Shown: piece after piece, positions 1-64,000 of the stretch | How the letters are laid out: every line of letters begins with the position of its first letter | Numbering within the stretch: position 1 is the first letter of the stretch | IMG/VR virus record: IMGVR_UViG_3300045772_000033 | Coordinates: 1 to 64,000 of that record | Length of the DNA: 64,000 bases | Source: a virus | Reading direction: 5' to 3' (one strand) | Translations under genes and position numbers: made by a program | The notes under the pieces: generated by a model | Database searches by the model: none | Told to the model about the DNA's origin: nothing | What the model saw: only the letters and a program-made list of their open reading frames with translations

Positions 1-12
1 TGAATTTTTCTC

Positions 13-42
13 TTGCAAAGATTGCAACCAACGTGCTATTCT
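13..42 (+). promoter_or_regulatory. candidate sigma-70-like promoter
   Basis: TTGCAA at 13-18 and TATTCT at 37-42 are separated by 18 bases. The expected transcription start would fall only a few bases before the ATG at 53. No Shine-Dalgarno motif precedes that ATG, so the transcript may be nearly leaderless. Seen by eye only. Confidence 0.35.
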
Positions 43-52
43 CCTTTTCGTA

Positions 53-439
53 ATGACTTCTCCCTCCCCCACCAACGGCCCCCAAGTCCTCCGTCTCGAC
101 CCCTCCCCCTCCAAGGTCTTCTCCTGGCTCGAATGGAACCCTGCCGCCGAGGAACTCCGGGACGAGGCCTCCGGCCGCATCTCCCGCCCCGCTGGTCCCA
201 CTCTCCACGTCCGTTACCGCAGTACCGGCGCTGAGTGGGAGTTCTGGCCGGTGAGCGAGCTGGAAGCCCGCACCGTTTTCAATCCCGGCCCGATCTACGA
301 CTACAGCATTGGCCACGCATTCGGGTCGATCATCAAGGCGCACAAGTCAGGCCGGCTCGTGAAGACCGGCGACCGCCAGGCGACCCAACAGCAGCGCGCG
401 GAGGTCGAGCAGCGCGCCGGACGGAGGTGGTTAGTATGA
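53..439 (+). CDS. KTSC-domain-like protein
   Basis: 128 aa. The middle of the protein (about residues 45-105) reads as a KTSC-type fold: a small beta sheet with the pattern WEFWPVSE, then GPIYDYSIGHAFGSIIKAHK and a GRLVKTG end. KTSC domains are common in small phage proteins and have been suggested to bind nucleic acid, but no activity is established here. The C-terminus is rich in Q, R and E. The stop overlaps the next gene's ATG (ATGA), so the two are probably translationally coupled. The ATG at 53 was chosen because it begins the conserved frame; it has no clear ribosome-binding site. Confidence 0.6.
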   Translation: MTSPSPTNGPQVLRLDPSPSKVFSWLEWNPAAEELRDEASGRISRPAGPTLHVRYRSTGAEWEFWPVSELEARTVFNPGPIYDYSIGHAFGSIIKAHKSGRLVKTGDRQATQQQRAEVEQRAGRRWLV

Positions 440-723
440 TCACGGTCAGATTTCCAAGTGGTTTTTCGGTGCAGTACAATTCGCTCAATAAAATCGCGTG
501 GGACAACGCTGGCTCCCACGGGGCTATGCTCTATGGGTCTAACCCGGACGGCACACGCAATACCGGCTGGAGCGTCCACGTCCCGGCGGAGTGCATTGTT
601 GAATTTATTCGGCCTTGCCGCACGTACCAAGCGGCCAGCGAATCAGCCGAGGCTGAGATGAAGCAGGAAATCGCCGCGCTGAGGAAAGAAATCCGGGCGT
701 TGACGCGGAAGGTGGGCAAGTGA
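436..723 (+). CDS. small hypothetical phage protein
   Basis: 95 aa. Not recognised. The N-terminal two thirds look like a small beta-rich domain (MITVRFPSGFSVQYNS). The last 30 residues are a charged helix (MKQEIAALRKEIRALTRKV) likely to form a coiled coil. It overlaps its neighbours at both ends (ATGA upstream, GTG of the next gene downstream), so it belongs to a tightly packed operon. The start at 436 is fixed by the four-base overlap with the preceding stop and a GGAGG about 10 bases upstream. Confidence 0.6.
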   Translation: MITVRFPSGFSVQYNSLNKIAWDNAGSHGAMLYGSNPDGTRNTGWSVHVPAECIVEFIRPCRTYQAASESAEAEMKQEIAALRKEIRALTRKVGK

Positions 724-866
724 TTCTCACCCCCACCGAGCGCCAGGAGATACTTCGCCGGCTCAAGCACGGCCCAACTCTTCCCAAAGACGAACTGGTC
801 AAGTACGCGAACAAGTTGCGCCGGGAAGTTCTGGCTCGGCGAATAGGAAAGCAGGAAGCACATTGA
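720..866 (+). CDS. very small hypothetical protein (GTG start)
   Basis: 48 aa, starting with GTG, which overlaps the previous stop. The product is a basic, mostly helical peptide (TERQEILRRLKHGP then LRREVLARRIGK). Its stop overlaps the TTG start of the next gene. No family recognised. Support comes from the chain of four-base overlaps on both sides and an uninterrupted reading frame. Confidence 0.5.
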   Translation: MILTPTERQEILRRLKHGPTLPKDELVKYANKLRREVLARRIGKQEAH

Positions 867-1222
867 GCCCAAGACCCCGTCTCCCCAAAACGCAGTGGAA
901 CGAAGATAGCATCCGTGTCGAGGTCAAGGCCGCAGGTCTAATCGACGAGCCGGAGAACGTCAAGGTCTTTGAGGCTTGCCACGCTGAGATGGGCGCCGTG
1001 AGACTCCGGTTGATGCTGGGCTGCTACGGCCCTGGTACGACAACCAAGCCTAAGCCAGCCTACCGATGGTTACTTGGAGAGAGCGCAACAGTTCTTTGTC
1101 GCGATCTGGAGGTCTGTGATTGGTTTCGCTCAGAACTGTTGGCGTGGCTGAAATCTCTGGATGGCATTCAGTTGGCGAGAGTTGATGATGATGATGAAGC
1201 GGGAGAGAATACACTTCGATGA
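863..1222 (+). CDS. hypothetical protein (TTG start)
   Basis: 119 aa. Begins with TTG in a TTGA overlap with the preceding gene. No family recognised. It contains one Cys-rich stretch (VFEACHAEMG) and an acidic tail with a GAT repeat (DDDDEAGE). Its stop region overlaps the ATG of the glycosyltransferase at 1219, so it is probably co-translated with it. Confidence 0.5.
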   Translation: MSPRPRLPKTQWNEDSIRVEVKAAGLIDEPENVKVFEACHAEMGAVRLRLMLGCYGPGTTTKPKPAYRWLLGESATVLCRDLEVCDWFRSELLAWLKSLDGIQLARVDDDDEAGENTLR

Positions 1223-1827
1223 CATTGCCTTCGCCCACTCCCGTCTGTACCTTCGTCGTCTCGGCCTTCAATCGTCCGGTCGAACTGAAGCTATGCTTGC
1301 TTTCGCTTGTTTGTCAGAGTCGTGTTGACTGGTCGGCTATTGTGACGGACAACGCTATGGATTCAACCTACCGTGATCTGAATCGGGATGCGGTTGAGTG
1401 GGTAGGTGATCCGCGAATACAATATACCTACACCGGGGATCAAGCAAAAAACTGCTACATCTCGGCGAATGTTGGCGCGCAGGAAGCTGAGGGTGAATGG
1501 CTGGCGTTTCCCTCCGACGACGGATATGTTTGCCCTTGGTATCTTGAACGGATGCTCCGGCGCGCCGCCGATCTTGACCTGGTCTATTGCGATATAGTGC
1601 TTGGCTCTGCGCAGTCACATCGCGTTCTAAGCCAGCAACCGCGTTGTTGCGAAATCGACAAGACAGGGTTCAGCGTTCGACGGGAATGGTTCAATCGAGT
1701 CGGTGGATTCGTGATCGAGAACGTGGATGGCGGCGCTTCGGCGGCTGACGGCCAGTTCATTGAGCGTGTGGTGGCTGCCGGAGCGAGGTACGGCAAGGTA
1801 GATGAAGTTCTTGTGGTTCATAACTAG
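1219..1827 (+). CDS. family-2 glycosyltransferase (GT-A fold)
   Basis: 202 aa, short for the family. The N-terminal CTFVVSAFNRPVELKLCL is the nucleotide-sugar-binding first strand and helix of GT2 enzymes. AFPSDDGYV (about residues 95-103) supplies the DxD-like metal-binding acid pair, followed by WYLERML. The usual membrane or C-terminal extension is absent, so it is probably a soluble transferase for a surface or virion component. Donor and acceptor cannot be read from sequence. The gene ends just before a run of AAAGGG units into which an insertion element has jumped; the next resident gene, at 3780, is another glycosyltransferase. Confidence 0.8.
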   Translation: MTLPSPTPVCTFVVSAFNRPVELKLCLLSLVCQSRVDWSAIVTDNAMDSTYRDLNRDAVEWVGDPRIQYTYTGDQAKNCYISANVGAQEAEGEWLAFPSDDGYVCPWYLERMLRRAADLDLVYCDIVLGSAQSHRVLSQQPRCCEIDKTGFSVRREWFNRVGGFVIENVDGGASAADGQFIERVVAAGARYGKVDEVLVVHN

Positions 1828-1840
1828 GAAAGGGAAAGGG

Positions 1841-1873
1841 AAAGGGAAGGGAATTATACACTTGACTTCCGTA
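1841..1873 (+). repeat. target-site duplication and left inverted repeat of IS1595-family element
   Basis: Bases 1841-1848 (AAAGGGAA) are an exact direct copy of 3766-3773. Bases 1849-1873 are the left terminal inverted repeat. They match the reverse complement of 3741-3765 at 22 of 25 positions, with a perfect core ACTTGACTTCCGT. Confidence 0.92.
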
Positions 1874-1890
1874 AGGAACTCAAGTATCTT
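1862..1890 (+). promoter_or_regulatory. transposase promoter inside the left IS end
   Basis: TTGACT (1862-1867, within the inverted repeat) and TATCTT (1885-1890) are 17 bases apart. The predicted start lies at or next to the ATG at 1897 and there is no Shine-Dalgarno sequence. The transposase message is therefore probably leaderless, which would keep its translation low. Confidence 0.5.
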
Positions 1891-1896
1891 TAAGTT

Positions 1897-2814
1897 ATGA
1901 GCAAGAGTACAATCAGCACGTTCGAGTTGTTTGCCCTGATTCCTGACGCGGAAACCGCAAGGCTCTATCTGGAGTCGAGACTTTGGCTTAATGGCGTTAC
2001 CTGTCCGACATGCGCGGGCCGTGAGCGCATTACCAATCGCAAGGGTGATTTTTACCGTTGCAACCGTTGCGAGACCACTTTCACGGTTCGTACTGGCACG
2101 ATCTTTGAGCGGTCGCATGTGCCGCTCCATAAGTGGATTTACGCCATGTACCTTGGGGTTACTGCGCGGAAAGGTATCAGTTCGATGCAACTTTCCAAAG
2201 AGATCGGCGTGACTCAGAAAACCGCGCGGTTCATGTTGCAGCGGCTTCGTGAGGCTTGCAGCGGGAAAATAGACAAGCTGTTTGGCTTGATCGAAGTTGA
2301 TGAGTGCTTTGTTGGCGGCAAGGAAGCCAATAAACATGAGTCCAAAAAACTCCGGGCCGGTCGCGGATCGGTGGGCAAGACTGCCATAATCGGTCTCAGG
2401 GAACGGGGAGGAAGGACGATTGCCTTTCCAGTTGAGAACACTGACAAAGAAAATCTGCAAGGCGCGATCCTGAATAACGTAGAGATTGGCTCTCAAGTTA
2501 TGACGGATGAGGCCAGCGGCTATCAGGGCATGGACGGCTTGTTCTACTCTCACGCGACGGTCAATCATAGCGCTGGCGAGTACAGCCGGGGCGATGTGAA
2601 CACGAACTCTATTGAGTCCGTGTGGGCATTGCTCAAGCGTGGCGTCTACGGTACTTGGCATCACATCAGCGCCAAGCATGTTGCTCGGTACGTCAATGAA
2701 GTCACCTTCCGGCTTAACGCGGGCAACGTGGCTAATCACACTTTTGACCGTCTGGACTCGTTCATCCGCGCAGTTGACGGACAACGTCTGACTTACGAAA
2801 GGCTTACAGCATGA
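1897..2814 (+). CDS. IS1595-family transposase (ISXO2-like)
   Basis: 305 aa, normal length for the family. Residues about 34-57 form a zinc ribbon (CPTCAGRE ... CNRC). A helix-turn-helix region follows (SSMQLSKEIGVTQKTARFML). The DDE catalytic core shows LIEVDECFVGGKE (first Asp), MTDEASGYQG (second Asp) and NTNSIESVWALLKRGVYGT (Glu). All catalytic residues are present and the frame is intact, so the enzyme should be functional. It recognises the inverted repeats at 1849-1873 and 3741-3765. Its stop overlaps the ATG of the next small ORF. Confidence 0.93.
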   Translation: MSKSTISTFELFALIPDAETARLYLESRLWLNGVTCPTCAGRERITNRKGDFYRCNRCETTFTVRTGTIFERSHVPLHKWIYAMYLGVTARKGISSMQLSKEIGVTQKTARFMLQRLREACSGKIDKLFGLIEVDECFVGGKEANKHESKKLRAGRGSVGKTAIIGLRERGGRTIAFPVENTDKENLQGAILNNVEIGSQVMTDEASGYQGMDGLFYSHATVNHSAGEYSRGDVNTNSIESVWALLKRGVYGTWHHISAKHVARYVNEVTFRLNAGNVANHTFDRLDSFIRAVDGQRLTYERLTA

Positions 2815-2939
2815 AAGAAACTCCGCAAGTGTTGGACGTGATAACCGATGTAGTGTTGGCGTACAGGCCAACACCGAAGTCAAAGGCAGCGAAGAAGAGA
2901 AAACGGAAAGCGGACAAAAATGCAAAAACTTCTCGTTAG
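2811..2939 (+). CDS. small basic passenger ORF of the IS element
   Basis: 42 aa, starting in an ATGA overlap with the transposase stop and ending inside the start of the next gene. The first half is neutral (VLDVITDVVLAYRP), the second strongly basic (AAKKRKRKADKNAK). No family assigned. It may act as an accessory DNA-binding peptide for transposition or simply couple translation to the downstream gene. Confidence 0.5.
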   Translation: MKETPQVLDVITDVVLAYRPTPKSKAAKKRKRKADKNAKTSR

Positions 2940-3732
2940 CTTTTCGGGGGGTCGATCCTCCGCTTACATGGCGTGGCGTATTAAGAATGAATGGGCCTCT
3001 ACCCACGAACTTGCTTTTGTCTTCGCCAACACAGGTAAAGAACGAGAAGAGACGCTTGTTTTCGTGCAACGGTGCAGCGATGAATGGGGTCTGGGAGTTG
3101 TATGGGTTGAGGCTGTGGCTCACGCCGAACGAGGAATTGCTTCGACTCATCGCATTGTGGATTTTTCCACTGCATCCCGAAACGGAGAGCCGTTTGAAGA
3201 CGTTATCAAAGTCTACGGTATTCCGAATATGAATTACTTGCACTGTACCCGCGAACTCAAAGCCAATGCTATTCGTAGCTATATGCAGAGCATCGGCTGG
3301 AAAGGGTATCTGACCGCCCAAGGAATTCGCATTGATGAGCCAAAGCGCCTCAAACCGAAGGAAGGGGTCATTCGACCTTTGGCAGAGAATTGGCCCACGA
3401 CCAAACCGGAAATATTAGATTGGTGGAAAGATCAAAGGTTCGACCTGGGTTTGAAGGACCATCAGGGGAACTGCGACTGCTGCCACAAAAAACACATTCC
3501 AAAACTTGTTAGGATCGCGCAGGAAAACCCCAACTCCTTTGATTGGTGGGGCCAAATGGAGCATCAATATGGGCTGGCCGGACATAATGAAGACGGTACC
3601 CCTCGCACCTTTTTCCGTGGTCATAGGTCGGCCTCCGATATTGTGGAGATGTCCAAACTCATGACCCTTCCACCCCTTCCCGACGAAGATGAAGACGCCG
3701 GATGCAGCGAAAGCTGTGAGGCTTTCGTATGA
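2920..3732 (+). CDS. PAPS-reductase-family / adenine nucleotide alpha-hydrolase-like protein (IS passenger)
   Basis: 270 aa. The N-terminus has the PP-loop LLVSFSGGRSSAYMAW, the SGGxxS ATP/PAPS-binding signature of the phosphoadenosine phosphosulfate reductase superfamily. HCTRELKANAI resembles the family's C-x-x-x-(L/F)K region, and CDCCHKKHIPKL near residue 185 is a likely metal or Fe-S ligand set. Members activate substrates by adenylation or handle sulfur; phage and transposon versions are mostly uncharacterised. It lies wholly inside the IS boundaries, which makes it a cargo gene rather than a resident phage gene. Its substrate is unknown. Confidence 0.8.
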   Translation: MQKLLVSFSGGRSSAYMAWRIKNEWASTHELAFVFANTGKEREETLVFVQRCSDEWGLGVVWVEAVAHAERGIASTHRIVDFSTASRNGEPFEDVIKVYGIPNMNYLHCTRELKANAIRSYMQSIGWKGYLTAQGIRIDEPKRLKPKEGVIRPLAENWPTTKPEILDWWKDQRFDLGLKDHQGNCDCCHKKHIPKLVRIAQENPNSFDWWGQMEHQYGLAGHNEDGTPRTFFRGHRSASDIVEMSKLMTLPPLPDEDEDAGCSESCEAFV

Positions 3733-3740
3733 AATCGAAA

Positions 3741-3773
3741 AACGGAAGTCAAGTATATAAATCCCAAAGGGAA
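3741..3773 (+). repeat. right inverted repeat and target-site duplication of IS1595-family element
   Basis: Bases 3741-3765 are the right terminal inverted repeat. Bases 3766-3773 (AAAGGGAA) repeat 1841-1848 exactly. The duplicated octamer also serves as the Shine-Dalgarno sequence of the gene starting at 3780. Confidence 0.92.
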
Positions 3774-3779
3774 TTGACA

Positions 3780-6122
3780 ATGACCCTCGCCATCCACGCC
3801 GCGCGGTACTTTACCTCTGCCACGATTCTTGACGTGACTGCGCTGGTTCGTGAGTTGGCCGCGGTATCAGGCTCTGCGTCTCTTTCTCTTCAGGTGACCA
3901 ATCAGACTTTTCGTACCGATCCCCATCCCGGTGTGCAGAAGCATTTCTTCATCGATTACACGTTGGCTGGCCGGCGCGCGCAGCTCACGGTTATGGAGGG
4001 CGAAGCAGTTGTGATCGGAGAACCGGCCAACCGGACAGTCCGCCAGGCCGCCGTGCGTCCCGCTCACTTTACTGACATCATCATCCCGACTTACAACAAT
4101 GTGGCCCTGACCGCGGCGTGCTTTCGGTCGATCAAAGCCAACACTGCGCCGGGAACCTTTCGTGTGATCTGGGTGGACAACGGCTCAGCGGCTTCCCCCG
4201 CCGCCGAGGACATGACTGCCGCGTCCGTCGAACTCGATGGTGTGGACCGGATATGCGTCTATCTACCCACGAACCTCGGCTTCGTTGGCGCGGTGAATGA
4301 AGGATTGCGGCTTTCGGATGCCCCGTCGGTCTGCTTCCTGAACAATGACACTGTGGTCACCCCCCGTTGGTTGGAAAAGCTGACCGCCGTCCTCTATTCC
4401 CCTTCTTCCCCCAGCCTCGGCATCGTAGGCCCGATGACGGCCTACGACCGCCCTGGATTCTGCGACTCGCCTCATAATCTGAACCTGCACTCCGGGCTTC
4501 TTCCTGAAGAGGCCCGCCAGTGGACCCTGGATCGGCTGAGTGCGGAACTGGAAGCGCGCTACTCCGGCCAGTCTCACCCAACAGAGTTTGTGGCCTTCCT
4601 CTGCGCTCTCCTGAAACGCGAGACTATCAGCCGTGTCGGCTATCTTGACACCAGGTTCGACATGGGGATGTGGGATGACGTGGACTACAACCGATCAGCT
4701 ATAGCTAGTGGCTACTCGGTCGCACTCGCCCTCGACACGTGTATCTATCACCGGGGTCGCAGCACTTTCGCGGTCGTCGAGCAGTCAGAGAATTTGGACG
4801 TGGGCGGACTGCTGAGCCGAAACAAGGCGTATCTCGACGAGAAGTGGCGGGACTACACTCCCGGTACGTGGACTTTACGGAAGAAGGCCAAGGCGGTGAT
4901 GCTGGCACTCTACCCGTATCAAGGACAGGGACTTGACGCGTGGATCGATCATGGGGCGGGAATGACCTACACGGCTGCCAAGGCGGCTGGAGCCGACCTG
5001 GACTTCATTGATATGAAATCCCTCCGCGACGATGAAGATCTGCGGCATCGCTTGCGCGGGTATGATCTTGTCTGCTTCGGACTGAAGTCCTCCTATTACG
5101 CGCTGGGGATGAAGATCGCGGACATCGCCAAGGAGCAGGGATCGCGAGTGCTGGTTGGGGGATACCACGTAACCGCTGCTCCTGAGCAACTCCTCGAAAA
5201 CCCCAAGATCGACTGGGTGATGCACGGCGAGAGTGAGATTACTTTTGCCAAGTTCCTCGCTGACCCGGACTCGTTCCCCTGCGAGTTCTGGGGCGAGAAG
5301 CCCGCTGATCTCGATGCGCTCCCGTGGATGGACCGCTCGATGTTCCGTGACCCCACTGAGCCAGTCGAGGGCTGGTGGTATCCAGTGCCAGGGCAGCGGC
5401 GCGCGAAGATGGTAAGTGTAATGGCTGCAAGGGGTTGCCCGTATGGGTGCCTTTTTTGCCAACCTATCGAACGCAATCATTTTGGTCTGAAACTTCGTCG
5501 GCGCTCAGTGGACAGCATGATCGCGGAAATGCTCATGCTCAAGGAGAAGTATCAGCCCGACTGCATCATGATCCACGACGACACTTTTTTGCTCCAAAGA
5601 AAGTGGATCGAAGAGTTTATTGAGAAATATCCCCAGGTTGGGCTGCCATTCTGGGCCGCGGGCCGGGCCGACGGTATCTGCCGTGATCCTGACCTCGTGA
5701 AAGGTCTGATTGGCGTTGGGTGGGAGCTAATCTCCGTTGGGTTTGAGTCCGGCAGTCAGCGTATTCTGGATCTTATGAAGAAGGGAACGACGGTTGAGCA
5801 GAATCTGGAGGCCGCGCGGATTGTGCATAGTCTGGGCGGGAAACTTTACGGGAACTACATGCTGGGGACTCCGTGGGAAACTCATGAGGACACGGATGCC
5901 ACTATTCGCATGGCTCAAGAGATCAACGCGGAGATGCCTTCGTTCGCCGCGTTCGCGCCGTACCCAGGAAGCGGTCTAGGCCAGCGGTGCATCGACGAAG
6001 GGTTGTCATTGCTTGATAGGAACAGCTACGACCGTTGCCCGTCCGGGATAAAGTGCAGAGGTGTGGACTACGAATTCGTTTACGGGCGGTTAGCGGGATT
6101 TCACCGCGGGGTGCGAATCTGA
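3780..6122 (+). CDS. fusion: family-2 glycosyltransferase + B12-binding domain + radical SAM enzyme
   Basis: 780 aa. After about 95 residues of unknown N-terminus comes a GT2 domain (about 99-330): FTDIIIPTYNN, the metal-binding FLNNDTVVTPRWLEKL, and a C-terminal WDDVDYNRSAIASGY. A cobalamin-binding Rossmann-like domain follows (about 385-500; VCFGLKSSYYALG, VLVGGYHVTAAPEQLL, VMHGESE). Then comes a radical SAM domain with MAARGCPYGCLFCQP (C-x3-C-x2-C near 553-560) and ISVGFESGSQRILDLMKKG. All signature residues are present. B12-dependent radical SAM enzymes often methylate or rearrange unactivated carbons; fusion to a glycosyltransferase suggests modification of a sugar or glycan. The start at 3780 is preferred over the in-frame ATG at 3729, which lies inside the IS. 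AAAGGGA at 3766-3772 is its ribosome-binding site. Confidence 0.88.
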   Translation: MTLAIHAARYFTSATILDVTALVRELAAVSGSASLSLQVTNQTFRTDPHPGVQKHFFIDYTLAGRRAQLTVMEGEAVVIGEPANRTVRQAAVRPAHFTDIIIPTYNNVALTAACFRSIKANTAPGTFRVIWVDNGSAASPAAEDMTAASVELDGVDRICVYLPTNLGFVGAVNEGLRLSDAPSVCFLNNDTVVTPRWLEKLTAVLYSPSSPSLGIVGPMTAYDRPGFCDSPHNLNLHSGLLPEEARQWTLDRLSAELEARYSGQSHPTEFVAFLCALLKRETISRVGYLDTRFDMGMWDDVDYNRSAIASGYSVALALDTCIYHRGRSTFAVVEQSENLDVGGLLSRNKAYLDEKWRDYTPGTWTLRKKAKAVMLALYPYQGQGLDAWIDHGAGMTYTAAKAAGADLDFIDMKSLRDDEDLRHRLRGYDLVCFGLKSSYYALGMKIADIAKEQGSRVLVGGYHVTAAPEQLLENPKIDWVMHGESEITFAKFLADPDSFPCEFWGEKPADLDALPWMDRSMFRDPTEPVEGWWYPVPGQRRAKMVSVMAARGCPYGCLFCQPIERNHFGLKLRRRSVDSMIAEMLMLKEKYQPDCIMIHDDTFLLQRKWIEEFIEKYPQVGLPFWAAGRADGICRDPDLVKGLIGVGWELISVGFESGSQRILDLMKKGTTVEQNLEAARIVHSLGGKLYGNYMLGTPWETHEDTDATIRMAQEINAEMPSFAAFAPYPGSGLGQRCIDEGLSLLDRNSYDRCPSGIKCRGVDYEFVYGRLAGFHRGVRI

Positions 6123-6160
6123 TTCTGTTGCTTTAGAAAATCTTCTATCGGAGGCTAAAA

Positions 6161-7009
6161 ATGGCTGACTCAAAAATTCTTCTTGGTTTTCTCTCGGCAT
6201 ATCACCCGTCCCGCTGGCATCGTCGCCAAATCCTGCGGGACCAGTGCCTCAAGAACTCTCCCCTCCCTTACAAGTTTGTTTTTGGCGACGAGCCACATCC
6301 AGGAGATCGAGATCGCTGCGGAATACCTGATGATGAAATCCTTCATGCGCCAGGGTCCGACGCCAAGAAGTTTTTGCATTTGAAAGATCAAGCCCTTTTT
6401 CGCTACGCATTGGAGAATGGGTTCGATTACTGCCTACGCTGTACAGACGATACGTGGGTTTACCCGGATCGCATCATCAAGGCCGGTCTTGAAGCCTTCG
6501 ATTACGCTGGAGCGTTTCCCTGTAAGTTCAAACTCGGCGGCACTTTCCCGATCCCATTCAAGTACCTGAATTTCGCCCACGGGGGATGTGGTGTGTGGCT
6601 TTCACGTAAGGCGATGGAGATGCTGGTCGCGGATGAGTGGAACGAGCACTATTTTGAAGACTGGCCGGAGAAGATTGATGTCGGTTTTGGACTGACTTAC
6701 TCACGTCCCGATCATCTGTGGGATGATTTGTGGATGGGAGAGGTTCTCCAGGGCAACCTCACTTATTCGGACCCGCTGCGTGGCCAACCGTGGGACTCAT
6801 ACCGCGCCAACGGCATCGCCGTCTTTGAAGATGAAATGCTTTTTTGGAACGATGATCCTAAGCGCCCGCTGACTATTCACGATCCGGGGGTGAGCAAGCC
6901 AAACGCGCCGGAGATGGATGAACTGGAGGCGCAGGCCAAGCAGCGTGGTGTGGCGATGAGCATGGCAATGAGGCGTCAGGCCAGCGCCGAGGAGGTTTCC
7001 AATGTTTGA
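6161..7009 (+). CDS. GT31/fringe-like glycosyltransferase
   Basis: 282 aa. KDQALFRYALENGFDYCLRC then TDDTWVYPDRI resembles the galactosyltransferase/fringe (GT31) pattern in which an Asp-rich metal-binding motif follows a conserved helix. HGGCGVWLSRKAMEML matches the family's (S/G)G-x-G-x-x-LSR region, and DHLWDDLWMGEVL resembles the acidic ED-V-x-x-G motif. GT31 enzymes are mainly eukaryotic; bacterial and phage versions are scattered. An SD-like GGAGG lies about 10 bases before ATG. Together with the GT2 at 1219 and the fusion at 3780 it forms a glycan-modification cluster. The assignment rests on pattern only. Confidence 0.6.
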   Translation: MADSKILLGFLSAYHPSRWHRRQILRDQCLKNSPLPYKFVFGDEPHPGDRDRCGIPDDEILHAPGSDAKKFLHLKDQALFRYALENGFDYCLRCTDDTWVYPDRIIKAGLEAFDYAGAFPCKFKLGGTFPIPFKYLNFAHGGCGVWLSRKAMEMLVADEWNEHYFEDWPEKIDVGFGLTYSRPDHLWDDLWMGEVLQGNLTYSDPLRGQPWDSYRANGIAVFEDEMLFWNDDPKRPLTIHDPGVSKPNAPEMDELEAQAKQRGVAMSMAMRRQASAEEVSNV

Positions 7010-7544
7010 AAACGACTTTTCTCCGCAGCGCCAGGTTCAGCGCGTCGGTGATTTCTTCGATCTCCGCAAGGAATACCGGCTGAACGCTCTGCTCTCTTTG
7101 CGCCGGCGCGAAGGTCTGCCTTCTCCTGTTGACGCTGAGGGCCACCCTCTCGAAACTCGCATGGACGATCTTGGCAACGCGACTTACCACAGTGCCGACG
7201 GCAAGCAGGTCAACCGCGTCTTCTTTGCCGGTGCCGGGCGCGACGGCAAGCCCGGTGCGTTCGCGGTTGGCCAGCGGAAAGGGATGGACAAGGCCGAAGC
7301 CGATGCCCAGTGGGGGTCAATCGACGGCGTCGGCGAATTTCAAATTCTGGATGTGGCAGAGGACGGCCGCAAACTCGCCGGCGAGATGCTTGATCTCAAA
7401 CGCGATGCCGGAGCCTTCGAGATGGCCGAACGCATCAACTTCGGCCCGGCCGGCGAGCAGGCGCCCGGATTCGAGTTGGATGGCACTTCGGACGCGGAAG
7501 TGGACGCAAGGTTGCAGGAGTATTTGAAGAAGGGACCACAATGA
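7002..7544 (+). CDS. hypothetical protein
   Basis: 180 aa, acidic, not recognised. It looks like an alpha/beta domain (FEMAERINFGPAG, EVDARLQEYLKKG). The start overlaps the end of the glycosyltransferase at 6161 by 8 bases, and the stop overlaps the ATG at 7541. It sits in the same operon as the glycosyltransferases, but nothing in the sequence links it to their chemistry. Confidence 0.6.
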   Translation: MFENDFSPQRQVQRVGDFFDLRKEYRLNALLSLRRREGLPSPVDAEGHPLETRMDDLGNATYHSADGKQVNRVFFAGAGRDGKPGAFAVGQRKGMDKAEADAQWGSIDGVGEFQILDVAEDGRKLAGEMLDLKRDAGAFEMAERINFGPAGEQAPGFELDGTSDAEVDARLQEYLKKGPQ

Positions 7545-8320
7545 ACCAAGAAATTGAATCCGTAAAACCGGCAATATCCGTCGTCCTCGATGACGGTGAC
7601 TTCATCATCAACTCGGTTGGGCCGATTGGCAAGGCCATGGCCCAGGCCATTCTTCCCCTCGCCTCTGCCGCGCGCAAAGTCACGATCATCTGCGATGGCT
7701 CGATGACAGTGATGAAGCGCGCTGCGGACGGCTTCGGACGGGTGCCGGAGCCATCGGGTTTGGCTGGCGAGCGACAAGCGGCATCACAGCAACAGGCCGC
7801 AGAGGCCAGACGGCCTGCGCTACCGTCTGCCCCTGACATCCAAGACCAGTTCGCTTCCGATCTCGAAGCGGGCCTCACAGGTGAACAGGCGATGGGAGAA
7901 TCTCCGGTGCCAACCCCCGGTCCCAGTGATCCGATCAAGATTCCCGCAACTCGGCGCAAGCCGCAAATCTTCCAGGATGCTGCCGCGCCGCCCGCGCCGG
8001 AGTTGGCTGAGGCTGAGATGGCTCAGCTTCTCGCCGAGGCAGCCCAAGCTGAGCAGGACGCGGCCAAAGTTACTGAGGACCGCCGATTTCAGGCGCAGCA
8101 GGCGGTACAGGCTGGACAGGAGCCTGCTGATGAGCCTGCTGAAGCCAAGCCCGCTCCACGCAAGCGTGAACCCAGGAAGCTTGCCACTACAGGCCGGCCT
8201 TGCGGACGTTGCGGCGGCGGTGGACAGATTGCCGGCGAAAGCGGATTCTCCGGGGCTTGCCCGGTTTGCCACGGTGAAGGCCAGGTCAAGACCTGGGACC
8301 GCGCGCTGAAGGTGATGTAA
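7541..8320 (+). CDS. hypothetical protein with C-terminal DnaJ-type zinc-finger-like CxxC pairs
   Basis: 259 aa. Residues 1-70 form a compact domain (SVVLDDGDFIINSVGPIGKA). The middle is a long low-complexity A/E/Q/P stretch, probably helical or disordered. The C-terminus has GRPCGRCGGGGQIAG and ACPVCHGEGQV, two CxxCxGxG-like knuckles as in DnaJ zinc fingers, which should bind one zinc ion. Function unknown; it could be a chaperone-like or nucleic-acid-binding adaptor. ATGA overlap with the preceding gene. Confidence 0.6.
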   Translation: MNQEIESVKPAISVVLDDGDFIINSVGPIGKAMAQAILPLASAARKVTIICDGSMTVMKRAADGFGRVPEPSGLAGERQAASQQQAAEARRPALPSAPDIQDQFASDLEAGLTGEQAMGESPVPTPGPSDPIKIPATRRKPQIFQDAAAPPAPELAEAEMAQLLAEAAQAEQDAAKVTEDRRFQAQQAVQAGQEPADEPAEAKPAPRKREPRKLATTGRPCGRCGGGGQIAGESGFSGACPVCHGEGQVKTWDRALKVM

Positions 8321-8323
8321 GCG

Positions 8324-8656
8324 ATGAACGGCGAAGATTGGACCAGTTACGAGTTTCAGCCCGCGCCGCGAGACCTGCTGTGCCAGTTCCGCGGTCATGC
8401 AGGGTTCGTGAAATCGGATGGCGTTTTTGTTGGCCCAGTATGCACAGGCTACGCCAAGGACTTTTCGCCATACTGCAACGTCCATGGCATCGAATGGAAT
8501 TTGACCGGGATTGCGCGCGAGCAGTTGGATCGGATGCCAGAAGAGGTCAGGCGGCAGGTGATGCCTTTAGCGGGTTGGCGGCAAATGCTGAACGGCCTGG
8601 TGGGAAACGAGCTGGCACCTTCACAGGCAGAGGTAGATGCGATGGTGGCGATATAG
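8324..8656 (+). CDS. hypothetical protein
   Basis: 110 aa, three bases after the previous stop. No family recognised. It contains three cysteines (LLCQFRGH, VCTGYAKDF, YCNVHG) that could bind metal, and a C-terminal helical part (IAREQLDRMPEEVRRQVM). A second, longer reading frame over the same bases (8338-8697) lacks coding character and was not used. Confidence 0.5.
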   Translation: MNGEDWTSYEFQPAPRDLLCQFRGHAGFVKSDGVFVGPVCTGYAKDFSPYCNVHGIEWNLTGIAREQLDRMPEEVRRQVMPLAGWRQMLNGLVGNELAPSQAEVDAMVAI

Positions 8657-8770
8657 CAGATGTGCTGCGTGTCTATGCTCATGGGTGTGTTTTCTGATTG
8701 CTTGGGCGGAATGCGTCTGTCCAGATTGTGGTATTCTTAGTTGCGAACGAATAAGAGGATGATCTCCCCC

Positions 8771-9370
8771 ATGTCCACCGTCTCCGAATCCGCTCTCCCC
8801 CACTGCACGAACCCGCAGCACCCCCGTGGTATGCCGACGCGCATGATCTTTCTCCAGACAAAGGACCATGCGCACGTCTTCGGCTGCCAGGCTTGCCGCG
8901 ACGTGAATCACAAGCTCTCAATCCGGGTGATGACCGAGCAGTTATACAAGCGGGAGGTTCGGAAATCGCTCGCTCCGGGACAACTATTGCAAGGGCCAAT
9001 GCAGCGCCGTCGGCGTTCGCCGTACGAGATCGACCGGATGCGGGAGATGAGCTTGGACGCTCGGCGGGTTCGCGAGGCGGTCCAAGCGTTTGACTGGGAC
9101 TCGGAGCATAACCGCACGAAGGACGGCAAGTACGAATTGGTCGAGTACCGCCAACTAGGCAACGGCGCGGTTCAGATACAGATGGCGGTCGGCGGCAAAC
9201 TTTGCCCGCAGATGGACGACCACATCGCCAGCCGGGAAGAGTTCCGAACCGAGGAAGCGTACTGGCGCCGTGTGGCCCGTGGATCGGAAACGATGCTGCA
9301 TCTCTACGGCGACCCCAGAAATCCGCTGTCGCCGGAAGAGTCAGCGCAACGAGAGAAGGAGACGTATTGA
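8771..9370 (+). CDS. zinc-ribbon-like protein, paralogue 1
   Basis: 199 aa. The N-terminal 60 residues follow CTNPQHPRGM ... FLQTKDHAHVFGCQACRD ... SIRVMTE, a Cys/His set (C-x5-H ... H ... C-x2-C) likely to bind zinc. The same pattern recurs in the gene at 9372. The remainder (RRRRSPYEIDRMREMSL onward) is charged and unrecognised. ATG at 8771 is preferred, with AGAGGA 11 bases upstream; ATG 8759 is possible. The gene ends in a 27-bp sequence repeated downstream. Confidence 0.6.
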   Translation: MSTVSESALPHCTNPQHPRGMPTRMIFLQTKDHAHVFGCQACRDVNHKLSIRVMTEQLYKREVRKSLAPGQLLQGPMQRRRRSPYEIDRMREMSLDARRVREAVQAFDWDSEHNRTKDGKYELVEYRQLGNGAVQIQMAVGGKLCPQMDDHIASREEFRTEEAYWRRVARGSETMLHLYGDPRNPLSPEESAQREKETY

Positions 9371-10004
9371 TATGGCAAACATGAGCAGGCGTTTGTTTTC
9401 GCAGTTGATGGCAACAGGAATTGTCAGCCTAGCCGGTTCAGCAAGCGGATTTGCTGGTGCCCAGAAGTTATCCGGTGATTCGCAATCAAAAGCGCCCGAT
9501 TGCACTAGCGATAAGCATCCGATTGACTCCCCCAGAGAAATGATGTTCTTGGGGAACGAGGGTCACGTTAATGTCTATGGGTGCCGTGTGTGTTGGGATA
9601 CAAATCGTGAGCAATCCATTCGTGTGGTGACTGATCCAGAGTACCAGCGATACGTTAGGGGTAATCTAGCCAAGCAAGGTCGGTTGTTGAATAAATTACA
9701 CGTGCGCGCGATACCCGGTAAGCGCCCAAGCGAACTGTATGTTAGTGGGCGCATACATGGTAGCTTTGGCCCAATTTCCTGAAGAACTGATTCGGCGCAA
9801 CGAGAGAAGGAGACGTACTGAGATCGAAGTTTGCCGGGGACCGATGGTTCCGGGAGATAATTCGTGAAAGGGCTTAAGAGTACCGGGTTAGCCCGGAGGT
9901 TGCAGCAAGTGGCCCGCACTGCCACCCACCGAACCGCTGTGGGTGTAGCTCAGAAATCACGATACCCGGCAAGCAATACGCAGTGCGAACAGGAGACGTA
10001 TTGA
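9344..10004 (+). repeat. dispersed 27-bp direct repeat marking duplicated gene ends
   Basis: A 27-bp unit beginning GCGCAACGAGAGAAGG occurs at 9344-9370 and at 9795-9821 with one mismatch. A shortened copy (GCGAAC then AGGAGACGTATTGA) lies at 9985-10004. A second short repeat, CGATACCCGG(T/C)AAGC, occurs at 9709-9723 and 9960-9974. Each 27-bp copy holds a stop codon preceded by GGAGA, which would serve as the ribosome-binding site of the following small gene. The set looks like the remains of tandem duplication of a small-gene cassette. Confidence 0.75.
9372..9782 (+). CDS. exported zinc-ribbon-like protein, paralogue 2, with Tat-type signal
   Basis: 136 aa. MANMSRRLFSQLMATGIVS then a small-residue stretch ending GFAGAQ is a twin-arginine type export signal (SRRLF) with probable cleavage before Gln. 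The mature part CTSDKHPIDS ... FLGNEGHVNVYGCRVCWD ... SIRVVTD matches the N-terminal domain of the protein at 8771 in spacing and residues. The signal suggests export of a folded, metal-loaded protein. Starts at 9372 or 9381 are both possible; GGAGA about 9-14 bases upstream supports 9372. Function unknown. Confidence 0.6.
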   Translation: MANMSRRLFSQLMATGIVSLAGSASGFAGAQKLSGDSQSKAPDCTSDKHPIDSPREMMFLGNEGHVNVYGCRVCWDTNREQSIRVVTDPEYQRYVRGNLAKQGRLLNKLHVRAIPGKRPSELYVSGRIHGSFGPIS

Positions 10005-10229
10005 GATGAAGCATCCAAAATTTGTTCAACTGGTGTCGTTTGGTTACTCAAACGCAACCGCGCCAGAATCCGGAGTTGTGCCTTCTGTCGCGCTACGTCG
10101 CGATGCTCTAATAGCCCCTGGCTGAAGATGGTTCAGTATGGCATTGGTTAGGTCGTGAATGGCAATACTTGTGTGATGATGACAAGTCACAAACAACGTG
10201 AAGAAGAAAAGTGCTAAGGAGAAGCGAGT
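9783..10229. other. sparse region with decayed gene copies
   Basis: 447 bases with only one small ORF (10006-10125). It contains the second and third copies of the 27-bp repeat and a repeat of CGATACCCGG-AAGC, suggesting it is what remains of one or two lost copies of the small-gene cassette. No RNA gene, promoter or terminator was recognised. Confidence 0.5.
10006..10125 (+). CDS. small ORF after the third repeat copy
   Basis: 39 aa (starts MKHPKFVQLVSFGY). It follows AGGAGA at 9991-9996, carried by the third repeat copy, so it has a plausible ribosome-binding site. No family recognised. It could be a decayed cassette gene; coding status is uncertain. Confidence 0.3.
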   Translation: MKHPKFVQLVSFGYSNATAPESGVVPSVALRRDALIAPG

Positions 10230-10460
10230 ATGAAACCAAAAATAAGTTGGGCCGAGTTACACAAAATCTATGACCGCAATTGTGAAATCTGCGGGTCACT
10301 CATTGAGCTAAAGGACTGCCCGCCTGGTCCGTGGGAGGGTGGAAAAGCATTGAGCCATCCAAGCGGTTCTTGCGAACGCAGCGGCAAGTGGTTTGCTGGT
10401 CTGGAACATAAACCGGGCCTGGGCGGGTGCCCAGGGCTGGTGGAATTGAGGATGAGGTGA
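10230..10460 (+). CDS. small Cys-rich hypothetical protein
   Basis: 76 aa, with a good ribosome-binding site (AAGGAG) upstream. NCEICGSLIELKDCPPG gives C-x2-C plus further cysteines (SCERSG, GGCPG), suggesting a small metal-binding knuckle. Family unknown. It lies among other short Cys-rich genes. Confidence 0.5.
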   Translation: MKPKISWAELHKIYDRNCEICGSLIELKDCPPGPWEGGKALSHPSGSCERSGKWFAGLEHKPGLGGCPGLVELRMR

Positions 10461-10467
10461 TTTGAGT

Positions 10468-10713
10468 ATGACTTATAAAAATGGACGCGAAGCAAAGAAC
10501 GGCGACAGGGTAATTTGGTTGCCACCGTATAGAGGCGCAAGACTAGCCCCTATATTCGATGTCACTGAAGATAGCCTGCATGGCCACGCAAAATTCATTG
10601 TGGAAGATCCGTTGCCTTTGTATGTAAACCTTGGGGAATGCCTCCATGTTGACGACGCGATAGCGGCATTGTCAAAAGGTGTGCCGGACGTAACCAAAAT
10701 TGCAGAACTCTAG
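10468..10713 (+). CDS. small hypothetical protein
   Basis: 81 aa from the ATG at 10468; an in-frame TTG at 10462 is an alternative. TYKNGREAKNGDRVIWLPPY followed by beta strands suggests a small barrel, similar to short phage proteins that begin with a K-N-G-x-E-A-x-x-G-D-x-V pattern. Function unknown. Confidence 0.55.
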   Translation: MTYKNGREAKNGDRVIWLPPYRGARLAPIFDVTEDSLHGHAKFIVEDPLPLYVNLGECLHVDDAIAALSKGVPDVTKIAEL

Positions 10714-10737
10714 CCATCAACCCTGAAAGGACCAACA

Positions 10738-11310
10738 ATGTCACGACTCGCAGCAGTCACCACAGGCCAGCCCACGCAAGGGCTGGGTGCCGTTCCGGCC
10801 CGCCAGCAGCACGCATCCCCTCTTCTCGCCCAGTACGCTGAGGCCAAGGCAGCCGAAGAATCTGCTGCTCCGCCCGATCTTTCCCTCCCGGCCAACTCCC
10901 CGCGCAATCACTACGCGGCCCAGCGGTTTTCCGCCGCGGCGACATGGCTGTCGCTCACGGCGACGGAGCTGGAAGTCAGGCAGCATTTCAAGTCGATTCC
11001 CGTCCAGACCGGCCTGGAGACGTTGGCCCGGATGCGCCACCAGTGCAATCTGGCGGCCGAGACGTTGCAGGGCCGGATGGACGAGCAGAACACGGAGCGC
11101 TGCACCGGCTGTGGAAAGACATTGGAAGAGTGTCACAAATCAGCGTGGTTGATGCAGGGCAGTGACATGGACGCCGAGACGGGCGTGCCTGTTCCGTATC
11201 GCTTTTGCGGCCCACTCTGCATTCGTGAGCGTAATCGTGAAAGGATGCTTCCACCTGAACAGCGCGAAAAGAAGCGGTTTGACGGCCAGGAAATGGGAGA
11301 CATTTTGTGA
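10738..11310 (+). CDS. hypothetical protein with Cys cluster
   Basis: 190 aa. The Ala-rich N-terminus is followed by a helical region (TATELEVRQHFKSIPV). A C-terminal half contains CTGCGKTLEECHKSAW and FCGPLCIRERNRERM, a four-Cys arrangement typical of treble-clef or ribbon zinc sites. It is preceded by AAAGGA. No family named. The stop overlaps the GTG of the homing endonuclease gene at 11307. Confidence 0.55.
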   Translation: MSRLAAVTTGQPTQGLGAVPARQQHASPLLAQYAEAKAAEESAAPPDLSLPANSPRNHYAAQRFSAAATWLSLTATELEVRQHFKSIPVQTGLETLARMRHQCNLAAETLQGRMDEQNTERCTGCGKTLEECHKSAWLMQGSDMDAETGVPVPYRFCGPLCIRERNRERMLPPEQREKKRFDGQEMGDIL

Positions 11311-11873
11311 GTTTTCCGCTAAGTCTCCTACACACGTTCAAGAAGCTGATTCCTGTTCGCAAAGGGTGGGTTGCCGATGGCATCGGTTACATCCCTCTGA
11401 CCAAGGGACTGCTGGCTATCGTCGATCCAGAGTGGGTTCCGTTGCTGGAGCAGTATAACTGGTGTGCGGTATTAGATGCCAGATCAGGAGGGTATTATGC
11501 CAAGAGGACACCTTCCAGGAGTTCTGGGTTGCCACGGCAGCACATAAACATGGCTCGCGTGATTCTGGGAATGGACCTTTACAGTACGGATCTTGTGCCA
11601 GATCACATCAACAAAAACAAACTGGACAACCGTAGCGTCAATCTACGAGTGGCCACTAAGGCTGAAAATTTAAGAAACCGAGGCATCCAAAGAAACAGCA
11701 CTACTGGTCTCACGGGAGCCTACCTTGACAAGCGGTGGAACCGATACACCGCACGAATAAAGTTCAACCGCAAGTACATACACTTGGGCTGCTTTGCCAC
11801 TGCGCAAGAAGCCCACGAACGGTATTGCGAAGCAGCCCGCAAACTTCACGGCGAGTTCTACTGTGCCGGTTGA
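11307..11873 (+). CDS. HNH homing endonuclease with AP2-type DNA-binding domain
   Basis: 188 aa, GTG start. The N-terminal module IPLTKGLLAIVDPEWVPLL is followed by the HNH core VPDHINKNKLDNRSVNLRVA. The C-terminal AP2-like domain has TGLTGAYLDKRWNRYTARI then HLGCFATAQEAHERY. This domain order is standard for free-standing phage HNH-AP2 endonucleases, which nick DNA and spread by homing. It sits just ahead of the terminase, itself carrying an intein. Confidence 0.88.
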   Translation: MSFPLSLLHTFKKLIPVRKGWVADGIGYIPLTKGLLAIVDPEWVPLLEQYNWCAVLDARSGGYYAKRTPSRSSGLPRQHINMARVILGMDLYSTDLVPDHINKNKLDNRSVNLRVATKAENLRNRGIQRNSTTGLTGAYLDKRWNRYTARIKFNRKYIHLGCFATAQEAHERYCEAARKLHGEFYCAG

Positions 11874-11888
11874 GAAAGGATAAACAGT

Positions 11889-12206
11889 ATGAACGGTGAT
11901 CCAGATCGGTACGCCCCTCCCGCTTGTATGACGCTCATGCAAGATCGCGTCGCTAAGCTCTCCCTCGGTCCCAATGATCTCATCATTGTGAGGGACGAAG
12001 GTGATATGTCAACTTTCCTCGAAATGACGCAGCAGGGCGTCGGATTCTCTCCCTTCGCGAATCCGGTCATTTTGGTCCGCGGCGGGCTGGAGAAGGCGAC
12101 GCGGCAGGATTTGCTGGAGGCTCTGTCGGTGATCGATCAGACAACTGAGGGAGTTAGCCGGATCATCACGGATTTGAATGCGCCTGCGTTGAAAAGGGTG
12201 CAGTGA
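11889..12206 (+). CDS. hypothetical protein upstream of terminase
   Basis: 105 aa, not recognised. An alpha/beta pattern (NDLIIVRDEGDMSTFLEM, NPVILVRGGLEKATRQDLLE) suggests a small domain. Its stop overlaps the start of the next gene. It occupies the place where a small terminase subunit is often found, but no helix-turn-helix is visible. Confidence 0.5.
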   Translation: MNGDPDRYAPPACMTLMQDRVAKLSLGPNDLIIVRDEGDMSTFLEMTQQGVGFSPFANPVILVRGGLEKATRQDLLEALSVIDQTTEGVSRIITDLNAPALKRVQ

Positions 12207-12496
12207 TGAATTCTGTCTCTCCGGTTCTCACCAGCGCAGAAGTTCCCGTCGAGCAGGTCATTGCGCTCGATCAGCCTCAGTATTTGCCGATTATCGTCGC
12301 GCGGACCTGGTTCACCGGGGGCGCCCCCATGACAGGTTCACCGGCGTCATTCACGCGCTACAGGCTGTCACCCGCCGAGCGCGCACTTGTCGCCGCTGGA
12401 GCCGATTTGATTTTGGGCCAGCCCCACCACGGGCTAATGATGCCGGTTTCGTTGCAGTTGGCTATGCCGGGAGAGTACCCTGAGTCAAATCAGTAA
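12206..12496 (+). CDS. hypothetical protein coupled to terminase
   Basis: 96 aa. The ATG at 12206 overlaps the preceding stop; a GTG at 12203 is also possible. DQPQYLPIIVAR, then FTRYRLSPAERALVAAGADLILGQ, resembles small phage proteins encoded beside terminase genes. Function unknown. Its TAA stop (12494-12496) overlaps the ribosome-binding site of the terminase, in the same reading frame. Confidence 0.55.
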   Translation: MNSVSPVLTSAEVPVEQVIALDQPQYLPIIVARTWFTGGAPMTGSPASFTRYRLSPAERALVAAGADLILGQPHHGLMMPVSLQLAMPGEYPESNQ

Positions 12497-12508
12497 AGGA
12501 GCATTCTC

Positions 12509-15394
12509 ATTCCCCTCGATTTAAATCACGTTGAGAAATTCTTCCGGCGGCTCAAAATTCGTGACCGTGATGACGGGGCTTTTATCCCATTTACGCTTCG
12601 CCCGCAGCAGCAGGAAATTTTTCAACTCGCTAAGGAGCATCTAGCGCGTCGTCGGCGACTATACATCATATTCCTCAAAGCAAGGCGTTTAGGAATATCT
12701 ACGATTGCGACGGGCTTGGGGCAAGCGCACTGTATCGCTCACCCAGGCTCCATGGCGCGTTGTGTTGCGCAAAACGCTAAGGTAGCCGCTGCCAATTTCG
12801 ATATGGCCAGTAGCTTCTTTAAAGACTGCCGTGATCTTTATCCTGGCGCGCCTAAGCCCACCAAGTCAGTCTTAATATGGCCACATTCCGATGGGCACGA
12901 CTCAACCTTTGAGCATCATACAGCGGCTACCGTCCATGGCCAGCGTGGGCTCACTTCCTCGTTTCTGCACATGACTGAGGCCGCTTTCTACGAAAGGGAA
13001 GGGGTTTTTACTTCTCTGATGAACACGTTGAGTATGGATAAAAATAACATCTGCTTAGTGGAGACTACAGCTCACGGAATGGAAGGGCCGGGTGAGGCGT
13101 ACTATCAATACTGGGAAGCGGCGATGGCCGGCGACAACGAGTTTCTTCCTATTTTTCTTCCGTGGTGGGAAGATCCTGCGTACATTCTTCCTGCTGAGTT
13201 AGCTCAGGATGCCCCGCGTGACGAGTATGAAAAGTTTTTGATGAGCGGCATCAAGCATTGGAAGACAGGAAAAACAGTTTACCTCGGTAAGGATCGCATT
13301 GCCTGGTTCCGTGAAACTCTTTCGGCACGGTGCGAAGGAATCTTGGAGAAGTGGCGTGAGGAAATGCCCTCGACTCCAGAAGAAGCCTTTGTTGCTACCG
13401 GCAACCCGGCTTTCACCATCGAGGAGATGCAATTCGCGCAGAATGCCATTGTAAAAATCCCGTGGCAGGGCCGGTGTGTGCTGACCGCCGATCAAAAACA
13501 CGGCCAACTTCAAAAAGGAACAGATGGCCCGCTTGTCGTCTATGAGACCCCACAAAAAGGTCATCATTACTTCGCCGGCGTGGACTCAGCGCGCGGCGAA
13601 GAATCCACGATGGCTCCCGGCGATTATGCGGCAATAGTGGTCTGGAACGCTGAAACTGGCGACTTAGCGGCAAGGTATGTGTCGCGTGTTTCTCCGGAAG
13701 AGTTGGCCCCTGTGTCCGCCGCACTCGGATATTATTTCAACGGTGCGATGCTGAACGTTGAGCTGAACAACATCGGATACGTGACGATGAAGGCTTTGCG
13801 CGACACCTACTATTACCCCAATCAGTATCTCTGGAAAGGTCGCGATGATCGTAAGGACAGGTCAAAACAAGGCCAGGCTTACGGCTTTGAGACCAGTGAT
13901 CGCTACCGCAAGATGATGTTCTCGCTGTTTCGCACAGCGTTGCATGAAAAAAGAGTTGTGACCAAAGACAAAATCTTCGTCGATCAGATGAAGAAGGCCA
14001 AGCTGGAGATGAACTGGCGGTGGACTGTTTCGGTTGGCCACGACGATGTTTTGATGTGCCTCAATCCAAAGGAGTTAGTGGAAACTGAGGCCGGTTTTAA
14101 ACCTATAAGCGAGATTCGTTCGAGTGATCTTGTGCGGACGCACACAGGTGAAATTCATCAGGTTCAAGGTGTCATGTCTCGTGAAGTGAATGAGGAGATG
14201 GTTCACGTCGGAGTGATGGGAAATTCTGAACCTGTGCGAACGACGGGCAACCATCCTTACTACGTGTGCCGGTACGAGTGGACCCGGCTGAAGGGCACGC
14301 GTAAAGTCACCAAGAATCAAGTTGAGTTCGCATCGTGGAAAGCTGCCGTAGACTTGCGTCTAGGGGACTCGGTCCTGTTTCCAAAGCGGAAGAGCTTGCC
14401 GTCGGCCAGACTCCCCGGCGATCAGTTGTGGATTCTCGGTTGGTATTTAGCCGAGGGATCGTCTTGTCCGCGTACTCGCAAGGGGAAGATGGGCCGTGGA
14501 GTTGCGTTCAGCCTAAGTTCAGCAGAACGAGATGTGGCGAAACGGCTATGTGAAGTGTTGCTCAAATACGATCCACCTAGCCGCTCTAACCAAAAGCCTC
14601 CACGTGTTCAAGAGATAGCGGGTAAGAACGCAATTCGAGTGGTCTACTCTTCGCGCTATTGGCACGGTTTCTTTACGAAGCTCGCGGGAGGATTGCAACA
14701 GGTTCGGAAAATTCATCCCTCTGTTTACAATTGCTCCGGGCTGTTACCGCTGGCGGGAGCGTTCATGTCAGGCGATGGATCACAACCGAGGGGGCAACGC
14801 AACGCGATCCATGCGAGTAGTACCTCGCGTGTACTAATTCATCAGATCAGGCAGATATTGATCGATGAGGGAATCTGGGCCACCATCAGCAAGCCGAAGA
14901 GCCAGGACATTTGGACTCTATGCGCCTCCGCCGAGTTCATCGAGCGATTTGTTGGCATATCGAAGTTTCATTCTGTAGAGCGGAAATTTCACAAACGGCA
15001 CGTTGTTGAGACGGACGAGGGCTTCTGGGCGCCGATCAAATCTCTGGAACTGGTTCCTTACTCAGGTCCGGTGTTTAATCTCGACGTTGAGGGGGATCAT
15101 ACTTATCAGGCACAGGGAGTGGCGGTTCACAACTCAGGATTTCTCGGTTGGATCGCTTTAGAACAAAATCACCCGGCCCCTTGCCGATCCATCGCCCCCC
15201 GTAATGTCATGCTCACCAAAGAGGAGATTGAAAACGCCGGTTTCTCTCCGGTGCGCGGTCAGATGCCTGAATGGTTGCGAGATCCGAGTGTGACGGGTTC
15301 AGGGATGCTGCTGACCAGTGGGAACGATCACCTGAAGAAGCTGGAAATCTACAGTAAGAAAAAGCAGCAGCGAAACCGCCTTGAATGGGTCTAG
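12509..15394 (+). CDS. large terminase subunit with in-frame intein and non-standard start
   Basis: About 961 aa as translated; about 602 aa after removal of a 359-aa intein. The ATPase part has the Walker-A-like IIFLKARRLGISTIA, within the first 65 residues, and Walker B-like FLHMTEAAFYE. The nuclease part has FAGVDSARGEE (first Asp) and SVGHDDVLM, interrupted by the intein, before SGFLGWIALEQ. No ATG, GTG or TTG occurs in frame between the upstream stop (12494) and 12716, yet the conserved ATPase motif lies in that stretch. The best start is ATT at 12509, seven bases after a perfect AAGGAG (12496-12501). The enzyme packages DNA into the prohead. Confidence 0.9.
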   Translation: MPLDLNHVEKFFRRLKIRDRDDGAFIPFTLRPQQQEIFQLAKEHLARRRRLYIIFLKARRLGISTIATGLGQAHCIAHPGSMARCVAQNAKVAAANFDMASSFFKDCRDLYPGAPKPTKSVLIWPHSDGHDSTFEHHTAATVHGQRGLTSSFLHMTEAAFYEREGVFTSLMNTLSMDKNNICLVETTAHGMEGPGEAYYQYWEAAMAGDNEFLPIFLPWWEDPAYILPAELAQDAPRDEYEKFLMSGIKHWKTGKTVYLGKDRIAWFRETLSARCEGILEKWREEMPSTPEEAFVATGNPAFTIEEMQFAQNAIVKIPWQGRCVLTADQKHGQLQKGTDGPLVVYETPQKGHHYFAGVDSARGEESTMAPGDYAAIVVWNAETGDLAARYVSRVSPEELAPVSAALGYYFNGAMLNVELNNIGYVTMKALRDTYYYPNQYLWKGRDDRKDRSKQGQAYGFETSDRYRKMMFSLFRTALHEKRVVTKDKIFVDQMKKAKLEMNWRWTVSVGHDDVLMCLNPKELVETEAGFKPISEIRSSDLVRTHTGEIHQVQGVMSREVNEEMVHVGVMGNSEPVRTTGNHPYYVCRYEWTRLKGTRKVTKNQVEFASWKAAVDLRLGDSVLFPKRKSLPSARLPGDQLWILGWYLAEGSSCPRTRKGKMGRGVAFSLSSAERDVAKRLCEVLLKYDPPSRSNQKPPRVQEIAGKNAIRVVYSSRYWHGFFTKLAGGLQQVRKIHPSVYNCSGLLPLAGAFMSGDGSQPRGQRNAIHASSTSRVLIHQIRQILIDEGIWATISKPKSQDIWTLCASAEFIERFVGISKFHSVERKFHKRHVVETDEGFWAPIKSLELVPYSGPVFNLDVEGDHTYQAQGVAVHNSGFLGWIALEQNHPAPCRSIAPRNVMLTKEEIENAGFSPVRGQMPEWLRDPSVTGSGMLLTSGNDHLKKLEIYSKKKQQRNRLEWV
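14057..15133 (+). mobile_element. intein with LAGLIDADG endonuclease in terminase
   Basis: 359 residues from Cys1 (CLNPKELVETEAGFKPISEI, splicing block A) to a C-terminal FNLDVEGDHTYQAQGVAVHN followed by Ser+1. Block B is TTGNHPYYV. Two dodecapeptide motifs of a LAGLIDADG homing endonuclease are visible: LGWYLAEGS and LAGAFMSGDGS. Nucleophile Cys1, the block B His, the penultimate His, terminal Asn and Ser+1 are all present, so protein splicing should work. It interrupts the terminase immediately after the catalytic HDD of the nuclease domain. Confidence 0.93.
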
Positions 15395-15404
15395 GAGAGT
15401 GGAG

Positions 15405-16421
15405 ATGACCAATGATCGAGCAACAAGACCGCAAGTTAATCCTGACCTTTCCGACGCCGGACTCGGCGACGACCTTCGCAGCTTTCTTGCGTCAGATGTT
15501 CAGCCTGGCAGAGTCGTCCTTGCCGGCGGATCTGTCATCGACGACCGCGTTGAGCGGGGCACAGGCCGACAGCGCAATCTCCTCGCCACCTTCCGAGCCG
15601 TCCCTGGAGACCGTGCAGCCACCTCTGGTTTCCCCGGAACCCGAACTTTTGCCCCAGGCCGCGTTTCGCTCGCGCCACACCGTTCTGACCCCGGAGCGGC
15701 AGGATCAACTGTTCAACCAGCGGGCAGCGGGGATGTCGGCCAACCAACGCCTGCTCCGGGCTCAAACGACCTTGAGGGATGGCGTGCTGCCATTCAGCAA
15801 GCCGGGGCAGACTCCCGCGCCATCGGGCCAGCCGTCGCCGCGGCAGAGAGCGCAGACGGAGGGAGGCTTCGCGGATGGGGCGCCGAAGGCGCCCGCACTG
15901 CGGCTGGCAGTGTCGGCCAATCCCCCAGTGGGGCCAAAGGCGCTGGTCGAGGAACCGCGAAGAAGCCGGCTAAGGCCGGTCCTGCACTCCCCAAGGACAT
16001 AGCGAAGCTGATTCCTAAAGACGCTGGCGCCGCAGCTCCTCGCGTGATTGTTCCCACCCCCACGGAACGCGCCACAGCCGCCTCTCTCTTCCGCGAGATC
16101 GGAGATCGATTCAACACCAATCGGAAGAAGAGCAAGACGGCGGCCTACGCCGGCTACCGTCACGATCTGATGGCCAACCTGGACACGCTGGTCATGGGCG
16201 GCGCGCTCGATCTGAAGGATGCGACCACGATCATCACCAACCTGGAGCAGTACACCAAGGAGACCGAGGCGGAATCGACTGAGACCCCGGCGACGATCCT
16301 GGGCCGCTGGCTCAGGATGAGCGCGGAGGAGGTGGCCGGGTTGGAAGCTCCTGTGGAAGAAGTTGTGGAAGATGAGGAAAAAGTCGAGGAGGAAGAAGAG
16401 TTAGCTGAAGAGATCAACTAA
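15405..16421 (+). CDS. hypothetical protein downstream of terminase
   Basis: 338 aa from the ATG at 15405 (GGAGAGTGGAG upstream). The first 200 residues are Gly/Ala/Pro-rich and probably disordered, with a basic AKKPAKAG stretch. Residues about 205-300 look folded (TERATAASLFREIGDRFN, YAGYRHDLMANLDTLVM). The end is a long acidic tail (EEVVEDEEKVEEEEE). Such disordered-plus-acidic proteins beside terminase can be packaging or scaffold partners, but no family is recognised. A second open frame (15412-16002) overlaps its first half. It converges with the methyltransferase remnant on the other strand. Confidence 0.6.
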   Translation: MTNDRATRPQVNPDLSDAGLGDDLRSFLASDVQPGRVVLAGGSVIDDRVERGTGRQRNLLATFRAVPGDRAATSGFPGTRTFAPGRVSLAPHRSDPGAAGSTVQPAGSGDVGQPTPAPGSNDLEGWRAAIQQAGADSRAIGPAVAAAESADGGRLRGWGAEGARTAAGSVGQSPSGAKGAGRGTAKKPAKAGPALPKDIAKLIPKDAGAAAPRVIVPTPTERATAASLFREIGDRFNTNRKKSKTAAYAGYRHDLMANLDTLVMGGALDLKDATTIITNLEQYTKETEAESTETPATILGRWLRMSAEEVAGLEAPVEEVVEDEEKVEEEEELAEEIN

Positions 16422-16574
16422 CTGAATCCTCTTTCCAATCCAGGTCATGCAAGGAACAGCCATCGAATTTCCTAACGATTTATAAACTGGGCCGTCGGCC
16501 GGGGGCTTGCCGTTGATTCGGATCTGGCTGAAGTAGTTGTCTGGAAATCCTTGTAACCGGCAGCATTCAAGCTA
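16402..16574 (-). pseudogene. C-terminal remnant of the cytosine methyltransferase
   Basis: Directly after the amber codon at 16574-16572, the same frame continues LECCRLQGFPDNY and KSLGNSMAVPCMT, the end of motif IX and motif X of C5 methyltransferases, then stops at 16440. One base out of frame, the conserved ending resumes as IGKRIQLVD and runs to a stop at 16402. So both a stop and a one-base deletion separate the usual C-terminus from the main ORF. This tail overlaps the convergent gene ending at 16421. Confidence 0.75.
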
Positions 16575-18593
16575 AAGCGGGGTCAGCCGACGGACTTGCA
16601 TGGCTGACCCCTGACCTCCGATCACAGAAGTTTTCCTCGGCGTTTCTGCATCGCGTGTTTGCTGCAGTAGCCGTTTGCATGGTACTTCAAGTTGCAATTC
16701 TGGATTACGCATGTCCTTTGTGGATTCGATTCTGTTTCTTTCCTCGCAGTGACAAATTGATTGTCCTTGAGGATCAACGGATCGCCCCACTTCTTGAAGC
16801 GTTGATAGTGCTTGTCGCAGTATCCCAAGCCCTTCTGAGGCTGTCCACAGACTATACAAAAACGTGAATTGTGATGTCCTTTCATGTGGCAACTTCGACA
16901 AAGTCGTTCCAAGTTCTCTGAATTGTTGTTCTGCCAGTTTTCGTCTTTGTGGTGAACATCCACATTTTCTGAAGACCCACAGCGCGCGCAAGGTCCAGGA
17001 GGGCAAATTTTTCTCGCTCTGCGATGCGAGGCCATCCAGCCTACTTTTGTTAGTTTCGGCTTGGCCTCGGTCGCTTTTCCAAAACATATCAGATTGCAGT
17101 ATTTCTTCTTGCCGAATGAGGTTAAGCATTCCAAGTCCCCATTCAGAGAACGACGTCTCTCCAACTTCTTTCCGCAGGATTCGCAGAATTTCAGTGGAGT
17201 CGGTTTTAAGTGTGCGCTCATTGAAACCATCATAATCCAAGGTATCAAGCAATGCAACCCGCGCTGGTTGTGATTCGCCTTCGCGCCCACGGAGGTTGAA
17301 GGCTACTGCCTGCGGCACCTGTCGCGCTTCGACTGTGTATGCCTGGTCGTCGGTTCTGATTCCCACGCCATCGGGACCGGCCAGCGGATTCTCGCAGATG
17401 GCGCGCTCCTGAATGGCGATTGCCACGCACTGCGGTTGCCCTCCTCCAGTTGGGGATTGCTTGGCGATTGTGAGCGCGCAATTGGCATTGAATTTTGGTG
17501 TTTGCTCTGTCGTGAATGCCACTGCCACCTGCCCGCCGGCATTTGCGTGGCTGCCGGAGAAGTTCATCGAGCGCAGGGTCGGGGAAATTTCTCCGGAGTC
17601 GAGGCCTGAGTCTTTGCAGGAGAAAGCGATTGCGTGAACGTCATGCCCGTGCATCGCGTTCAGTGTGAAGCTAGGCCCATCTTCCTGAGCGACGCTGTTG
17701 CCCTTGCTGCCCTGCATATTTAGCATGGCCACCGGCACCAGCGGCGTCCCAATTGGCTGTGCCTCTTCTGCTTCGTTCCAGTATCCTCTACCCGAAGCGA
17801 CGAAAGTCTCGCTCTCGAAGTCCAGCCGTCCGTTTGGACCGCCATGCGCGTTGCAGGCCGTGGCTACGTCAATAGGTCCGCTAGTGTTGTTGCCGCCGAA
17901 GCCGGTGGGGACAAGGCAGTCCTGGTCGCGGGTGTCGCCGGGTCGGTCGAAGCCTCGGCCACTTGCTCCAATGCAAGGCGCAAGGTCATAGGTAGGGCTT
18001 TCCCTCTTTTCTCGGCTCGGCGGAGTATCCCCCGACAGGCTTTGGCGCTCAAATAGAACCGCTGCGGCACGGCGCCAGTCTCCAAGATGTCCGACAAGGA
18101 AGACGCGACGGCGGCGCTGTGGAACTCCAGCGTATTGAGCGTCACAAACGCGATAGGCGAACCCATACCCGATTTCCCCCAACGCCCCGATGAAGGCTCC
18201 AAACGTCCGTCCTCCATCAATTGACAGGACACCGGGGACGTTCTCCCAGACCAGCCATCGGGTCCGTAAGCGTTCAGCAAGTCGAGCGAATTCAAGGGTG
18301 AGGTTGCCACGAGGGTCAGCCAGTCCAGCTCGGAGACCGGCGACGGAGAAACTCTGGCAGGGGGTTCCGCCAACGAGGATGTCGGGGCGGCAGGGGAGAT
18401 CGTCGAGCGTGATTTTCGTGAAGTCGCCATAGTTCTTTACTCCTGGGTAATGATGAGCGAGGACTGCGGAAGGAAATTTGTCGATTTCGGCAAAGCCAAC
18501 AGGTTGCCAGCCGAGCGGCCCCCAGGCAACCGAAGCTGCTTCGATTCCAGAGCAAATTGACAAGTAGGTTAGTGGATGGAAGCCTTCTGGCAT
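16572..18593 (-). CDS. DNA (cytosine-5) methyltransferase, Dcm type, interrupted
   Basis: 673-aa frame. The N-terminal 200 residues carry a full catalytic core: motif I (LSICSGIEAASVAW), motif IV with catalytic Cys (GGTPCQSFSVAG), motif VI (WENVPGVLS) and motif VIII (QYAGVPQRRRRVFLVG). The target-recognition region follows to about residue 450. The frame then runs through DNA that encodes an HNH protein in another frame, resumes methyltransferase sequence at GSAMQVRRLTPL (motif IX) and hits TAG. A six-base CTTTAG insertion relative to the usual PLEC motif explains the stop. The protein lacks motif X and is probably inactive unless RNA processing or readthrough restores it. ATG at 18593 is used. 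Confidence 0.75.
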   Translation of the reverse strand: MPEGFHPLTYLSICSGIEAASVAWGPLGWQPVGFAEIDKFPSAVLAHHYPGVKNYGDFTKITLDDLPCRPDILVGGTPCQSFSVAGLRAGLADPRGNLTLEFARLAERLRTRWLVWENVPGVLSIDGGRTFGAFIGALGEIGYGFAYRVCDAQYAGVPQRRRRVFLVGHLGDWRRAAAVLFERQSLSGDTPPSREKRESPTYDLAPCIGASGRGFDRPGDTRDQDCLVPTGFGGNNTSGPIDVATACNAHGGPNGRLDFESETFVASGRGYWNEAEEAQPIGTPLVPVAMLNMQGSKGNSVAQEDGPSFTLNAMHGHDVHAIAFSCKDSGLDSGEISPTLRSMNFSGSHANAGGQVAVAFTTEQTPKFNANCALTIAKQSPTGGGQPQCVAIAIQERAICENPLAGPDGVGIRTDDQAYTVEARQVPQAVAFNLRGREGESQPARVALLDTLDYDGFNERTLKTDSTEILRILRKEVGETSFSEWGLGMLNLIRQEEILQSDMFWKSDRGQAETNKSRLDGLASQSEKNLPSWTLRALWVFRKCGCSPQRRKLAEQQFRELGTTLSKLPHERTSQFTFLYSLWTASEGLGILRQALSTLQEVGRSVDPQGQSICHCEERNRIESTKDMRNPELQLEVPCKRLLQQTRDAETPRKTSVIGGQGSAMQVRRLTPL
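16579..16611. other. perfect 10-bp inverted repeat at methyltransferase motif IX
   Basis: GGGGTCAGCC (16579-16588) and GGCTGACCCC (16602-16611) are perfect complements around a 13-base loop. They lie just 3' of the HNH gene on the - strand and within the methyltransferase motif IX region, next to the amber codon. This may be RNA structure near the insertion junction or a chance outcome of the coding sequence. Confidence 0.4.
16622..17221 (-). CDS. HNH endonuclease inserted in the methyltransferase gene
   Basis: 199 aa from ATG 17221 (17230 or 17233 also possible). FCESCGKKLERR opens a first zinc knuckle. The core CARCGSSENVDVHHKDENWQ then LERLCRSCHMKGHH is a classical HNH nuclease with structural zinc cysteines. 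Further knuckles (FCIVCGQPQKGLGYCDKH, CVIQNCNLKYHANGYCSKH) probably bind DNA. It lies in a different frame from the surrounding methyltransferase, between its recognition domain and motif IX. That position suggests an intron-borne or invasive homing endonuclease; no intron core was identified by eye. Confidence 0.85.
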   Translation of the reverse strand: MSAHLKPTPLKFCESCGKKLERRRSLNGDLECLTSFGKKKYCNLICFGKATEAKPKLTKVGWMASHRRARKICPPGPCARCGSSENVDVHHKDENWQNNNSENLERLCRSCHMKGHHNSRFCIVCGQPQKGLGYCDKHYQRFKKWGDPLILKDNQFVTARKETESNPQRTCVIQNCNLKYHANGYCSKHAMQKRRGKLL

Positions 18594-18602
18594 AATGCTC
18601 AA

Positions 18603-18631
18603 AGTTTATTGCAAACTTAGCCAGAAGTCAA
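18603..18631 (-). promoter_or_regulatory. candidate promoter of the methyltransferase
   Basis: On the - strand, TTGACT (18631-18626) and TAAACT (18608-18603) are 17 bases apart. The ATG at 18593 lies about where transcription should start, so the message would be almost leaderless. Confidence 0.45.
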
Positions 18632-18720
18632 ATTTTTCATTGGTGTTGTGTCTCAATTTCCCGCCCCATCTCTTTTTCAACTATCCTTCCCCTAGCACCG
18701 TTTTCGGAGGCACCCGCCTT

Positions 18721-18924
18721 ATGTCCACTGCCCGCGCCAAGTATCAGACTACCGCACCTGCTGAGTTTTCTTCAGCCCTCCCTGAGAACCCACGCAAGGA
18801 TTACACCGATCCTGACGCACGCCCCCCTGGCCGCTCCGGCGGCGGCCCCCCGGTTTCCACGCCTCACCGCGTCTCGACCTCGCGCCGTAAGACCGCGAAG
18901 AAAGCGAGCCGTCGCCGTGGATGA
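18721..18924 (+). CDS. small basic protein
   Basis: 67 aa. A Pro/Gly-rich middle (DPDARPPGRSGGGPP) leads to a strongly basic end (STSRRKTAKKASRRRG). GGAGG lies upstream. Not recognised. It is the first of four short Lys/Arg-rich genes that lead into the portal gene; overlap with the next gene indicates coupling. Confidence 0.5.
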   Translation: MSTARAKYQTTAPAEFSSALPENPRKDYTDPDARPPGRSGGGPPVSTPHRVSTSRRKTAKKASRRRG

Positions 18925-19276
18925 TTACGATTCTGCCCCTCCCGAAGTGACCATCGAGCCGGCTGACAACGGGTTCGTCGTCCGCCACCAGCAACGCGGC
19001 AGCAAGAAGGACGAGCCAAGTCGTACCGTCCGCCGCGTAGCATCCTCTGCCGACGAGGCTTTGGACCACGCCCGAACGGCGATCAGCGGCGGCAGTAAAT
19101 CGTTCAAGAAAAGATCAGTTAAACGAGATGGGCAATCAGGCGTGATGTCAGACGCCGAGGGGGAGTCAGGCTCGGCCTCCTCCCCCGCTGCCCATGCGGC
19201 GGCTGCCCACGCAGCGCGCGCTCCCCGCCGTGGCTCAGCCCGGCGCCGTCGCCCCAGAATCGGAGGTCGTAGATGA
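18917..19276 (+). CDS. small protein with basic, Arg-rich C-terminus (GTG start)
   Basis: 119 aa, GTG start overlapping the previous stop. An N-terminal domain (VTIEPADNGFVVRHQQRG ... DEALDHARTAI) looks like a small alpha/beta fold of about 55 residues. The tail is Ala-rich and then Arg-rich (RAPRRGSARRRRPRIGGRR), resembling a nucleic-acid-binding extension. Function unknown. Confidence 0.55.
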   Translation: MDDYDSAPPEVTIEPADNGFVVRHQQRGSKKDEPSRTVRRVASSADEALDHARTAISGGSKSFKKRSVKRDGQSGVMSDAEGESGSASSPAAHAAAAHAARAPRRGSARRRRPRIGGRR

Positions 19277-19413
19277 AGAAGGAAATTTGCACACCAGAGA
19301 AGGACGAGACACCTGAAATGGAAGGTCGCAGTCATCCGGCCAGCTTTCTTCGCAAAGCAACCCGCGTGGCCGAGAAGAAGTCCGGCAAGCGCGCGGCCAA
19401 GAAGCGGGGCTAG
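19273..19413 (+). CDS. 46-aa basic protein
   Basis: Starts in a four-base overlap (ATGA) with the previous gene and ends FLRKATRVAEKKSGKRAAKK plus RG. Cys and acidic residues lie in the first third, Lys/Arg in the last. No family. Spacing and overlap support it as a real gene. Confidence 0.5.
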   Translation: MKKEICTPEKDETPEMEGRSHPASFLRKATRVAEKKSGKRAAKKRG

Positions 19414-19416
19414 TTT

Positions 19417-19602
19417 ATGCCCTGGACCGCAGCCGAGGCCACCAAACATGACCGTGCGGCGAAGTCGCCGAAGCGTAAGAGGCAGTGGGCCAAGACGGCC
19501 AACGCCATTCTCAAGCGAACAGGCGATGATGCCCGTGCGATCAGGGGAGCGGATAGCGCGGTGAAAAAGTCTCAGGCCAAACGCGCACGCAAGCGGGCAT
19601 GA
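19417..19602 (+). CDS. small basic phage protein
   Basis: 61 aa. The pattern MPWTAAEATKHDRAAKSPKR, then QWAKTANAILKRTGDDARAI, is seen in short proteins of many tailed phages whose function is not known. The C-terminus is basic (KKSQAKRARKRA). It directly precedes the portal gene. Confidence 0.6.
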   Translation: MPWTAAEATKHDRAAKSPKRKRQWAKTANAILKRTGDDARAIRGADSAVKKSQAKRARKRA

Positions 19603-19636
19603 TGCTAAGATAGATTGCAGCAACGCTGAGGGTTAG

Positions 19637-21409
19637 ATGTCAAATTTGGTCTTCATTGGCGCGAACAGGAAATCCGCGAAGCAGGAGTCCATCGACCCCA
19701 GGAGCCGTCATGTGCAAGATTGGGTAGAGGCTTCAGATTCTGCCCGCAATAAAGCCCTTGGCGAATCGTTTGCAAAGAATGCCGAAGACCTCTACAACCT
19801 CCAGGATGCGATGACCCCCGGCCCAGTGTATAGGCCATCCCTCTCAATCCCGATGTTGCAGCGGATCATGCTTGAAGAGGCGAACCAGGTCTCGAACCTT
19901 TCGCCGAGGATGTATGTCTTTCCTTCAGCCGGCGCGGGCGACCCGTCCTATTCCGGCGCCAAGCAGGCCGATTCCTCCCTCAATCCTGCCTCAGCGCGCG
20001 ACCTCGCCCGTGAAGTCTCCCTCCAGGCTCAGTGGCAAATCTCGAAGATGAATCTGCATCTGCTGATGGCAGGTTTGACCGCGCGCTATTGTGGCGCGGG
20101 CTGGATAGTAGCCGGATTTGACCCGGACCTCAGTCGCGCCCGCGGCGGAATGTGGGCACGCAGCATCGATCCTCGGTTGGTATTCTTCGATCCCGGAGCC
20201 GACTACACCTGGAATCCCAGCTACGCAGGCTGGGGCACATGGATGAATCTCGAAGATGTCCGGCTGAAATGGCCGGAGACTTCGCGCGCGATTTCCCCAA
20301 GGCATACGTCCGGCGGCTTCCAGCCATTCTCCGGCGACTCTGGTTACGGGATATCCCAGCCGCAGGGGCCGATGTCTTCGATGCCCAACGTCTCCGGCCA
20401 GAACGCCCGCACCCAAAGTTCTGAATGGCGTGTGTTGGTTCGACACTGCTTCTGCCGCGACTATACGCGCGAAACGGTCGAGAAAGACGATGTTCCCGCG
20501 ACATCTCTGATTGACCCGGAAGTTCGTTTGAAATATCCCAACGGCCGCTGGCTTGTCGAGTGCGAAGGGGTGATCCTGCAAGATGGCGACAACCCCTACC
20601 CAAAGCGCCGTGATATTTCCGCGCCTCGGTTCCCCATCTTCCCCAATTACGTTCTCCCACCTCTTTTCGGCCCGTGGGGCATCCCCGTCACACGCATGAC
20701 CGAGAATATGCAGCGGCTGGCTCAGCGGTTCTATTCTCAGATTTTCGAGAATGGCCTGCGCATGAACAACGCGCTCTGGGTGATTGAGGAGAATACGGGG
20801 ATTGACATCGACGGGTTTGGCGGGCTGCCGGGCGAGGTGGTAACAATCAAGCCGGGTAGTAAGCCGCCGACGCCGATTACGCCCAACGCCCTTGGCAACG
20901 GCGCGCTCCAGGGTGCCGAGAAACTCCTCTCACTCCAGAATGACGTGCTTGGATTCTCAGCTTCGCGCCAGGGTGACCCCGGCGCGGGCAATGTTTCAAC
21001 CGACCTTTTCGACAGTGCGGTGCTTCAATCTTCCGGCCTGCTCCAACTCGCCGGCCGGTTCCTCACTGAGACGGCGCAGATGGCTGGCGAGTTCTTCTTC
21101 GATACGATGTGCAAGTATCAGCAGAAAACGACTCTGCCTTACCGCGGGCCGGAGGGGATTACTCTTGCAGCGTGGAATGGCCAGATTGATCCCTCAACAT
21201 ACGATGTTGCGCTGGACGAGGCCTCTGTCCGGCCTCTGTCCGAGGCGATAGTCCGCAAGATCACGCCTGATTTGATGTCAAAGGGAGTTGTTGGGCCGGA
21301 GCGTGGATTGCGGACTCTTGGTTATCCTGATCCCGAAGGAATTGCCCAGGAGCAGCAGACGAGTCAAGCCCTGGCCGCGCTGGCAAAAGTAAAGAGTGGC
21401 CGTAAGTAA
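19637..21409 (+). CDS. portal protein
   Basis: 590 aa, a typical portal length. The order of elements fits podovirus-type portals: a helical N-terminus, SIPMLQRIMLEEANQVSNLS, the wing (SIDPRLVFFDPGADYTWNPS) and a long C-terminal helical region (GFSASRQGDPGAGNVSTDLF, LASGLLQLAG-like helix). It should form the dodecameric channel at the capsid vertex through which the terminase pumps DNA. Assignment rests on length, the WNPSYAGWGTWMNLEDVR region and its place before scaffold and capsid genes. Confidence 0.75.
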   Translation: MSNLVFIGANRKSAKQESIDPRSRHVQDWVEASDSARNKALGESFAKNAEDLYNLQDAMTPGPVYRPSLSIPMLQRIMLEEANQVSNLSPRMYVFPSAGAGDPSYSGAKQADSSLNPASARDLAREVSLQAQWQISKMNLHLLMAGLTARYCGAGWIVAGFDPDLSRARGGMWARSIDPRLVFFDPGADYTWNPSYAGWGTWMNLEDVRLKWPETSRAISPRHTSGGFQPFSGDSGYGISQPQGPMSSMPNVSGQNARTQSSEWRVLVRHCFCRDYTRETVEKDDVPATSLIDPEVRLKYPNGRWLVECEGVILQDGDNPYPKRRDISAPRFPIFPNYVLPPLFGPWGIPVTRMTENMQRLAQRFYSQIFENGLRMNNALWVIEENTGIDIDGFGGLPGEVVTIKPGSKPPTPITPNALGNGALQGAEKLLSLQNDVLGFSASRQGDPGAGNVSTDLFDSAVLQSSGLLQLAGRFLTETAQMAGEFFFDTMCKYQQKTTLPYRGPEGITLAAWNGQIDPSTYDVALDEASVRPLSEAIVRKITPDLMSKGVVGPERGLRTLGYPDPEGIAQEQQTSQALAALAKVKSGRK

Positions 21410-21414
21410 GAAAG

Positions 21415-21687
21415 GTGGACGAGAGAGTGGCGACGAAAGCAGCATCCCCCCAAATCGATCTGGTTCCAGTTCCAGATCGCGCTACCTCTGCACGTTCCGT
21501 TCCCGGCTACAACTGGCACGCACACTGGCTGACTACAACTGAGTTCGCCCGTATGATGGGCCGCAGCCCGTGGACCGTGCAAACATGGCTTCGGAACGGC
21601 ACGTTGGCCGAATTCGGATTTCCTGTATGCCAGTTTCGCAGCGGTGGGCTGCATTCAGGGCGGACTTTTATTCAGAATATCTTCTGA
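21415..21687 (+). CDS. small helix-turn-helix protein
   Basis: 90 aa with a GTG start. WLTTTEFARMMGRSPWTVQT then WLRNGTLAEFGFPV is a MerR/excisionase-like winged helix-turn-helix: a DNA-binding helix pair followed by a wing. It follows the portal gene by five bases. It could be a regulator of late genes or an architectural protein; nothing indicates an integrase partner nearby. Confidence 0.6.
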   Translation: MDERVATKAASPQIDLVPVPDRATSARSVPGYNWHAHWLTTTEFARMMGRSPWTVQTWLRNGTLAEFGFPVCQFRSGGLHSGRTFIQNIF

Positions 21688-21814
21688 TCACATTCTCTGC
21701 TTAGACTTGGTGTTGTGGAGACGGGGTTCCATTCCGCCTCTTTCCGTTCTATCCTCTCCTTAATCGCACATTCCTCGGCCTCACGGCCCTGGCTCGTGCA
21801 AAAGGAGAAACACC

Positions 21815-21856
21815 ATGGCCAAGCGTCACGTTCGCAAGGAAAAGAAGCGGAAGTAA
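21815..21856 (+). CDS. micro-gene for a 13-aa basic peptide
   Basis: MAKRHVRKEKKRK, preceded by AAAGGAGA at ideal spacing. Nine of 13 residues are Lys, Arg or His. On its own it would be dismissed, but four similar micro-genes with equally strong ribosome-binding sites follow within 800 bases. Confidence 0.4.
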   Translation: MAKRHVRKEKKRK

Positions 21857-21960
21857 TCAGCGCAGGAGCTGGGCAGCGGATTATTTCCGCTGCCTACGCC
21901 TCCTGGCCTGATTCCTCCCTGCCTTAGTCGCGCACCCACTCCCGAAAGGAGACCATCCCG

Positions 21961-22092
21961 ATGGCCGGAACCCCCTCGAAATCAGATTCTCGTCTCATCA
22001 AGGACTTTGGTCAGCCCCGGAAGTTTCTGCGCGACGCGCGTGCCAAGATCAGCAGCCGAGCGAAGAAGTCCAGCTCGGCCCGCCGGCCCTGA
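21961..22092 (+). CDS. micro-gene for a 43-aa basic peptide
   Basis: 43 aa, beginning MAGTPSKSDSRLIKDFGQPR and ending in a Lys/Arg/Ser stretch. AAAGGAGA precedes the ATG. The middle (LIKDFGQPRKFLRDARAKI) could form a short amphipathic helix. No family recognised. Confidence 0.5.
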   Translation: MAGTPSKSDSRLIKDFGQPRKFLRDARAKISSRAKKSSSARRP

Positions 22093-22211
22093 CTCATCCC
22101 GGAGACGGCGCTGCTGGCCTTCGCGCCCCGTCTTCTTAGCCGCCGAGAGGTCAGCTTCAGGTCAACTTCTGACTGACTCCGTCTCGGCACCCCGGAGCGA
22201 AGGAGGTACGC

Positions 22212-22271
22212 ATGGCACAGCGCGGAGGAAGACGGTCCGTTCGGCGTCGGCGCACCGCCGCTCGCAAGTAG
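22212..22271 (+). CDS. micro-gene for a 19-aa Arg-rich peptide
   Basis: MAQRGGRRSVRRRRTAARK, nine of 19 residues basic. A consensus AAGGAGG precedes the ATG by seven bases. It resembles the Arg-rich peptides that bind RNA or condense DNA. Confidence 0.4.
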   Translation: MAQRGGRRSVRRRRTAARK

Positions 22272-22437
22272 GACTAAACTGGTTCGCCAGCGTGGTCCGT
22301 TCGGCGGCAAGGGTGGGAACTGGTGGGGGACTAGACCTCACCCCTCTCCGCCGAAAGCGTTCGATGCGCAAGACAGGAAACGGCAGGGGAGGTGGCGGTA
22401 ACCTCGCTCTCCTGCCGAATCCCAAGGAGACGTGAGC

Positions 22438-22518
22438 ATGAAATCGACAGGCGCAATTCCCCGGATGACCAAAAAGGTTGACCGGCGCGTGGGCAAAACA
22501 AGGGTAGGCAGGAAGTAG
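22438..22518 (+). CDS. micro-gene for a 26-aa basic peptide
   Basis: Begins MKSTGAIPRMTKKVDRRVGK. AAGGAGA lies about 10 bases upstream. Nine Lys/Arg of 26 residues. Part of the same run of micro-genes between portal and scaffold genes. Confidence 0.42.
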   Translation: MKSTGAIPRMTKKVDRRVGKTRVGRK

Positions 22519-22591
22519 CCTAGCCAGTCAATTCGCCCGATAGACCAACCAGTACGACGACCTCAGACCCCGGCACCAAGGAGAAACGGCA

Positions 22592-22780
22592 ATGGCAAAG
22601 ATCAAGGAAGCGATGGGCAACACCTTCAACGAGGAGATTTTGAAGTCCCCCCTCACTGTTGGCCGTGTCGGTAACGAACCCGGCCCTGACGTACACAACA
22701 ACCCGATTGCCCAGCCGCGCGATCCGCTTGGCCTGATTCCCGAAGGCGGCGACAAGCCGTACTGGTCGGGCAAGAAGTAG
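22592..22780 (+). CDS. small hypothetical protein
   Basis: 62 aa, preceded by AAGGAGA. An N-terminal helix (MAKIKEAMGNTFNEEI) is followed by a Pro/Gly/Asn-rich part (NEPGPDVHNNPIAQPRDP). Not as basic as the neighbouring micro-genes. Family unknown; its place suggests a minor head component. Confidence 0.5.
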   Translation: MAKIKEAMGNTFNEEILKSPLTVGRVGNEPGPDVHNNPIAQPRDPLGLIPEGGDKPYWSGKK

Positions 22781-22822
22781 GCAGCGAACAAGCAGTCTAA
22801 AGGGTAGATGAGAAGGACTCAG

Positions 22823-23353
22823 ATGGCAACCGCACCTCCAGCCTTAGCACAAATGATGGCCAGGCAGTTGATCGGTAAACTTGCCGGTGGCGGGCAGGGT
22901 GGCCCTGGCGGACCCCCTTCCGGACCTGGGGGTCCGATGCCTCCGCCGCCTGGGATGATGGGCCAAGCCGGGCCAGGCGCTCCAGGAGCAGGCGGCCCTC
23001 CCGGACCTGGTGGCGGTCCTCCTCCGCCCGGACCCAATGCTCCGCCTACGACTCCGGCCGGCCTTCAACTCTCTCAGCAACTGGCTGAACTCCAGGGTGC
23101 CGATCCCGATGCGATGGTGAAATCTCTGACATCGATCAAGACGGTAGCGGTTCAGCTTTACACACGCGCTGCATTCACCATGCCTGGTGTTACGCGCAAC
23201 CTCGCCAACGTCGTCAAGTATCTCGACAACTGCATTCAAGAAGCGGAGAAGGCTGCGGCGACTACCGCTGCTGCCGGACCCATTGCCAACAACGCAGCCA
23301 TCCCTAACCCCGCCGGTCAGTCAGGTGGGCTGGGATCACAACCAGGCGCATAG
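22823..23353 (+). CDS. Gly/Pro-rich (collagen-like) head-module protein
   Basis: 176 aa from ATG 22823, with AGAAGGA just upstream; an ATG at 22808 is in frame. Residues about 20-85 are a Gly-Pro-rich stretch (GGPGGPPSGPGGPMPPPP) with partial G-x-y periodicity, probably extended and flexible. The C-terminal half is helical (LAELQGADPDAMVKSLTSI, NLANVVKYLDNCIQEAEKAA). The mix of a flexible linker and helices near the scaffold gene suggests an assembly or portal-associated factor, but no family was recognised. Confidence 0.55.
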   Translation: MATAPPALAQMMARQLIGKLAGGGQGGPGGPPSGPGGPMPPPPGMMGQAGPGAPGAGGPPGPGGGPPPPGPNAPPTTPAGLQLSQQLAELQGADPDAMVKSLTSIKTVAVQLYTRAAFTMPGVTRNLANVVKYLDNCIQEAEKAAATTAAAGPIANNAAIPNPAGQSGGLGSQPGA

Positions 23354-23374
23354 TCGCCGAAGGAGTCCTCCCCC

Positions 23375-24349
23375 ATGGCTTTAAGCGACATTCTCAAGAA
23401 CGGCAAGTATCCCGACGACATGGTGCTGAACTTGCCGGACGGCTCGACCGTCAATGTGGGTGAAATTCGCGCCTTGCCCGCCGCCGAGCGCCAAGCCTTG
23501 ACTGCACAGATTGAGCAGCGGCAGAGCGCCCTTGGCCAGGCCGAATTAGCTTTTGCGGCCAAGTTCCAGCAAGCGATTCAGTCAGGCTGGATGACCCAGG
23601 ACGGCACAGTGGTCGCTCCTCGGCAGCAAACCCAGCAGGTTGCTCAGCCGACCGTGGCCCAGGTTCGCGCCGCTGCCGCAACCGAGTTTGGCCTCGACGA
23701 AAATGACCCCCTGCTTGGGCCAGTAGTGAAGCTGGTCAAGCAGGAATTGGCATCCCGCGATGCCGTTATTGCCGAGCTTCGCGCCAAGCAGGACGCAATG
23801 CCCGGCCAGTTTGATTCCCTCAAGACGACCCTGACCGACGGCCTTGGCCGCGTGACTGGCGTCGTCAACACATCAGTTGGGCGCTATCTGAACGACCAGT
23901 ATCAGTCGCAGTTCGCCGCTGCGACCAAAGACCTGCCCAAGGGCGTCACGGTGGACTACGAGACGGCATACAAATATGCCTCCGACCACCAGCTCAAGGA
24001 CAAGGATGGTTTCCTTCAGGTCGCTGACGCAGTGGATCGGCTGACTTGGAACGACCGCAAGAAGGCCGAACTGGCCGAGGAGCGCGCGGCACTTGTAGCC
24101 AAGACCACCCGCGAACTGGAGGACAAGAACAAACTCGCCAGCCTCACTCCCCCCTCATCGCGCAATCCTCTTCACACCACCCCAGTCAAGGACGGTGAAT
24201 TCAATCCCTTCAACGAGCGGACGAATGCCAAGGGCGAGAAGGTTCGCGAGGTCAAGTCTTTCGAGGAAGCGATGTCCGCGGCAATGGGCGACGAAGACGT
24301 GATGAAGTCAGCAATGTCGTCAGCCAGTCTTGGCGGCGGCGTGAACTAG
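23375..24349 (+). CDS. scaffold-like protein
   Basis: 324 aa, acidic and mostly helical, immediately before the major capsid gene. The central part is charged and coiled-coil-like (ELASRDAVIAELRAKQDAM; DRKKAELAEERAALVAKTTR). It ends with a small charged segment (FEEAMSAAMGDEDVMKSAM). Length, composition and position are those of a tailed-phage scaffolding protein that guides capsid assembly and then leaves. No sequence family is certain. Confidence 0.6.
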   Translation: MALSDILKNGKYPDDMVLNLPDGSTVNVGEIRALPAAERQALTAQIEQRQSALGQAELAFAAKFQQAIQSGWMTQDGTVVAPRQQTQQVAQPTVAQVRAAAATEFGLDENDPLLGPVVKLVKQELASRDAVIAELRAKQDAMPGQFDSLKTTLTDGLGRVTGVVNTSVGRYLNDQYQSQFAAATKDLPKGVTVDYETAYKYASDHQLKDKDGFLQVADAVDRLTWNDRKKAELAEERAALVAKTTRELEDKNKLASLTPPSSRNPLHTTPVKDGEFNPFNERTNAKGEKVREVKSFEEAMSAAMGDEDVMKSAMSSASLGGGVN

Positions 24350-24448
24350 ATCAAGTTTCTCTGGGAGAGGCGTAGTCAGCCTCCCCTTTAACATCAACCT
24401 TTAACCCGTCGGCGACCTCCCCCGTTTGTCCGACCAGGAGAACCTCCC

Positions 24449-25435
24449 ATGGCTCAGAGCGTGGTTGGACTGGGACTTGCATCGCCGCCGGTACAGCTTT
24501 CAAACACCGTGAACGCGATCTCCCAGAAATTTATCGTCCCTGTCCTCGGCGACAACGTGTTCAAGCCCAGCCCAGTCTTTTGGGCCTTGACCCGCGAGGG
24601 CAAGCGGTTCGGCGCCGGCGAATTGATCTTCCCGGAAATCTATCAGGAAGAGCTTCCCGGTGGCGCGTACTACGGTGACCAGCTCCTCGACACTTCGGTC
24701 GTGGACTCGGTGCAGCCGGCGAACCAGCAATGGAAACCCTACCGCCAGCCTGTGGTCATTCCGATCACCGACATCATTCTCAATCGTGGCGGCAGCAACA
24801 ACCTGGACATCATCCGGGCCAAGTTCCAGACAGCCAGCGGCAGCCTCCTCCAGAAGCTCTCGCGCGCGCTGTGGCACACATCGCCGCAGAATACGTCCCT
24901 TGACGTGGACGATCTGAACTCGTGGGTGGTTTCGACGACCAACACCATCGCCGGAATCAACCGCGCCAGTTCCGCGAATGCCTGGTGGTTGCCCGCAACT
25001 GTTGCCGCTGGTGGCGGCGGCGCCTTGACCTCGGCCACTGCTGAGCCCGCTTATCAGTCTGTCACCTGGGGCTATGACGAGCCGGATCTGTTCGTGATGA
25101 ACCGGACCAGTTACGCCGCGTTCAAGAACAACTTCGTCAACAACATTCGTTTCGGTCAAGGGATGCAGGATGACGAGGCCTTGCAGGTCGGTTTCCGCAA
25201 CCACTTCCTGTTCAACAACGCCGTGACCGTGGCCGACTTTTTCGCGACCGCGAACCAGGCGCTTCTGTTGAACTCGAAGTACATCTTTCCGGTCTTCCAC
25301 GAAGCGGATTACTTCAACGTCGATCCGTTCCTGAAGCCCTCGAACCAGCGCGTTCTGGTCTCGTGCATGTACCTGACCTGGAACCTGTCGTGCATCAGCC
25401 CGCGCATGAACGTGGCAATCACGCCGATCACGTAG
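24449..25435 (+). CDS. major capsid protein
   Basis: 328 aa. It follows the scaffold-like gene and is followed by a small head protein and a terminator, the usual place of the major capsid gene. The N-terminus (QLSNTVNAISQKFIVPVLGD) and RFGAGELIFPEIYQEELPGG, then GFRNHFLFNNAVTVADFFA and the C-terminal SCMYLTWNLSCISPRMNVAI, have the strand-rich pattern of HK97-fold capsid proteins. The call rests on context and general pattern rather than a close match. AGGAGAA precedes the ATG. Confidence 0.72.
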   Translation: MAQSVVGLGLASPPVQLSNTVNAISQKFIVPVLGDNVFKPSPVFWALTREGKRFGAGELIFPEIYQEELPGGAYYGDQLLDTSVVDSVQPANQQWKPYRQPVVIPITDIILNRGGSNNLDIIRAKFQTASGSLLQKLSRALWHTSPQNTSLDVDDLNSWVVSTTNTIAGINRASSANAWWLPATVAAGGGGALTSATAEPAYQSVTWGYDEPDLFVMNRTSYAAFKNNFVNNIRFGQGMQDDEALQVGFRNHFLFNNAVTVADFFATANQALLLNSKYIFPVFHEADYFNVDPFLKPSNQRVLVSCMYLTWNLSCISPRMNVAITPIT

Positions 25436-25445
25436 GACCGATTCA

Positions 25446-25491
25446 GGAGGAGGCGGGCAGACTGGGCTAGGCCCAGATTCAGCCTTCCTCC
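25446..25491 (+). other. nested stem-loop between capsid and head-protein genes
   Basis: GGAGGAGGC (25446-25454) can pair with GCCTTCCTCC (25482-25491) with one bulge, enclosing a perfect CTGGGC-TAG-GCCCAG hairpin (25462-25476). There is no U-tract, so it is more likely an RNA stabiliser or processing site than a terminator. Confidence 0.35.
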
Positions 25492-25515
25492 TCCCACACC
25501 CCAAGGAGATTCCCA

Positions 25516-25947
25516 ATGGCTCTTCCTTTTGCAAATCCAATCTCGCAAGCTATGCCGGGGTTCGGTTCGCCTTCGTGCTACGGTGCGGCGACTCAGACTC
25601 CGACCACCACGGCCGCAGTGACGCTGACCATCGGCGCGACGGCCACCACGCCGAGCACCGGCGGCACGGCATTCAATCTCAATGGCGGCCCGGCGCCGAG
25701 TTCAGGCAAGTGGCACCTGCGTGTGACCAATGCGACCTCAACCCTGACCACGGCTCTGACTGTTCAGGTCTCCGATGGCACGAATACCTGGACCGTCGCC
25801 ACGGTTCCGGCTTCGGCTGCAACCGGCTATGTTGACTACACTGGCGAGTTCAAGACCGACCTCGCGATCACTTCAGTGATCTTCGCTGTGACTCCGGGCG
25901 GGACCGCTTCGAGCATTCCGCTGGATGCTGAAGTCTCACTCGTGTAG
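25516..25947 (+). CDS. small beta-rich head protein (decoration candidate)
   Basis: 143 aa, preceded by AAGGAGA. Thr/Ala/Gly-rich and strand-rich (AAVTLTIGATATTPSTGG, WHLRVTNATSTLTTALTVQ, DLAITSVIFAVTPGG), like a small beta-sandwich. Being next to the major capsid gene and before a terminator, a head decoration or fibre role is plausible. No family certain. Confidence 0.5.
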   Translation: MALPFANPISQAMPGFGSPSCYGAATQTPTTTAAVTLTIGATATTPSTGGTAFNLNGGPAPSSGKWHLRVTNATSTLTTALTVQVSDGTNTWTVATVPASAATGYVDYTGEFKTDLAITSVIFAVTPGGTASSIPLDAEVSLV

Positions 25948-25992
25948 CTTCTGATTTGGCATCGTCGCCTCGGCTGTGCGCTGCCCACTGAC

Positions 25993-26031
25993 GGCGACCG
26001 CTCTACCTGACCGGGAGCGGTCGCCCTTTTT
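25993..26031 (+). terminator. rho-independent terminator after the capsid operon
   Basis: A perfect 11-bp stem GGCGACCGCTC / GAGCGGTCGCC with an 11-base loop is followed by C and five T. It separates the capsid genes from the adaptor and tail genes and would make capsid transcripts more abundant than tail transcripts. Confidence 0.9.
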
Positions 26032-26047
26032 GTAGGAGGAAGTAGCC

Positions 26048-27331
26048 ATGAGCCAATGGTCTTTGGTCGGTGATATTTTGATGGCCTTGCGCGAGCAGGC
26101 GGCAGATCCCCCGTCTTCGCTTCCCGCGCCTACCTCGGTCACAGTTACCCCGGTCCCGACTGGCTCAACATCGATCTGGTTCACGGTCACGCAGCTTACC
26201 CCCTGGGGCGAGTCTCCTGCCTCAGCCGAAGTTGCCCTGACCAACGGCGCTATCGGCTCGACTTTCACCGTGGCTGGTAATTGCTCCTTCGCTGCAACAA
26301 CCATTCTCATCTACTTTACTCTCGGCGGCGCGGGCGGCGAGGACCGCTATCTCCCCTACACGATCCCAGCCGGCGGCGCCGGTGCGTTCTCGATTCCCTT
26401 TACCCTCTCCACCGCTGGAATCACGCAGGGATTCCCGCCGGCGCGCAGCTCGGCCTGGCTGCCTGACACCGACGGCACGGCGCTCTCGGCGGCGGCTTTG
26501 TACAGGTGGATCAATGAGGGGCTGGACGCCTGCACTGCGATCACAGAAGGCATTCGGGACGTAACCGGAATCCCCTCGACCGCGGGCCAAGCACAATACC
26601 AGGTCATCGGCAACTGGCGCTCTCTAACCTCCGGCTCATACGATGGCTGGCCCTTCACCTTTGGCAACAAGTCCGATATTTTCCGGCACTCAAACGTCAA
26701 GGGGATCAGCGGAACAGCGGTGATGAACCAGGACTCCGTGGTTCAGCAGATCGAACTCTATCCGCAATCGTCCCGGACCTCTGGTGTGGGTGTGCTCTCC
26801 GGCCCTCTGGCCGCTGCGGCGACCGCGATTCCTTATACGCCTGGTAGCACAGGCTGGGTTCTGGGATTCGGACTGGCGCTGCTCGGTCCTTACCCATCTG
26901 ACCCCTCGCTCAGCGAGCTGGTCTACTATTCCAGCAACGTCTCGAACCAACTTGCACAGGTCACCCGCGGTATGGGCGGAACTGTGGCGCAAGCATGGCC
27001 CGCTGGCACTCCGATCTCTGAGTGCAACATCTACATGTCCGGCATCCGCTATCCGATTCACTACCAACGGGGGCAAGCTACGGTCCAACTCAGCCTTCCT
27101 CCGGCGTGGATTGACGCCTTGCGCGACTATTTGTCAGCGCGGTTCAAACAGGCTGAGCAAGACACCGAGGGCGCGCAGGCGACGCTCAAGCAGTTCGAGC
27201 AGAAGTGCCAGGGGATCAAGGGGAATCGGCAGGTGATGTCGCCGCGGCGGGTGCAGGCTGGTGGAAGCAGTGGAGTTGAAATCGCAGGCGGCGGAACCGG
27301 AGGATTTTTTGGAGGCGTGATTTTGCCATGA
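26048..27331 (+). CDS. head-tail adaptor-like protein
   Basis: 427 aa, GGAGGAAG before the ATG. The first 130 residues are beta-rich and fibronectin-like (LPAPTSVTVTPVPTGSTSIW). A helical middle (ALYRWINEGLDACTAITEGI) recalls phage adaptor proteins, and the end is helical (YLSARFKQAEQDTEGAQATL) with a Gly-rich tail. Position between the capsid genes and the large nozzle-like gene supports a connector role. Function inferred only. Stop overlaps the next ATG. Confidence 0.5.
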   Translation: MSQWSLVGDILMALREQAADPPSSLPAPTSVTVTPVPTGSTSIWFTVTQLTPWGESPASAEVALTNGAIGSTFTVAGNCSFAATTILIYFTLGGAGGEDRYLPYTIPAGGAGAFSIPFTLSTAGITQGFPPARSSAWLPDTDGTALSAAALYRWINEGLDACTAITEGIRDVTGIPSTAGQAQYQVIGNWRSLTSGSYDGWPFTFGNKSDIFRHSNVKGISGTAVMNQDSVVQQIELYPQSSRTSGVGVLSGPLAAAATAIPYTPGSTGWVLGFGLALLGPYPSDPSLSELVYYSSNVSNQLAQVTRGMGGTVAQAWPAGTPISECNIYMSGIRYPIHYQRGQATVQLSLPPAWIDALRDYLSARFKQAEQDTEGAQATLKQFEQKCQGIKGNRQVMSPRRVQAGGSSGVEIAGGGTGGFFGGVILP

Positions 27332-30036
27332 GCGCCAAAGTCGTCAGTCAAAAAAAGTTCGCTAAATTAACGGCCAGCGCGGGAAGCCTGAGCCAGCCGC
27401 CCGGCGCGCTCTCCCGCCTCTCGAACCTTGCCTTCACGCAGCGCGGCAGCCTTCAGATCGCCGATGGCTCTCACTCCATTGGCCAGCTTCCATCTCCCTT
27501 CCTGACTGCTCGTGCTCTTGCGGTATTCACCAAGTTTGCATCAGGCAATTATCCGCTCTATCCAGTTCTTGCTGCTCCGGTCGGCGGTTACCTTCTGGCC
27601 AATCCACAGAACTTTACTCTCAGCGTCGATGCCTCCGGGTCCACTCCTGCCGGAACGTATTACCTCGCTATCGTTGCACAGGCCACTGTTCAAGGAGTGA
27701 CGGTAACCAGCGGGCCTACCATCACGTCTATTACCGTCGCCCACGGATTTACACAGATGAGTTTCCAGTGGTCCCCGGTGTTGTTTATCGGGGGGACTCC
27801 TTCGTATACGATCTACTATCTGGGGTCAACTCCAGCCGCAGTGGGCTATGTTCTCCTGTCCGGTGTCAGCGGTGTACTAATTGGGGGGTTCCTTACTGAT
27901 CTCTACAACGGAGCCTTTTCTCACGGTACTACTCCAATTCCACAGACCAACGCCTCAGCCCTGGTTCAACTCTTGATCGGCAACGTGACTCCACCTTCGC
28001 CGGTGGTAGCTTTCACTTCAATTTCGTCCGCGCCATTGCCGGGCACCGCGCCGCAGCCGGCGCAGTTAGCCCCCGGCGATCCAGCTTTTGTCTTTGACAC
28101 CATAAACACCAATCAGCAGACCTTATACCCTTCTGCATCGGGTGGTACAGCCAGCGCCATCGCCAACTCAGGTACTCCCTCGGCTACACAGACAGTGTCA
28201 GTAGCGTCGGGGTGGGCCTCTGCGGCCACAGTTACAGGTCAACAAGCCACAATCTACATCACCGTTACCGGAACTAACTCGCTCTCCGCCCAAGGAGGCG
28301 GGTCTGTTCAATATCAATACTCGACAGATAGCGGTTCAACCTGGGTTAATTTCGTTTCGTTTCCTTCCAGCACAGCAAACTGGAATCAAAACCTTTCTTT
28401 CTCGGTTGACGCTTCATCCTTGACCGACTTTTCTCACCTCCAAATCCAAATTGTAGCTACTGCACAATGGGGGCACGGACTAGGGAATATCTCCATCTCC
28501 GGTTCCGCCAGCGCAGGGTCTGTCTATCTCTCCACATCCACTTCAGCATCCTTCTCTCCATACGGAGGCATCCCCGGCCAAGTCAACGTGATTCCGCAAC
28601 TGGTTCAGTTCGCCGGGCTGGAAATCCTAATTCTGGGCAACGGTTACGCGCCTCAGTCTTGTGACCCCACCAAGGTAGCCAACGCAACGCTGACACCGCT
28701 CGCCAATACCTTCCAAGCCGCCTATCCGACTTGGCAATCCGCTGTGGATTGGATCACAGGCGCGCAGGTCACCGACGGGACCAACCACTACACTGCGACC
28801 CAAGGTGGTGTCTCCGGCTCTACCGCCCCTTCATGGAATACCGCCCTCGGCGCTGAAACCTCTGATGGCTCGGTCATCTGGACTTCGCAAGGTCCGATCA
28901 TCGCTTCCACCGCGCCCCGTGGCGCCGCGCACGCTGTCGCCTACGCTGGTTCCCTCTGGCTGGCCAACACGTCTCCGACCAATACCGCTGACGGGATCGA
29001 TGGTCCTTCCTGCCTGAAGATGTCCGACTCGAACAATCCGAACTCGTGGAACCCGGTCAACACCGCGTTCATCGCAAGGCAGGACGGAACGCAGATTACA
29101 GGCATTTGCTCATTCACTATCGCTGCCCTTGGGATTTCTCCGACTGGTTCTCTCTGCGTTTTCAAGGAATTCACGACCTACCAGGTGATTGGCGTCTTTG
29201 GGTCCACTTCGTTCGAGATACAGCCGGCGCAGACCAACCTCGGCTGCATCGCCGCGTGCTCGATCCAGTTCCTCCCCGGCTTTGGTGTCGTTCGATTCAC
29301 CCACTTGGGCTTCGCTGTCTTCGATGGGATCAATGACAGGCTGATTTCGGAGGACATCCGGCCTTACTTGTTCGGAGGAGTAGACTCTGAACACGATCTG
29401 ACCCCAGTGGACCCGACATACGTCTACCTTTCGCAATCGGCTCAGACCATTGCCCCGCCGATGTACCTGTGTGCGATGCCCTTGGCCGGCGCAAATGGCG
29501 CGCTCACCCGCTTGTTCTGCTATGACCTGGTGATGAAAGCCTGGACCGTGCTGGACTTGCCGTGGGCAATCAGTTCGATGGGGACCGTCTCGGCCGGGGA
29601 AGGATACCCGCTGGTCCTCGCCGGCAAATCCGACGGTACGATCCAGCGGTTGCAATCCGGTGACTTGAATTGGGACCAGGGGGACGTGAATCAGTCAACA
29701 GTCCAGTGGTCCTTTCGCAGCCCGGAAGTATTCGGTGAGGGCGGTTCGCAGCGGCTTTTTTATCAGCAGGCTGTGATTCGGGGCTATGGCAATTCGGCCA
29801 TGGTTCAGTCGATCGTTGCAAAGCTCTGGCTGGACGGTGTGCAACTCGGCTCGCAAGCGATCGATGTTGTGCCTGTGGGGGGCAACACCTTCGAGGCCAA
29901 CGTCAAGATTTTTCTCAACGGCCAACGGGCGCATCTGGACATCAGCGGAAACAACGGTGGCGCGACCGGGGTGATCGACGGCATCGACTGGGCTATCGTA
30001 CCAAAGTCGCCGCTGGCCAGGAGGGTGATTTCGTGA
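27328..30036 (+). CDS. large tail nozzle / stabilisation-like protein
   Basis: 902 aa, beta-rich. The N-terminus begins SAKVVSQKKFAKLTASAGSL followed by PGALSRLSNLAFTQRGSLQI, a start common to short-tail nozzle (P22 gp10-like, T7 gp12-like) proteins, in which a beta-propeller closes the tail. A 400-residue Ig-like, low-complexity insert comes next. The C-terminal third (TRLFCYDLVMKAWTVLDLP, then YPLVLAGKSDGTIQRLQSGD and FYQQAVIRGYGNSA) returns to propeller-like repeats. The assignment is structural guesswork from pattern and position. Confidence 0.5.
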   Translation: MSAKVVSQKKFAKLTASAGSLSQPPGALSRLSNLAFTQRGSLQIADGSHSIGQLPSPFLTARALAVFTKFASGNYPLYPVLAAPVGGYLLANPQNFTLSVDASGSTPAGTYYLAIVAQATVQGVTVTSGPTITSITVAHGFTQMSFQWSPVLFIGGTPSYTIYYLGSTPAAVGYVLLSGVSGVLIGGFLTDLYNGAFSHGTTPIPQTNASALVQLLIGNVTPPSPVVAFTSISSAPLPGTAPQPAQLAPGDPAFVFDTINTNQQTLYPSASGGTASAIANSGTPSATQTVSVASGWASAATVTGQQATIYITVTGTNSLSAQGGGSVQYQYSTDSGSTWVNFVSFPSSTANWNQNLSFSVDASSLTDFSHLQIQIVATAQWGHGLGNISISGSASAGSVYLSTSTSASFSPYGGIPGQVNVIPQLVQFAGLEILILGNGYAPQSCDPTKVANATLTPLANTFQAAYPTWQSAVDWITGAQVTDGTNHYTATQGGVSGSTAPSWNTALGAETSDGSVIWTSQGPIIASTAPRGAAHAVAYAGSLWLANTSPTNTADGIDGPSCLKMSDSNNPNSWNPVNTAFIARQDGTQITGICSFTIAALGISPTGSLCVFKEFTTYQVIGVFGSTSFEIQPAQTNLGCIAACSIQFLPGFGVVRFTHLGFAVFDGINDRLISEDIRPYLFGGVDSEHDLTPVDPTYVYLSQSAQTIAPPMYLCAMPLAGANGALTRLFCYDLVMKAWTVLDLPWAISSMGTVSAGEGYPLVLAGKSDGTIQRLQSGDLNWDQGDVNQSTVQWSFRSPEVFGEGGSQRLFYQQAVIRGYGNSAMVQSIVAKLWLDGVQLGSQAIDVVPVGGNTFEANVKIFLNGQRAHLDISGNNGGATGVIDGIDWAIVPKSPLARRVIS

Positions 30037-30503
30037 GCCCTGCCGTCCGAGTTCGCAACCTTCGCGCAGGCGAGCAGGCCAGCCTCCCCGCTGCTTTACG
30101 CGACACCGGAATGTTTTTCTTGGCCGAGGAGTGGGTCTGGGTCGTAGAACGCGCAGCGTTGCCTTCCCCGCTCGGTCCGTTCGGTCCTCCGCCTCCCGCT
30201 CCTTTCGCCATCGTCGTCTGCTCTTTCGCCCACGGGTGGTTGGTGTTGTGGAGACTTTTGTCTATCTCGCCACTTTCACCCGGAATACCGCTAAACTGGT
30301 TCAAGGAAGCCTTGCCGCAGGTCTTCGCCGAGGCGCGTCTGCGAGGGTGTGTCGGATTTCTTACTCTGCTCGCTGACAACCGTCCCGCAGAGGTGAAGAT
30401 GGCCCGGATTATTGCCTCTCTGCCGGGTGCGACTCTGCTGCCGTTCCAGGGGTCACTGGGGGTCGGATTGCTGAGCGAGGCCGGGAAAGGGGAATCACGA
30501 TGA
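30033..30503 (+). CDS. GNAT-like protein (divergent)
   Basis: 156 aa, GTG start overlapping the previous stop. VRVRNLRAGEQASLPAAL and FKEALPQVFAEARLRGCVG fit the first strand and a central helix of GNAT acetyltransferases, but the acetyl-CoA-binding Q/R-x-x-G-x-G/A loop is not visible. It may be a structural derivative, as found in the internal-protein region of some short-tailed phages. Coupled to the clear GNAT at 30500. Confidence 0.45.
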   Translation: MSPAVRVRNLRAGEQASLPAALRDTGMFFLAEEWVWVVERAALPSPLGPFGPPPPAPFAIVVCSFAHGWLVLWRLLSISPLSPGIPLNWFKEALPQVFAEARLRGCVGFLTLLADNRPAEVKMARIIASLPGATLLPFQGSLGVGLLSEAGKGESR

Positions 30504-30967
30504 TCGTTGCTGAGGCTCAGGTCACCATTCTTCCCGTATCCGTCGATACAATCTTCGACGCGCCGAATGCCACTGCTCTGTTTCGGGCCAACGCTGAAGA
30601 ATGTCTTGTCCCGGAGGCTGATCCGCAACGCGCATTCTATTTGGCAATGGAGCAAGCCGGAGTGCTCAAATGCTTTGCATCTTACGCGGGCGTCCGACTC
30701 GTTGGCTTCAGCGCGATTCTTTGCACAGATATGCTCGATCACCCTGGCAAGAGGCTTGCCACCGCCAAGAGTATATTCGTCGATCCCGACTATCGCGGCA
30801 CAGGAGCAGGCGATCTTCTGCTTGATGCCGCTGAGCAGTACGCAACGGAAGCCGGTTGCATGGCTTTCACCGCCTCAGCACGAGTTGACAGCGCGTTTGA
30901 CAAAGTTCTTTCTCGACGCGCTGGATACACGCTAACCCATTCGCAGCATACGAGGTGGCTGGCATGA
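30500..30967 (+). CDS. GNAT-family N-acetyltransferase
   Basis: 155 aa. VDPDYRGTGAGDLLLDAAEQ is the acetyl-CoA-binding motif A (R-G-x-G-x-G/A), and YTLTHSQHTRWLA is the usual C-terminal strand. The start overlaps the preceding stop by four bases. GNAT proteins in phage tail modules may acetylate host proteins after injection or serve as virion components. Substrate unknown. Confidence 0.75.
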   Translation: MIVAEAQVTILPVSVDTIFDAPNATALFRANAEECLVPEADPQRAFYLAMEQAGVLKCFASYAGVRLVGFSAILCTDMLDHPGKRLATAKSIFVDPDYRGTGAGDLLLDAAEQYATEAGCMAFTASARVDSAFDKVLSRRAGYTLTHSQHTRWLA

Positions 30968-31434
30968 GCGATTTAGCCATCCCGCTTCCCACTATCGCCG
31001 CGCTTGTGCCCCCTTCGCCCGCGACTCTTGACAAGCTGGCTCAGGCTTTGGAAATCATCAAAGCACAGCCACAAGTCCCTCTTGCCACTGAGCATCTTTT
31101 TCATGGGGGGATGTACGCGCGCACAATCCGGCTGATCCCTGGCGAATGGATGATAGGATCTCGGATTAAATTGCCAACCGTACTAATCGTCCATGGCAAT
31201 TGCACAGTCTTACTCGGCGACGAGACAGTCAATTTGTCTGGTTACAACATCATCCCAGGCTGTGCGGGAAGGCAGCAGCTATTTCTAACCCACAGCCCGG
31301 TCGAGATGACACTGATCTTTCCCACTTCGGCTGTGACTGTTGAGGAAGCGGAGAATGAAGTGTTTGCCGACGCTGACCAACTGATGTCGCGTACAGATGC
31401 TAGTCGAGACACGATCACTATTACCGGCCAGTAA
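30964..31434 (+). CDS. cupin-like protein
   Basis: 156 aa from ATG 30964 (ATGA overlap). After a helical start (LDKLAQALEIIKAQPQV), the strand pattern HLFHGGMYARTIRLIPGEWM, then TVLIVHGNCTVLLGDETVN and NIIPGCAGRQQLF, fits a single cupin barrel; HGG and HG motifs could bind metal. Such small cupins occur beside internal virion genes of some short-tailed phages. Role unknown. Confidence 0.55.
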   Translation: MSDLAIPLPTIAALVPPSPATLDKLAQALEIIKAQPQVPLATEHLFHGGMYARTIRLIPGEWMIGSRIKLPTVLIVHGNCTVLLGDETVNLSGYNIIPGCAGRQQLFLTHSPVEMTLIFPTSAVTVEEAENEVFADADQLMSRTDASRDTITITGQ

Positions 31435-31457
31435 GGCCGAGGAAAGGAGACAGCGCG

Positions 31458-31997
31458 ATGGCAGGAACTTTAGCGACAGCGTTAGCAATCGCCGGCATTG
31501 CGGCTGGCGCCGCAGGAACTGGAACAGCCATCTACGAAGGCGATAAAAACCGCGACGCATCCGCTGCCGCTACTACCGCGCAGCAGACTGCTCTGCTCAA
31601 GCAGCAGCAATCTCAGGCTAACCAGGCCAACCTTTCCAAACAAGAAGCGGTTATGGGTGCGCAAGGCCAGTCGCAGCAGCAAACTGGCGGATCGCTGACT
31701 GACGATGGGACTTCGGCTATGACTGCCTTGCTGGCCGGGTATCCGGGGTATCAGGCGGGAGCGAGCGGATCTGGTACGAGCACAGGTGCCGGGATTGGCA
31801 GCAGCGGAGTTTCCGGCAGCGCACCTGCGGCCGGCTCGACTGGAACCCCAGACATTGCAGCACTTCTGAAGACTCTAAGCAGCGGCGCGGGCGGCGGCCT
31901 TGGCTCCAATTCCCCATCTTCGATTTCCGGCGGCAACTGGCAAACACAGCCCTCTGCGCCGCAGTCCAGTTTTGAGTTGGCTAACCCGGTCGTCTAG
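31458..31997 (+). CDS. internal/ejection-type protein, Gln/Ser/Gly-rich
   Basis: 179 aa. The N-terminal 25 residues are hydrophobic (TLATALAIAGIAAGAAGTGT) and could insert in the host membrane during ejection. A Gln-rich helix (QQTALLKQQQSQANQANLS) and a Ser/Gly-rich tail follow. No family. Preceded by AAAGGAGA. Confidence 0.5.
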   Translation: MAGTLATALAIAGIAAGAAGTGTAIYEGDKNRDASAAATTAQQTALLKQQQSQANQANLSKQEAVMGAQGQSQQQTGGSLTDDGTSAMTALLAGYPGYQAGASGSGTSTGAGIGSSGVSGSAPAAGSTGTPDIAALLKTLSSGAGGGLGSNSPSSISGGNWQTQPSAPQSSFELANPVV

Positions 31998-32017
31998 CCG
32001 GAAGGAAGGATTTACCC

Positions 32018-32734
32018 ATGCCCGAAGGACTCACAAGCGCGCTCCAGTCAATCCAGCCTGAGCTTCAGGCTGGCACCGAGGTCGCCGGCCTCGGCTCGAC
32101 GGCCTACAACATGTACAACCAGTACCAGAACCAGCAATACCAAAACCAGCTCCGCTCCTTTGCGCAAGACCCGGCGAAGATGAACGCCTACGCTGCCCAG
32201 TTCACGCAGCCGCTGACTGCCGGGCTGCAAACCGGCGTGGCCAACAATACTCAGGCTTATTTGGCTCAGCGCGGGCTCTCGGACTCGCCGGAGATCGCGC
32301 AGCAGGTGCAGGCCCAAGCCATCGCCCCTTATATCCAGCAAAATCAGCAGAATGGGTATCAGAACGCTTTGCAGGCGCTTCAGGTCGGCGGCGGAGCGGT
32401 CAATCCGAATACTCAATCGGCAAACAACATCTCTGCGCTGGCCAAAGCGTTTGCGGCGCTCAGCGGACCGGGGTCAGCAGGAACACTTATTACTCCTGCC
32501 CAAATCGCAGCCATGACGCAGCAACTGAACGCACCGCGGCAATTGCCCAATATGTATCAGCCGATAGCAGCCGATCCGGGGCCAACGGCGATTGACTCAA
32601 GTGGACTGTCCCCGGCACCTGACTTGAGTGGGCTGTTCCCGACGAATCAGCCAAACGTAACAACCGACTTCACGCCAGACCCTACCGACAGCTTTGTAGC
32701 GGCGCCAGCGTGGTCCGGCGTCGGAGCGAGCTAG
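32018..32734 (+). CDS. internal/ejection-type protein
   Basis: 238 aa, preceded by GGAAGGA. Gln/Asn/Tyr-rich helical middle (YNMYNQYQNQQYQNQLRSFA; NNTQAYLAQRGLSDSPEIAQ) and a Pro/Asp-rich tail. Composition resembles internal virion proteins of podoviruses that form the DNA-ejection channel. No exact family. Confidence 0.5.
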   Translation: MPEGLTSALQSIQPELQAGTEVAGLGSTAYNMYNQYQNQQYQNQLRSFAQDPAKMNAYAAQFTQPLTAGLQTGVANNTQAYLAQRGLSDSPEIAQQVQAQAIAPYIQQNQQNGYQNALQALQVGGGAVNPNTQSANNISALAKAFAALSGPGSAGTLITPAQIAAMTQQLNAPRQLPNMYQPIAADPGPTAIDSSGLSPAPDLSGLFPTNQPNVTTDFTPDPTDSFVAAPAWSGVGAS

Positions 32735-32767
32735 GCGGCTGGCAGCTAGACAGCAAGGAGGCACGAC

Positions 32768-34126
32768 TTGGGATTCTGGAACGCACTTTCGGTACTCGCA
32801 CCTGTCGCGCCGGCGATGTCGGACGCGCAGGATATTCGCGCCCAGCGCGCGCAGGATCAACAGGACTTGGAGTTGAAGAAAGCGCAACTGACGACGCAAC
32901 AGTTCGCGGCACAGAATGAACAGCAACGTCTTCGCGCCGGCACACAGCCCATGTTCAAGGCTGGCAGCCAGCCTGAGTTTAACCGCACATCCGGTACATA
33001 TCAGCAGCCGGCCTGGGACGACAAGAAGCAAACTTACGCGATGGTGGACGTACCTGGCGTTTCGCCAGAAGCCCAGCAGAAGCAAGCACTGGAGTCTCTC
33101 AAGCGAAACCGTGCCGCCGCGAAGGAGCTGATGCCCCCCGGCACGTCGGACGAGAACCTGGATTACCTCGCGTACACCCTCAGCGGAATGAATCCCCCGC
33201 CTAGCACCAAGGTCACTCAAATGACCGGCGACGCAGGCAAGCCCTTCAAAGGCAACGACGGCCTGTACTATGTCAAAGGCAAAAATGCAGACGGCACCAG
33301 TGTGGATATACCGATGGGGCCTAACTACACGCCCCCGGCACCGAAGGCGCCTACTTCTCCCACTTCGCAGTACGCCAATCTCCTGACCAAGCAGATCCTC
33401 GCCAACAGGAAACAAGGGCCGCCGCTGACCAACGAGGAGGCAGCGCAGTTACCAGCACTCCAACAGGCTTTAGACGGTCCAAACATCGCTCGTATGAAAG
33501 CAATGGCCGAGTATAACGCGGCAAACCGTCTGTTTATGGCGACGGACCCAAGCACAAACATGGAAATCGCTGTTCCAATATCCGCTGGAGTTGCCGCGTT
33601 CGATCAAGGGACTCCTTTCCTCGCTGGTGCGGTTTCTTCCCCGACCGGAACAGAAAAGAGTAGGCAGGACTTCTCTAATTCAGGAATACTGCAAGTAAAC
33701 ACGATGCGCAACATCATCGGTAGAAACAGCGGCCTGTTCGGTCCGGGAGCGGGCCGGTTGCAGAACTTTGTTAATTGGGTGGGGTCCAACAGTCCTGACG
33801 CACAGAGATTCCGCACAGCGGCACTCATTTTGGCAGATCACTCGGCAGGCTCATTTGGTGGACGCTCTGTGAAAACGGTGGACGAATTGAAGGACACCAT
33901 AACAGCCATGAAGCTAACCCCCGAAGCGTTGCTTGCCGGATTAGACCAGGACGAGATGACGTTCAACGCTCTGATGAACGCCAGTGGAAGGCTGGGGCCG
34001 AGGACGGGCGGAACAGGCGGTGCCGGCGGAGGCCAATTCGTCGTGATTGATCCGGCCGGTAAGCCTCACCGCTTCGATACGCAAGCCCAAGCGGACAACT
34101 TCAGAACTCTGATTAGGCCCAAATGA
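32768..34126 (+). CDS. internal virion-type protein (TTG start)
   Basis: 452 aa, TTG start six bases after a perfect AAGGAGG. A helical N-terminus rich in Gln and Ala (AQDQQDLELKKAQLTTQQFA) is followed by a mixed middle and a helical C-terminal part (VDELKDTITAMKLTPEALLA) ending with a Gly-rich linker and FVVIDPAGKPHRFDTQAQAD. It looks like a structural or ejection protein of the tail module. ATGA overlap with the next gene. Confidence 0.5.
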   Translation: MGFWNALSVLAPVAPAMSDAQDIRAQRAQDQQDLELKKAQLTTQQFAAQNEQQRLRAGTQPMFKAGSQPEFNRTSGTYQQPAWDDKKQTYAMVDVPGVSPEAQQKQALESLKRNRAAAKELMPPGTSDENLDYLAYTLSGMNPPPSTKVTQMTGDAGKPFKGNDGLYYVKGKNADGTSVDIPMGPNYTPPAPKAPTSPTSQYANLLTKQILANRKQGPPLTNEEAAQLPALQQALDGPNIARMKAMAEYNAANRLFMATDPSTNMEIAVPISAGVAAFDQGTPFLAGAVSSPTGTEKSRQDFSNSGILQVNTMRNIIGRNSGLFGPGAGRLQNFVNWVGSNSPDAQRFRTAALILADHSAGSFGGRSVKTVDELKDTITAMKLTPEALLAGLDQDEMTFNALMNASGRLGPRTGGTGGAGGGQFVVIDPAGKPHRFDTQAQADNFRTLIRPK

Positions 34127-36639
34127 GCGGACAAAAGCCACAGATCGACTATGACGCACTGGCAGACCAAGCCAGAAAACAAGCTACGTCCGCAGTTCCC
34201 GTCCCCAAAAATGCGGCGCAGCCCACTGCCGTCGATTACGATGCGCTGGCGGCGCAGGCGAGACAAGCGCAAGTCCCTGCGCCACCTGCTCCTACTGTTG
34301 CGGCGCCAGCGCCTCAAGAAGGCTTCTGGGCTTCCGCTGTCTCCCCTTTCGTGGGAATGGCTCAGGGTCTCAAATCGGCTGTCTACGAGGGTCCGCAGAA
34401 TCCTACTGAGGCTGCAATCGTAGGCGGACAACCGGGAGTGAGCTTGTGGGACGATGCGACCCCTATCATTGGTCGGGCGGTCTTGGCAGCAAAGAGGATG
34501 CTGGTCGATCCACAGATTGATCAAGGGAAACAGGCGGCGAGTGCATTCAAGCAGGCGGCGCCGCTGTCTCTGCATCCAACTCCAGGGCAATTGGAGCAGC
34601 GACAGCTCGCGCTTGGGCACGGTCTCGCTGCTGCAATTCCTATGCTGGGGCCGTGGGCCGCAAATGTGGGCGAAAAGGAAGGCGAACAGCTCGCGGCTGG
34701 AAACTACCTGGGTGCTACCGGCACAGCGTTTGGCAACGCTGCGCTCGCGCTTGCACCCAAAGGAATATCCAAAATGGCGGGAGCTGCTCCTGAAGCCGCA
34801 CAAGGCCTTGTTCGCGTCGCCACCGGCACTGGTACAGGCCCAGTCAAAGAACTCGTCAAACAGCGCCGGATCGCCAACGCAGGCATCGACGAGGCCAATG
34901 CCGCGGCTGACAAAGCTCACGCCGGTAACACGCAAGACGCACTGCATGAGCAACGGGGCCGCGAGATCGAATATCAGATAGCTGTTGACAGCAAGACTCA
35001 GGAAATTGCTCAAGCAGATCAGTCCGAGGCTGGGCAACTTGCTGCCAAGCAGTCCGCTGCCGAGCGGAAGGTCACCGCGGCCAATGAAGCCATCAGGGCT
35101 AAGCACCAGGCTGTTGCACAGAAGGTGGCCGACGCCAACCGTGCCGCCGAAAACGCACTTGAACTTCGACGTCAGCTTGAGCAGACTTATCAGAAGGCTA
35201 CCGCAGACCACTACGCCAAAGAGCAGGCTACCGACACGCAAGCCAAGGCTGAAGAGAATACCGCCTGGCAGGGTTGGAGACAGAAGACCGCGGGAAAGAC
35301 TCTCGATGGTGGGCTGATCGCCGAGCCACTTCAGAAACTGCGCCTTGACTCACCTGAAGTGGACCGGACGCTAAATCAACTTGAACCCCGCGGCGATGAA
35401 GTTCCGCAGGAATCGCCTTACACACAGATACGCGCGCAAGCAGCACAAAAGCAATTCGGCAAAGACTACGAATCTCTCATCCCGGTCAAGCAAGACGAAA
35501 TTGATGACTTGCTTCATTCCAGCGGATATTCTCCGGAGCCGATTGCGTTTGACCCCCAAGCTGGGCAGCCGATTTCCATCGATCGAGTGCAGCGTGCGTC
35601 TTCTATCCTTCAGCGATATATACGCAGCGGCCGATTTGAGGGGCCGCTGCTCGGAGAAATGAAGCAAGTGGCGAAGGTGTTGCGTAATGCCGTGACGCGG
35701 GCCTCTGCCGATGCTGGAGCTACTCCTGAGCTCGATGCCGCGCGCAACTCTACCGTTACCTATCAGAATGCCTTCGGCCGGGAACGTAATATGCCCGCCA
35801 CTGCGCGCACCATTCGTGAAAAACAACTCAATCCGGAGGCCTTTCAAGAGCGCGCGGACGAAGAGCGCTTAGCCAAGGCGCGTCGTTACGACCCCACCCT
35901 GGTCGATTCTTACCGCCAGGTCAAGGCCGCGCGCAAGGCGCTGGATAGCCTTTCTCCTGAAGATCAGATTCGCAAGAGATTGCGCCAAGTGCCCCCGCCT
36001 CCGACCGTGAATGATCCCCGACCTGGGTTCCGGCTGACCGCTCCGCCGCAGCGCACTCCCGCCCGGCCGGCATCTGGTTCCCCTGCCGAACGCGCGTTTC
36101 AATCGGTGGATCAGCCTTCACGTCCCAATTTCCCTGATCGGCCTATTCCTGATCCTCATCAGACCATCTCTGCCGGCGACATTGCTGCCGCCAAGAGAGC
36201 GGCCGTTGAAGCCAGCGCAGGAAAGTGGTGGACTCGCGGACGCTGGGCAGCAGCCGCCCCGATCATTTGGGCCATGCGTGGATTCTTCGGCGGGCACATC
36301 CCTTCTATCCCCATGGCTGGTGCTGAATCCGGGGGCATTCTGGCTGCCACTCACGTTGGGGTATCTCTTCTTCGCTACCCGCCGTTGGTTGATTTCCTGG
36401 TCAAGGCCCGACCCAAAGACGTTGCGGTTATTCCGTTGGAACTCCGTGGTGACTTACCTGGTCTGGTCTCTCAAGCTCAGCGACAGGGGATCAAGGTATC
36501 TCCGGCACTGCTCGCAGCGACAGGAGGGGCGCTGGCTGCCCAAAAGAAAGAAGGGCCTCAAGGCCTTCAATTACCCATTCCAGTAGCGCAAGCCTTACAA
36601 GCTATGCAACCTACCTTCTCGCAAGGAGCAACTCAATGA
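34123..36639 (+). CDS. large internal virion / ejection protein candidate
   Basis: 838 aa. The first 50 residues hold two copies of a short motif (IDYDALADQARKQ and VDYDALAAQARQA) common at the N-termini of phage structural proteins. Residues about 130-220 are Ala/Gly-rich and could be membrane-active. A long coiled-coil zone follows (SAAERKVTAANEAIRAKHQA; NRAAENALELRRQLEQTYQK). The C-terminus is Pro-rich and then partly hydrophobic (GGILAATHVGVSLLRYPPLV). Overall architecture matches the largest ejection protein of short-tailed phages, including absence of a tape-measure gene. A lytic domain was not seen. Confidence 0.55.
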   Translation: MSGQKPQIDYDALADQARKQATSAVPVPKNAAQPTAVDYDALAAQARQAQVPAPPAPTVAAPAPQEGFWASAVSPFVGMAQGLKSAVYEGPQNPTEAAIVGGQPGVSLWDDATPIIGRAVLAAKRMLVDPQIDQGKQAASAFKQAAPLSLHPTPGQLEQRQLALGHGLAAAIPMLGPWAANVGEKEGEQLAAGNYLGATGTAFGNAALALAPKGISKMAGAAPEAAQGLVRVATGTGTGPVKELVKQRRIANAGIDEANAAADKAHAGNTQDALHEQRGREIEYQIAVDSKTQEIAQADQSEAGQLAAKQSAAERKVTAANEAIRAKHQAVAQKVADANRAAENALELRRQLEQTYQKATADHYAKEQATDTQAKAEENTAWQGWRQKTAGKTLDGGLIAEPLQKLRLDSPEVDRTLNQLEPRGDEVPQESPYTQIRAQAAQKQFGKDYESLIPVKQDEIDDLLHSSGYSPEPIAFDPQAGQPISIDRVQRASSILQRYIRSGRFEGPLLGEMKQVAKVLRNAVTRASADAGATPELDAARNSTVTYQNAFGRERNMPATARTIREKQLNPEAFQERADEERLAKARRYDPTLVDSYRQVKAARKALDSLSPEDQIRKRLRQVPPPPTVNDPRPGFRLTAPPQRTPARPASGSPAERAFQSVDQPSRPNFPDRPIPDPHQTISAGDIAAAKRAAVEASAGKWWTRGRWAAAAPIIWAMRGFFGGHIPSIPMAGAESGGILAATHVGVSLLRYPPLVDFLVKARPKDVAVIPLELRGDLPGLVSQAQRQGIKVSPALLAATGGALAAQKKEGPQGLQLPIPVAQALQAMQPTFSQGATQ

Positions 36640-39017
36640 AGAATTTCGTCCACGCACTTACGATTGCAACGATCCTGCTCTTTGCCACAGCATCCCCGGC
36701 GCAGATCCCCTCCGGCTTCGTCCAGACCACGGCCACGGTTCCTGTCCTCGCCGGCGGCTCGTTCGGCGCCTCGTGGACCAACCTCTCCTCCTCTCCTCAA
36801 CTTGGCCTTCTCGGTTGTGTCTCGACTTTTCAGACTACAGTAAACGGAGCAATCGACTCCTACGGTCACTTTTCGACCCTTTTGGCTGACACTGCGCAAA
36901 TTTGCCCCGCGCCATCAACATGGTCTTTCACCCTGTCCTGCCCAGCAGTGGCCCCAGGTTCGTTCCAGATTCAGGTTCCGATTACTGGCGGTGGTGGAAC
37001 AGAGGACATCTCCGCGCAGATCACCGCGGCGCTTCCGGTCAACATTTGCAATGGCAGTGGCAGTGGTGGTGGAATTACGCCTATAACAAAAGGCGGCACT
37101 GGCTCAACCACGGCAGCAGGGGCTTTTACGAACATCGTAGCACCTGGCGGCACGTTTACCGGGCCGGTGACAGTGGACAGCACCTTGAATATAGGCGCTC
37201 CAATTACTCCGCCTGAGTTCTCTATGGAGCCACTCGGCACGATCCCAGCCTCATGGACTTTGGACGTGACGACTCCTGGCACGGCGCTGGCGAGTCTGAT
37301 GAGCGGAGGTGTAGTCTATCCGCCTCCCGGCACAGGCACTATCAGCGCGGTGCTGGCCAGCAACACGAAGATCGTACTCAGTCCCGGCACCTACTACGAT
37401 AACTTGGTGCTAAACAACTTGCAGAGTGTGTGGATTGAGGGCGCGGGAGGAGGCGGCGCTGGAATCGGCACATCCGAGGGCGTAACGATTCTAGTACCGG
37501 CAAACACATCACTTCCAGCAATCGAACTGCTCAACAGTGGTTCCGCTCAAGGAAACAGTTTCATCACACTGAAAAACTTCAATTTGCTTTGTCCTGCGAC
37601 AACGGTATGCGCAGATGGCCTTGAAGTGACTGGAGAAACCACAAGTATTGCATCTCCTGAAGGCTTGAACGTGATGAACGTCGATGGCCTGACTTTCTCA
37701 TCTGGCACTGAGTACAATAGCAACTATGGCTTTTTCAATGACATTGATTTCAATGCTGCTGAAGTGCTCTATGTTCATATAGACCACTCTGTCCTTATGG
37801 GTGCAATGAACGATGGAATCACAATCACAAATTCCTTGAGCGGTTTTGCGTCTGCTGTCAACGATATTCATATTGACAACTCTACGATTCAAAATGCGGT
37901 CAAGTACGGTTTTTACTTCGCCACCGGCGGGGCTGCCTCAATACATATTGACCACTCTGTGGTTCAGGCCAATAATCACAATGGCGCTGCCCCTTGCGCT
38001 GGAGTTTTCATCAATGGCGCTTGGTCTATGTCGATTGACCACTCCTACTTTGAAACCAACTGTGCAGGAAGCAGCGATCTCAACCTTGCCGATGTGCGCG
38101 TAACGGGTACAGGGACTCAGAATCAGGTGAACGCCGTAAACTCTATTTTCTTGGATGTGTATGGCCAATGGGGTTATTACAATGATGCCCTCGAAACAGG
38201 AGGCGTAATATCTGGAAACACCTTCTCAAACACCGGCCACGCGGTCTATGTCAGCACAACCCATGCTCTGAGTAACGTCCACATCGGTGAGAACTTTGGC
38301 ATGGGAGTCCCTACCATAATAAACACTGGTTCAGGTGGGAATGAGGGCGACAACGCCGTTTCCACAACAGGGCCGACAGGTGATAATTCTACTTTTGTGA
38401 GTGCTATATCTGGTGGACAATTAAACCCCAACAGCCGCGACATTGTTAAATTATACGACGTAAGCACTACTCCAATAACCACTATCTCTGGGGGGTACGA
38501 TGGGAGATTGCTAAAACTCTACTCGGCAGAGTATGGGCCGGTCATACTCCAAACGGGTGGAGCTTCACCTAACGGTATAAAATTGATGGGCGGATCTTCA
38601 AGTGAGTCAATCCCAACAAATGAGTTCGTTACACTCTCTTACTCGGAATATGACTTGGCGTGGCATGAGATTGGCGCGAGCAGTGGTTATTACCCTCCTG
38701 TCAACACCACAACTGGCACCTTCTCAGGTGCTGTGAGTTCTGCGTCTTTTCTTCCGGCACCTACTAATACCGTGACTATAACAACGCTAAGTACACTAAC
38801 AAATTTCATCTCTTACAGTAGTTTTGGCTTATATGTGTTTAGTGAAGCTGCAACTAACACGACTGCGGTATTTCTTTGTGACGCAGGAGTAGGTTGCACG
38901 TCGCTTGCAAATCATATAACGGGGGGATTCACTGTAGCCCAGAATGGTACGAGTTTCGCTGTTGAAACCACGAGCGGCGCAACTGGAAGAATCTTTACGT
39001 GGGCAAGAATTCAGTAA
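36636..39017 (+). CDS. tail-spike-like beta-helix protein with Sec signal peptide
   Basis: 793 aa. The N-terminus MKNFVHALTIATILLFATAS then PAQ is a typical Sec signal peptide with cleavage before Gln. Residues about 210-570 read as a right-handed parallel beta-helix (TKIVLSPGTYYDNLVLNNLQ; AVNDIHIDNSTIQNAVKYGF; SIHIDHSVVQANNHNGAAP), a fold used by phage depolymerase spikes and pectate lyases. The C-terminus is a small beta domain (TTGRIFTWARI-like end). A signal peptide is unexpected on a virion protein. Stop overlap with the preceding gene shows it is part of the structural operon. Confidence 0.75.
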   Translation: MKNFVHALTIATILLFATASPAQIPSGFVQTTATVPVLAGGSFGASWTNLSSSPQLGLLGCVSTFQTTVNGAIDSYGHFSTLLADTAQICPAPSTWSFTLSCPAVAPGSFQIQVPITGGGGTEDISAQITAALPVNICNGSGSGGGITPITKGGTGSTTAAGAFTNIVAPGGTFTGPVTVDSTLNIGAPITPPEFSMEPLGTIPASWTLDVTTPGTALASLMSGGVVYPPPGTGTISAVLASNTKIVLSPGTYYDNLVLNNLQSVWIEGAGGGGAGIGTSEGVTILVPANTSLPAIELLNSGSAQGNSFITLKNFNLLCPATTVCADGLEVTGETTSIASPEGLNVMNVDGLTFSSGTEYNSNYGFFNDIDFNAAEVLYVHIDHSVLMGAMNDGITITNSLSGFASAVNDIHIDNSTIQNAVKYGFYFATGGAASIHIDHSVVQANNHNGAAPCAGVFINGAWSMSIDHSYFETNCAGSSDLNLADVRVTGTGTQNQVNAVNSIFLDVYGQWGYYNDALETGGVISGNTFSNTGHAVYVSTTHALSNVHIGENFGMGVPTIINTGSGGNEGDNAVSTTGPTGDNSTFVSAISGGQLNPNSRDIVKLYDVSTTPITTISGGYDGRLLKLYSAEYGPVILQTGGASPNGIKLMGGSSSESIPTNEFVTLSYSEYDLAWHEIGASSGYYPPVNTTTGTFSGAVSSASFLPAPTNTVTITTLSTLTNFISYSSFGLYVFSEAATNTTAVFLCDAGVGCTSLANHITGGFTVAQNGTSFAVETTSGATGRIFTWARIQ

Positions 39018-39028
39018 TGGGAGGAAAC

Positions 39029-41695
39029 ATGAAGAAGCTACTTGCACTACTCGTTTTACTGGCGGCTCCCGCCTTCGCGCAGATTAACATTGGCAATGGC
39101 GGCGCGGTGAACATCGGATCAGGCAGTGGTGGTGGCGGTATCCCCTACCCCGGCGCTGGGATAGCTTGCTCAACTGGCAGTGCATGGTGCTCTGCATACA
39201 GCGCGGGCAACCAGATTCCGTCGAGCTATCTGAATCTAAGCGCGTATCTGACGACCACAAGCGCCGCTTCAACCTATCAGCCCATATCGTCAATGTCAGG
39301 CTATGCGCTGCTGGCGGGTGCGAATTTTACCGGGCCGGTGAGCCTTTACGGGAAGCAGTTATCTGCTCCGCTGCACGTCAATGCTTCTACCGTGCCAGGT
39401 TTTGTGAGTGACGGCGCAACAGATGTAACCAGCGTTATTCAAGGGTGGTTAACATCGAATCCGAATCAAATATTAGACATTCCGTGGGATGGTGTAACAG
39501 GTCACTGCGCTCTAGTTTCCGCTCCTCTTCAAATCTCTAGTGCCGACGCTGGTATCTGGGGCAGCGGAAAAAACGTAAGAGGGAGTGGTGGAATATGTAC
39601 CAAGACGCCAAACATCTCCCTCATTAACCCATACAACACGGGCGCTTATCCCGGCTCTATCTCGGTGCATAACCTGAATCTAAGCTATGTCGGCACACTG
39701 GCATCAGGAGCAGCGGCCACAGCCACAATCTCAACTGGAGCAGGGGCAGCAGTAACCTCCTATACTGTCACGGCGGGCGGCACATACTACGCGGCTAATA
39801 CTTCCGTTTATGTTAATGGGTGCGCCAACACTCAAGGTTTGGAGACTTTCAGCGGGGGGACAATCACCGCGATTAGTCCGGCAACGGGCAGTCCGGCTCA
39901 GGGTACTCTCGTTACGGCAGCTTCAACCGGGAATTGCATTGATATAACCAACACCGCTAACCAATGGCAGAGTGGCGCGGCTTATGCAAAGTATCACGCT
40001 ATTGTGGTCAACGTAAGTGGGACGAATTATATTTACGCAGCCGCACAGCCAATCGCAAGCGCGGCAACGCAACCATCATGCACAACTTTTGGCTGTACGA
40101 GTACAGATGGCAGTGGAACGTGGACTAATGGTGGTGTGTTCGGCACGGTAGTTTTACTTGGAGGAACCACTGGCGATTCGACAGGTGAAGCTACTACCGG
40201 ATGGGCGATTGACGCATCGGGGATCTTCGGCTACAACGAAGCGTATCTCGACGTGGACAATGTTTCTTCGTGGGATATGGGCGGTCTCATTCGCGTTAAC
40301 GGCGCGTCGATCAATCGCATTTACAATGCATCTGGAAGTTATAATCAAGACGGCAACGGTTACTGCTATGAGAGTACAGGTTCTGCTCAACAATCCAATC
40401 GCCTATGGGGAGTATCTTGCACCACCAGTGCGGGATGGAGCGGATACCTTTCTGGACAAGGTGACTCCTACGTAATGGGAGATATGGGGGGAGCGACTGG
40501 TGGAAACTATGGTGTCCAAAAAGGGTATGAAATCAACGGCCTCTTATTGTCGGCAGATTTCGGGAATAATGAATTGATTGCCGGATACTTCTTACTGATG
40601 GATGGCAACTCTTCCCTGAATGTTACGGGCGGATATATGATGCGAACAACTCCCAGCGTTGTTTCAAACATCGCATTTGCAGGGAGTGGAACGCTGCACT
40701 ACAACGCGGCTGGATTCGGCAGAGTAGGAGATGATTATGGAATCCCGATGGTGACTCAGTTGTCCGGGCATCCCAACGTCAGTGCTTCTGGGTTTATTCA
40801 GACCGCTGGTCTACCTGATCTTGGGGCACGACAGCTTGTAGATGAGAATGGTGTGCAGAGCGCGATTGGCCCATTAGAGGTGAACGACAGTTTTGTAACG
40901 CCAACTGCAACCTCCAGCACGGTCAACAGTCTGGTATGGCAGAATCCGGCAACTGTAGGAGCGATGGGGCATCTGTGGGCTATGTACTATGGTACTGGCG
41001 GCGCACTTACCACAACGGATATTCTTCCGATCCTTAACTCTCCGTCAAGCGGCACAGTGAGTCCCGGCTTTAGCTACGGACCTTGCGTCTACGGTAACTC
41101 TACAAGCACAACTTGCGGCCCAGTGCAGGCAGCGACGGGGTTAGCCGCGCTAGGGATCAATACGACAGACGTAACGGCCAGCGCGAATCTGCACGTTAAT
41201 GGGGTTGGGACAGCAACTAGCTCCGCAAACGTAAACTCCAGTTATTTCATAGTGCAAGGCTATGCGTGGAATCCGAATCTTGGCACTCCGGCAAGCAACT
41301 ATTTAGCCATTGACTGCCGTCTACTCGTGCTAGGTCTCACAGGTTCACCGACTGCCACATATAACTGCCAACCTTCCGTACAAACTGCATCACCACCTCT
41401 GACGCCGAACTGGGCGTGGGCTTTCAATGGGCATATTAACATGACAAGCACAACCGCGCCGACGGCATCTTCTTGCGGCAGTGGAACTGCTGCGGGCAAC
41501 GACAATGCGTTTCAGGTTACAGGCATCTCAGCTGCCACATCTTGCACGGTGACTTTTACTTTTCCTTTGCAGGAAGGTTATTGCACTGCGAATGGAGCCG
41601 TGGGGTTGGTAACTGAGCCGACTGGAACGCACAAGAGTTCTATCGTGTTTGGCATTCTATCGACGGAGACGACAATCACAGCACATTGCTTTTAA
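39029..41695 (+). CDS. second tail-spike-like protein with Sec signal peptide
   Basis: 888 aa. ATG 39029 is chosen because GGGAGG precedes it and the encoded MKKLLALLVLLAAPAFAQ is a perfect signal peptide. VPGFVSDGATDVTSVIQGWL is the start of a pectate-lyase-3-like beta-helix, as in phage spikes, followed by a long strand-rich region and a C-terminal domain found in other soil-phage fibres (TGISAATSCTVTFTFPLQEG). Probably binds or degrades a host surface glycan. Confidence 0.72.
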   Translation: MKKLLALLVLLAAPAFAQINIGNGGAVNIGSGSGGGGIPYPGAGIACSTGSAWCSAYSAGNQIPSSYLNLSAYLTTTSAASTYQPISSMSGYALLAGANFTGPVSLYGKQLSAPLHVNASTVPGFVSDGATDVTSVIQGWLTSNPNQILDIPWDGVTGHCALVSAPLQISSADAGIWGSGKNVRGSGGICTKTPNISLINPYNTGAYPGSISVHNLNLSYVGTLASGAAATATISTGAGAAVTSYTVTAGGTYYAANTSVYVNGCANTQGLETFSGGTITAISPATGSPAQGTLVTAASTGNCIDITNTANQWQSGAAYAKYHAIVVNVSGTNYIYAAAQPIASAATQPSCTTFGCTSTDGSGTWTNGGVFGTVVLLGGTTGDSTGEATTGWAIDASGIFGYNEAYLDVDNVSSWDMGGLIRVNGASINRIYNASGSYNQDGNGYCYESTGSAQQSNRLWGVSCTTSAGWSGYLSGQGDSYVMGDMGGATGGNYGVQKGYEINGLLLSADFGNNELIAGYFLLMDGNSSLNVTGGYMMRTTPSVVSNIAFAGSGTLHYNAAGFGRVGDDYGIPMVTQLSGHPNVSASGFIQTAGLPDLGARQLVDENGVQSAIGPLEVNDSFVTPTATSSTVNSLVWQNPATVGAMGHLWAMYYGTGGALTTTDILPILNSPSSGTVSPGFSYGPCVYGNSTSTTCGPVQAATGLAALGINTTDVTASANLHVNGVGTATSSANVNSSYFIVQGYAWNPNLGTPASNYLAIDCRLLVLGLTGSPTATYNCQPSVQTASPPLTPNWAWAFNGHINMTSTTAPTASSCGSGTAAGNDNAFQVTGISAATSCTVTFTFPLQEGYCTANGAVGLVTEPTGTHKSSIVFGILSTETTITAHCF

Positions 41696-41703
41696 TTGCA
41701 AGC

Positions 41704-41718
41704 GGAGCACGAACGCGG
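41704..41718 (+). repeat. 15-bp direct repeat flanking the third fibre gene (left copy)
   Basis: GGAGCACGAACGCGG at 41704-41718 recurs exactly at 43825-43839, so the pair brackets the gene at 41744-43777. A TTAGATAG octamer also occurs close to both copies. The arrangement could reflect cassette exchange of the fibre gene. Confidence 0.55.
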
Positions 41719-41743
41719 TTAGATAGTATCTGAGGAGAACACG

Positions 41744-43777
41744 ATGAGGAAGTTTCTGGTCACAATGGTTCTAATGCTGAGCGCAGTGCCGATGTTTGGG
41801 CAGTTGAGCTATGTGCCGCCGGCCAATGCAGCTTACTGCCTACACGCGGGGCACTGGATTCCTGTTGCCGCACAGGTTGGTACTCCGCTGAGTTTCGTGC
41901 CGCCTGCTGTCGGAATATATGGCGAGAATGGGACTTCGTGGTATGCGATGGCGTGTGATGCGAGCGGCAATCTGCTTCCCGGCGGAGCGGCTGGTGGCGA
42001 TCTGAGCGGCACGTATCCGAATCCGACAGTGGCCCAAGTCAACGGCGCAGCTATTCCGGTAAGCAAGACCGTCGTAGGCACAAACTCTAGTGGTCAAATT
42101 GTCGATGCTTCCAGTGCGACGCTGGCCAACAACACGACCGGCACGGCCACGAACGCCACGAACGTGGCGACCACGGCGAAGTCGGACAATACCAACTATT
42201 ATCTCGCGCTGCTTGGGTCCAATACCTCGACAAATCAGGGAGTGAACGTAGACTCCGCAGGTCTGGCATATTACAACCCGTCCGCCAGCACTTTTACCGC
42301 GCCGTACACGACAGCCCCAGCAGCATCATCGGCTACGGACTCGGCGTCTCTGGGACCAGAACTGACCACAAGTGGCACTTGCACCGGAACCGGGTGGACG
42401 GGGACGTATCCCAACTACATTGCACCTGGTACAACAGCGGCGCTGACCTGCACAGGATTCACGAGCGGAAGCTATTACCAGACAGTCACCGGAATTACGA
42501 ATAACGCAGGAGTCACTGCGGCGACCTACGTGAGCGGCATTTCAGCTACAGGATCAGGCACTTGTCTGCTGGCGTTTACAGGAGGCGGTGGGAGCGGAGC
42601 CACAGCCAGCATTGCAGTGACTTCTAACGTGCCGGGAGTAATTACCATAACCTCTCCGGGTACGGCGTTTACCAGCGCCCCAACAGCGGCCACGGTGAGC
42701 AATGGAACGCTAACCTGCACTGGCCCAGCGGTCTTGACTTCGACCATCGGAGGCGGCACGGTCACGGTTGCCATAGGAACCGCTCAGCCCGCAACGTCGG
42801 CTTCAACGGCTAGTTCCACACTAACCACCGGACCCAAAGCTAATGCCACATCGTTGACGTACACGCCTACGGCGGCTTTTGTGGGAACGATGAACATCAG
42901 CGCAAAGCTCATCTCGCCGATCACAACCTTTTCGTACACGGGAAAAGACTCGACTGGCGCGGTATCGACTACCGTGCTGTATCAAGGCTTAGCTTCTTTG
43001 CATAACATTTTTGAGGGTGGGGGCGGAACATACAACACGACCGGCATCTACAACTCCGCGCAGGGGAGCCAGGCCCTCTACTCCAACACGACCGGCAGCT
43101 ACAACTCCGCGCAGGGGTACAATGCCCTCTACTCCAACACGACCGGCATCTACAACTCCGCGCAGGGGAGCCAGGCCCTCTACTACAACACCACCGGCAG
43201 CGACAACTCCGCGCAGGGGTACACAGCCCTCTACTCTAATACCACCGGCTACTACAACTCCGCACAGGGGTATCAAGCCCTCTTCTCCAACACGACCGGC
43301 AGCTACAACTCCGCGCAGGGGTTGAATGCCCTCTACTACAACACGACCGGCATCTACAACTCCGCGCAGGGGTTCAACGCTGGTCGCTACATCAATGATG
43401 GTTCAACAGCCAACCAAACTTCCTCAAACAGCGTATATTTGGGCGCTAGTACAGAGGCCAAAGCCAACGGCGATACCAACGAGAACGTGATTGGCAATGG
43501 AGCAGTAGGCAATGGCAGCAACACAACTACACTTGGCAATAGCAGCGTGACAGCAACTTATCTGGCGGGGATTACTCTTCCTCTCGTGATTTACAGCCAC
43601 GCCGGAACGCAGTTGGCGGCTTGTGCAAGCGGGTTGCAAGGGGGAATGGCGGTTGTCAGTGATGCCACGGCACTAGTTCCAGGTACTGCATATTCTGTGA
43701 CAGCGGGGGCAGGAGCCGACACTGTGCGCGTGCAGTGCACGTTGGTAAGCGGAACCTACGCATGGCAGACGATGTAG
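41744..43777 (+). CDS. third fibre-like protein with Sec signal peptide and NTTG repeats
   Basis: 677 aa. Signal peptide MRKFLVTMVLMLSAVPMFGQ. It has a GDLSGTYPNPTVAQVNG motif near residue 85, common in trimeric fibres. The central part is Thr/Gly-rich and Ig-like. Residues about 430-550 are seven 17-aa repeats (consensus NTTGIYNSAQGSQALYS), which should form a repetitive beta-helix or trimeric stalk. A knob-like C-terminal domain (GITLPLVIYSHAGTQLAAC) follows. Likely a receptor-binding fibre or a secreted adhesin. Confidence 0.72.
   Translation: MRKFLVTMVLMLSAVPMFGQLSYVPPANAAYCLHAGHWIPVAAQVGTPLSFVPPAVGIYGENGTSWYAMACDASGNLLPGGAAGGDLSGTYPNPTVAQVNGAAIPVSKTVVGTNSSGQIVDASSATLANNTTGTATNATNVATTAKSDNTNYYLALLGSNTSTNQGVNVDSAGLAYYNPSASTFTAPYTTAPAASSATDSASLGPELTTSGTCTGTGWTGTYPNYIAPGTTAALTCTGFTSGSYYQTVTGITNNAGVTAATYVSGISATGSGTCLLAFTGGGGSGATASIAVTSNVPGVITITSPGTAFTSAPTAATVSNGTLTCTGPAVLTSTIGGGTVTVAIGTAQPATSASTASSTLTTGPKANATSLTYTPTAAFVGTMNISAKLISPITTFSYTGKDSTGAVSTTVLYQGLASLHNIFEGGGGTYNTTGIYNSAQGSQALYSNTTGSYNSAQGYNALYSNTTGIYNSAQGSQALYYNTTGSDNSAQGYTALYSNTTGYYNSAQGYQALFSNTTGSYNSAQGLNALYYNTTGIYNSAQGFNAGRYINDGSTANQTSSNSVYLGASTEAKANGDTNENVIGNGAVGNGSNTTTLGNSSVTATYLAGITLPLVIYSHAGTQLAACASGLQGGMAVVSDATALVPGTAYSVTAGAGADTVRVQCTLVSGTYAWQTM
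43034..43390 (+). repeat. seven tandem 51-bp coding repeats
   Basis: Seven in-frame copies of a 51-bp unit, each encoding NTTG-x-x-NSAQG-x-x-A-x-x-x (17 aa). Copies differ mainly at the two variable dipeptides. Copy number could vary by recombination, changing fibre length. Confidence 0.9.
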
Positions 43778-43824
43778 CCTCTTTAGATAGGCGCTACGGT
43801 TCCTAGCACGAAAGGATTGCGCTT

Positions 43825-43839
43825 GGAGCACGAACGCGG
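43825..43839 (+). repeat. 15-bp direct repeat flanking the third fibre gene (right copy)
   Basis: Exact copy of 41704-41718 (GGAGCACGAACGCGG), located between the fibre gene stop and the next gene. Confidence 0.55.
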
Positions 43840-43897
43840 AGCCGGCAGTAATAGCCGGGCGCACAGACGGCCAGAGGCACGGCCAGGAGATAAGCTG

Positions 43898-44320
43898 ATG
43901 GCCATATCCCCAGCGGAACGATTTGGCAGGTTGGAGGTTCGCATGGACGGTGTAGAGGCGGCGGTTCTAAACTTTCGCAACCTGGATAAAAACGTCAATG
44001 AGTTTATGACGGAATTCCGAACGCTCAAGAAAGCCGACGATGCGTTTCACAATAAGCGAGACGAAGAAATCAAGAACGCTGCTCAGGCGGCGGCGGCTCA
44101 AGTAAAAGCCGACCTTGAATCTCGCCACGAAGCGCGGGATGAGGCCGACAGGAGATTCAAGCGGTGGGTTTCCGTGGTGGGAGTTGTTATTTCGTTTCTT
44201 TTGTTGGTGATCGCCTACCGCGAATTTTCGAGGAAGATCGTTGCCGTGAATAAATCAGAGCCGACAGTCCAACCGCTCAACGCACCGCAAACATCTGAAG
44301 GGAGCAGACCATCATGGTAA
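43898..44320 (+). CDS. membrane-anchored coiled-coil protein (lysis accessory candidate)
   Basis: 140 aa from ATG 43898 with AGGAGA upstream. A long charged helix (KADDAFHNKRDEEIKNAAQA; ESRHEARDEADRRFKRW) precedes one transmembrane segment (VSVVGVVISFLLLVIAYREF) and a short polar tail. The layout recalls XhlA-type lysis accessory proteins or an inner-membrane spanin in reverse order. Assigned to the lysis region only by position. Confidence 0.5.
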   Translation: MAISPAERFGRLEVRMDGVEAAVLNFRNLDKNVNEFMTEFRTLKKADDAFHNKRDEEIKNAAQAAAAQVKADLESRHEARDEADRRFKRWVSVVGVVISFLLLVIAYREFSRKIVAVNKSEPTVQPLNAPQTSEGSRPSW

Positions 44321-44397
44321 TCACGCCGAAACCAGCCGAGCCGATTAAGCCGCCGCCGCCTGGACAACCGCCACCGCCACCGCCTGTGGATTGCTAG
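44314..44397 (+). CDS. 27-aa proline-rich ORF ending in Cys
   Basis: Overlaps the preceding stop (ATGGTAA) and follows GGGAGC. Product: MVITPKPAEPIKPPPPGQPP then PPPPVDC, over half proline. A terminal cysteine could allow disulfide linkage. It may only be a leader or overlapping spacer; coding status uncertain. Confidence 0.3.
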   Translation: MVITPKPAEPIKPPPPGQPPPPPPVDC

Positions 44398-44432
44398 TTG
44401 ACAGCGCGGCGTGTTTGGTACAGAATCGGTAC

Positions 44433-44606
44433 ATGGCGATTGTACAAATCCACTTCAATCTTCCAAGCGACCAAAAGGAACGTGCTGAGGCCGCCGCGAA
44501 GTATGCCGGGGTGACGCTGAGCGCATGGTGTCGCTTGGCACTCCGGGCAGCATCGGACAAGCAACTAGAGCAGGCACGGACCGCACAAAGAAAGGCAAAA
44601 GCATGA
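44433..44606 (+). CDS. ribbon-helix-helix-like protein
   Basis: 57 aa from ATG 44433. VQIHFNLPSDQKERAEAAAK, then GVTLSAWCRLALRAA, follows the strand-helix-helix layout of Arc/CopG-type DNA-binding proteins. It is followed by a second RHH-like gene with a four-base overlap, so the two may act together as a regulator. Confidence 0.6.
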   Translation: MAIVQIHFNLPSDQKERAEAAAKYAGVTLSAWCRLALRAASDKQLEQARTAQRKAKA

Positions 44607-44812
44607 GCAACGCGGGCAAGGAAATCCGAATCCGCAACATACCGCCAAATTGGAGGAAGCGCATCGCTTTAGCTGCGAAAGAAGCAGGTTTGAACGAAAA
44701 CACATTCTGCCTTTATGCGGCATTGGAACGGTGTGATCGGGACTTAGCAAAAAAGGCGCTCTTACAGGAATGGGGCACGGCATTGGCGGATGCACGAAAG
44801 GGGAGCAAATGA
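44603..44812 (+). CDS. second ribbon-helix-helix-like protein
   Basis: 69 aa, ATGA overlap with the previous gene. KEIRIRNIPPNWRKRIALAA and KEAGLNENTFCLYAALERC match an Arc-like strand followed by two helices. Its stop overlaps the next start. Probably a small DNA-binding regulator. Confidence 0.55.
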   Translation: MSNAGKEIRIRNIPPNWRKRIALAAKEAGLNENTFCLYAALERCDRDLAKKALLQEWGTALADARKGSK

Positions 44813-45054
44813 ACAGAATCATTCAACTCAGCGTTCAACTCTGGAAGTCGCTCCGCAGCAACCCGGTGTTTGTGACGGTGAGCAGCGCGGCAGTGGGCGC
44901 GATTGTCTCCGGCATGCAAGATGAGCTTGCCAGCGGGAAGATCGACTGGACCCGCGCGGGAATCAACAAGCTCACCGGCTACGCGCTCACGGCGGCGGTT
45001 GCTTCGATTGTCCATCTGTACCGGCCATCACCAGGAGCCAATCCCAACCCCTAA
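44809..45054 (+). CDS. holin candidate
   Basis: 81 aa, GGGAG upstream. Two hydrophobic stretches (PVFVTVSSAAVGAIVSGM and YALTAAVASIVHLY) flank a polar loop, with a positively charged N-terminal helix. Size and topology fit a two-segment phage holin. No endolysin was seen beside it, so the role is inferred from topology and from its place after the tail genes. Confidence 0.5.
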   Translation: MNRIIQLSVQLWKSLRSNPVFVTVSSAAVGAIVSGMQDELASGKIDWTRAGINKLTGYALTAAVASIVHLYRPSPGANPNP

Positions 45055-45161
45055 CGCAACAAAGCAAGTAGTCAAACCGCGAGTGGCTTTCCGCTTGTAC
45101 CTGAACGGCCTGCTGGCTGCAATGAAAACGCTGTAATCACCGATCTGAGGAGAAAATCGTC

Positions 45162-45689
45162 ATGTGCCAAAATGCAACGAAGACCGCAGCCACCCTGATG
45201 GCTGCCATCGAACCAACAATCAAGAGTTTGTTGACTTTGACCGGCCAGGCCAACACGCCCAACGGTATTGCAGCCATCAACGCCTACGATGATGCTCTGG
45301 TTGCTCTGCAAAACTGGCAGTCGGGAACCGCAGCGCAGAACGTGCTTGAACTCATCACCGCCTTCCAAACCGTTTACAACTCGCTGCCGATCCCTTCGGA
45401 ATATCTCGTGCTCGGCAACATCATCCTCGCCGGCATCGAAACCGTGATTGGCGTTGTCACGGCCAACTCGCCTGCTCCAGTGGCGCCCGCCGACGCTACA
45501 GCGTCCCCGGAGGAGCGACAAGCCATGCACCAGGCCGCAGTATCCGCAGACACCACAGCGAAGGTACAGTCGCTCGTGCCGGGCTTCAAGCGGAGCATTT
45601 GGCACACGCCCGCGCACCAGTACAACGAAGCCTGGAACAAGGCAGTTGTCGCTGGAGGATTCCCGGCCACGCTGCAAGTGGCGGTCTAA
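45162..45689 (+). CDS. hypothetical protein
   Basis: 175 aa, preceded by GAGGAG. Helical N-terminal half (LMAAIEPTIKSLLTLTGQAN, GTAAQNVLELITAFQTVYNS), a hydrophobic segment (YLVLGNIILAGIETVIGVV) and a Pro/Ala linker. The C-terminus is polar (WHTPAHQYNEAWNKAVVAGG). No family recognised; perhaps a membrane-associated late protein. Confidence 0.5.
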   Translation: MCQNATKTAATLMAAIEPTIKSLLTLTGQANTPNGIAAINAYDDALVALQNWQSGTAAQNVLELITAFQTVYNSLPIPSEYLVLGNIILAGIETVIGVVTANSPAPVAPADATASPEERQAMHQAAVSADTTAKVQSLVPGFKRSIWHTPAHQYNEAWNKAVVAGGFPATLQVAV

Positions 45690-45883
45690 CAGTTTGCGCT
45701 GGCGGCTCATAGGCTCGTGCGACGTGAGAGGCCCGGATTCGCATACTCCGGGCCAGCCAGCGCAAGTGACATACCCAGAGAGGGGCTTGGTAGCACAATG
45801 CGAAAAGCCCCACATAAGCAGAGTGAGGCAGCTCACTCAACCCAGCCGGAGGGGTATCCAAGCTCCGGCAAAGTTTGCGCAGC

Positions 45884-45922
45884 GGGGCGGTAGCTCAGTG
45901 GAAACGGGCCTCATCCCGTGAG
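45884..45922 (+). pseudogene. decayed tRNA-Met-like fragment
   Basis: GGGGCGGTAGCTCAGTGG followed by AACGGGCCTCATCCCGTGAG matches the 5' acceptor strand, D-arm start and CAT anticodon arm of a phage-type tRNA-Met. The 3' half of the D stem is missing and there is no T arm or 3' acceptor strand. It lies just before, and partly under, the GTG-start ORF at 45918. Confidence 0.5.
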
Positions 45923-46154
45923 TAATTCAGAGCATTGGGGCGGAAACCCAAAGGGCGCGGACTGGAATCTGCCGCCCGCTCCGTCGCACAAAACAATCAG
46001 ACGTGGTAAACTTGGCAATGGAGGCCGCGCAGCGGAATTGACTATGACAACTGATGAACTCGTAGCTTATTCAAAGATGTGTTTTTTCGTTGGACTTTTC
46101 ATGGCTGTTGTGACCCGCACCCAACTTTGCTTTCCGAGGCCGAATGGCAACTAG
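45918..46154 (+). CDS. small hypothetical protein with one hydrophobic segment
   Basis: 78 aa, GTG start. SNSEHWGGNPKGADWNLPPA is polar; MCFFVGLFMAVVTRTQLCF near the end is hydrophobic. The start lies in a tRNA-like remnant and no strong ribosome-binding site is seen. Possible but not secure; a shorter version from ATG 46044 is an alternative. Confidence 0.35.
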   Translation: MSNSEHWGGNPKGADWNLPPAPSHKTIRRGKLGNGGRAAELTMTTDELVAYSKMCFFVGLFMAVVTRTQLCFPRPNGN

Positions 46155-46190
46155 CGCCCTACTCCCGGATGGACTTGAGAAGGAGGCATT

Positions 46191-46379
46191 ATGGCCGCAC
46201 CGATTATGAAGTATTTCGCGTTCTCGCACCTGCCAGAGAGGTTGCAAGAAGTCAGCAAACCCATCGGCGAACTCGCCACAGCCCTCGATGCGACACTTCC
46301 CGATGGCCCTGAGAAGTCGGCAGGACTCCGCAAACTGCTTGAAGCGAAGGATTGCTTCGTCCGCGCAAAACTCGACTGA
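46191..46379 (+). CDS. Acb2-like small protein (anti-CBASS cyclic-oligonucleotide sponge candidate)
   Basis: 62 aa, preceded by GAAGGAGG. MKYFAFSHLPERLQEVSKPI then LPDGPEKSAGLRKLLEAKDC matches the helical-hairpin pattern of Acb2 / T4 Vs.4-type proteins: an aromatic-rich start with H-x-P, then E-K-S-x-x-L-x-K-L-x-E-A. Characterised Acb2 proteins form hexamers that bind and hold cyclic di- and trinucleotides, blocking CBASS immunity. Widely spread close homologues in phages are mostly unnamed. Length and motif order fit, binding is untested. It is the last + strand gene before the strand switch. Confidence 0.65.
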   Translation: MAAPIMKYFAFSHLPERLQEVSKPIGELATALDATLPDGPEKSAGLRKLLEAKDCFVRAKLD

Positions 46380-46462
46380 AATGTAGTTTGCGCGGCGAGC
46401 ACAACTCATACGCAGGTACGCCTTGAGGGGATAGAATTCGTACTCCTATCTTGGCCCGCGCA

Positions 46463-46807
46463 TCAACCGGCAGCGCCTTCGCAAGAGGGCGCATCATTGC
46501 CGCCCGCCTGCGCGCCCGTGGGCGCGTCCACGGCCTGAGCGCCTTCGATAGCAGGAAGGGGCTGTTCTGTGTCAAGAATGAGGTATTTAGTCGATTGCTC
46601 CATCCACTTACCGACTATGGAATGTACGCAGACCTGTCCACATAGATGCTTCATGTCCGGCTGGTCATGGTAGCCAGGACTCTGCGGAACATCCCACGGG
46701 GCCAGCATCAGGCACCCATTGGGCATAGACCACGCGAGAAACCAGTGGTTCGCATCTTTGCGCGTGGCTCCGCATACATCACACACGTAGGTAGGCTTCA
46801 CGCTCAC
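46463..46807 (-). CDS. small zinc-ribbon protein
   Basis: 114 aa. YVCDVCGATRKDANHW supplies C-x2-C and HLCGQVCVHSIVGKWM a second pair. Between them lies a hydrophobic FLAWSMPNGCLMLAPWD. It is the last gene of the - strand operon and faces the + strand genes. Function unknown. Confidence 0.55.
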   Translation of the reverse strand: MSVKPTYVCDVCGATRKDANHWFLAWSMPNGCLMLAPWDVPQSPGYHDQPDMKHLCGQVCVHSIVGKWMEQSTKYLILDTEQPLPAIEGAQAVDAPTGAQAGGNDAPSCEGAAG

Positions 46808-47034
46808 AGCTTCGGCCCTCCCTTCGCTGCCGCCGGCTCGTGCGGATTTGGTGTGTGGGCTGACTCAAACGCGCAGTTTGCACAAATGAAGGCATACTTC
46901 ACGCCATCGATCAGCACTACATGGCAGGTGCAGTGCGGGCCGGTCCACAGCGGCAACGGCTTGCAGCCTTCGCTTGTGCCGTCGCTCAGACCGCCCTCGT
47001 GGTAGCCGGATGCTTGAAACGGTATGCGGCTCAT
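46804..47034 (-). CDS. small Cys-rich hypothetical protein
   Basis: 76 aa. GPHCTCHVVLIDGVKYAFIC then ANCAFE gives two C-x-C / C-x2-C pairs around a beta hairpin, a likely zinc site. The stop overlaps the next ATG (ATGA). Confidence 0.55.
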   Translation of the reverse strand: MSRIPFQASGYHEGGLSDGTSEGCKPLPLWTGPHCTCHVVLIDGVKYAFICANCAFESAHTPNPHEPAAAKGGPKL

Positions 47035-47059
47035 CGTAGTATCTCCAGAACATCGTTGG

Positions 47060-47203
47060 TTACAACAAAAACGCCAGGGTTGCCATCATCAGCAGCCCCA
47101 CGATGCAGGCGGCATCACGCAACTGGTCTGCCCGCCGCAAGTTGTCAATGAGCAGCGGCAGAGATTCGTCTAGTTCGACATTCAGAGCCTCATAGGGACA
47201 CAT
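47060..47203 (-). CDS. 47-aa protein with C-terminal membrane segment
   Basis: Polar N-terminus (MCPYEALNVELDESLPLLID) and hydrophobic C-terminus (AACIVGLLMMATLAFLL). GAGG lies about 10 bases upstream on the - strand, in the end of the preceding gene. A longer Leu-rich ORF in this frame (to 47470) is only the other frame of the Ala-rich repeat gene. Confidence 0.45.
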   Translation of the reverse strand: MCPYEALNVELDESLPLLIDNLRRADQLRDAACIVGLLMMATLAFLL

Positions 47204-47207
47204 TGGG

Positions 47208-47762
47208 TCAAACCTCGTCAATTTCGATGTACTTTCTGCAAATGTCTGCACTGAAAAGCAATGACGCGGCCCTAGCAGCAGCAGCGGCAGCCCTGGCAGC
47301 AGCGTAGTCGGCAGCGTCGGCAGCGTAGGCAGCAGCGCGGGCAGCGTCGGCAGCAGCGTCGGCAGCGTAGGCGGCAGCGTCGTCGGCGTCGTCGGTAGCG
47401 TAGGCAGCGTAGGCAGCAGCGTAGGAAGCAGCGTCGGCAGCAGCGTTGGCAGCAGCGCGGACCTCTTCAATAGTTGCGTCGTCTTTCAGCCAGCGGCGCA
47501 CCACTGCGATAGTTTGGGTAGGAAGTGGATCGGTGGTAAATGCAAGAGCGGGTTCCACCGCGTCACAGGCAATAGCGACAATGGTTTTCAGCGGAACGTC
47601 ACCATACCTAGCTGCAAGCCACAGCATCCAATCTCCGCGATGGCAGGTCTTCCACACCTCAGCAAGAGATTTACCTTTGGCCCACTCTCGTGCCTGGTTA
47701 CACGCATCCAATCTGCCTGATGCCAGCAATGATTCAAAATCTTCTGCATTAAGATTCTTCAT
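47208..47762 (-). CDS. Ala-rich Imm5-like protein, copy 2
   Basis: 184 aa. The N-terminal 90 residues (CNQAREWAKGKSLAEVWKTC, HRGDWMLWLAARYGDVPLKT) match the Imm5-like phage family annotated as putative immunity proteins. The C-terminal half is built of A-A-x-A repeats with Y, D and R (AAAYAADAAADAARAA), closed by LLFSADICRKYIEID. The same design is typical of the family. It is a tandem paralogue of the next gene upstream, with an identical ribosome-binding leader. Role in phage unknown. Confidence 0.6.
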   Translation of the reverse strand: MKNLNAEDFESLLASGRLDACNQAREWAKGKSLAEVWKTCHRGDWMLWLAARYGDVPLKTIVAIACDAVEPALAFTTDPLPTQTIAVVRRWLKDDATIEEVRAAANAAADAASYAAAYAAYATDDADDAAAYAADAAADAARAAAYAADAADYAAARAAAAAARAASLLFSADICRKYIEIDEV

Positions 47763-48415
47763 TGTTCCTCCCTCTCGTTGTCAATGTCAATTTCGATGTA
47801 CTTTCTGCAAATGTCCGCACTGAAAAGCAATGACGCGGCCCTAGCAGCAGCGTCGGCAGCAGCGTAGGCGGCAGCGTCGGCAGCAGCGTCGGCAGCAGCG
47901 TCGGCAGCCCTAGCAGCAGCCTCAGCAGCGTAGGAAGCAGCGTCGTCGGCAGCGTCGGCAGCCCTAGCAGCGTCGGCAGCCCTAGCAGCAGCGTCAGCAG
48001 CCCTAGCAGCAGCGTAGGCAGCAGCGTCGGAAGCAGCGTAGGCAGCAGCCCTAGCAGCAGCGTAGGCAGCAGCGTAGGAAGCAGCGTTGGCAGCAGCGTA
48101 GGAAGCAGCGCGGACCTCTTCCAGAGTCGCCGCGCCTTTCAACCATCTGCGCACTACAGCAATCGTTGCTGCCGGACGCGGATCGGTCGTGAATGCAAGT
48201 GCCGGTTCCGCACAATCACAAGCAATCGCCACAATGGTTTTCAGCGGAACGTCACCATACCTAGCTGCAAGCCACAGCATCCAATCTCCGCGATGACACG
48301 TCTTCCACACCTCATCGAGAGATTTACCTTCAGCCCACGCTCGTGCCTGGTTACACGCATCCAATCTGTCTGATGCCAGCAATGATTCAAAATCTTCTGC
48401 ATTAAGATTCTTCAT
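47759..48415 (-). CDS. Ala-rich Imm5-like protein, copy 1
   Basis: 218 aa, about 90 % identical to copy 2 in the first 90 residues (CNQARAWAEGKSLDEVWKTC, HRGDWMLWLAARYGDVPLKT) with a longer Ala repeat. Its last residues NEREEQ are encoded by the ribosome-binding leader that also precedes copy 1 itself, evidence that the duplication took the leader along and the upstream copy reads into it. Leader GAGGGAGGAACA precedes the ATG. Confidence 0.6.
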   Translation of the reverse strand: MKNLNAEDFESLLASDRLDACNQARAWAEGKSLDEVWKTCHRGDWMLWLAARYGDVPLKTIVAIACDCAEPALAFTTDPRPAATIAVVRRWLKGAATLEEVRAASYAAANAASYAAAYAAARAAAYAASDAAAYAAARAADAAARAADAARAADAADDAASYAAEAAARAADAAADAAADAAAYAAADAAARAASLLFSADICRKYIEIDIDNEREEQ

Positions 48416-48433
48416 TGTTCCTCCCTCTCGTTG

Positions 48434-48655
48434 TCAATCATTGAAGTCGATGGGCGTATTAGCTGCCCGTTGCGCGGCCAGGTTCTCGCGTCTGAGCGCC
48501 TCGGCCTCGATCTCCTTGTTTTGTGCATCTTCGAGTGCGTCCTTGATGATGCGCCAGCCGATCCAAATTAGGAATAGGCAGAGCGCATAGACGACAGCGC
48601 CCAGGAGGTAAACGGGCCAGTCGGCGATGATGGCGTCTGTCAGGCGGTCAATCAT
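48434..48655 (-). CDS. small single-span membrane protein
   Basis: 73 aa. One transmembrane segment (VYLLGAVVYALCLFLIWIGW) followed by a charged helix (DALEDAQNKEIEAEALRREN). Resembles small phage membrane proteins of unknown role. Start overlaps the preceding stop. Confidence 0.55.
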   Translation of the reverse strand: MIDRLTDAIIADWPVYLLGAVVYALCLFLIWIGWRIIKDALEDAQNKEIEAEALRRENLAAQRAANTPIDFND

Positions 48656-48950
48656 GGCTGCTCCCGTCCGGCGCGGGCGGGTTGATGTGGCGAAAGTGCG
48701 TCCAGCCGTCGCGTACTAAGTCTTCATAGGGCGAGATACCACCAGCATCGCAGACAACGAAGAAAGACGGGTCGTCAAACCAAGAGCCGAGTTCATCGCC
48801 CATTTTAGGCAAGTTCTCCGGCGTTATCAGCGCCCACGCCGCAGCCTTAGACACTTCCGCAACGTGGTCGCCATAGAGTACCATTTCGCCATCGTCAGAT
48901 TTGTGCGGCACGTCCGCATCATTCCGATCAATCCAGTATCGCTGAATCAT
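48648..48950 (-). CDS. hypothetical protein
   Basis: 100 aa from ATG 48950, which overlaps the upstream stop (ATGA). RYWIDRNDADVPHKSDDGEM and GDELGSWFDDPSFFVVCDAG show a small alpha/beta domain rich in aromatic and acidic residues. No family. Confidence 0.5.
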   Translation of the reverse strand: MIQRYWIDRNDADVPHKSDDGEMVLYGDHVAEVSKAAAWALITPENLPKMGDELGSWFDDPSFFVVCDAGGISPYEDLVRDGWTHFRHINPPAPDGSSHD

Positions 48951-49513
48951 TTCGCATCCTTCCTGCACTTCGGGCACTCGCCGCCAGTGTCGATACGCCA
49001 ACTGTGATCGCATGACGGCTGTACTACTGGCAAGGTTGCACGTTCTTGGAGCATGGCGTTCATGGCCGCAAGAACGTCTTTGTGCGTGGGTTTGTTGACG
49101 TCCTCATGCAACATCGAAATGACGAAGTGTAGCTTGTCCACATCACGCTCGGTAAACGGCGCTGTCAGCCGCTCGACCTGGGCCTCTGCTTTCTCGGCGC
49201 GGGCCGTGAGAGCCTTTATCCTTTGTGTTGCCAGTTCTTCCCATTTTTCACACGCTTGCCATTTCTGCTCCACCAGTTCGATAAACTGTTCTGCCGTCAG
49301 AGGTTCATCAGTGAAGCCTCCCATAGCATCTACAGCGTGTGCGATGAGCGTTGCGTTCTCAGCCTTGAGCGCGGCGACTTGCGCTTCCAGCACATCCAAA
49401 TACGCGGATGCTTCCATAGATTCAAACTCGCTCAGAGAGCAAATAGACTTTCTGAGAAAGTCGAACATCTCTGCGGTTGTGATTGGGCGGCGTGTAACTT
49501 TCAACTCAGCCAT
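48947..49513 (-). CDS. coiled-coil protein with C-terminal zinc knuckle
   Basis: 188 aa from ATG 49513. Long helical middle (LDVLEAQVAALKAENATLIA; RIKALTARAEKAEAQVERLT) suggests a coiled coil. C-terminal CDHSWRIDTGGECPKCRK has C-x-H and C-x2-C, a likely zinc site. Function unknown. Confidence 0.5.
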   Translation of the reverse strand: MAELKVTRRPITTAEMFDFLRKSICSLSEFESMEASAYLDVLEAQVAALKAENATLIAHAVDAMGGFTDEPLTAEQFIELVEQKWQACEKWEELATQRIKALTARAEKAEAQVERLTAPFTERDVDKLHFVISMLHEDVNKPTHKDVLAAMNAMLQERATLPVVQPSCDHSWRIDTGGECPKCRKDAK

Positions 49514-49515
49514 TG

Positions 49516-49971
49516 TCAATCCTCCAACTTGAAACTCGTTGTGCGGTAAGCTGCTTTGTTGCGCAGGAGGATGGCCGCTCCGGTAAAGGTCACGCGGGTC
49601 AGCTTCCACACCTCTGCCCGCATATCTTCCACCAGCGCGTCGGCCATCTCGTAACTCATGCCATAATCCGCTGATGCCGAGATCGAATCAATGATAGCGG
49701 CGCAATCGCGCTTGAACAGGTATCCAGCGATGATAAGCTCATTGCCGCGAATCTCAGCGGAGTCGATAACGCCAATTTTGTGGGCAGCATCGTGTCCTGT
49801 CCAATCGCCGCGGCTATTGACGCCCATCCCGATCAGAGATTCCAGAGCGTCTTTTGCTGCTTGCTTGGTAAGTAGGACACGATGTCCGCGACCGCCAGAA
49901 GGCGCCGTGTCGCTGGGAGTATCTAAAATCGTCAACACTCCCGAAAACGGTGCTTTGTTCGGATGAGTCAC
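49516..49971 (-). CDS. prohead-protease-like or hypothetical protein
   Basis: 151 aa from GTG 49971, which overlaps the previous stop and has GGAGG at good spacing; an in-frame ATG at 50010 is possible. FSGVLTILDTPSDTAPSGGR, then IDSAEIRGNELIIAGYLFKR and MRAEVWKLTRVTFTGAAILL, resemble the core strands of phage prohead-protease-like proteins, including the F-T-G-A-A end. A clear catalytic Ser-His pair cannot be assigned by eye, and it lies in the early operon, not the head module. Confidence 0.45.
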   Translation of the reverse strand: MTHPNKAPFSGVLTILDTPSDTAPSGGRGHRVLLTKQAAKDALESLIGMGVNSRGDWTGHDAAHKIGVIDSAEIRGNELIIAGYLFKRDCAAIIDSISASADYGMSYEMADALVEDMRAEVWKLTRVTFTGAAILLRNKAAYRTTSFKLED

Positions 49972-50087
49972 AGCCACCTCCACAGCGCCCAGATGATGAG
50001 CGCCGCCCACATAATCAGGCTAATGATGCAGCCGAAGCAGATGCCACGAGCCGCGCTGAGCGGGTCAGGGTAGATTCCAGGTGTCAT
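49968..50087 (-). CDS. 39-aa membrane protein
   Basis: MTPGIYPDPLSAARGICFGC leads into a hydrophobic segment (IISLIMWAALIIWALWRWL). Stop overlaps the next start; its own start overlaps the upstream gene's end. A small phage membrane peptide. Confidence 0.5.
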   Translation of the reverse strand: MTPGIYPDPLSAARGICFGCIISLIMWAALIIWALWRWL

Positions 50088-50290
50088 TTCGCGCCTCCGT
50101 GCGCTGTGCCGGATCGTCCGGCGGGCGTGGGCTGGCCGTCTATGCGGCGCTTATGCTCATCATTCACGATGATCCTGATGCAATCTAAATCGCTTTGCCT
50201 CATCTCGTGAATGTTCCCGATTATGAGCGTCGATCCCCAATCAGCCTTTTCAGCGGCAGTGCGCTGCATAAAGCCCATGTGTTCTTTCAT
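50084..50290 (-). CDS. small hypothetical protein
   Basis: 68 aa, preceded by GGGAGGA. GNIHEMRQSDLDCIRIIVND is a helical/strand core, with a polar Pro/Gly end. No family; ATGA overlap with the upstream gene. Confidence 0.5.
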   Translation of the reverse strand: MKEHMGFMQRTAAEKADWGSTLIIGNIHEMRQSDLDCIRIIVNDEHKRRIDGQPTPAGRSGTAHGGAK

Positions 50291-50448
50291 TTTTTGTTTC
50301 CTCCCTTGAGAGCGATCACCTGTTTAGCTAGGATGAGCGCCGCCGCTTTCATTTGCATATACGGCATAAGCACGAGGCCAGGGTGTTCGGTTACGGCCTG
50401 TTCAACGGCCTCCTGCAAAAGATTGTGCGATTCGTGATCGTATTCCAT
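50287..50448 (-). CDS. 53-aa hypothetical protein
   Basis: Helical peptide (MEYDHESHNLLQEAVEQAVT; MKAAALILAKQVIALKGG). Stop shares ATGA with the next gene; GGAG lies upstream. No family. Confidence 0.45.
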   Translation of the reverse strand: MEYDHESHNLLQEAVEQAVTEHPGLVLMPYMQMKAAALILAKQVIALKGGNKK

Positions 50449-50490
50449 TTTTTCTGCTCCTTATGCGGTTGAGTACCGCTGTCCTGATGG

Positions 50491-50607
50491 TTATGCTTGA
50501 GCAACGCCGAAAATCTGCGCGTAATAGTCTCCAAGGCTAGGAGCACCATCAACCTCGTAGTGGTATCCCTTGCGTCCATACGTGCGCTCGCGCGCCGGGC
50601 TATCCAC
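50491..50607 (-). CDS. 38-aa hypothetical protein (GTG start)
   Basis: Begins at a GTG overlapping the stop of the Lar-like gene. VDSPARERTYGRKGYHYEVD then a hydrophilic end with aromatic residues. No family; supported only by the overlap and a clean frame. Confidence 0.35.
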   Translation of the reverse strand: MDSPARERTYGRKGYHYEVDGAPSLGDYYAQIFGVAQA

Positions 50608-50794
50608 GGCGGGTCCATAGCGCCAGCGCAGTTGCCCGGTCCTTCTGTGAGTTGATCGTGCAGCCGCATTGAAGGTTGTTGCACTTGACCCAGCAGACAG
50701 AATCACCATATCTGGGCTGATCCTCGTGCAGGAACGCCTCGTCTCCGCACAACGGACAGGCTGCCGCTTTTGCGCGTGTCACTACAATTTTCAT
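50600..50794 (-). CDS. Lar-like zinc-ribbon protein (restriction alleviation candidate)
   Basis: 64 aa, GGAGGAAG upstream. ACPLCGDEAFLHEDQPRY then CWVKCNNLQCGCTINSQKD and ALALWTRR follow the Lar-family layout: a C-x2-C knuckle, a W-V-x-C strand, a C-G knuckle and A-x-x-x-W-N/T-R-R. Lar proteins modulate type I restriction in E. coli and Rac prophage. The match is to the pattern only. Confidence 0.6.
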   Translation of the reverse strand: MKIVVTRAKAAACPLCGDEAFLHEDQPRYGDSVCWVKCNNLQCGCTINSQKDRATALALWTRRG

Positions 50795-50806
50795 CGATCT
50801 TCCTCC

Positions 50807-51028
50807 TCATCCTTCTCTCAGAACATCGTCCAAACCCTGCCACGTCGCCTGAGTCCGGCTCTCGTGGTCTTCGTCCCAGGCGCCGAGCATCGAGACCAGA
50901 TCCCTCTCGGTCGCCGGCGCCCCGCCGTGCCCAAAGAATCGGGCCTCGTGCTTGCGCAAGGCGGCGACCCATTCGGGCGGGCTAATCGGCGCCGGCGGGG
51001 GCGTGGGATAACCGTGTTGTCTGGGCAT
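50807..51028 (-). CDS. small hypothetical protein
   Basis: 73 aa. Pro-rich N-terminus (YPTPPPAPISPPEW), then charged helix (VAALRKHEARFFGH) and an acidic C-terminus. Start overlaps the upstream stop (TGATG). No family. Confidence 0.45.
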   Translation of the reverse strand: MPRQHGYPTPPPAPISPPEWVAALRKHEARFFGHGGAPATERDLVSMLGAWDEDHESRTQATWQGLDDVLREG

Positions 51029-51225
51029 CAGGAGGCATCCTTGGTCTTTGCTGTCTTCTCTGCCTTCTCCGCCCGCTCTGCCCGCTCATCAGCCAGCTTC
51101 TTCTGGATCGCCTGGACCTTCCCGACCACGTCCGGCCAATTGACTGGCGGCCGCGCGCCGGGCGGATCTGCCGGCTGCGGCGGAGCAAGAATGGAATCGT
51201 TTGGGCCATTGATTTGATCGGTCAT
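51028..51225 (-). CDS. small hypothetical protein
   Basis: 65 aa. Pro-rich start (ILAPPQPADPPGARPP) and highly charged helical end (ADERAERAEKAEKTAKTKD), probably a coiled coil. ATGA overlap with the preceding gene; no strong ribosome-binding site, so translation is probably coupled. Confidence 0.4.
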   Translation of the reverse strand: MTDQINGPNDSILAPPQPADPPGARPPVNWPDVVGKVQAIQKKLADERAERAEKAEKTAKTKDAS

Positions 51226-51485
51226 TTGTATGCGTGCCCAACGCAAACTGGCCTCCGAGAGCTCCGATCGATCCCGCCACGAAGGTCCGCAGCATAGCCA
51301 TAAAACTCCGCGCGGTTGACTCTGACGACTTGACTGTTCTTCACGTCGTCCAGGCAGTCCAGGCAGTCCTGGCAATCGCGACGAGTAGCCTGATCCGGCA
51401 TTGGCTCGAAATGAACCGACGGACGATGACGCCCGGCCTCGAACTTCTTCTTCTTCTTCTTCTTCTTTACTGCTTTGACTTTCAT
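51222..51485 (-). CDS. hypothetical protein with poly-Lys and Cys motif
   Basis: 87 aa from ATG 51485, GGAGG upstream. It starts with a run of eight Lys codons (AAG repeats) followed by a Cys/Asp stretch (RDCQDCLDCLDD). The AAG repeat is a microsatellite prone to slippage. No family. Confidence 0.4.
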   Translation of the reverse strand: MKVKAVKKKKKKKKFEAGRHRPSVHFEPMPDQATRRDCQDCLDCLDDVKNSQVVRVNRAEFYGYAADLRGGIDRSSRRPVCVGHAYK

Positions 51486-51505
51486 ACCAGTCCTCCAATT
51501 CCTTA

Positions 51506-51534
51506 ACGCTATCACCCTTTTTCATTCTTGTCAA
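51506..51534 (-). promoter_or_regulatory. promoter for the downstream small-gene operon
   Basis: TTGACA (51534-51529) and TAGCGT (51511-51506) are 17 bases apart on the - strand, between the AlpA-like gene and the small-gene operon. The -35 is a perfect consensus. It would drive 51485 and the genes below it. Confidence 0.5.
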
Positions 51535-51536
51535 TA

Positions 51537-51743
51537 CTATCTCACAATTTTTCTTGGCCGGACGAATTCCACGGCAACGCGGCGGTCGTTCTCGTATCGC
51601 TCCACATCCTTCTCGCGGTAGACCACGCGCCGGCCCAGCTTGACGTAGGGGCAGCCCTTCCCCTGGCTGCGCAGGTTGGCGAGGTAGCCGCGGGAGGTCA
51701 GCCAACGTGCTGCGAGCTGATCAGATGTGAGGATATGGCTCAC
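51537..51743 (-). CDS. AlpA/excisionase-like helix-turn-helix protein
   Basis: 68 aa. LTSDQLAARWLTSRGYLANL, then GKGCPYVKLGRRVVYREKDV and ERYENDRR, is the winged helix-turn-helix of AlpA/MerR-type excisionase proteins. It overlaps the methyltransferase (ATGA) and precedes the 51506 promoter, so it may regulate the small-gene operon. Confidence 0.72.
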   Translation of the reverse strand: MSHILTSDQLAARWLTSRGYLANLRSQGKGCPYVKLGRRVVYREKDVERYENDRRVAVEFVRPRKIVR

Positions 51744-52324
51744 GAGAATACCTCCGCGAGAAGACGCGGTTTTTTGAGCGGACAGTAGATTGTCTCGCCC
51801 TCATAGCACTCTTTCCATTCGATGTTTATCCAGACCGTCCATAGAACTTCCATCGTAGGACTGCCTGACTTCGCCCCAAACAGGAAATCCGGCCTCCAAG
51901 TCAAAGGTAAAACCATCTGCGGCTGAATCTCTTGGAAGAGTTTTAGACGTGATGCGCTGTGCCAGTATTGACTCTTGAGCAAGAACGCAAACCCACAACG
52001 AGGCTTCAACTCCTTTGCATGACGAATAAACTCCTCGGCTGCACAGAATGGCGGGTTGGTAACGATGAACGATTCAGGACACTCCTTTGTCTCCAAAAAG
52101 TTTGTCCCAGTCTGAATGTCCGTGCCTCGCACATTATAACCATTGCCCCGAAGTACACCCACCATCTTCCCATCGCCACAAGCCGGTTCCCATATCGTGT
52201 GTTCCTTGGGAATATCAAGAAAGTCGATTAATGCCTGCGTCACATTGGAGGGAGTAGGAAAGAAGTCGGTTGCTGGCCGATCACGCCAGTTAGCAGAGGA
52301 TGAATTAGCTAAAGTCACTGTCAT
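51740..52324 (-). CDS. adenine-specific DNA methyltransferase (Dam-like)
   Basis: 194 aa from ATG 52324 (ATGA overlap with the ChaB-like gene). DFFPTPSNVTQALIDFLDIP is followed by motif I (TIWEPACGDGKMVGVL) and motif IV with the catalytic NPPF (SFIVTNPPFCAAEEFIRHAK). The order is that of small phage N6-adenine methyltransferases. It could protect phage DNA from host restriction. Both catalytic motifs are intact. Confidence 0.85.
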   Translation of the reverse strand: MTVTLANSSSANWRDRPATDFFPTPSNVTQALIDFLDIPKEHTIWEPACGDGKMVGVLRGNGYNVRGTDIQTGTNFLETKECPESFIVTNPPFCAAEEFIRHAKELKPRCGFAFLLKSQYWHSASRLKLFQEIQPQMVLPLTWRPDFLFGAKSGSPTMEVLWTVWINIEWKECYEGETIYCPLKKPRLLAEVFS

Positions 52325-52488
52325 ACGCAACCCTCGAATTCTCTTAAACGAGGAAAAGACTTTTGGATGATGGCCCAGGCTTCAGCATCCGCTGCTTCCT
52401 CGGTGCCGCCGCCGTTAATTGCATCAGAAAAAGATTGCACCCACAGTGCGTTTTCTTCTTCCGTCAAAACTGCTTTCGCCAAGCTCAT
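52321..52488 (-). CDS. ChaB-like small protein
   Basis: 55 aa. Four-base overlaps at both ends. LTEEENALWVQSFSDAINGG and TEEAADAEAWAIIQKSFP match the ChaB pattern (L-P-x-x-x-x-x-x-W ... A-F ... A-x-A-W). ChaB-like proteins in phages have no firm function. Confidence 0.6.
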   Translation of the reverse strand: MSLAKAVLTEEENALWVQSFSDAINGGGTEEAADAEAWAIIQKSFPRLREFEGCV

Positions 52489-54689
52489 TCCGCCCATGGA
52501 ACTTCACCCCCGATGTATTTTTCAAATTCCTTGCGCATGGTATCCAGAGACCCTTTGAAGTACGCATAGCTCGTGTCACCTTCCTTCAGGCGCGCGCCGC
52601 CGATCTTTTTCTTCTCGAAGCTCGGCGCCATCTGGCGGAGGATTTTCCCGAAGTTCACGTCGTTGGGCAGGCGGCCCTTGATGTTGCGATTCCCAACCCA
52701 TCGGCGAAGGGCATCCCTGAGCCGGTTGGTTGGAATTGAATCCGGCCATTCCCCACCCCAGTCGCCGCCGGCGATCAGCCCGGCCGCCAGGGTGTCGTAC
52801 CACCACTGGGGAACAGGCTCCAGAGACGATATTTTCTGAGAGACGAGGCCGACCGTGTTGGGTGCCAGGTTCACGTCCTGGGTGATCTTGTAGTCCATCA
52901 GGTAGCGCAGCAAATGCGCGGCTCCGCCGCGCTCGTCCAAGCCCAGGCGCATCTCCATGAAATACTCCCTGTCCTGCTTGCGGCCCTCGCCGACCTCGAA
53001 GACCGCCCAGCGGCGCTCGTCGGCACTGGCCGGCACCAGCCACTCCTCGTTGCCAATCACGACCACCCTGGTCAGGTTCCGAACCGTGAAGGACTCCTTG
53101 CCTTTCAACTCGATCAGGTGTTCCGTGCCGGTCACCAGATCCTTGACGACGCCCTCGGCTTCTTTGTCTCCAGACCAAAAGGCCTCGTCGAGAATGAACA
53201 GCAAGCACCGTTGCAAATGTGAGGTAAAATTGCCAACCAAATACCGGCGGCGGGATGTGGTCATGGCATGGCCGCCCAGCAGCTTGCTGACGCGCTCGAC
53301 CAGCGCGTTCTTGCCCACACCCTTGCCGCCGCGGAAGACAACCGCCACCAGAGGCTTCTCGTAAGGCTTCTGGATCAGGTGAGCGAACCAGCAGGTGAGC
53401 CAATCGGCCAGATTCTTGTCCCGGCTGCAAATGTTCTCGAAGAGGTGCTCTTTCCATCGCTCGACCATTGGGTGCAGAGGCACGCCGGAACCTGCCGCGG
53501 CGGACGCGGGTGCCGGTTCCACGGCGAAGCCGCGCCACAGATTGAACCAGCGCGGCCCAGCGTCTATCTCAGGCTCGAAGACCAGGCCGTCGAAGTTCCT
53601 GCGGCCCTTCCACTCCATCCACATCTGGGCAGTGGGTTTGGACTTGTCGCCGCACTGCAACTTGTTGGCTGCGTGAATGTCCAGAAAGGACTGCTTGTTC
53701 ATCAAATGGAAGGCATAGTCGCCCTTGCGATCCGTGGTCTCCCAGAGGATGTTCCCGGTGCCCCCGGCAAAAACGAAGGCGAAATTCTTGTTCAGCTTCG
53801 TGAGGGGGTGAATGCCCTCCGGCTGGTCGCTTTCAGGTGTTTCCTCCACTGGAGGAAACACAGCTTCCGGGGCTTGTATGCCTTGTGGCTCTTTTCCGTA
53901 TCGGAATGCGTTGCGAACTTTCGTTTCGAGTTCTTCGTGGCTCCATGGGGGAAAGCAACGCTCGTTCCAAGGAGCCATCAACTCAAGCGCCTGGTCGGCA
54001 TCGCAGCCAAGATCCTTCAGATGCGCAGCCACCTTGAAGGTCTCAGCGTCGCCGCCCTGGCCTTCGGTCGCTATTGGGGCATAGGCTGCGAGCCATGCCT
54101 GAGCGCGCTGCGCGGCGCGCTCAGGCTCGACGCCGGGGAGAGGCTCGGCTGAGGCGTCGGCGCGGCTGCGGGCGGCGCCAAGGCGGGCGACAAGCCAGTC
54201 TGGGGCCGGTACGGGAGGAATCTTGTTAGTAACCTCGTAGGGCTTGCCGTCGATGATACTGCCTGGGCCTAAAACATATCCGCCGAGGCTGCGGATGTCG
54301 AGGCCTTGGCCGAGGGTGTCGGTGCCCTGCCTCAAGGCCTTGGGAGTCCGGTAGTACAGGTGCTGGCCGCCCGATGGTGTGGAAACAGTGAACGTGGCGG
54401 GCAGCTCGAATCCTTCAAGATCGAGGTTGAGGAGGCTCAGGTCGCCGCGCTTGCCGGCCTTCACGTCCACGTCCACGACCACCAGCGCCTCGTCCGCAGC
54501 GAAGTGGGATGTGGAGATGCCCACGTTTTTCGGACGTCCGTTCCACCAGGATTCGACCCGCTTCGGGTCCGTGGTCGCCCGATTGGGGAAGTCCTTGATC
54601 GCTGGCAACTTGCCATTTTCAGCGCATGGGAAAACCTGAAACCCACTGGCGGCCAGACGCAACGCGAATTCTGATTGAGGCGTGGTCAT
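52485..54689 (-). CDS. primase-polymerase / helicase fusion
   Basis: 734 aa. The N-terminal AEP (Prim-Pol) domain has FALRLAASGFQVFPCAENGK, metal-binding VVVDVDVKAGKRG and STPSGGQHLYYRTP. A linker follows. The C-terminal DUF5906-type superfamily-3 helicase has Walker A (FRGGKGVGKNALVERV), Walker B (CLLFILDEAFW) and a sensor-like VVVIGNEEWLVPASADERRW. It synthesises primers and unwinds DNA at the phage origin. Full set of motifs present. ATG 54689 is fixed by the ATGA overlap. Confidence 0.9.
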   Translation of the reverse strand: MTTPQSEFALRLAASGFQVFPCAENGKLPAIKDFPNRATTDPKRVESWWNGRPKNVGISTSHFAADEALVVVDVDVKAGKRGDLSLLNLDLEGFELPATFTVSTPSGGQHLYYRTPKALRQGTDTLGQGLDIRSLGGYVLGPGSIIDGKPYEVTNKIPPVPAPDWLVARLGAARSRADASAEPLPGVEPERAAQRAQAWLAAYAPIATEGQGGDAETFKVAAHLKDLGCDADQALELMAPWNERCFPPWSHEELETKVRNAFRYGKEPQGIQAPEAVFPPVEETPESDQPEGIHPLTKLNKNFAFVFAGGTGNILWETTDRKGDYAFHLMNKQSFLDIHAANKLQCGDKSKPTAQMWMEWKGRRNFDGLVFEPEIDAGPRWFNLWRGFAVEPAPASAAAGSGVPLHPMVERWKEHLFENICSRDKNLADWLTCWFAHLIQKPYEKPLVAVVFRGGKGVGKNALVERVSKLLGGHAMTTSRRRYLVGNFTSHLQRCLLFILDEAFWSGDKEAEGVVKDLVTGTEHLIELKGKESFTVRNLTRVVVIGNEEWLVPASADERRWAVFEVGEGRKQDREYFMEMRLGLDERGGAAHLLRYLMDYKITQDVNLAPNTVGLVSQKISSLEPVPQWWYDTLAAGLIAGGDWGGEWPDSIPTNRLRDALRRWVGNRNIKGRLPNDVNFGKILRQMAPSFEKKKIGGARLKEGDTSYAYFKGSLDTMRKEFEKYIGGEVPWAE

Positions 54690-54787
54690 GAGAGGATCTC
54701 CGCGAGAATGCGCTTGTGGGCCAGAGCGATGTAGTCCGGGTTCAATTCTATGCCGATAAAGTCCCTTTGGTGGCGCAGGATCTTCAT
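54686..54787 (-). CDS. 33-aa methyltransferase C-terminal fragment
   Basis: RDFIGIELNPDYIALAHKRI is the typical end of an N4/N6 DNA methyltransferase (R-x-F-I-G-I-E-L-x-x-x-Y-x-x-x-A-x-K-R-I). The catalytic motifs are missing, so it is a remnant, but it keeps perfect overlaps with its neighbours. Either a fossil of a deleted gene or a short protein kept for translational coupling. Confidence 0.5.
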   Translation of the reverse strand: MKILRHQRDFIGIELNPDYIALAHKRILAEILS

Positions 54788-55062
54788 CACTCACCCTGAG
54801 AAAAGTAAAATTCGAGCATTGCATTGAAAGCAACTGCCCCTAAATGCCCCTGCAAATCCCCCGTTTTGTCGTGCCTCATGCCGTCCTCGTAGAGCCACAG
54901 GTGCTGGTGGGCGTGGCGCAGGATCTCCGCCTTCTGGTGGCGCGGAATCCTGCGTTGCGGGCCACTCGCTTCAAAGGCGTCGGCGCCGAAAGCCTCATGG
55001 CCGATGCGGCCGATGTCATTCATAAGAGCGAGAAAATTGGGATCGAGGAATTCGTAGGTCAT
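54787..55062 (-). CDS. DUF5664-like protein (dNTP diphosphohydrolase-related?)
   Basis: 91 aa. RHAHQHLWLYEDGMRHD then DLQGHLGAVAFNAMLEFYF resembles the helical end of DUF5664 proteins, with H-x3-H and GHLGAVAFN. Some relatives hydrolyse dATP/dGTP. The shorter length leaves the activity doubtful. TGATG overlap with the next gene. Confidence 0.4.
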   Translation of the reverse strand: MTYEFLDPNFLALMNDIGRIGHEAFGADAFEASGPQRRIPRHQKAEILRHAHQHLWLYEDGMRHDKTGDLQGHLGAVAFNAMLEFYFSQGE

Positions 55063-55391
55063 TTTCCACCCACTTCCATAAACTCAACCGGAATGCCGAG
55101 CCCTTGAGCGATCTGAATCTCAGCCTGAACGCCTCTTGACTCCAGCCAGCCATCCATCTTGGCGACAATTAACTTTTCGCTTGCGCGGATGAACTCATGG
55201 TCGAACTTCTGCCAATAGTCCCAGCCGCGGGGCAGATCGCAGCGCACGGCAATCGGGTGCGTGTGCGCGATTGGGCAAAAGACGACAAGCCCTTGGGCCA
55301 TCAGGCCGCCGGCGATTCGGCACGCCTCTTCAAAGCGGGCCTCCTCGACGTTCTTATCGGGGTGCGAGTATGGGGTTGCGAGATAGATCAT
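55059..55391 (-). CDS. DUF1937 (nucleoside deoxyribosyltransferase-like)
   Basis: 110 aa from ATG 55391. MIYLATPYSHPDKNVEEARF, then GLVVFCPIAHTHPIAVRCDL and ASEKLIVAKMDGWLESRGVQ, match DUF1937, the phage family related to nucleoside 2-deoxyribosyltransferases. It may act in nucleotide metabolism or on N-glycosidic bonds. Upstream stop overlaps its ATG. Confidence 0.75.
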   Translation of the reverse strand: MIYLATPYSHPDKNVEEARFEEACRIAGGLMAQGLVVFCPIAHTHPIAVRCDLPRGWDYWQKFDHEFIRASEKLIVAKMDGWLESRGVQAEIQIAQGLGIPVEFMEVGGK

Positions 55392-55546
55392 TGAAACCCC
55401 TTCTTCGGGTCCGGCTTGTACCGCTCCCCACATTTGCTGCAATATGCCTCGCGCTCCTCGAAGTCAAACAGGATGCGCTCGCCGGGGTCTATGTCGCGGG
55501 TACAGGAGACGCATTCTCCTTTGAATTTTGCTGTGATCCAGTTCAT
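55388..55546 (-). CDS. 52-aa zinc-ribbon protein
   Basis: GECVSCTRDIDPGERILFDF and YCSKCGERYK form two C-x2-C pairs in the layout of phage zinc ribbons with a short beta hairpin. Preceded by AACGGAGG in the end of the upstream gene; overlaps on both sides. Confidence 0.55.
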   Translation of the reverse strand: MNWITAKFKGECVSCTRDIDPGERILFDFEEREAYCSKCGERYKPDPKKGFQ

Positions 55547-55650
55547 CGATTTTTGTCCTCCGTTGCCATGATGAATTTGTGCGTGGCCACCGCTTCCTTT
55601 TTTCGGATAGCCGCTTTAGCTCGCTTTGCCTTGCGATTTCCCTTGTACAT
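55543..55650 (-). CDS. 35-aa basic protein
   Basis: MYKGNRKAKRAKAAIRKKEA then a polar end. Directly downstream of the polymerase gene and overlapping the next start. No family; likely a genuine small gene by overlap. Confidence 0.45.
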   Translation of the reverse strand: MYKGNRKAKRAKAAIRKKEAVATHKFIMATEDKNR

Positions 55651-55659
55651 CTCGGCCCC

Positions 55660-57714
55660 CTACTTGCGATACCTCTTTGCGTGGAACCCTTCTGCGGCCA
55701 GCGGCAGTCCCTTGGCCCAGGCTGGCGCCACAGACATCAGCGCTGTCATTCTTTCCAAGGCATAAGTTGCCCTGAACTTCTGAACTTCGACCACGATTTC
55801 ATCGTGAACGTGGAAAATTATTTCCAGTCCCTCAGCCTCAACAGCGCGCATCGCATCGGCCAGCAGATCACGCGCGATCGCCTGGGTCATGTTCTCAGCG
55901 AGCGACCCGCCGTAGGTGGAGACCCTCTGCCATTTGCCTCGCGAATTCGGATCGGGCAGGATCTTGGCCTTCTTTTTCTGAGTCATGTCCACCACGGTCA
56001 TGAAGGTGAGTTGCTCTTTCTCCTCGCCCCATGGCGTCGTGACCATTCTCAGCTCAGGATAGGGGTAGCACAGAGCGCGCCCGCTGGGCAGCAGAGCCCA
56101 CAGGAAGGAACCGGCCTTCCTGAACTTCACTTCCCTGCCGCGTGCGCCGGCGCTCGTGACGCTGCCATTCTTCATCGCGCCAAGAACTGCTTCTTCCAAA
56201 TCGTACCAATACTGCACGATGCGCTGGTTGACCGCTCGCCAGGCTTTCTTGATCTCGTCAGCTTCTTCATCCGTGATCTTCACGTTGTAAGTACGTGCCA
56301 TGGCCTGAAAGCCGCCTACACCTGAGCCGAATCCTAAAGCGAGGATCGCGACCTTACCTCGTTGCCTCTGGTCCTTCGTTACTTCATCCAGAGGCACGTG
56401 GTAAATGCTTGACGCCGCGTGTTCGTAGATTTTGCCGTGAGTACGGAAGATTTCAAGAACCGACTCCTGCCCAGCCAGCCACGCCAAAGCGCGCGCTTCA
56501 ATAGCGGAGAAGTCACAGGCAACCAACTCATTGCCTTCGCCAGCGATCAGCATCCCACGGATGCAGTCAGTAATGGCGTCCATGCTTGGGCCATAGAATA
56601 AGTCGAGTTTCTCCTTATCATCCAGCATCGAGAACATGGCCTCAACATCTGCGTAAGTGTTTCCGGGTCTCCCTCTAAAAAGATTCTGGATCTGCACTCC
56701 CCGCCCGGCCCAGCGGCCCGTGGACGCGGCGTGGAACTGGTGCATATTGCGGACGCGCCCATCGGCGGATGCCTTCTCGCGCATGGCGATCAGCTTCGCG
56801 GTCGAGGACTTCGCAGCCTCCTGGCGCAACTCCAGCGCGCGGCGGACTGCCGGGGGCATGATCTTCGCCCACGGCGGGAGTTCGCCTGCCTCATCTGCCT
56901 CTTTGTTCACTACGTCGGCGGCCAGTGCATTCAGCACGTCGGCCTTGGCCAAGCCGTCCATCTCGACGCCCTGGGAGGCGATCCATTTGCCGAGCATCTG
57001 GACTTCGGTGCAAGCCCCGACCACACCGCCGGTGACGCGCAGCATCTCGCCGTCCAGCCGCTTCTTCTCCGACTGGATGATTGTGATCGCCTTATCGACA
57101 CTGGCGAGGTCGCATAGCACGCCGCGATTGTTGATCTTGTAGTCCAGTTCCCACAAAAGCGTCTCCGATGGAGACAGTTCCATCAGCCGGTCGAGACAGG
57201 CCAGCTCCGTGCGCACGTCCTGTTTGTTGTAACTGTAGAGATTAAGAAACTTGTCGAGGTCGTCTTCCCGACGCCACATCGAGCCATCTTTTTTGGGTTT
57301 GCTGAGTTGCAGCATGACCCGGTGGCCCTCAGCGTCCTTGCGCTGGTCCACGCCGAGCGCCGGGGCTGCGTCGTCCAGCGCGCCGGGCAGCGCCATCGCG
57401 TAGGCCCGCACCATGGAGCAGCGGACCTGACGGATGGGGAGGGGAGGCCAACCATATTTCTTGACGCAGACCTCGTTCCAGATTGCCAACTCGAAGGCTG
57501 CGTTCCAGGCCGTGATAATGCCGCCTTGGGTTATGTGATCTGCGAGATCCTGGGGGAAGGGCTCGCCTTCGACCCAAGTCCTGACACTGTCAGGACTTGA
57601 ACCGTAAGAGAGGCAGTGGGCCCCGGTGGAGGGATCTGTGGCGTAGTTATGGAGACCTGCTTTCTTCAGGTCTATTTCGGAATAGGTTTCAAAATCTGCG
57701 CCGAGGCTTTGCAT
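55660..57714 (-). CDS. DNA polymerase I-like (family A) replicative polymerase
   Basis: 684 aa. The N-terminal 3'-5' exonuclease domain has DFETY (residues 7-11), AWNAAFE near 70 and YNKQDVRTE near 165. In the polymerase domain: STGRWAGRGVQIQNL, motif A VACDFSAIEARALAWLAGQ (about 399-417), motif B QRQRGKVAILALGFGSGVGG (about 450-468) and motif C FHVHDEIVVE near the end. All catalytic residues are present. This type is found beside DUF2800 and DUF2815 genes in many phages. Confidence 0.92.
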   Translation of the reverse strand: MQSLGADFETYSEIDLKKAGLHNYATDPSTGAHCLSYGSSPDSVRTWVEGEPFPQDLADHITQGGIITAWNAAFELAIWNEVCVKKYGWPPLPIRQVRCSMVRAYAMALPGALDDAAPALGVDQRKDAEGHRVMLQLSKPKKDGSMWRREDDLDKFLNLYSYNKQDVRTELACLDRLMELSPSETLLWELDYKINNRGVLCDLASVDKAITIIQSEKKRLDGEMLRVTGGVVGACTEVQMLGKWIASQGVEMDGLAKADVLNALAADVVNKEADEAGELPPWAKIMPPAVRRALELRQEAAKSSTAKLIAMREKASADGRVRNMHQFHAASTGRWAGRGVQIQNLFRGRPGNTYADVEAMFSMLDDKEKLDLFYGPSMDAITDCIRGMLIAGEGNELVACDFSAIEARALAWLAGQESVLEIFRTHGKIYEHAASSIYHVPLDEVTKDQRQRGKVAILALGFGSGVGGFQAMARTYNVKITDEEADEIKKAWRAVNQRIVQYWYDLEEAVLGAMKNGSVTSAGARGREVKFRKAGSFLWALLPSGRALCYPYPELRMVTTPWGEEKEQLTFMTVVDMTQKKKAKILPDPNSRGKWQRVSTYGGSLAENMTQAIARDLLADAMRAVEAEGLEIIFHVHDEIVVEVQKFRATYALERMTALMSVAPAWAKGLPLAAEGFHAKRYRK

Positions 57715-57758
57715 AATGGGGGATTCTTTCTTGATGAGTGGTGATCTGATCTTACCGC

Positions 57759-58985
57759 TTAGGACAACGGATCGACGCCACCTGGCAGAGCCAGCCCTGC
57801 CGGTTCTGGCAGCGCCTTGCCTGCGATGCCTTGCAAGTCACCGAATACACCGCTGGTGGAAGTGAGCACGCGCTCGATCTGCGCGGTGCGCTTGGCCCAC
57901 TGGCGCTGCATAGCCTTCTGCTCCGCCGTCAAGTCTTCTTGCATCGTCGTGAACGCTTCAACTAGAGCCTCGATGCGACTTTTGAACTGTGGGCCGGTCA
58001 CGTAGCCATATACCTCTTCGGCCTTGGTGGCCATGCCCGCCTGTACCTGCCGGGTATTATGCACCGCCAGCAAAGTCGCCCGGAGCGCAAACGCTACTGA
58101 GATGGCCGCGACCGGAGAGCATACCCACACGCTGTCGATGCAACCGAATTGCGATGTGCCGAGTTCTTCCGGCAGCGCAGCGGAGACGATCACCAGTGCG
58201 TCAGCGTGGGCTTTGCGCCCATCGTCGCGGAGCTTCGACAGCCAGCCGTCGCTCCAGTGCTTCGTACGCTTGGACTCCCACAGGACCATGCCGCACGCGG
58301 CACCCGACGGCGCGCTCACGCCTTGGGTGATGTCTGCGCCGTTCACACCCTTGGCAACTTCGTTGATGGTGTCGTAGGGGAACTTGCCGCGCAATTGCTG
58401 CTCCAGATCAAGCTCCTGAACCTCACCTTGAAGCTGCTGGCTGCCCTGTTCGATCTTCTGTTGCAATTCGTTGATCTTGGTTTGCAACGATTGAAGGGTA
58501 GTGTCCTTCTCAAGCAACTTGAGACGGTTGGCATCCTCGGCATCGCGGCGCGCGGCTGTGCGCGCAGATTCAATACCGGCGCTGACCTGTTTTTCAACAG
58601 TCAATTCCAACTCGCGCTCTCGATCCGCCAACTCGCGCTCTTTGCGCATCGCTTCAGCCTGAGCCTTCTGAGCAGTGGCGATCTTCATATCCGCAGCGGA
58701 TAACTGCGCGCGCAGGCCAACCTGTGCGTTCACGGCTTCTTCGGCCTTTTGCTGTGCTGCTCGAATCTCTTCGGCTGCTTCAGCCTTGGCGGCGATCTTC
58801 CCTGACGCTGCGGCTTCGATGCGCGCTTTGGTGACGGCATCATCGGCGCGTCTATTCGCGGCGGCAAGGTCTTCGGCTGCCTGTTTCTTCGTTGCCTCCA
58901 GCAGCGGCCCCGCTAGGGCGGCTACATCGAGAGCAAACACCTCTCCGCATTTAGGACAAGTCACACCTGAAAACTCGTTTGCCAT
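57759..58985 (-). CDS. DUF2130 protein (restriction-endonuclease-fold candidate)
   Basis: 408 aa from ATG 58985. VTCPKCGEVFALDVAALAGP (N-terminal zinc knuckle), a long coiled coil (AEEIRAAQQKAEEAVNAQVG; DTTLQSLQTKINELQQKIEQ), then GMVLWESKRTKHWSDGWLSK, the conserved DUF2130 signature with E-S-K-R-T-K like a PD-(D/E)XK active site. Usually a bacterial protein of unknown role; here it sits in the replication operon. Confidence 0.75.
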   Translation of the reverse strand: MANEFSGVTCPKCGEVFALDVAALAGPLLEATKKQAAEDLAAANRRADDAVTKARIEAAASGKIAAKAEAAEEIRAAQQKAEEAVNAQVGLRAQLSAADMKIATAQKAQAEAMRKERELADRERELELTVEKQVSAGIESARTAARRDAEDANRLKLLEKDTTLQSLQTKINELQQKIEQGSQQLQGEVQELDLEQQLRGKFPYDTINEVAKGVNGADITQGVSAPSGAACGMVLWESKRTKHWSDGWLSKLRDDGRKAHADALVIVSAALPEELGTSQFGCIDSVWVCSPVAAISVAFALRATLLAVHNTRQVQAGMATKAEEVYGYVTGPQFKSRIEALVEAFTTMQEDLTAEQKAMQRQWAKRTAQIERVLTSTSGVFGDLQGIAGKALPEPAGLALPGGVDPLS

Positions 58986-59016
58986 TTTGTTCACCTGTCG
59001 AACTGCGTTTGATGTG

Positions 59017-59093
59017 TGGTGGACGCGGTAGGACTTGAACCTACAACCTGTCGGTTAAGAGCCGAATGCTGCTACCAATTGAGCTACGCGTCC
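59017..59093 (-). tRNA. tRNA-Lys (anticodon CTT)
   Basis: Complete cloverleaf on the - strand: 7-bp acceptor GGACGCG/CGCGTCC, D arm with GGTA, anticodon loop CTCTTAA (CTT, Lys), T arm GTAGG-TTCAAGT-CCTAC, discriminator A and encoded CCA. It reads AAG codons, used heavily by the phage's basic proteins. Its 5' end directly abuts a terminator. Confidence 0.95.
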
Positions 59094-59121
59094 AAAAAAT
59101 CGGGGCGGCCGAGACCGCCCC
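59094..59121 (-). terminator. rho-independent terminator of the DUF2800/DUF2815 operon
   Basis: On the - strand, a perfect 7-bp stem GGGGCGG/CCGCCCC with a 6-base loop, then GA and six T. The T-run ends at the first base of tRNA-Lys. Confidence 0.88.
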
Positions 59122-59136
59122 AGGCTGCGTCATGGG

Positions 59137-59718
59137 TTATCCAAAGATGCTGGTGGCAGTCTTCCCGCCGCCGTTGCCGGCTGCCGCGGGCACATCGACA
59201 GGCTCGAAGGCCTTGGATGCGGGAATGCGACCACTGCCAATCGGGTCGTCGTCGCGCAGCTTCTGCACGTTCTGGAGGCCGAAGCTGACGCCCTTGTTGC
59301 CGGCGTTCTCGTAAGCGAAGGCGCGGACCTGAGCGCGATACCAGGCGCCGGAGTACACATCGCTGTCGTCGATGATGTCCTGCAACTTGGCGTCCACAAT
59401 GCCGGGGCGCCGGTCTTCGTTCGCAGAGAAGCTCATAATGACCCAGTCGTCTCCGATGCCGACGATGGGGTTCTCCAGTTCTTCGTTGAGCCGGAACGGG
59501 CTGCGCAGGGTCTTGGGGATCTTGTCGCCCCACTTCTCCTGTGCGGCAAGCAAGGCTTCCTTCTTGAGCGCGTCGAGCTTCGCTGTGGGCGGGAAGGCTG
59601 CGCGTATACTGTACTTCGGCTTGTTGACCGATCCGTCAGCATTCTTCATGCTTGTGGCCTTGAAGACGCTGATGAAAGCGGCGCGAAATTCCGGTGTGAT
59701 CTGATTGTCTGCGGGCAT
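59137..59718 (-). CDS. DUF2815 single-strand DNA-binding-like protein
   Basis: 193 aa. TPEFRAAFISVFKATSMKNA, then KYSIRAAFPPTAKLDALKKE, and GAWYRAQVRAFAYENAGNKG then VSFGLQNVQKLRDDDPIGSG, match DUF2815, a T7 gp2.5-like OB-fold protein. It would coat ssDNA during replication and recombination. Acidic/Gly-rich C-terminus (AAAGNGGGKTATSIFG). Preceded by AAGGAG. Confidence 0.85.
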   Translation of the reverse strand: MPADNQITPEFRAAFISVFKATSMKNADGSVNKPKYSIRAAFPPTAKLDALKKEALLAAQEKWGDKIPKTLRSPFRLNEELENPIVGIGDDWVIMSFSANEDRRPGIVDAKLQDIIDDSDVYSGAWYRAQVRAFAYENAGNKGVSFGLQNVQKLRDDDPIGSGRIPASKAFEPVDVPAAAGNGGGKTATSIFG

Positions 59719-59808
59719 GTATTGCTCCTTTGTGAGTTGTCGGTTGAGGGTTGTGGTTGTCGATTATCGGCTGGGGAGCGTGGTGCTCGTGCCTTACGAA
59801 AAAGTTGG

Positions 59809-61155
59809 TTAGTCCAGAATATTGACTCCCGCTGCAATAGCCGGAGTCTCTGCGGAGCCTGTATCCGCAGCCAAAGCGCCGAACGCCGCCTTGGCGTCGA
59901 TCCGTACAGGTTCCCTCTTGTCGCTGACGTGGACCAGGGTGTGACCGCTGGATTCGCGCTTGACGAATGGCTCGATTACGTCGTCACGTTCCTTGGCGTT
60001 CTTGCCGGGAGCGAGCTTCACGGCGTCGCCGATGTTGATCAACTCGGCCGGTTTGAAAAGTTCAGTGGCCTCCACCCCAAGAGCCTTCGCGACGCGCGCC
60101 GCAACGACATCGTCTTTCCACTTGCGGACAGCAGTCTTCTCGACCAGTTTGTAGTCGGGGATATTGTTGCCCTTCTCGGCCTCCTGATAGGCGAACTCAC
60201 GGGTGTTCTTGATCCAACCTTCCAGAATCGGAAGGAAATCGAGAGTGCGCGCGAGGGCCAGCGGGTCGTAGTATGGTTTGGCCGCGAGACATGTGCTGTT
60301 GGCGGGGGGCAGGACTTCACCCACCGGAGCCACGGGCACAGGCTCCCCAAAAAATACCTGCTTGGCGAGTGCCTGGGCTTTGTTCTTGAGCGCGGGGCAT
60401 TTGGGAGAAGCCAGGCACCAGCGGCAGCCTTTTTCGGATGGAGTGAGGAAAGCTGCGTCCCAACCTTTCTGGCCTTGAGATGTTTGCACCTCGGCCATGT
60501 TCACTCTCTGCACCGCTTCGACGACATCGGCGTGCAGGTCCAGGAGTTCCGTGGTATCGAAGTCGATGCTGCGCACCAGGCCGTCGGGGTGGTCGTACCG
60601 CGGTTGGACGATGCCAATGTTCACGACCTTCGCCGGCAACTTCATGGTCATCAGCGCGGCCAAAGCGTAAATACGGAGTTGGGTGTTCCGTTCGACAGAC
60701 ACGGAGACGCCTTCGCCATACTTCAGATCACGCACGTAGATGGTGGCTGTGCCTGGATGCCACGCGATGAAGTCCGCGGTCCCATAAACATCTTCGTTGA
60801 CCTTGACCTTCTTCTCGATGAAGACTCCGGACCCCTTGATTGCAAGGCCGACGCACTCGTCAACGTATATCTTGACGTGCTTTTTGATCTCCACTTCTTC
60901 CGGGGTAGAGGGGGTCGGCTCGCTGCCATGCTGGGCGAAATGCAAGGTGAGCCATCGCTCGGCAAAAGCATGGGCTCTGGTGCCTTCCGCAGCATACTCG
61001 GAATCGGATTGGGGCATTCCTTCGCTCAGGACGACCGAGCCGGGGCAAGTCATCCAGCGTTCTGCTCCTGACGGAGGCAGTTTGGAGTGCTCCGAGGGGC
61101 CGGTGGCGGGTGTGGGGACGGAGTTACGGGTCGCCCCGGACCCGTAACTACCCAC
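59809..61155 (-). CDS. DUF2800 RecB-like nuclease
   Basis: 448 aa, GTG start overlapping the previous stop. EHSKLPPSGAERWMTCPGSV, then EYAAEGTRAHAFAERWLTLH, VYGTADFIAWHPGTATIYVR and DLKYGEGVSVSVERN contain the RecB-type PD-(D/E)XK residues (D ... D-x-K). C-terminal GCRWCLASPKCPAL could hold an Fe-S cluster together with an upstream Cys. Typical partner of DUF2815 in phage recombination modules. Confidence 0.88.
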   Translation of the reverse strand: MGSYGSGATRNSVPTPATGPSEHSKLPPSGAERWMTCPGSVVLSEGMPQSDSEYAAEGTRAHAFAERWLTLHFAQHGSEPTPSTPEEVEIKKHVKIYVDECVGLAIKGSGVFIEKKVKVNEDVYGTADFIAWHPGTATIYVRDLKYGEGVSVSVERNTQLRIYALAALMTMKLPAKVVNIGIVQPRYDHPDGLVRSIDFDTTELLDLHADVVEAVQRVNMAEVQTSQGQKGWDAAFLTPSEKGCRWCLASPKCPALKNKAQALAKQVFFGEPVPVAPVGEVLPPANSTCLAAKPYYDPLALARTLDFLPILEGWIKNTREFAYQEAEKGNNIPDYKLVEKTAVRKWKDDVVAARVAKALGVEATELFKPAELINIGDAVKLAPGKNAKERDDVIEPFVKRESSGHTLVHVSDKREPVRIDAKAAFGALAADTGSAETPAIAAGVNILD

Positions 61156-61771
61156 GGAGCGCCTCGGCGAGCTGGTTCAGCTTTTCCGGTTCCAGGGAGA
61201 GGGCTTCGGTGACACGGTTGCAGCCGAACGCCTTGAGTTGGCTGATCGCATCTTCCATCGAGTGCTTGGCGATGTAGCCGTTGAGCAAGGAGCGGAGGGT
61301 GCCTGCATCGACGGGCTTAGCAGGAGCAGTGGATGGCTGCGCAGTTGCAGACTGTGTGGTGCCGCTGGCCGCCGCATTGGGTACAGCGGAGGCGTTCGTA
61401 GGGTCCGCTGGCGTGGCCTGGGTGCTGGGCGTGGGGGCTGTCTGAGTGGTAAGTCCTTGAGCAGCCTTCGCCACGGCAGCTTCGTCGGCGGCAATCTCAG
61501 CCTTGGTGCGGCGAGTGCGCCTGGCGGATTCGGGTGCGAGATGGATGATGGAGACGGGAGCAGGAGCAGAATTTGGCGCCGCCGGCTCTGCCTGGACAGA
61601 AACGCCGAAGATAGCTTGCTCCTCGTTCGCGGGTAAGATGGCTAGGGGTTGGGGAACTGGGCCTTTGGGCGCCGGGCCGGCTGTGGCTGTGGGAAACAGA
61701 GAGGACAGAAGTGAAATAAGCCCTTGTGCCTCCGCCTGACCGATTTGTGAAGTTTCAAATTGAATGTTCAT
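61148..61771 (-). CDS. hypothetical protein, Ala/Pro/Thr-rich linker
   Basis: 207 aa from ATG 61771, GAAAGG upstream. Short helical N-terminus (IGQAEAQGLISLLSSLFP), basic ESARRTRRTKAEIAADEAAV, long P/A/T linker, and a helical C-terminus (SMEDAISQLKAFGCNRVTEA). The first gene after the 61817 promoter. It may be an adaptor for the replication operon; no family recognised. Confidence 0.5.
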   Translation of the reverse strand: MNIQFETSQIGQAEAQGLISLLSSLFPTATAGPAPKGPVPQPLAILPANEEQAIFGVSVQAEPAAPNSAPAPVSIIHLAPESARRTRRTKAEIAADEAAVAKAAQGLTTQTAPTPSTQATPADPTNASAVPNAAASGTTQSATAQPSTAPAKPVDAGTLRSLLNGYIAKHSMEDAISQLKAFGCNRVTEALSLEPEKLNQLAEALRG

Positions 61772-61816
61772 GTTTGATGTGCCTTTCAGATTTGCGTAGC
61801 TTGTGACTTCCAGATA

Positions 61817-61845
61817 ACTGTAGATAACCATAGCGGGTTTGTCAA
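61817..61845 (-). promoter_or_regulatory. strong promoter of the replication operon
   Basis: Perfect -35 TTGACA (61845-61840), 17-base spacer and TACAGT (61822-61817) on the - strand. About 45 bases ahead of the ATG at 61771. Confidence 0.65.
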
Positions 61846-61871
61846 GAACTATTTTTGAGGTGTGCTGGCCA

Positions 61872-63254
61872 TCACAAAATCTTGGCTAACTCCTTCATTT
61901 TACGTGCTAAAACCTCAGAAATTCTTTCGTCCGATGAATTGAACAACGAAAAGACTCTGACGCGAACAGGGAATTTCTGGTTAACACCTTGAAGACGTTT
62001 AACAGCCTGAGCGTTGTCCCCAGGGACGAAAGAGCATTCGAGAAGAACGCATTCAATACAGGGCGTAAGATCGATACCCACTCCGGCCGCTATCAAATTT
62101 CCAATAAAAACTCGGACTTTCGGATTGGTGCGAAATTTGTCGATATTCTCTTGGCGCTTCTTGGCGGGCGTTTCCCCGTAGAGTGTCACCACGCCGAACT
62201 TTTTGAGTCGCTCGGTCATCCATTCCACACCCACCTTGAACACACAGAAAATTACGATCTTGTCAATCTCCCCGCTTTCCAGATCGGCCTCAAGTTGATC
62301 GCCGATTGATGGCAGCTTCATCATCAAAGTGAATCGCCTTAAAGTCGTCACGCTGCTCGCGGTGCGTTCGATCATGCTGACCTGTTCATCAGGCGCAAGA
62401 GCGGCCAGAGCCGCTTGAAGGTCTTTGTCCTGCTGGGCAATCTGAGGCATTAACGGGATGAACTCCGGGTCCAAGGCGGCGTCCGACCGCGGCACGGTGA
62501 CAGTCTCAAAAATGACAGGGGGCAGGTCAGGCATAACCTCCGCGAGAGTGCGCCTGCGCATGAACCCGGAGAGGCGCGCTTTCAATTCATCAAGGTTTTT
62601 TGATCCGGTAATCTGAAAACCCCAATTCGTGTCAAACCCAGAACAGAAATGAAACGTAAAGTCCCAGTAACTCTCCGGCGACAGGCCGGCAGAATGGAGG
62701 TGGGTCCAGAGTTCTGACACATTATTTGGGCACGGGCTGCCACTGAGACGCCATACACGCTTCGCGCTCGCGATGATGCCAAGGGATCGCTTGCCGTAAC
62801 CATACAATGCCTTCGTGCGCGCGGCGGTCCTTTCTTTTGCCAGGTGAGCCTCATCCGCCACGACCAGATCCCATTGGACAGACCTGAGAAGTTCTTTGTG
62901 AGTCACAAGCGTGTCGTAACTAATAATAACCACATCAGACGTTCGCGGGGTGTCTCCGGGCATAACTGCCTGAGTTGGGCGGTCGAGCGGGGAGAATCGC
63001 TGGAGTTCTCTTGCCCAGTTGACTCGTACCGAAGCCGGAACAACTATTAGGCAGTTCTTCAAGCCGAGTGTGTCGATTGCCCTGATGACGGCCGGGGTTT
63101 TTCCAACTCGCATCTCATTGGCCAAGAACGCGGAAGTCTTGGAAGCGAGCCATTTTGCGTCTTCGATTTGAAAAGGAAACGGCGTCAGGAGTTCGGGGTG
63201 GAAATCCGCGGCGGGGATCGCGGGTGTGCTAACATTCTGTTCTGGGGTTGCCAT
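61872..63254 (-). CDS. SNF2-family DNA helicase/translocase
   Basis: 460 aa from ATG 63254 (GGAGGG upstream). FQIEDAKWLASKTSAFLANE then MRVGKTPAVIRAI is Walker A-like. VVADEAHLAKE is the DEAH box. RVWRLSGSPCPNNVSELW and a C-terminal RecA lobe (FCVFKVGVEWMTERLKKFGV; QAVKRLQGVNQKFPVRVRVF) complete the SNF2 core. Probably assists replication or recombination. Confidence 0.9.
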   Translation of the reverse strand: MATPEQNVSTPAIPAADFHPELLTPFPFQIEDAKWLASKTSAFLANEMRVGKTPAVIRAIDTLGLKNCLIVVPASVRVNWARELQRFSPLDRPTQAVMPGDTPRTSDVVIISYDTLVTHKELLRSVQWDLVVADEAHLAKERTAARTKALYGYGKRSLGIIASAKRVWRLSGSPCPNNVSELWTHLHSAGLSPESYWDFTFHFCSGFDTNWGFQITGSKNLDELKARLSGFMRRRTLAEVMPDLPPVIFETVTVPRSDAALDPEFIPLMPQIAQQDKDLQAALAALAPDEQVSMIERTASSVTTLRRFTLMMKLPSIGDQLEADLESGEIDKIVIFCVFKVGVEWMTERLKKFGVVTLYGETPAKKRQENIDKFRTNPKVRVFIGNLIAAGVGIDLTPCIECVLLECSFVPGDNAQAVKRLQGVNQKFPVRVRVFSLFNSSDERISEVLARKMKELAKIL

Positions 63255-63315
63255 CGAACGGCCCTCCATTGGCCTAGAGATGCGTGGCGCTGCCCGCGCC
63301 CGCAACCCCATAATA

Positions 63316-63858
63316 TCAGATCCAGCCCTGCTTCGTGCAGAAAAATCTTGCCAGCAGCGCACTTTCTGCCCGGCCGTCGTCTTTCGCGCGGGCGAACAAG
63401 GCGGCACTCTCAGGCCACAGGCGGCTTGCCAGCTCGCGCGCTCTCGTCTTGGTTTGTGCCTGGGCCTCGTTCGTGAGGCGGTGCAATCCGGTCGCGCCCT
63501 TCCAGACGTTTGGACTCACGAGGGTAAATGGAATTTGTAACGCGCCCAGCACTCCGTGGATGACGCCGGCGGAGACGCCGAAGTTGAAGGCGCCAGCTTG
63601 GCGCGGCATTGAGGAAACTAGTTCGACCGCGGCGTGGGTCGTTCCCTGGAGTTGGCACATCCCGACGATTAAAGCGAGGCGGGCGGGGTCCACGCGACCT
63701 TGGATGACGGGCATATCGTGCAGGGATTCGATGGCTCTGGTAGACACGTTCAACAGCGCCAGCGCGCCGCCGAGACCTGGATCGATGCCCAGGATATGCG
63801 CCGGCGCCGGCGCCTGAACCGGCGCGTGTGTGGCGGACTTGGGTTTAGGAGTTCTCAA
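63316..63858 (-). CDS. RuvC-like Holliday-junction resolvase
   Basis: 180 aa, TTG start in a TTGA overlap with the next upstream gene. ILGIDPGLGGALALLN (first Asp), TTHAAVELVSSMPRQAGAF (Glu), and AKDDGRAESALLARFFC (Asp pair) are the RuvC catalytic set. Resolves branched DNA before packaging. Confidence 0.88.
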   Translation of the reverse strand: MRTPKPKSATHAPVQAPAPAHILGIDPGLGGALALLNVSTRAIESLHDMPVIQGRVDPARLALIVGMCQLQGTTHAAVELVSSMPRQAGAFNFGVSAGVIHGVLGALQIPFTLVSPNVWKGATGLHRLTNEAQAQTKTRARELASRLWPESAALFARAKDDGRAESALLARFFCTKQGWI

Positions 63859-64000
63859 CTCTTCGCCTTCCCAAGAACCTTGACGCGGAGCCAGGGGTCT
63901 TCGTCTGTGATTTGAACAATCCAGCCGGCCTTTGCTGCCTCGGCGTGGATTGTTGCCGGGGGGAACTTGGCCTTGGGTGTGCGGAAGACAGAGCCGGGGG
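63855..64000 (-). CDS. hypothetical protein, partial at the window edge
   Basis: The last 47 or so residues of a gene whose start lies beyond the window: GSVFRTPKAKFPPATIHAEA then KAGWIVQITDEDPWLRV. Its stop overlaps the TTG start of the resolvase. No family recognised from this fragment. Confidence 0.45.
   Translation of the reverse strand, partial: PGSVFRTPKAKFPPATIHAEAAKAGWIVQITDEDPWLRVKVLGKAKS

Follow-up and report, generated by a model that had tools for sequence, protein, structure and literature searches.

A gene of a soil phage encodes, in one polypeptide, a GT2 glycosyltransferase domain, a B12-binding domain and a radical SAM (rSAM) barrel, and its product is probably a bifunctional glycan-tailoring enzyme that combines sugar attachment with radical modification and is carried in a hypervariable island that changes the sugars of the phage. 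The gene lies in a window of 64,000 nucleotides, the whole stretch of DNA analyzed here, which is part of a virus record of 77,872 bases. Family matches to a terminase large subunit (TerL), a major head protein, a DNA polymerase, a primase and a helicase agree with the assignment of this DNA to a phage in the original prediction, which had been made from the sequence alone, and the record contains a further phage family match to an exonuclease.

The fusion gene is an uninterrupted frame of 780 aa on the plus strand, starting at the ATG at 3780 and free of stop codons to 6122 (Table 1). Its product consists of four parts, namely a DnaJ-C11-like N-terminal domain, the GT2 domain, the B12-binding domain, and the rSAM barrel. 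The Pfam families Glycos_transf_2 (residues 117–222 in the numbering of the longer frame from 3729, with Glyco_tranf_2_3 extending to 352), B12-binding (409–509), and Radical_SAM (567–728) all match this one protein above their cut-offs, a combination far beyond chance. Thus, the predicted three-domain architecture is supported by Pfam for each of its domains, and the prediction of one intact frame with three signatures was borne out, as FLNNDT, PF02310 and CPYGCLFC were all located in it. Membership of the GT2 domain in PF00535 is well above the threshold (59.4 vs. a cut-off of 23.3), and the acidic motifs NND and DDVD are present within FLNNDT (4335–4352) and MGMWDDVDYN (4662–4691), respectively. 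The cluster motif CxxxCxxC is found as CPYGCLFC at 5436–5459. All 16 aligned sequences retain its three cysteines and also match both PF04055 and PF02310, which rules out the loss of cluster ligands in relatives that had been considered as an objection. No transmembrane segment was seen when the sequence of the fusion protein was read. The N-terminal domain recurs on a separate GT2 gene of the viral contig L008, where the match to PF11875 is also below the cut-off (E 1.3e-4).

Table 1. Features of the fusion gene and of the island that contains it (positions in the window)
Feature	Position	Strand	Basis
Conserved left island flank	863–1222	+	Found in 8/8 siblings
Upstream GT2 gene of the island	1219–1827	+	PF00535, 2.5e-9; homologue in L190, 60%
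8-bp target duplication, left copy (AAAGGGAA)	1841–1848	.	Sequence read
IS1595-type transposon	1849–3765	+	24-nt inverted ends; DDE_Tnp_IS1595 (PF12762), 2.4e-43
8-bp target duplication, right copy (AAAGGGAA), at the expected position of a ribosome-binding site for ATG 3780	3766–3773	.	Sequence read
Fusion gene (N-terminal domain, GT2, B12-binding, radical SAM)	3780–6122	+	Open frame, Pfam; start set by upstream transposon end and duplicated target site
N-terminal domain, weak match to PF11875 (DnaJ-like_C11_C)	3780–4067	+	E 0.0067 (window), below cut-off
GT2 glycosyltransferase domain	4077–4784	+	PF00535 (Glycos_transf_2), 5.6e-16; PF13641; relatives
Linker between the GT2 half and the B12/rSAM half	4842–4904	+	Comparison with the separate L008 genes
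B12-binding-type Rossmann domain	4953–5255	+	PF02310 (B12-binding), 2.9e-10, 40.5 bits vs. cut-off 32.1; 16/16 aligned sequences match
Radical SAM barrel	5427–5912	+	PF04055 (Radical_SAM), 3.1e-15; Cys invariant in 16/16; model pLDDT 90.7
Downstream probable glycosyltransferase	6161–7009	+	Fringe/GT31-like by eye; in 6/8 sibling islands
Conserved right island flank	7002–7544	+	Found in 8/8 siblings
Terminase large subunit with intein, downstream island anchor	12716–15394	+	phrog_2, 9.6e-12; LAGLIDADG_3 above cut-off, Intein_splicing below; homologue in 23/24 siblings

The longest ORF that covers the fusion gene starts at 3729 and ends at 6122 (797 aa), and its first 17 codons consist of the right end of a transposon and the duplicated target site. 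The inverted ends of this element (1849–1872 and 3742–3765, 24 nt, 92% complementary) enclose a transposase gene (1897–2814) and a PAPS-reductase-like passenger gene (2920–3732); with its inverted repeats, its IS1595 DDE transposase and a perfect 8-bp target duplication, as is usual for this family, it belongs to the IS1595 type. As the 797-aa ORF takes its first codons from the transposon, the ATG at 3780 is likely the true start, as originally predicted, and a start at 3729, inside the transposon end, was rejected. In the L008 GT2 gene, the aligned N-terminus likewise begins near this ATG, and the duplicated target site keeps the sequence in front of it in place. The element is absent from all eight sibling regions read and has no near match among plasmids. 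A minus-strand ORF in this region (1627–3321, 564 aa) overlies coding genes and was taken as spurious.

To collect relatives, viral contigs were scanned with three queries (the protein and the rSAM and GT2 alignments), one scan of genomes was added, and local profile searches followed. The rSAM module is found in approximately 19 other viral records at pairwise identities of 55–71%. Nine loci (L003, L004, L005, L012, L013, L015, L016, L018, and L039) encode it together with a GT2 domain in one polypeptide in the reverse order, rSAM-GT2, and five more (L014, L017, L021, L027, and L030) carry a third domain in addition, which in L014 matches PF11316 (Rhamno_transf). The stop-to-stop frames of these five, 939–974 aa long, read as B12-rSAM, GT2 and a Rhamno_transf-like glycosyltransferase. 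Elsewhere the rSAM gene is separate and usually near a GT2 gene, which lies directly upstream in L011 and L036 and is separated from it by a P-loop-like gene in L008 and by several genes in L002; the rSAM gene of L019 has no clear GT2 partner. A methyltransferase joined to a P-loop kinase-like domain adjoins the rSAM gene in L003 (9054–10001, by profile search) and L002 (2513–3439). Among the relatives found, the order GT2-rSAM in a single protein occurs in the window only, that is, in one contig.

A maximum likelihood tree unites the 14 rows of reverse-order fusions (support 96/89) and places them beside the unfused L011 and L036 genes, with support of 100/99 for the resulting group of 16. 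The window sequence falls outside this clade, near L008 and L002, with support of 83/86 for its exact place, which indicates at least two joining events of the GT2 and rSAM parts, with the domain order reversed between them. For the GT2 half of the window protein, too, the closest match is in the L008 contig (63%, locus L025). The window TerL matched none of the 18 tested records with rSAM relatives and none of its other genes matched the loci of these records, so that the gene has moved between unrelated phages. Cultured phages yielded one match among 50,697 records, the remote gp36 of Streptomyces phage SF3.

The island that carries the fusion is delimited by flanks conserved in the sibling phages and is a hypervariable glycan region upstream of TerL, with the fusion as one of several alternative contents. 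In L191 and L195, the flank genes are approximately 5 and 20 bases apart and thus form an empty site, and L190, L192, and L197 have methyltransferase- and GT2-like genes between the flanks (by eye). At the same site, L193 and L194 contain an 8-kb set of glycosyltransferase-, WecB-, RmlD-, epimerase-, and methyltransferase-like genes, and a GalE-like gene also occurs among the sibling islands (all by eye), as does a ThyX-like gene in L194. The island appears to build sugar decorations. Two more glycosyltransferases had been predicted within 3 kb of the fusion, and the upstream one is a GT2 by Pfam; the downstream one, assigned by eye, has no match in Pfam, PHROGs, or NCBIfam. None of the 24 sibling records contains the fusion gene; most of these are fragments, and its absence is firm only where the island could be read. 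The reading as glycan modification is thus strengthened by the opposite-order fusions, by the glycan island, and by a cellular gene pair in clusters of the lipopolysaccharide (LPS) type (see below), but the gene is accessory cargo and not a fixed trait of these phages.

Beyond the island, the major head protein has approximately 70 relatives in viral contigs, many with >90% identity, and the 24 sibling records are taken from among these. A search for the host returned one remote match to this protein, from Myxococcus phage Mx9 (26%), and the matches to the DNA polymerase were too broad. The intein of TerL is matched over its full length in G004 and G022 and is lacking in most siblings, and the TerL of G018/G024 has an apparent insert elsewhere, near residue 220. 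An apparent intein-like insert was also seen by eye in a 1000-aa portal-like protein of L003 (18513–21515). A DUF2130 protein (57759–58994, minus strand; 1.1e-63) adjoins the replication genes and a tRNA-Lys gene (59017–59093), and a cytosine-5 DNA methylase of 676 aa is encoded on the minus strand at 16572–18602, its best Pfam stretch covering only residues 12–176.

The radical SAM barrel is confirmed both by the profile and by a structural model of the rSAM half (pTM 0.89) that matches known radical SAM enzymes. The closest solved folds are AprD4 (Z 31.3) and MgmA (30.1), a near tie, followed by OxsB (28.0) and then CysS and TsrM. In NCBIfam, all 16 sequences match HpnJ (TIGR03471), which is also the best match of the window protein, with a score (120.4 vs. 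a cut-off of 577.6) so far below the threshold that an identification as HpnJ was rejected. Scores against the AprD4 family (NF033070; 42.6 vs. 500) and B12_rSAM_oligo (TIGR04295; 36 vs. 400) are low as well, and the window sequence stays below every curated equivalog cut-off. The model of the reverse fusion of L003 was poor (pTM 0.43), and no domain contact was read from it. An alignment that mixed the full fusion with loose glycosyltransferase and rSAM pieces misaligned some of the glycosyltransferase rows and was left out of folding.

Across 84,980 genomes, the sole match above 40% identity is to contig L039, which itself looks viral. The next matches are stand-alone rSAM genes (32–39%) in polysaccharide-type clusters of Omnitrophota, a deltaproteobacterium, an archaeon, and Elusimicrobia; given these identities and the scores below the family cut-offs, the reaction of known enzymes cannot be transferred to the phage protein. 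At three loci from the Omnitrophota search (L202, L203, and L206), the rSAM gene directly abuts a GT2 gene whose product is 30–33% identical to the phage GT2. Wider stretches of three Omnitrophota clusters (L212–L214), annotated by eye without profile search, include heptosyltransferase-, O-antigen-ligase-, WecA-, and epimerase-like neighbors. A count of glycosyltransferases near the cellular rSAM genes was rejected as evidence, because they are equally common near remote B12-rSAMs (11 of 18 vs. 48 of 75), and we therefore place weight on the homologous GT2/rSAM pair instead.

In the proposed mechanism, the GT2 domain would transfer a sugar from a nucleotide sugar to an acceptor in the cytoplasm. 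SAM cleavage at the 4Fe-4S cluster of the B12/radical SAM domain would produce a radical, either on the newly transferred sugar or on one that the chain already contains, and this sugar would be methylated, stripped of a hydroxyl or ring-rearranged, so that the island would change the sugars built by the phage. Virion proteins are the acceptor we lean to, with a case that is evenly balanced, because the island is situated among head and packaging genes and the protein lacks transmembrane segments. A host surface glycan is a plausible though less favored target, and the sugar-nucleotide gene sets of the siblings fit both. We tentatively propose that a phage enzyme attaches a sugar, which its B12/radical chemistry subsequently rearranges or C-methylates, that phages thereby display sugars made by no host enzyme, and that the parts for this have been joined at least twice in opposite orders. 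Phage glycosyltransferases are common, and their products are mostly unknown. The fusion of GT2 with radical SAM points to the chemistry that should be sought, namely an unusual sugar modified by a radical, and its occurrence in two opposite orders indicates that the steps of the two domains are linked. That unrelated phages have fused these parts in the reverse order suggests that phages make chemically unusual sugars. The fusion thus allows the display of radical-made sugars by phages to be tested with a single gene, and it opens a route to the function of an uncharacterized radical SAM group in bacterial surface-polysaccharide clusters.

Other chemistries and substrates have to be weighed against this proposal. 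A version of the proposal with a different chemistry, overlapping with it in likelihood, is that cobalamin binding has been lost from the B12-type domain and that the protein acts as a sugar dehydratase or epimerase of the AprD4 kind instead of a methyltransferase or an enzyme that rearranges the ring. AprD4 is the top structural match, if only just ahead of MgmA; we still regard this as doubtful, as the B12-binding family scores above its cut-off in the window and matches all aligned sequences, and the AprD4 family score is less than a tenth of its threshold. It is also unlikely that the two domains belong to one pathway and act on different molecules, with the GT2 on a glycan, the rSAM half on a lipid carrier, a protein or an amino acid, and the fusion serving joint expression only. 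B12-rSAM enzymes do act on lipids, peptides, proteins and nucleotides (PMC13142503; MgmA and OxsB are examples), and other genes stand between the GT2 and rSAM genes of L008 and L002, but the repeated joining in opposite orders, the cellular pair in polysaccharide clusters, and the action of HpnJ and AprD4, the proteins nearest in sequence and fold, on an attached sugar favor a shared sugar substrate.

It is improbable that the fusion arose by misassembly or that the gene is a functionless passenger in decay. The domain order of the window is known from one contig, and a transposon has inserted directly in front of the gene. The domains show no frameshift or join between them, however, and read through the junction in one frame with every motif intact. 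L008 is the contig closest to both halves, the same pair of domains is also fused in other viruses, and the target duplication has preserved the sequence before the start codon. Least probable is that the target is phage DNA and the protein makes or attaches a sugar on modified bases. The cytosine-5 DNA methylase gene and the ThyX-like gene of the L194 island would fit such a role, but no hydroxymethyl-pyrimidine pathway was found among the part of the ORFs that was scanned, and an island that varies and is empty in two siblings is unlike an essential DNA modification.

Components of this system have counterparts in phages and cells. Viral radical SAM enzymes with a B12-binding domain have already been reported (PMC9723712), and pelagimyophages have glycosyltransferase-rich hypervariable regions, some with radical SAM gene cassettes (PMC7029224). 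Radical SAM genes in such regions are thus known; those phages differ from the one studied here, no fusion is mentioned in the passages of that report consulted here, and we found no paper on a glycosyltransferase-rSAM fusion in the literature searched, an incomplete library. Streptomyces phage SF3 gp36 is a B12-binding radical SAM protein of a cultured phage that stands alone, with 27% identity and no glycosyltransferase fused to it. In the Omnitrophota clusters of the LPS/O-antigen type, a homologous rSAM adjoins a GT2 as in the phage, but as separate, cellular genes. MgmA, the glutamine methylase of MCR (9ccb), has the same two-domain fold and is the top sequence match from the PDB; unlike the fusion, it methylates a protein side chain and has no glycosyltransferase. 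AprD4, the radical SAM 1,2-diol dehydratase of apramycin and the closest solved fold, was solved with its aminosugar substrate, paromamine, although the identity is only 19% and its family score is far under the cut-off. HpnJ makes a cyclitol ether from bacteriohopanetetrol glucosamine prepared by HpnI and HpnK; the glucosamine on which it acts is linked to the hopanoid by the glycosyltransferase HpnI (PMC12583986). In HpnJ and AprD4 alike, the sugar has been attached before the enzyme acts on it, which may provide a lead for the mechanism of the phage protein, short of proof. HpnI and HpnJ differ from the fusion in being separate proteins with a deacetylase step between them and a hopanoid acceptor, but share with it the proposed order of events, in which a glycosyltransferase attaches a sugar that a radical SAM enzyme then converts.
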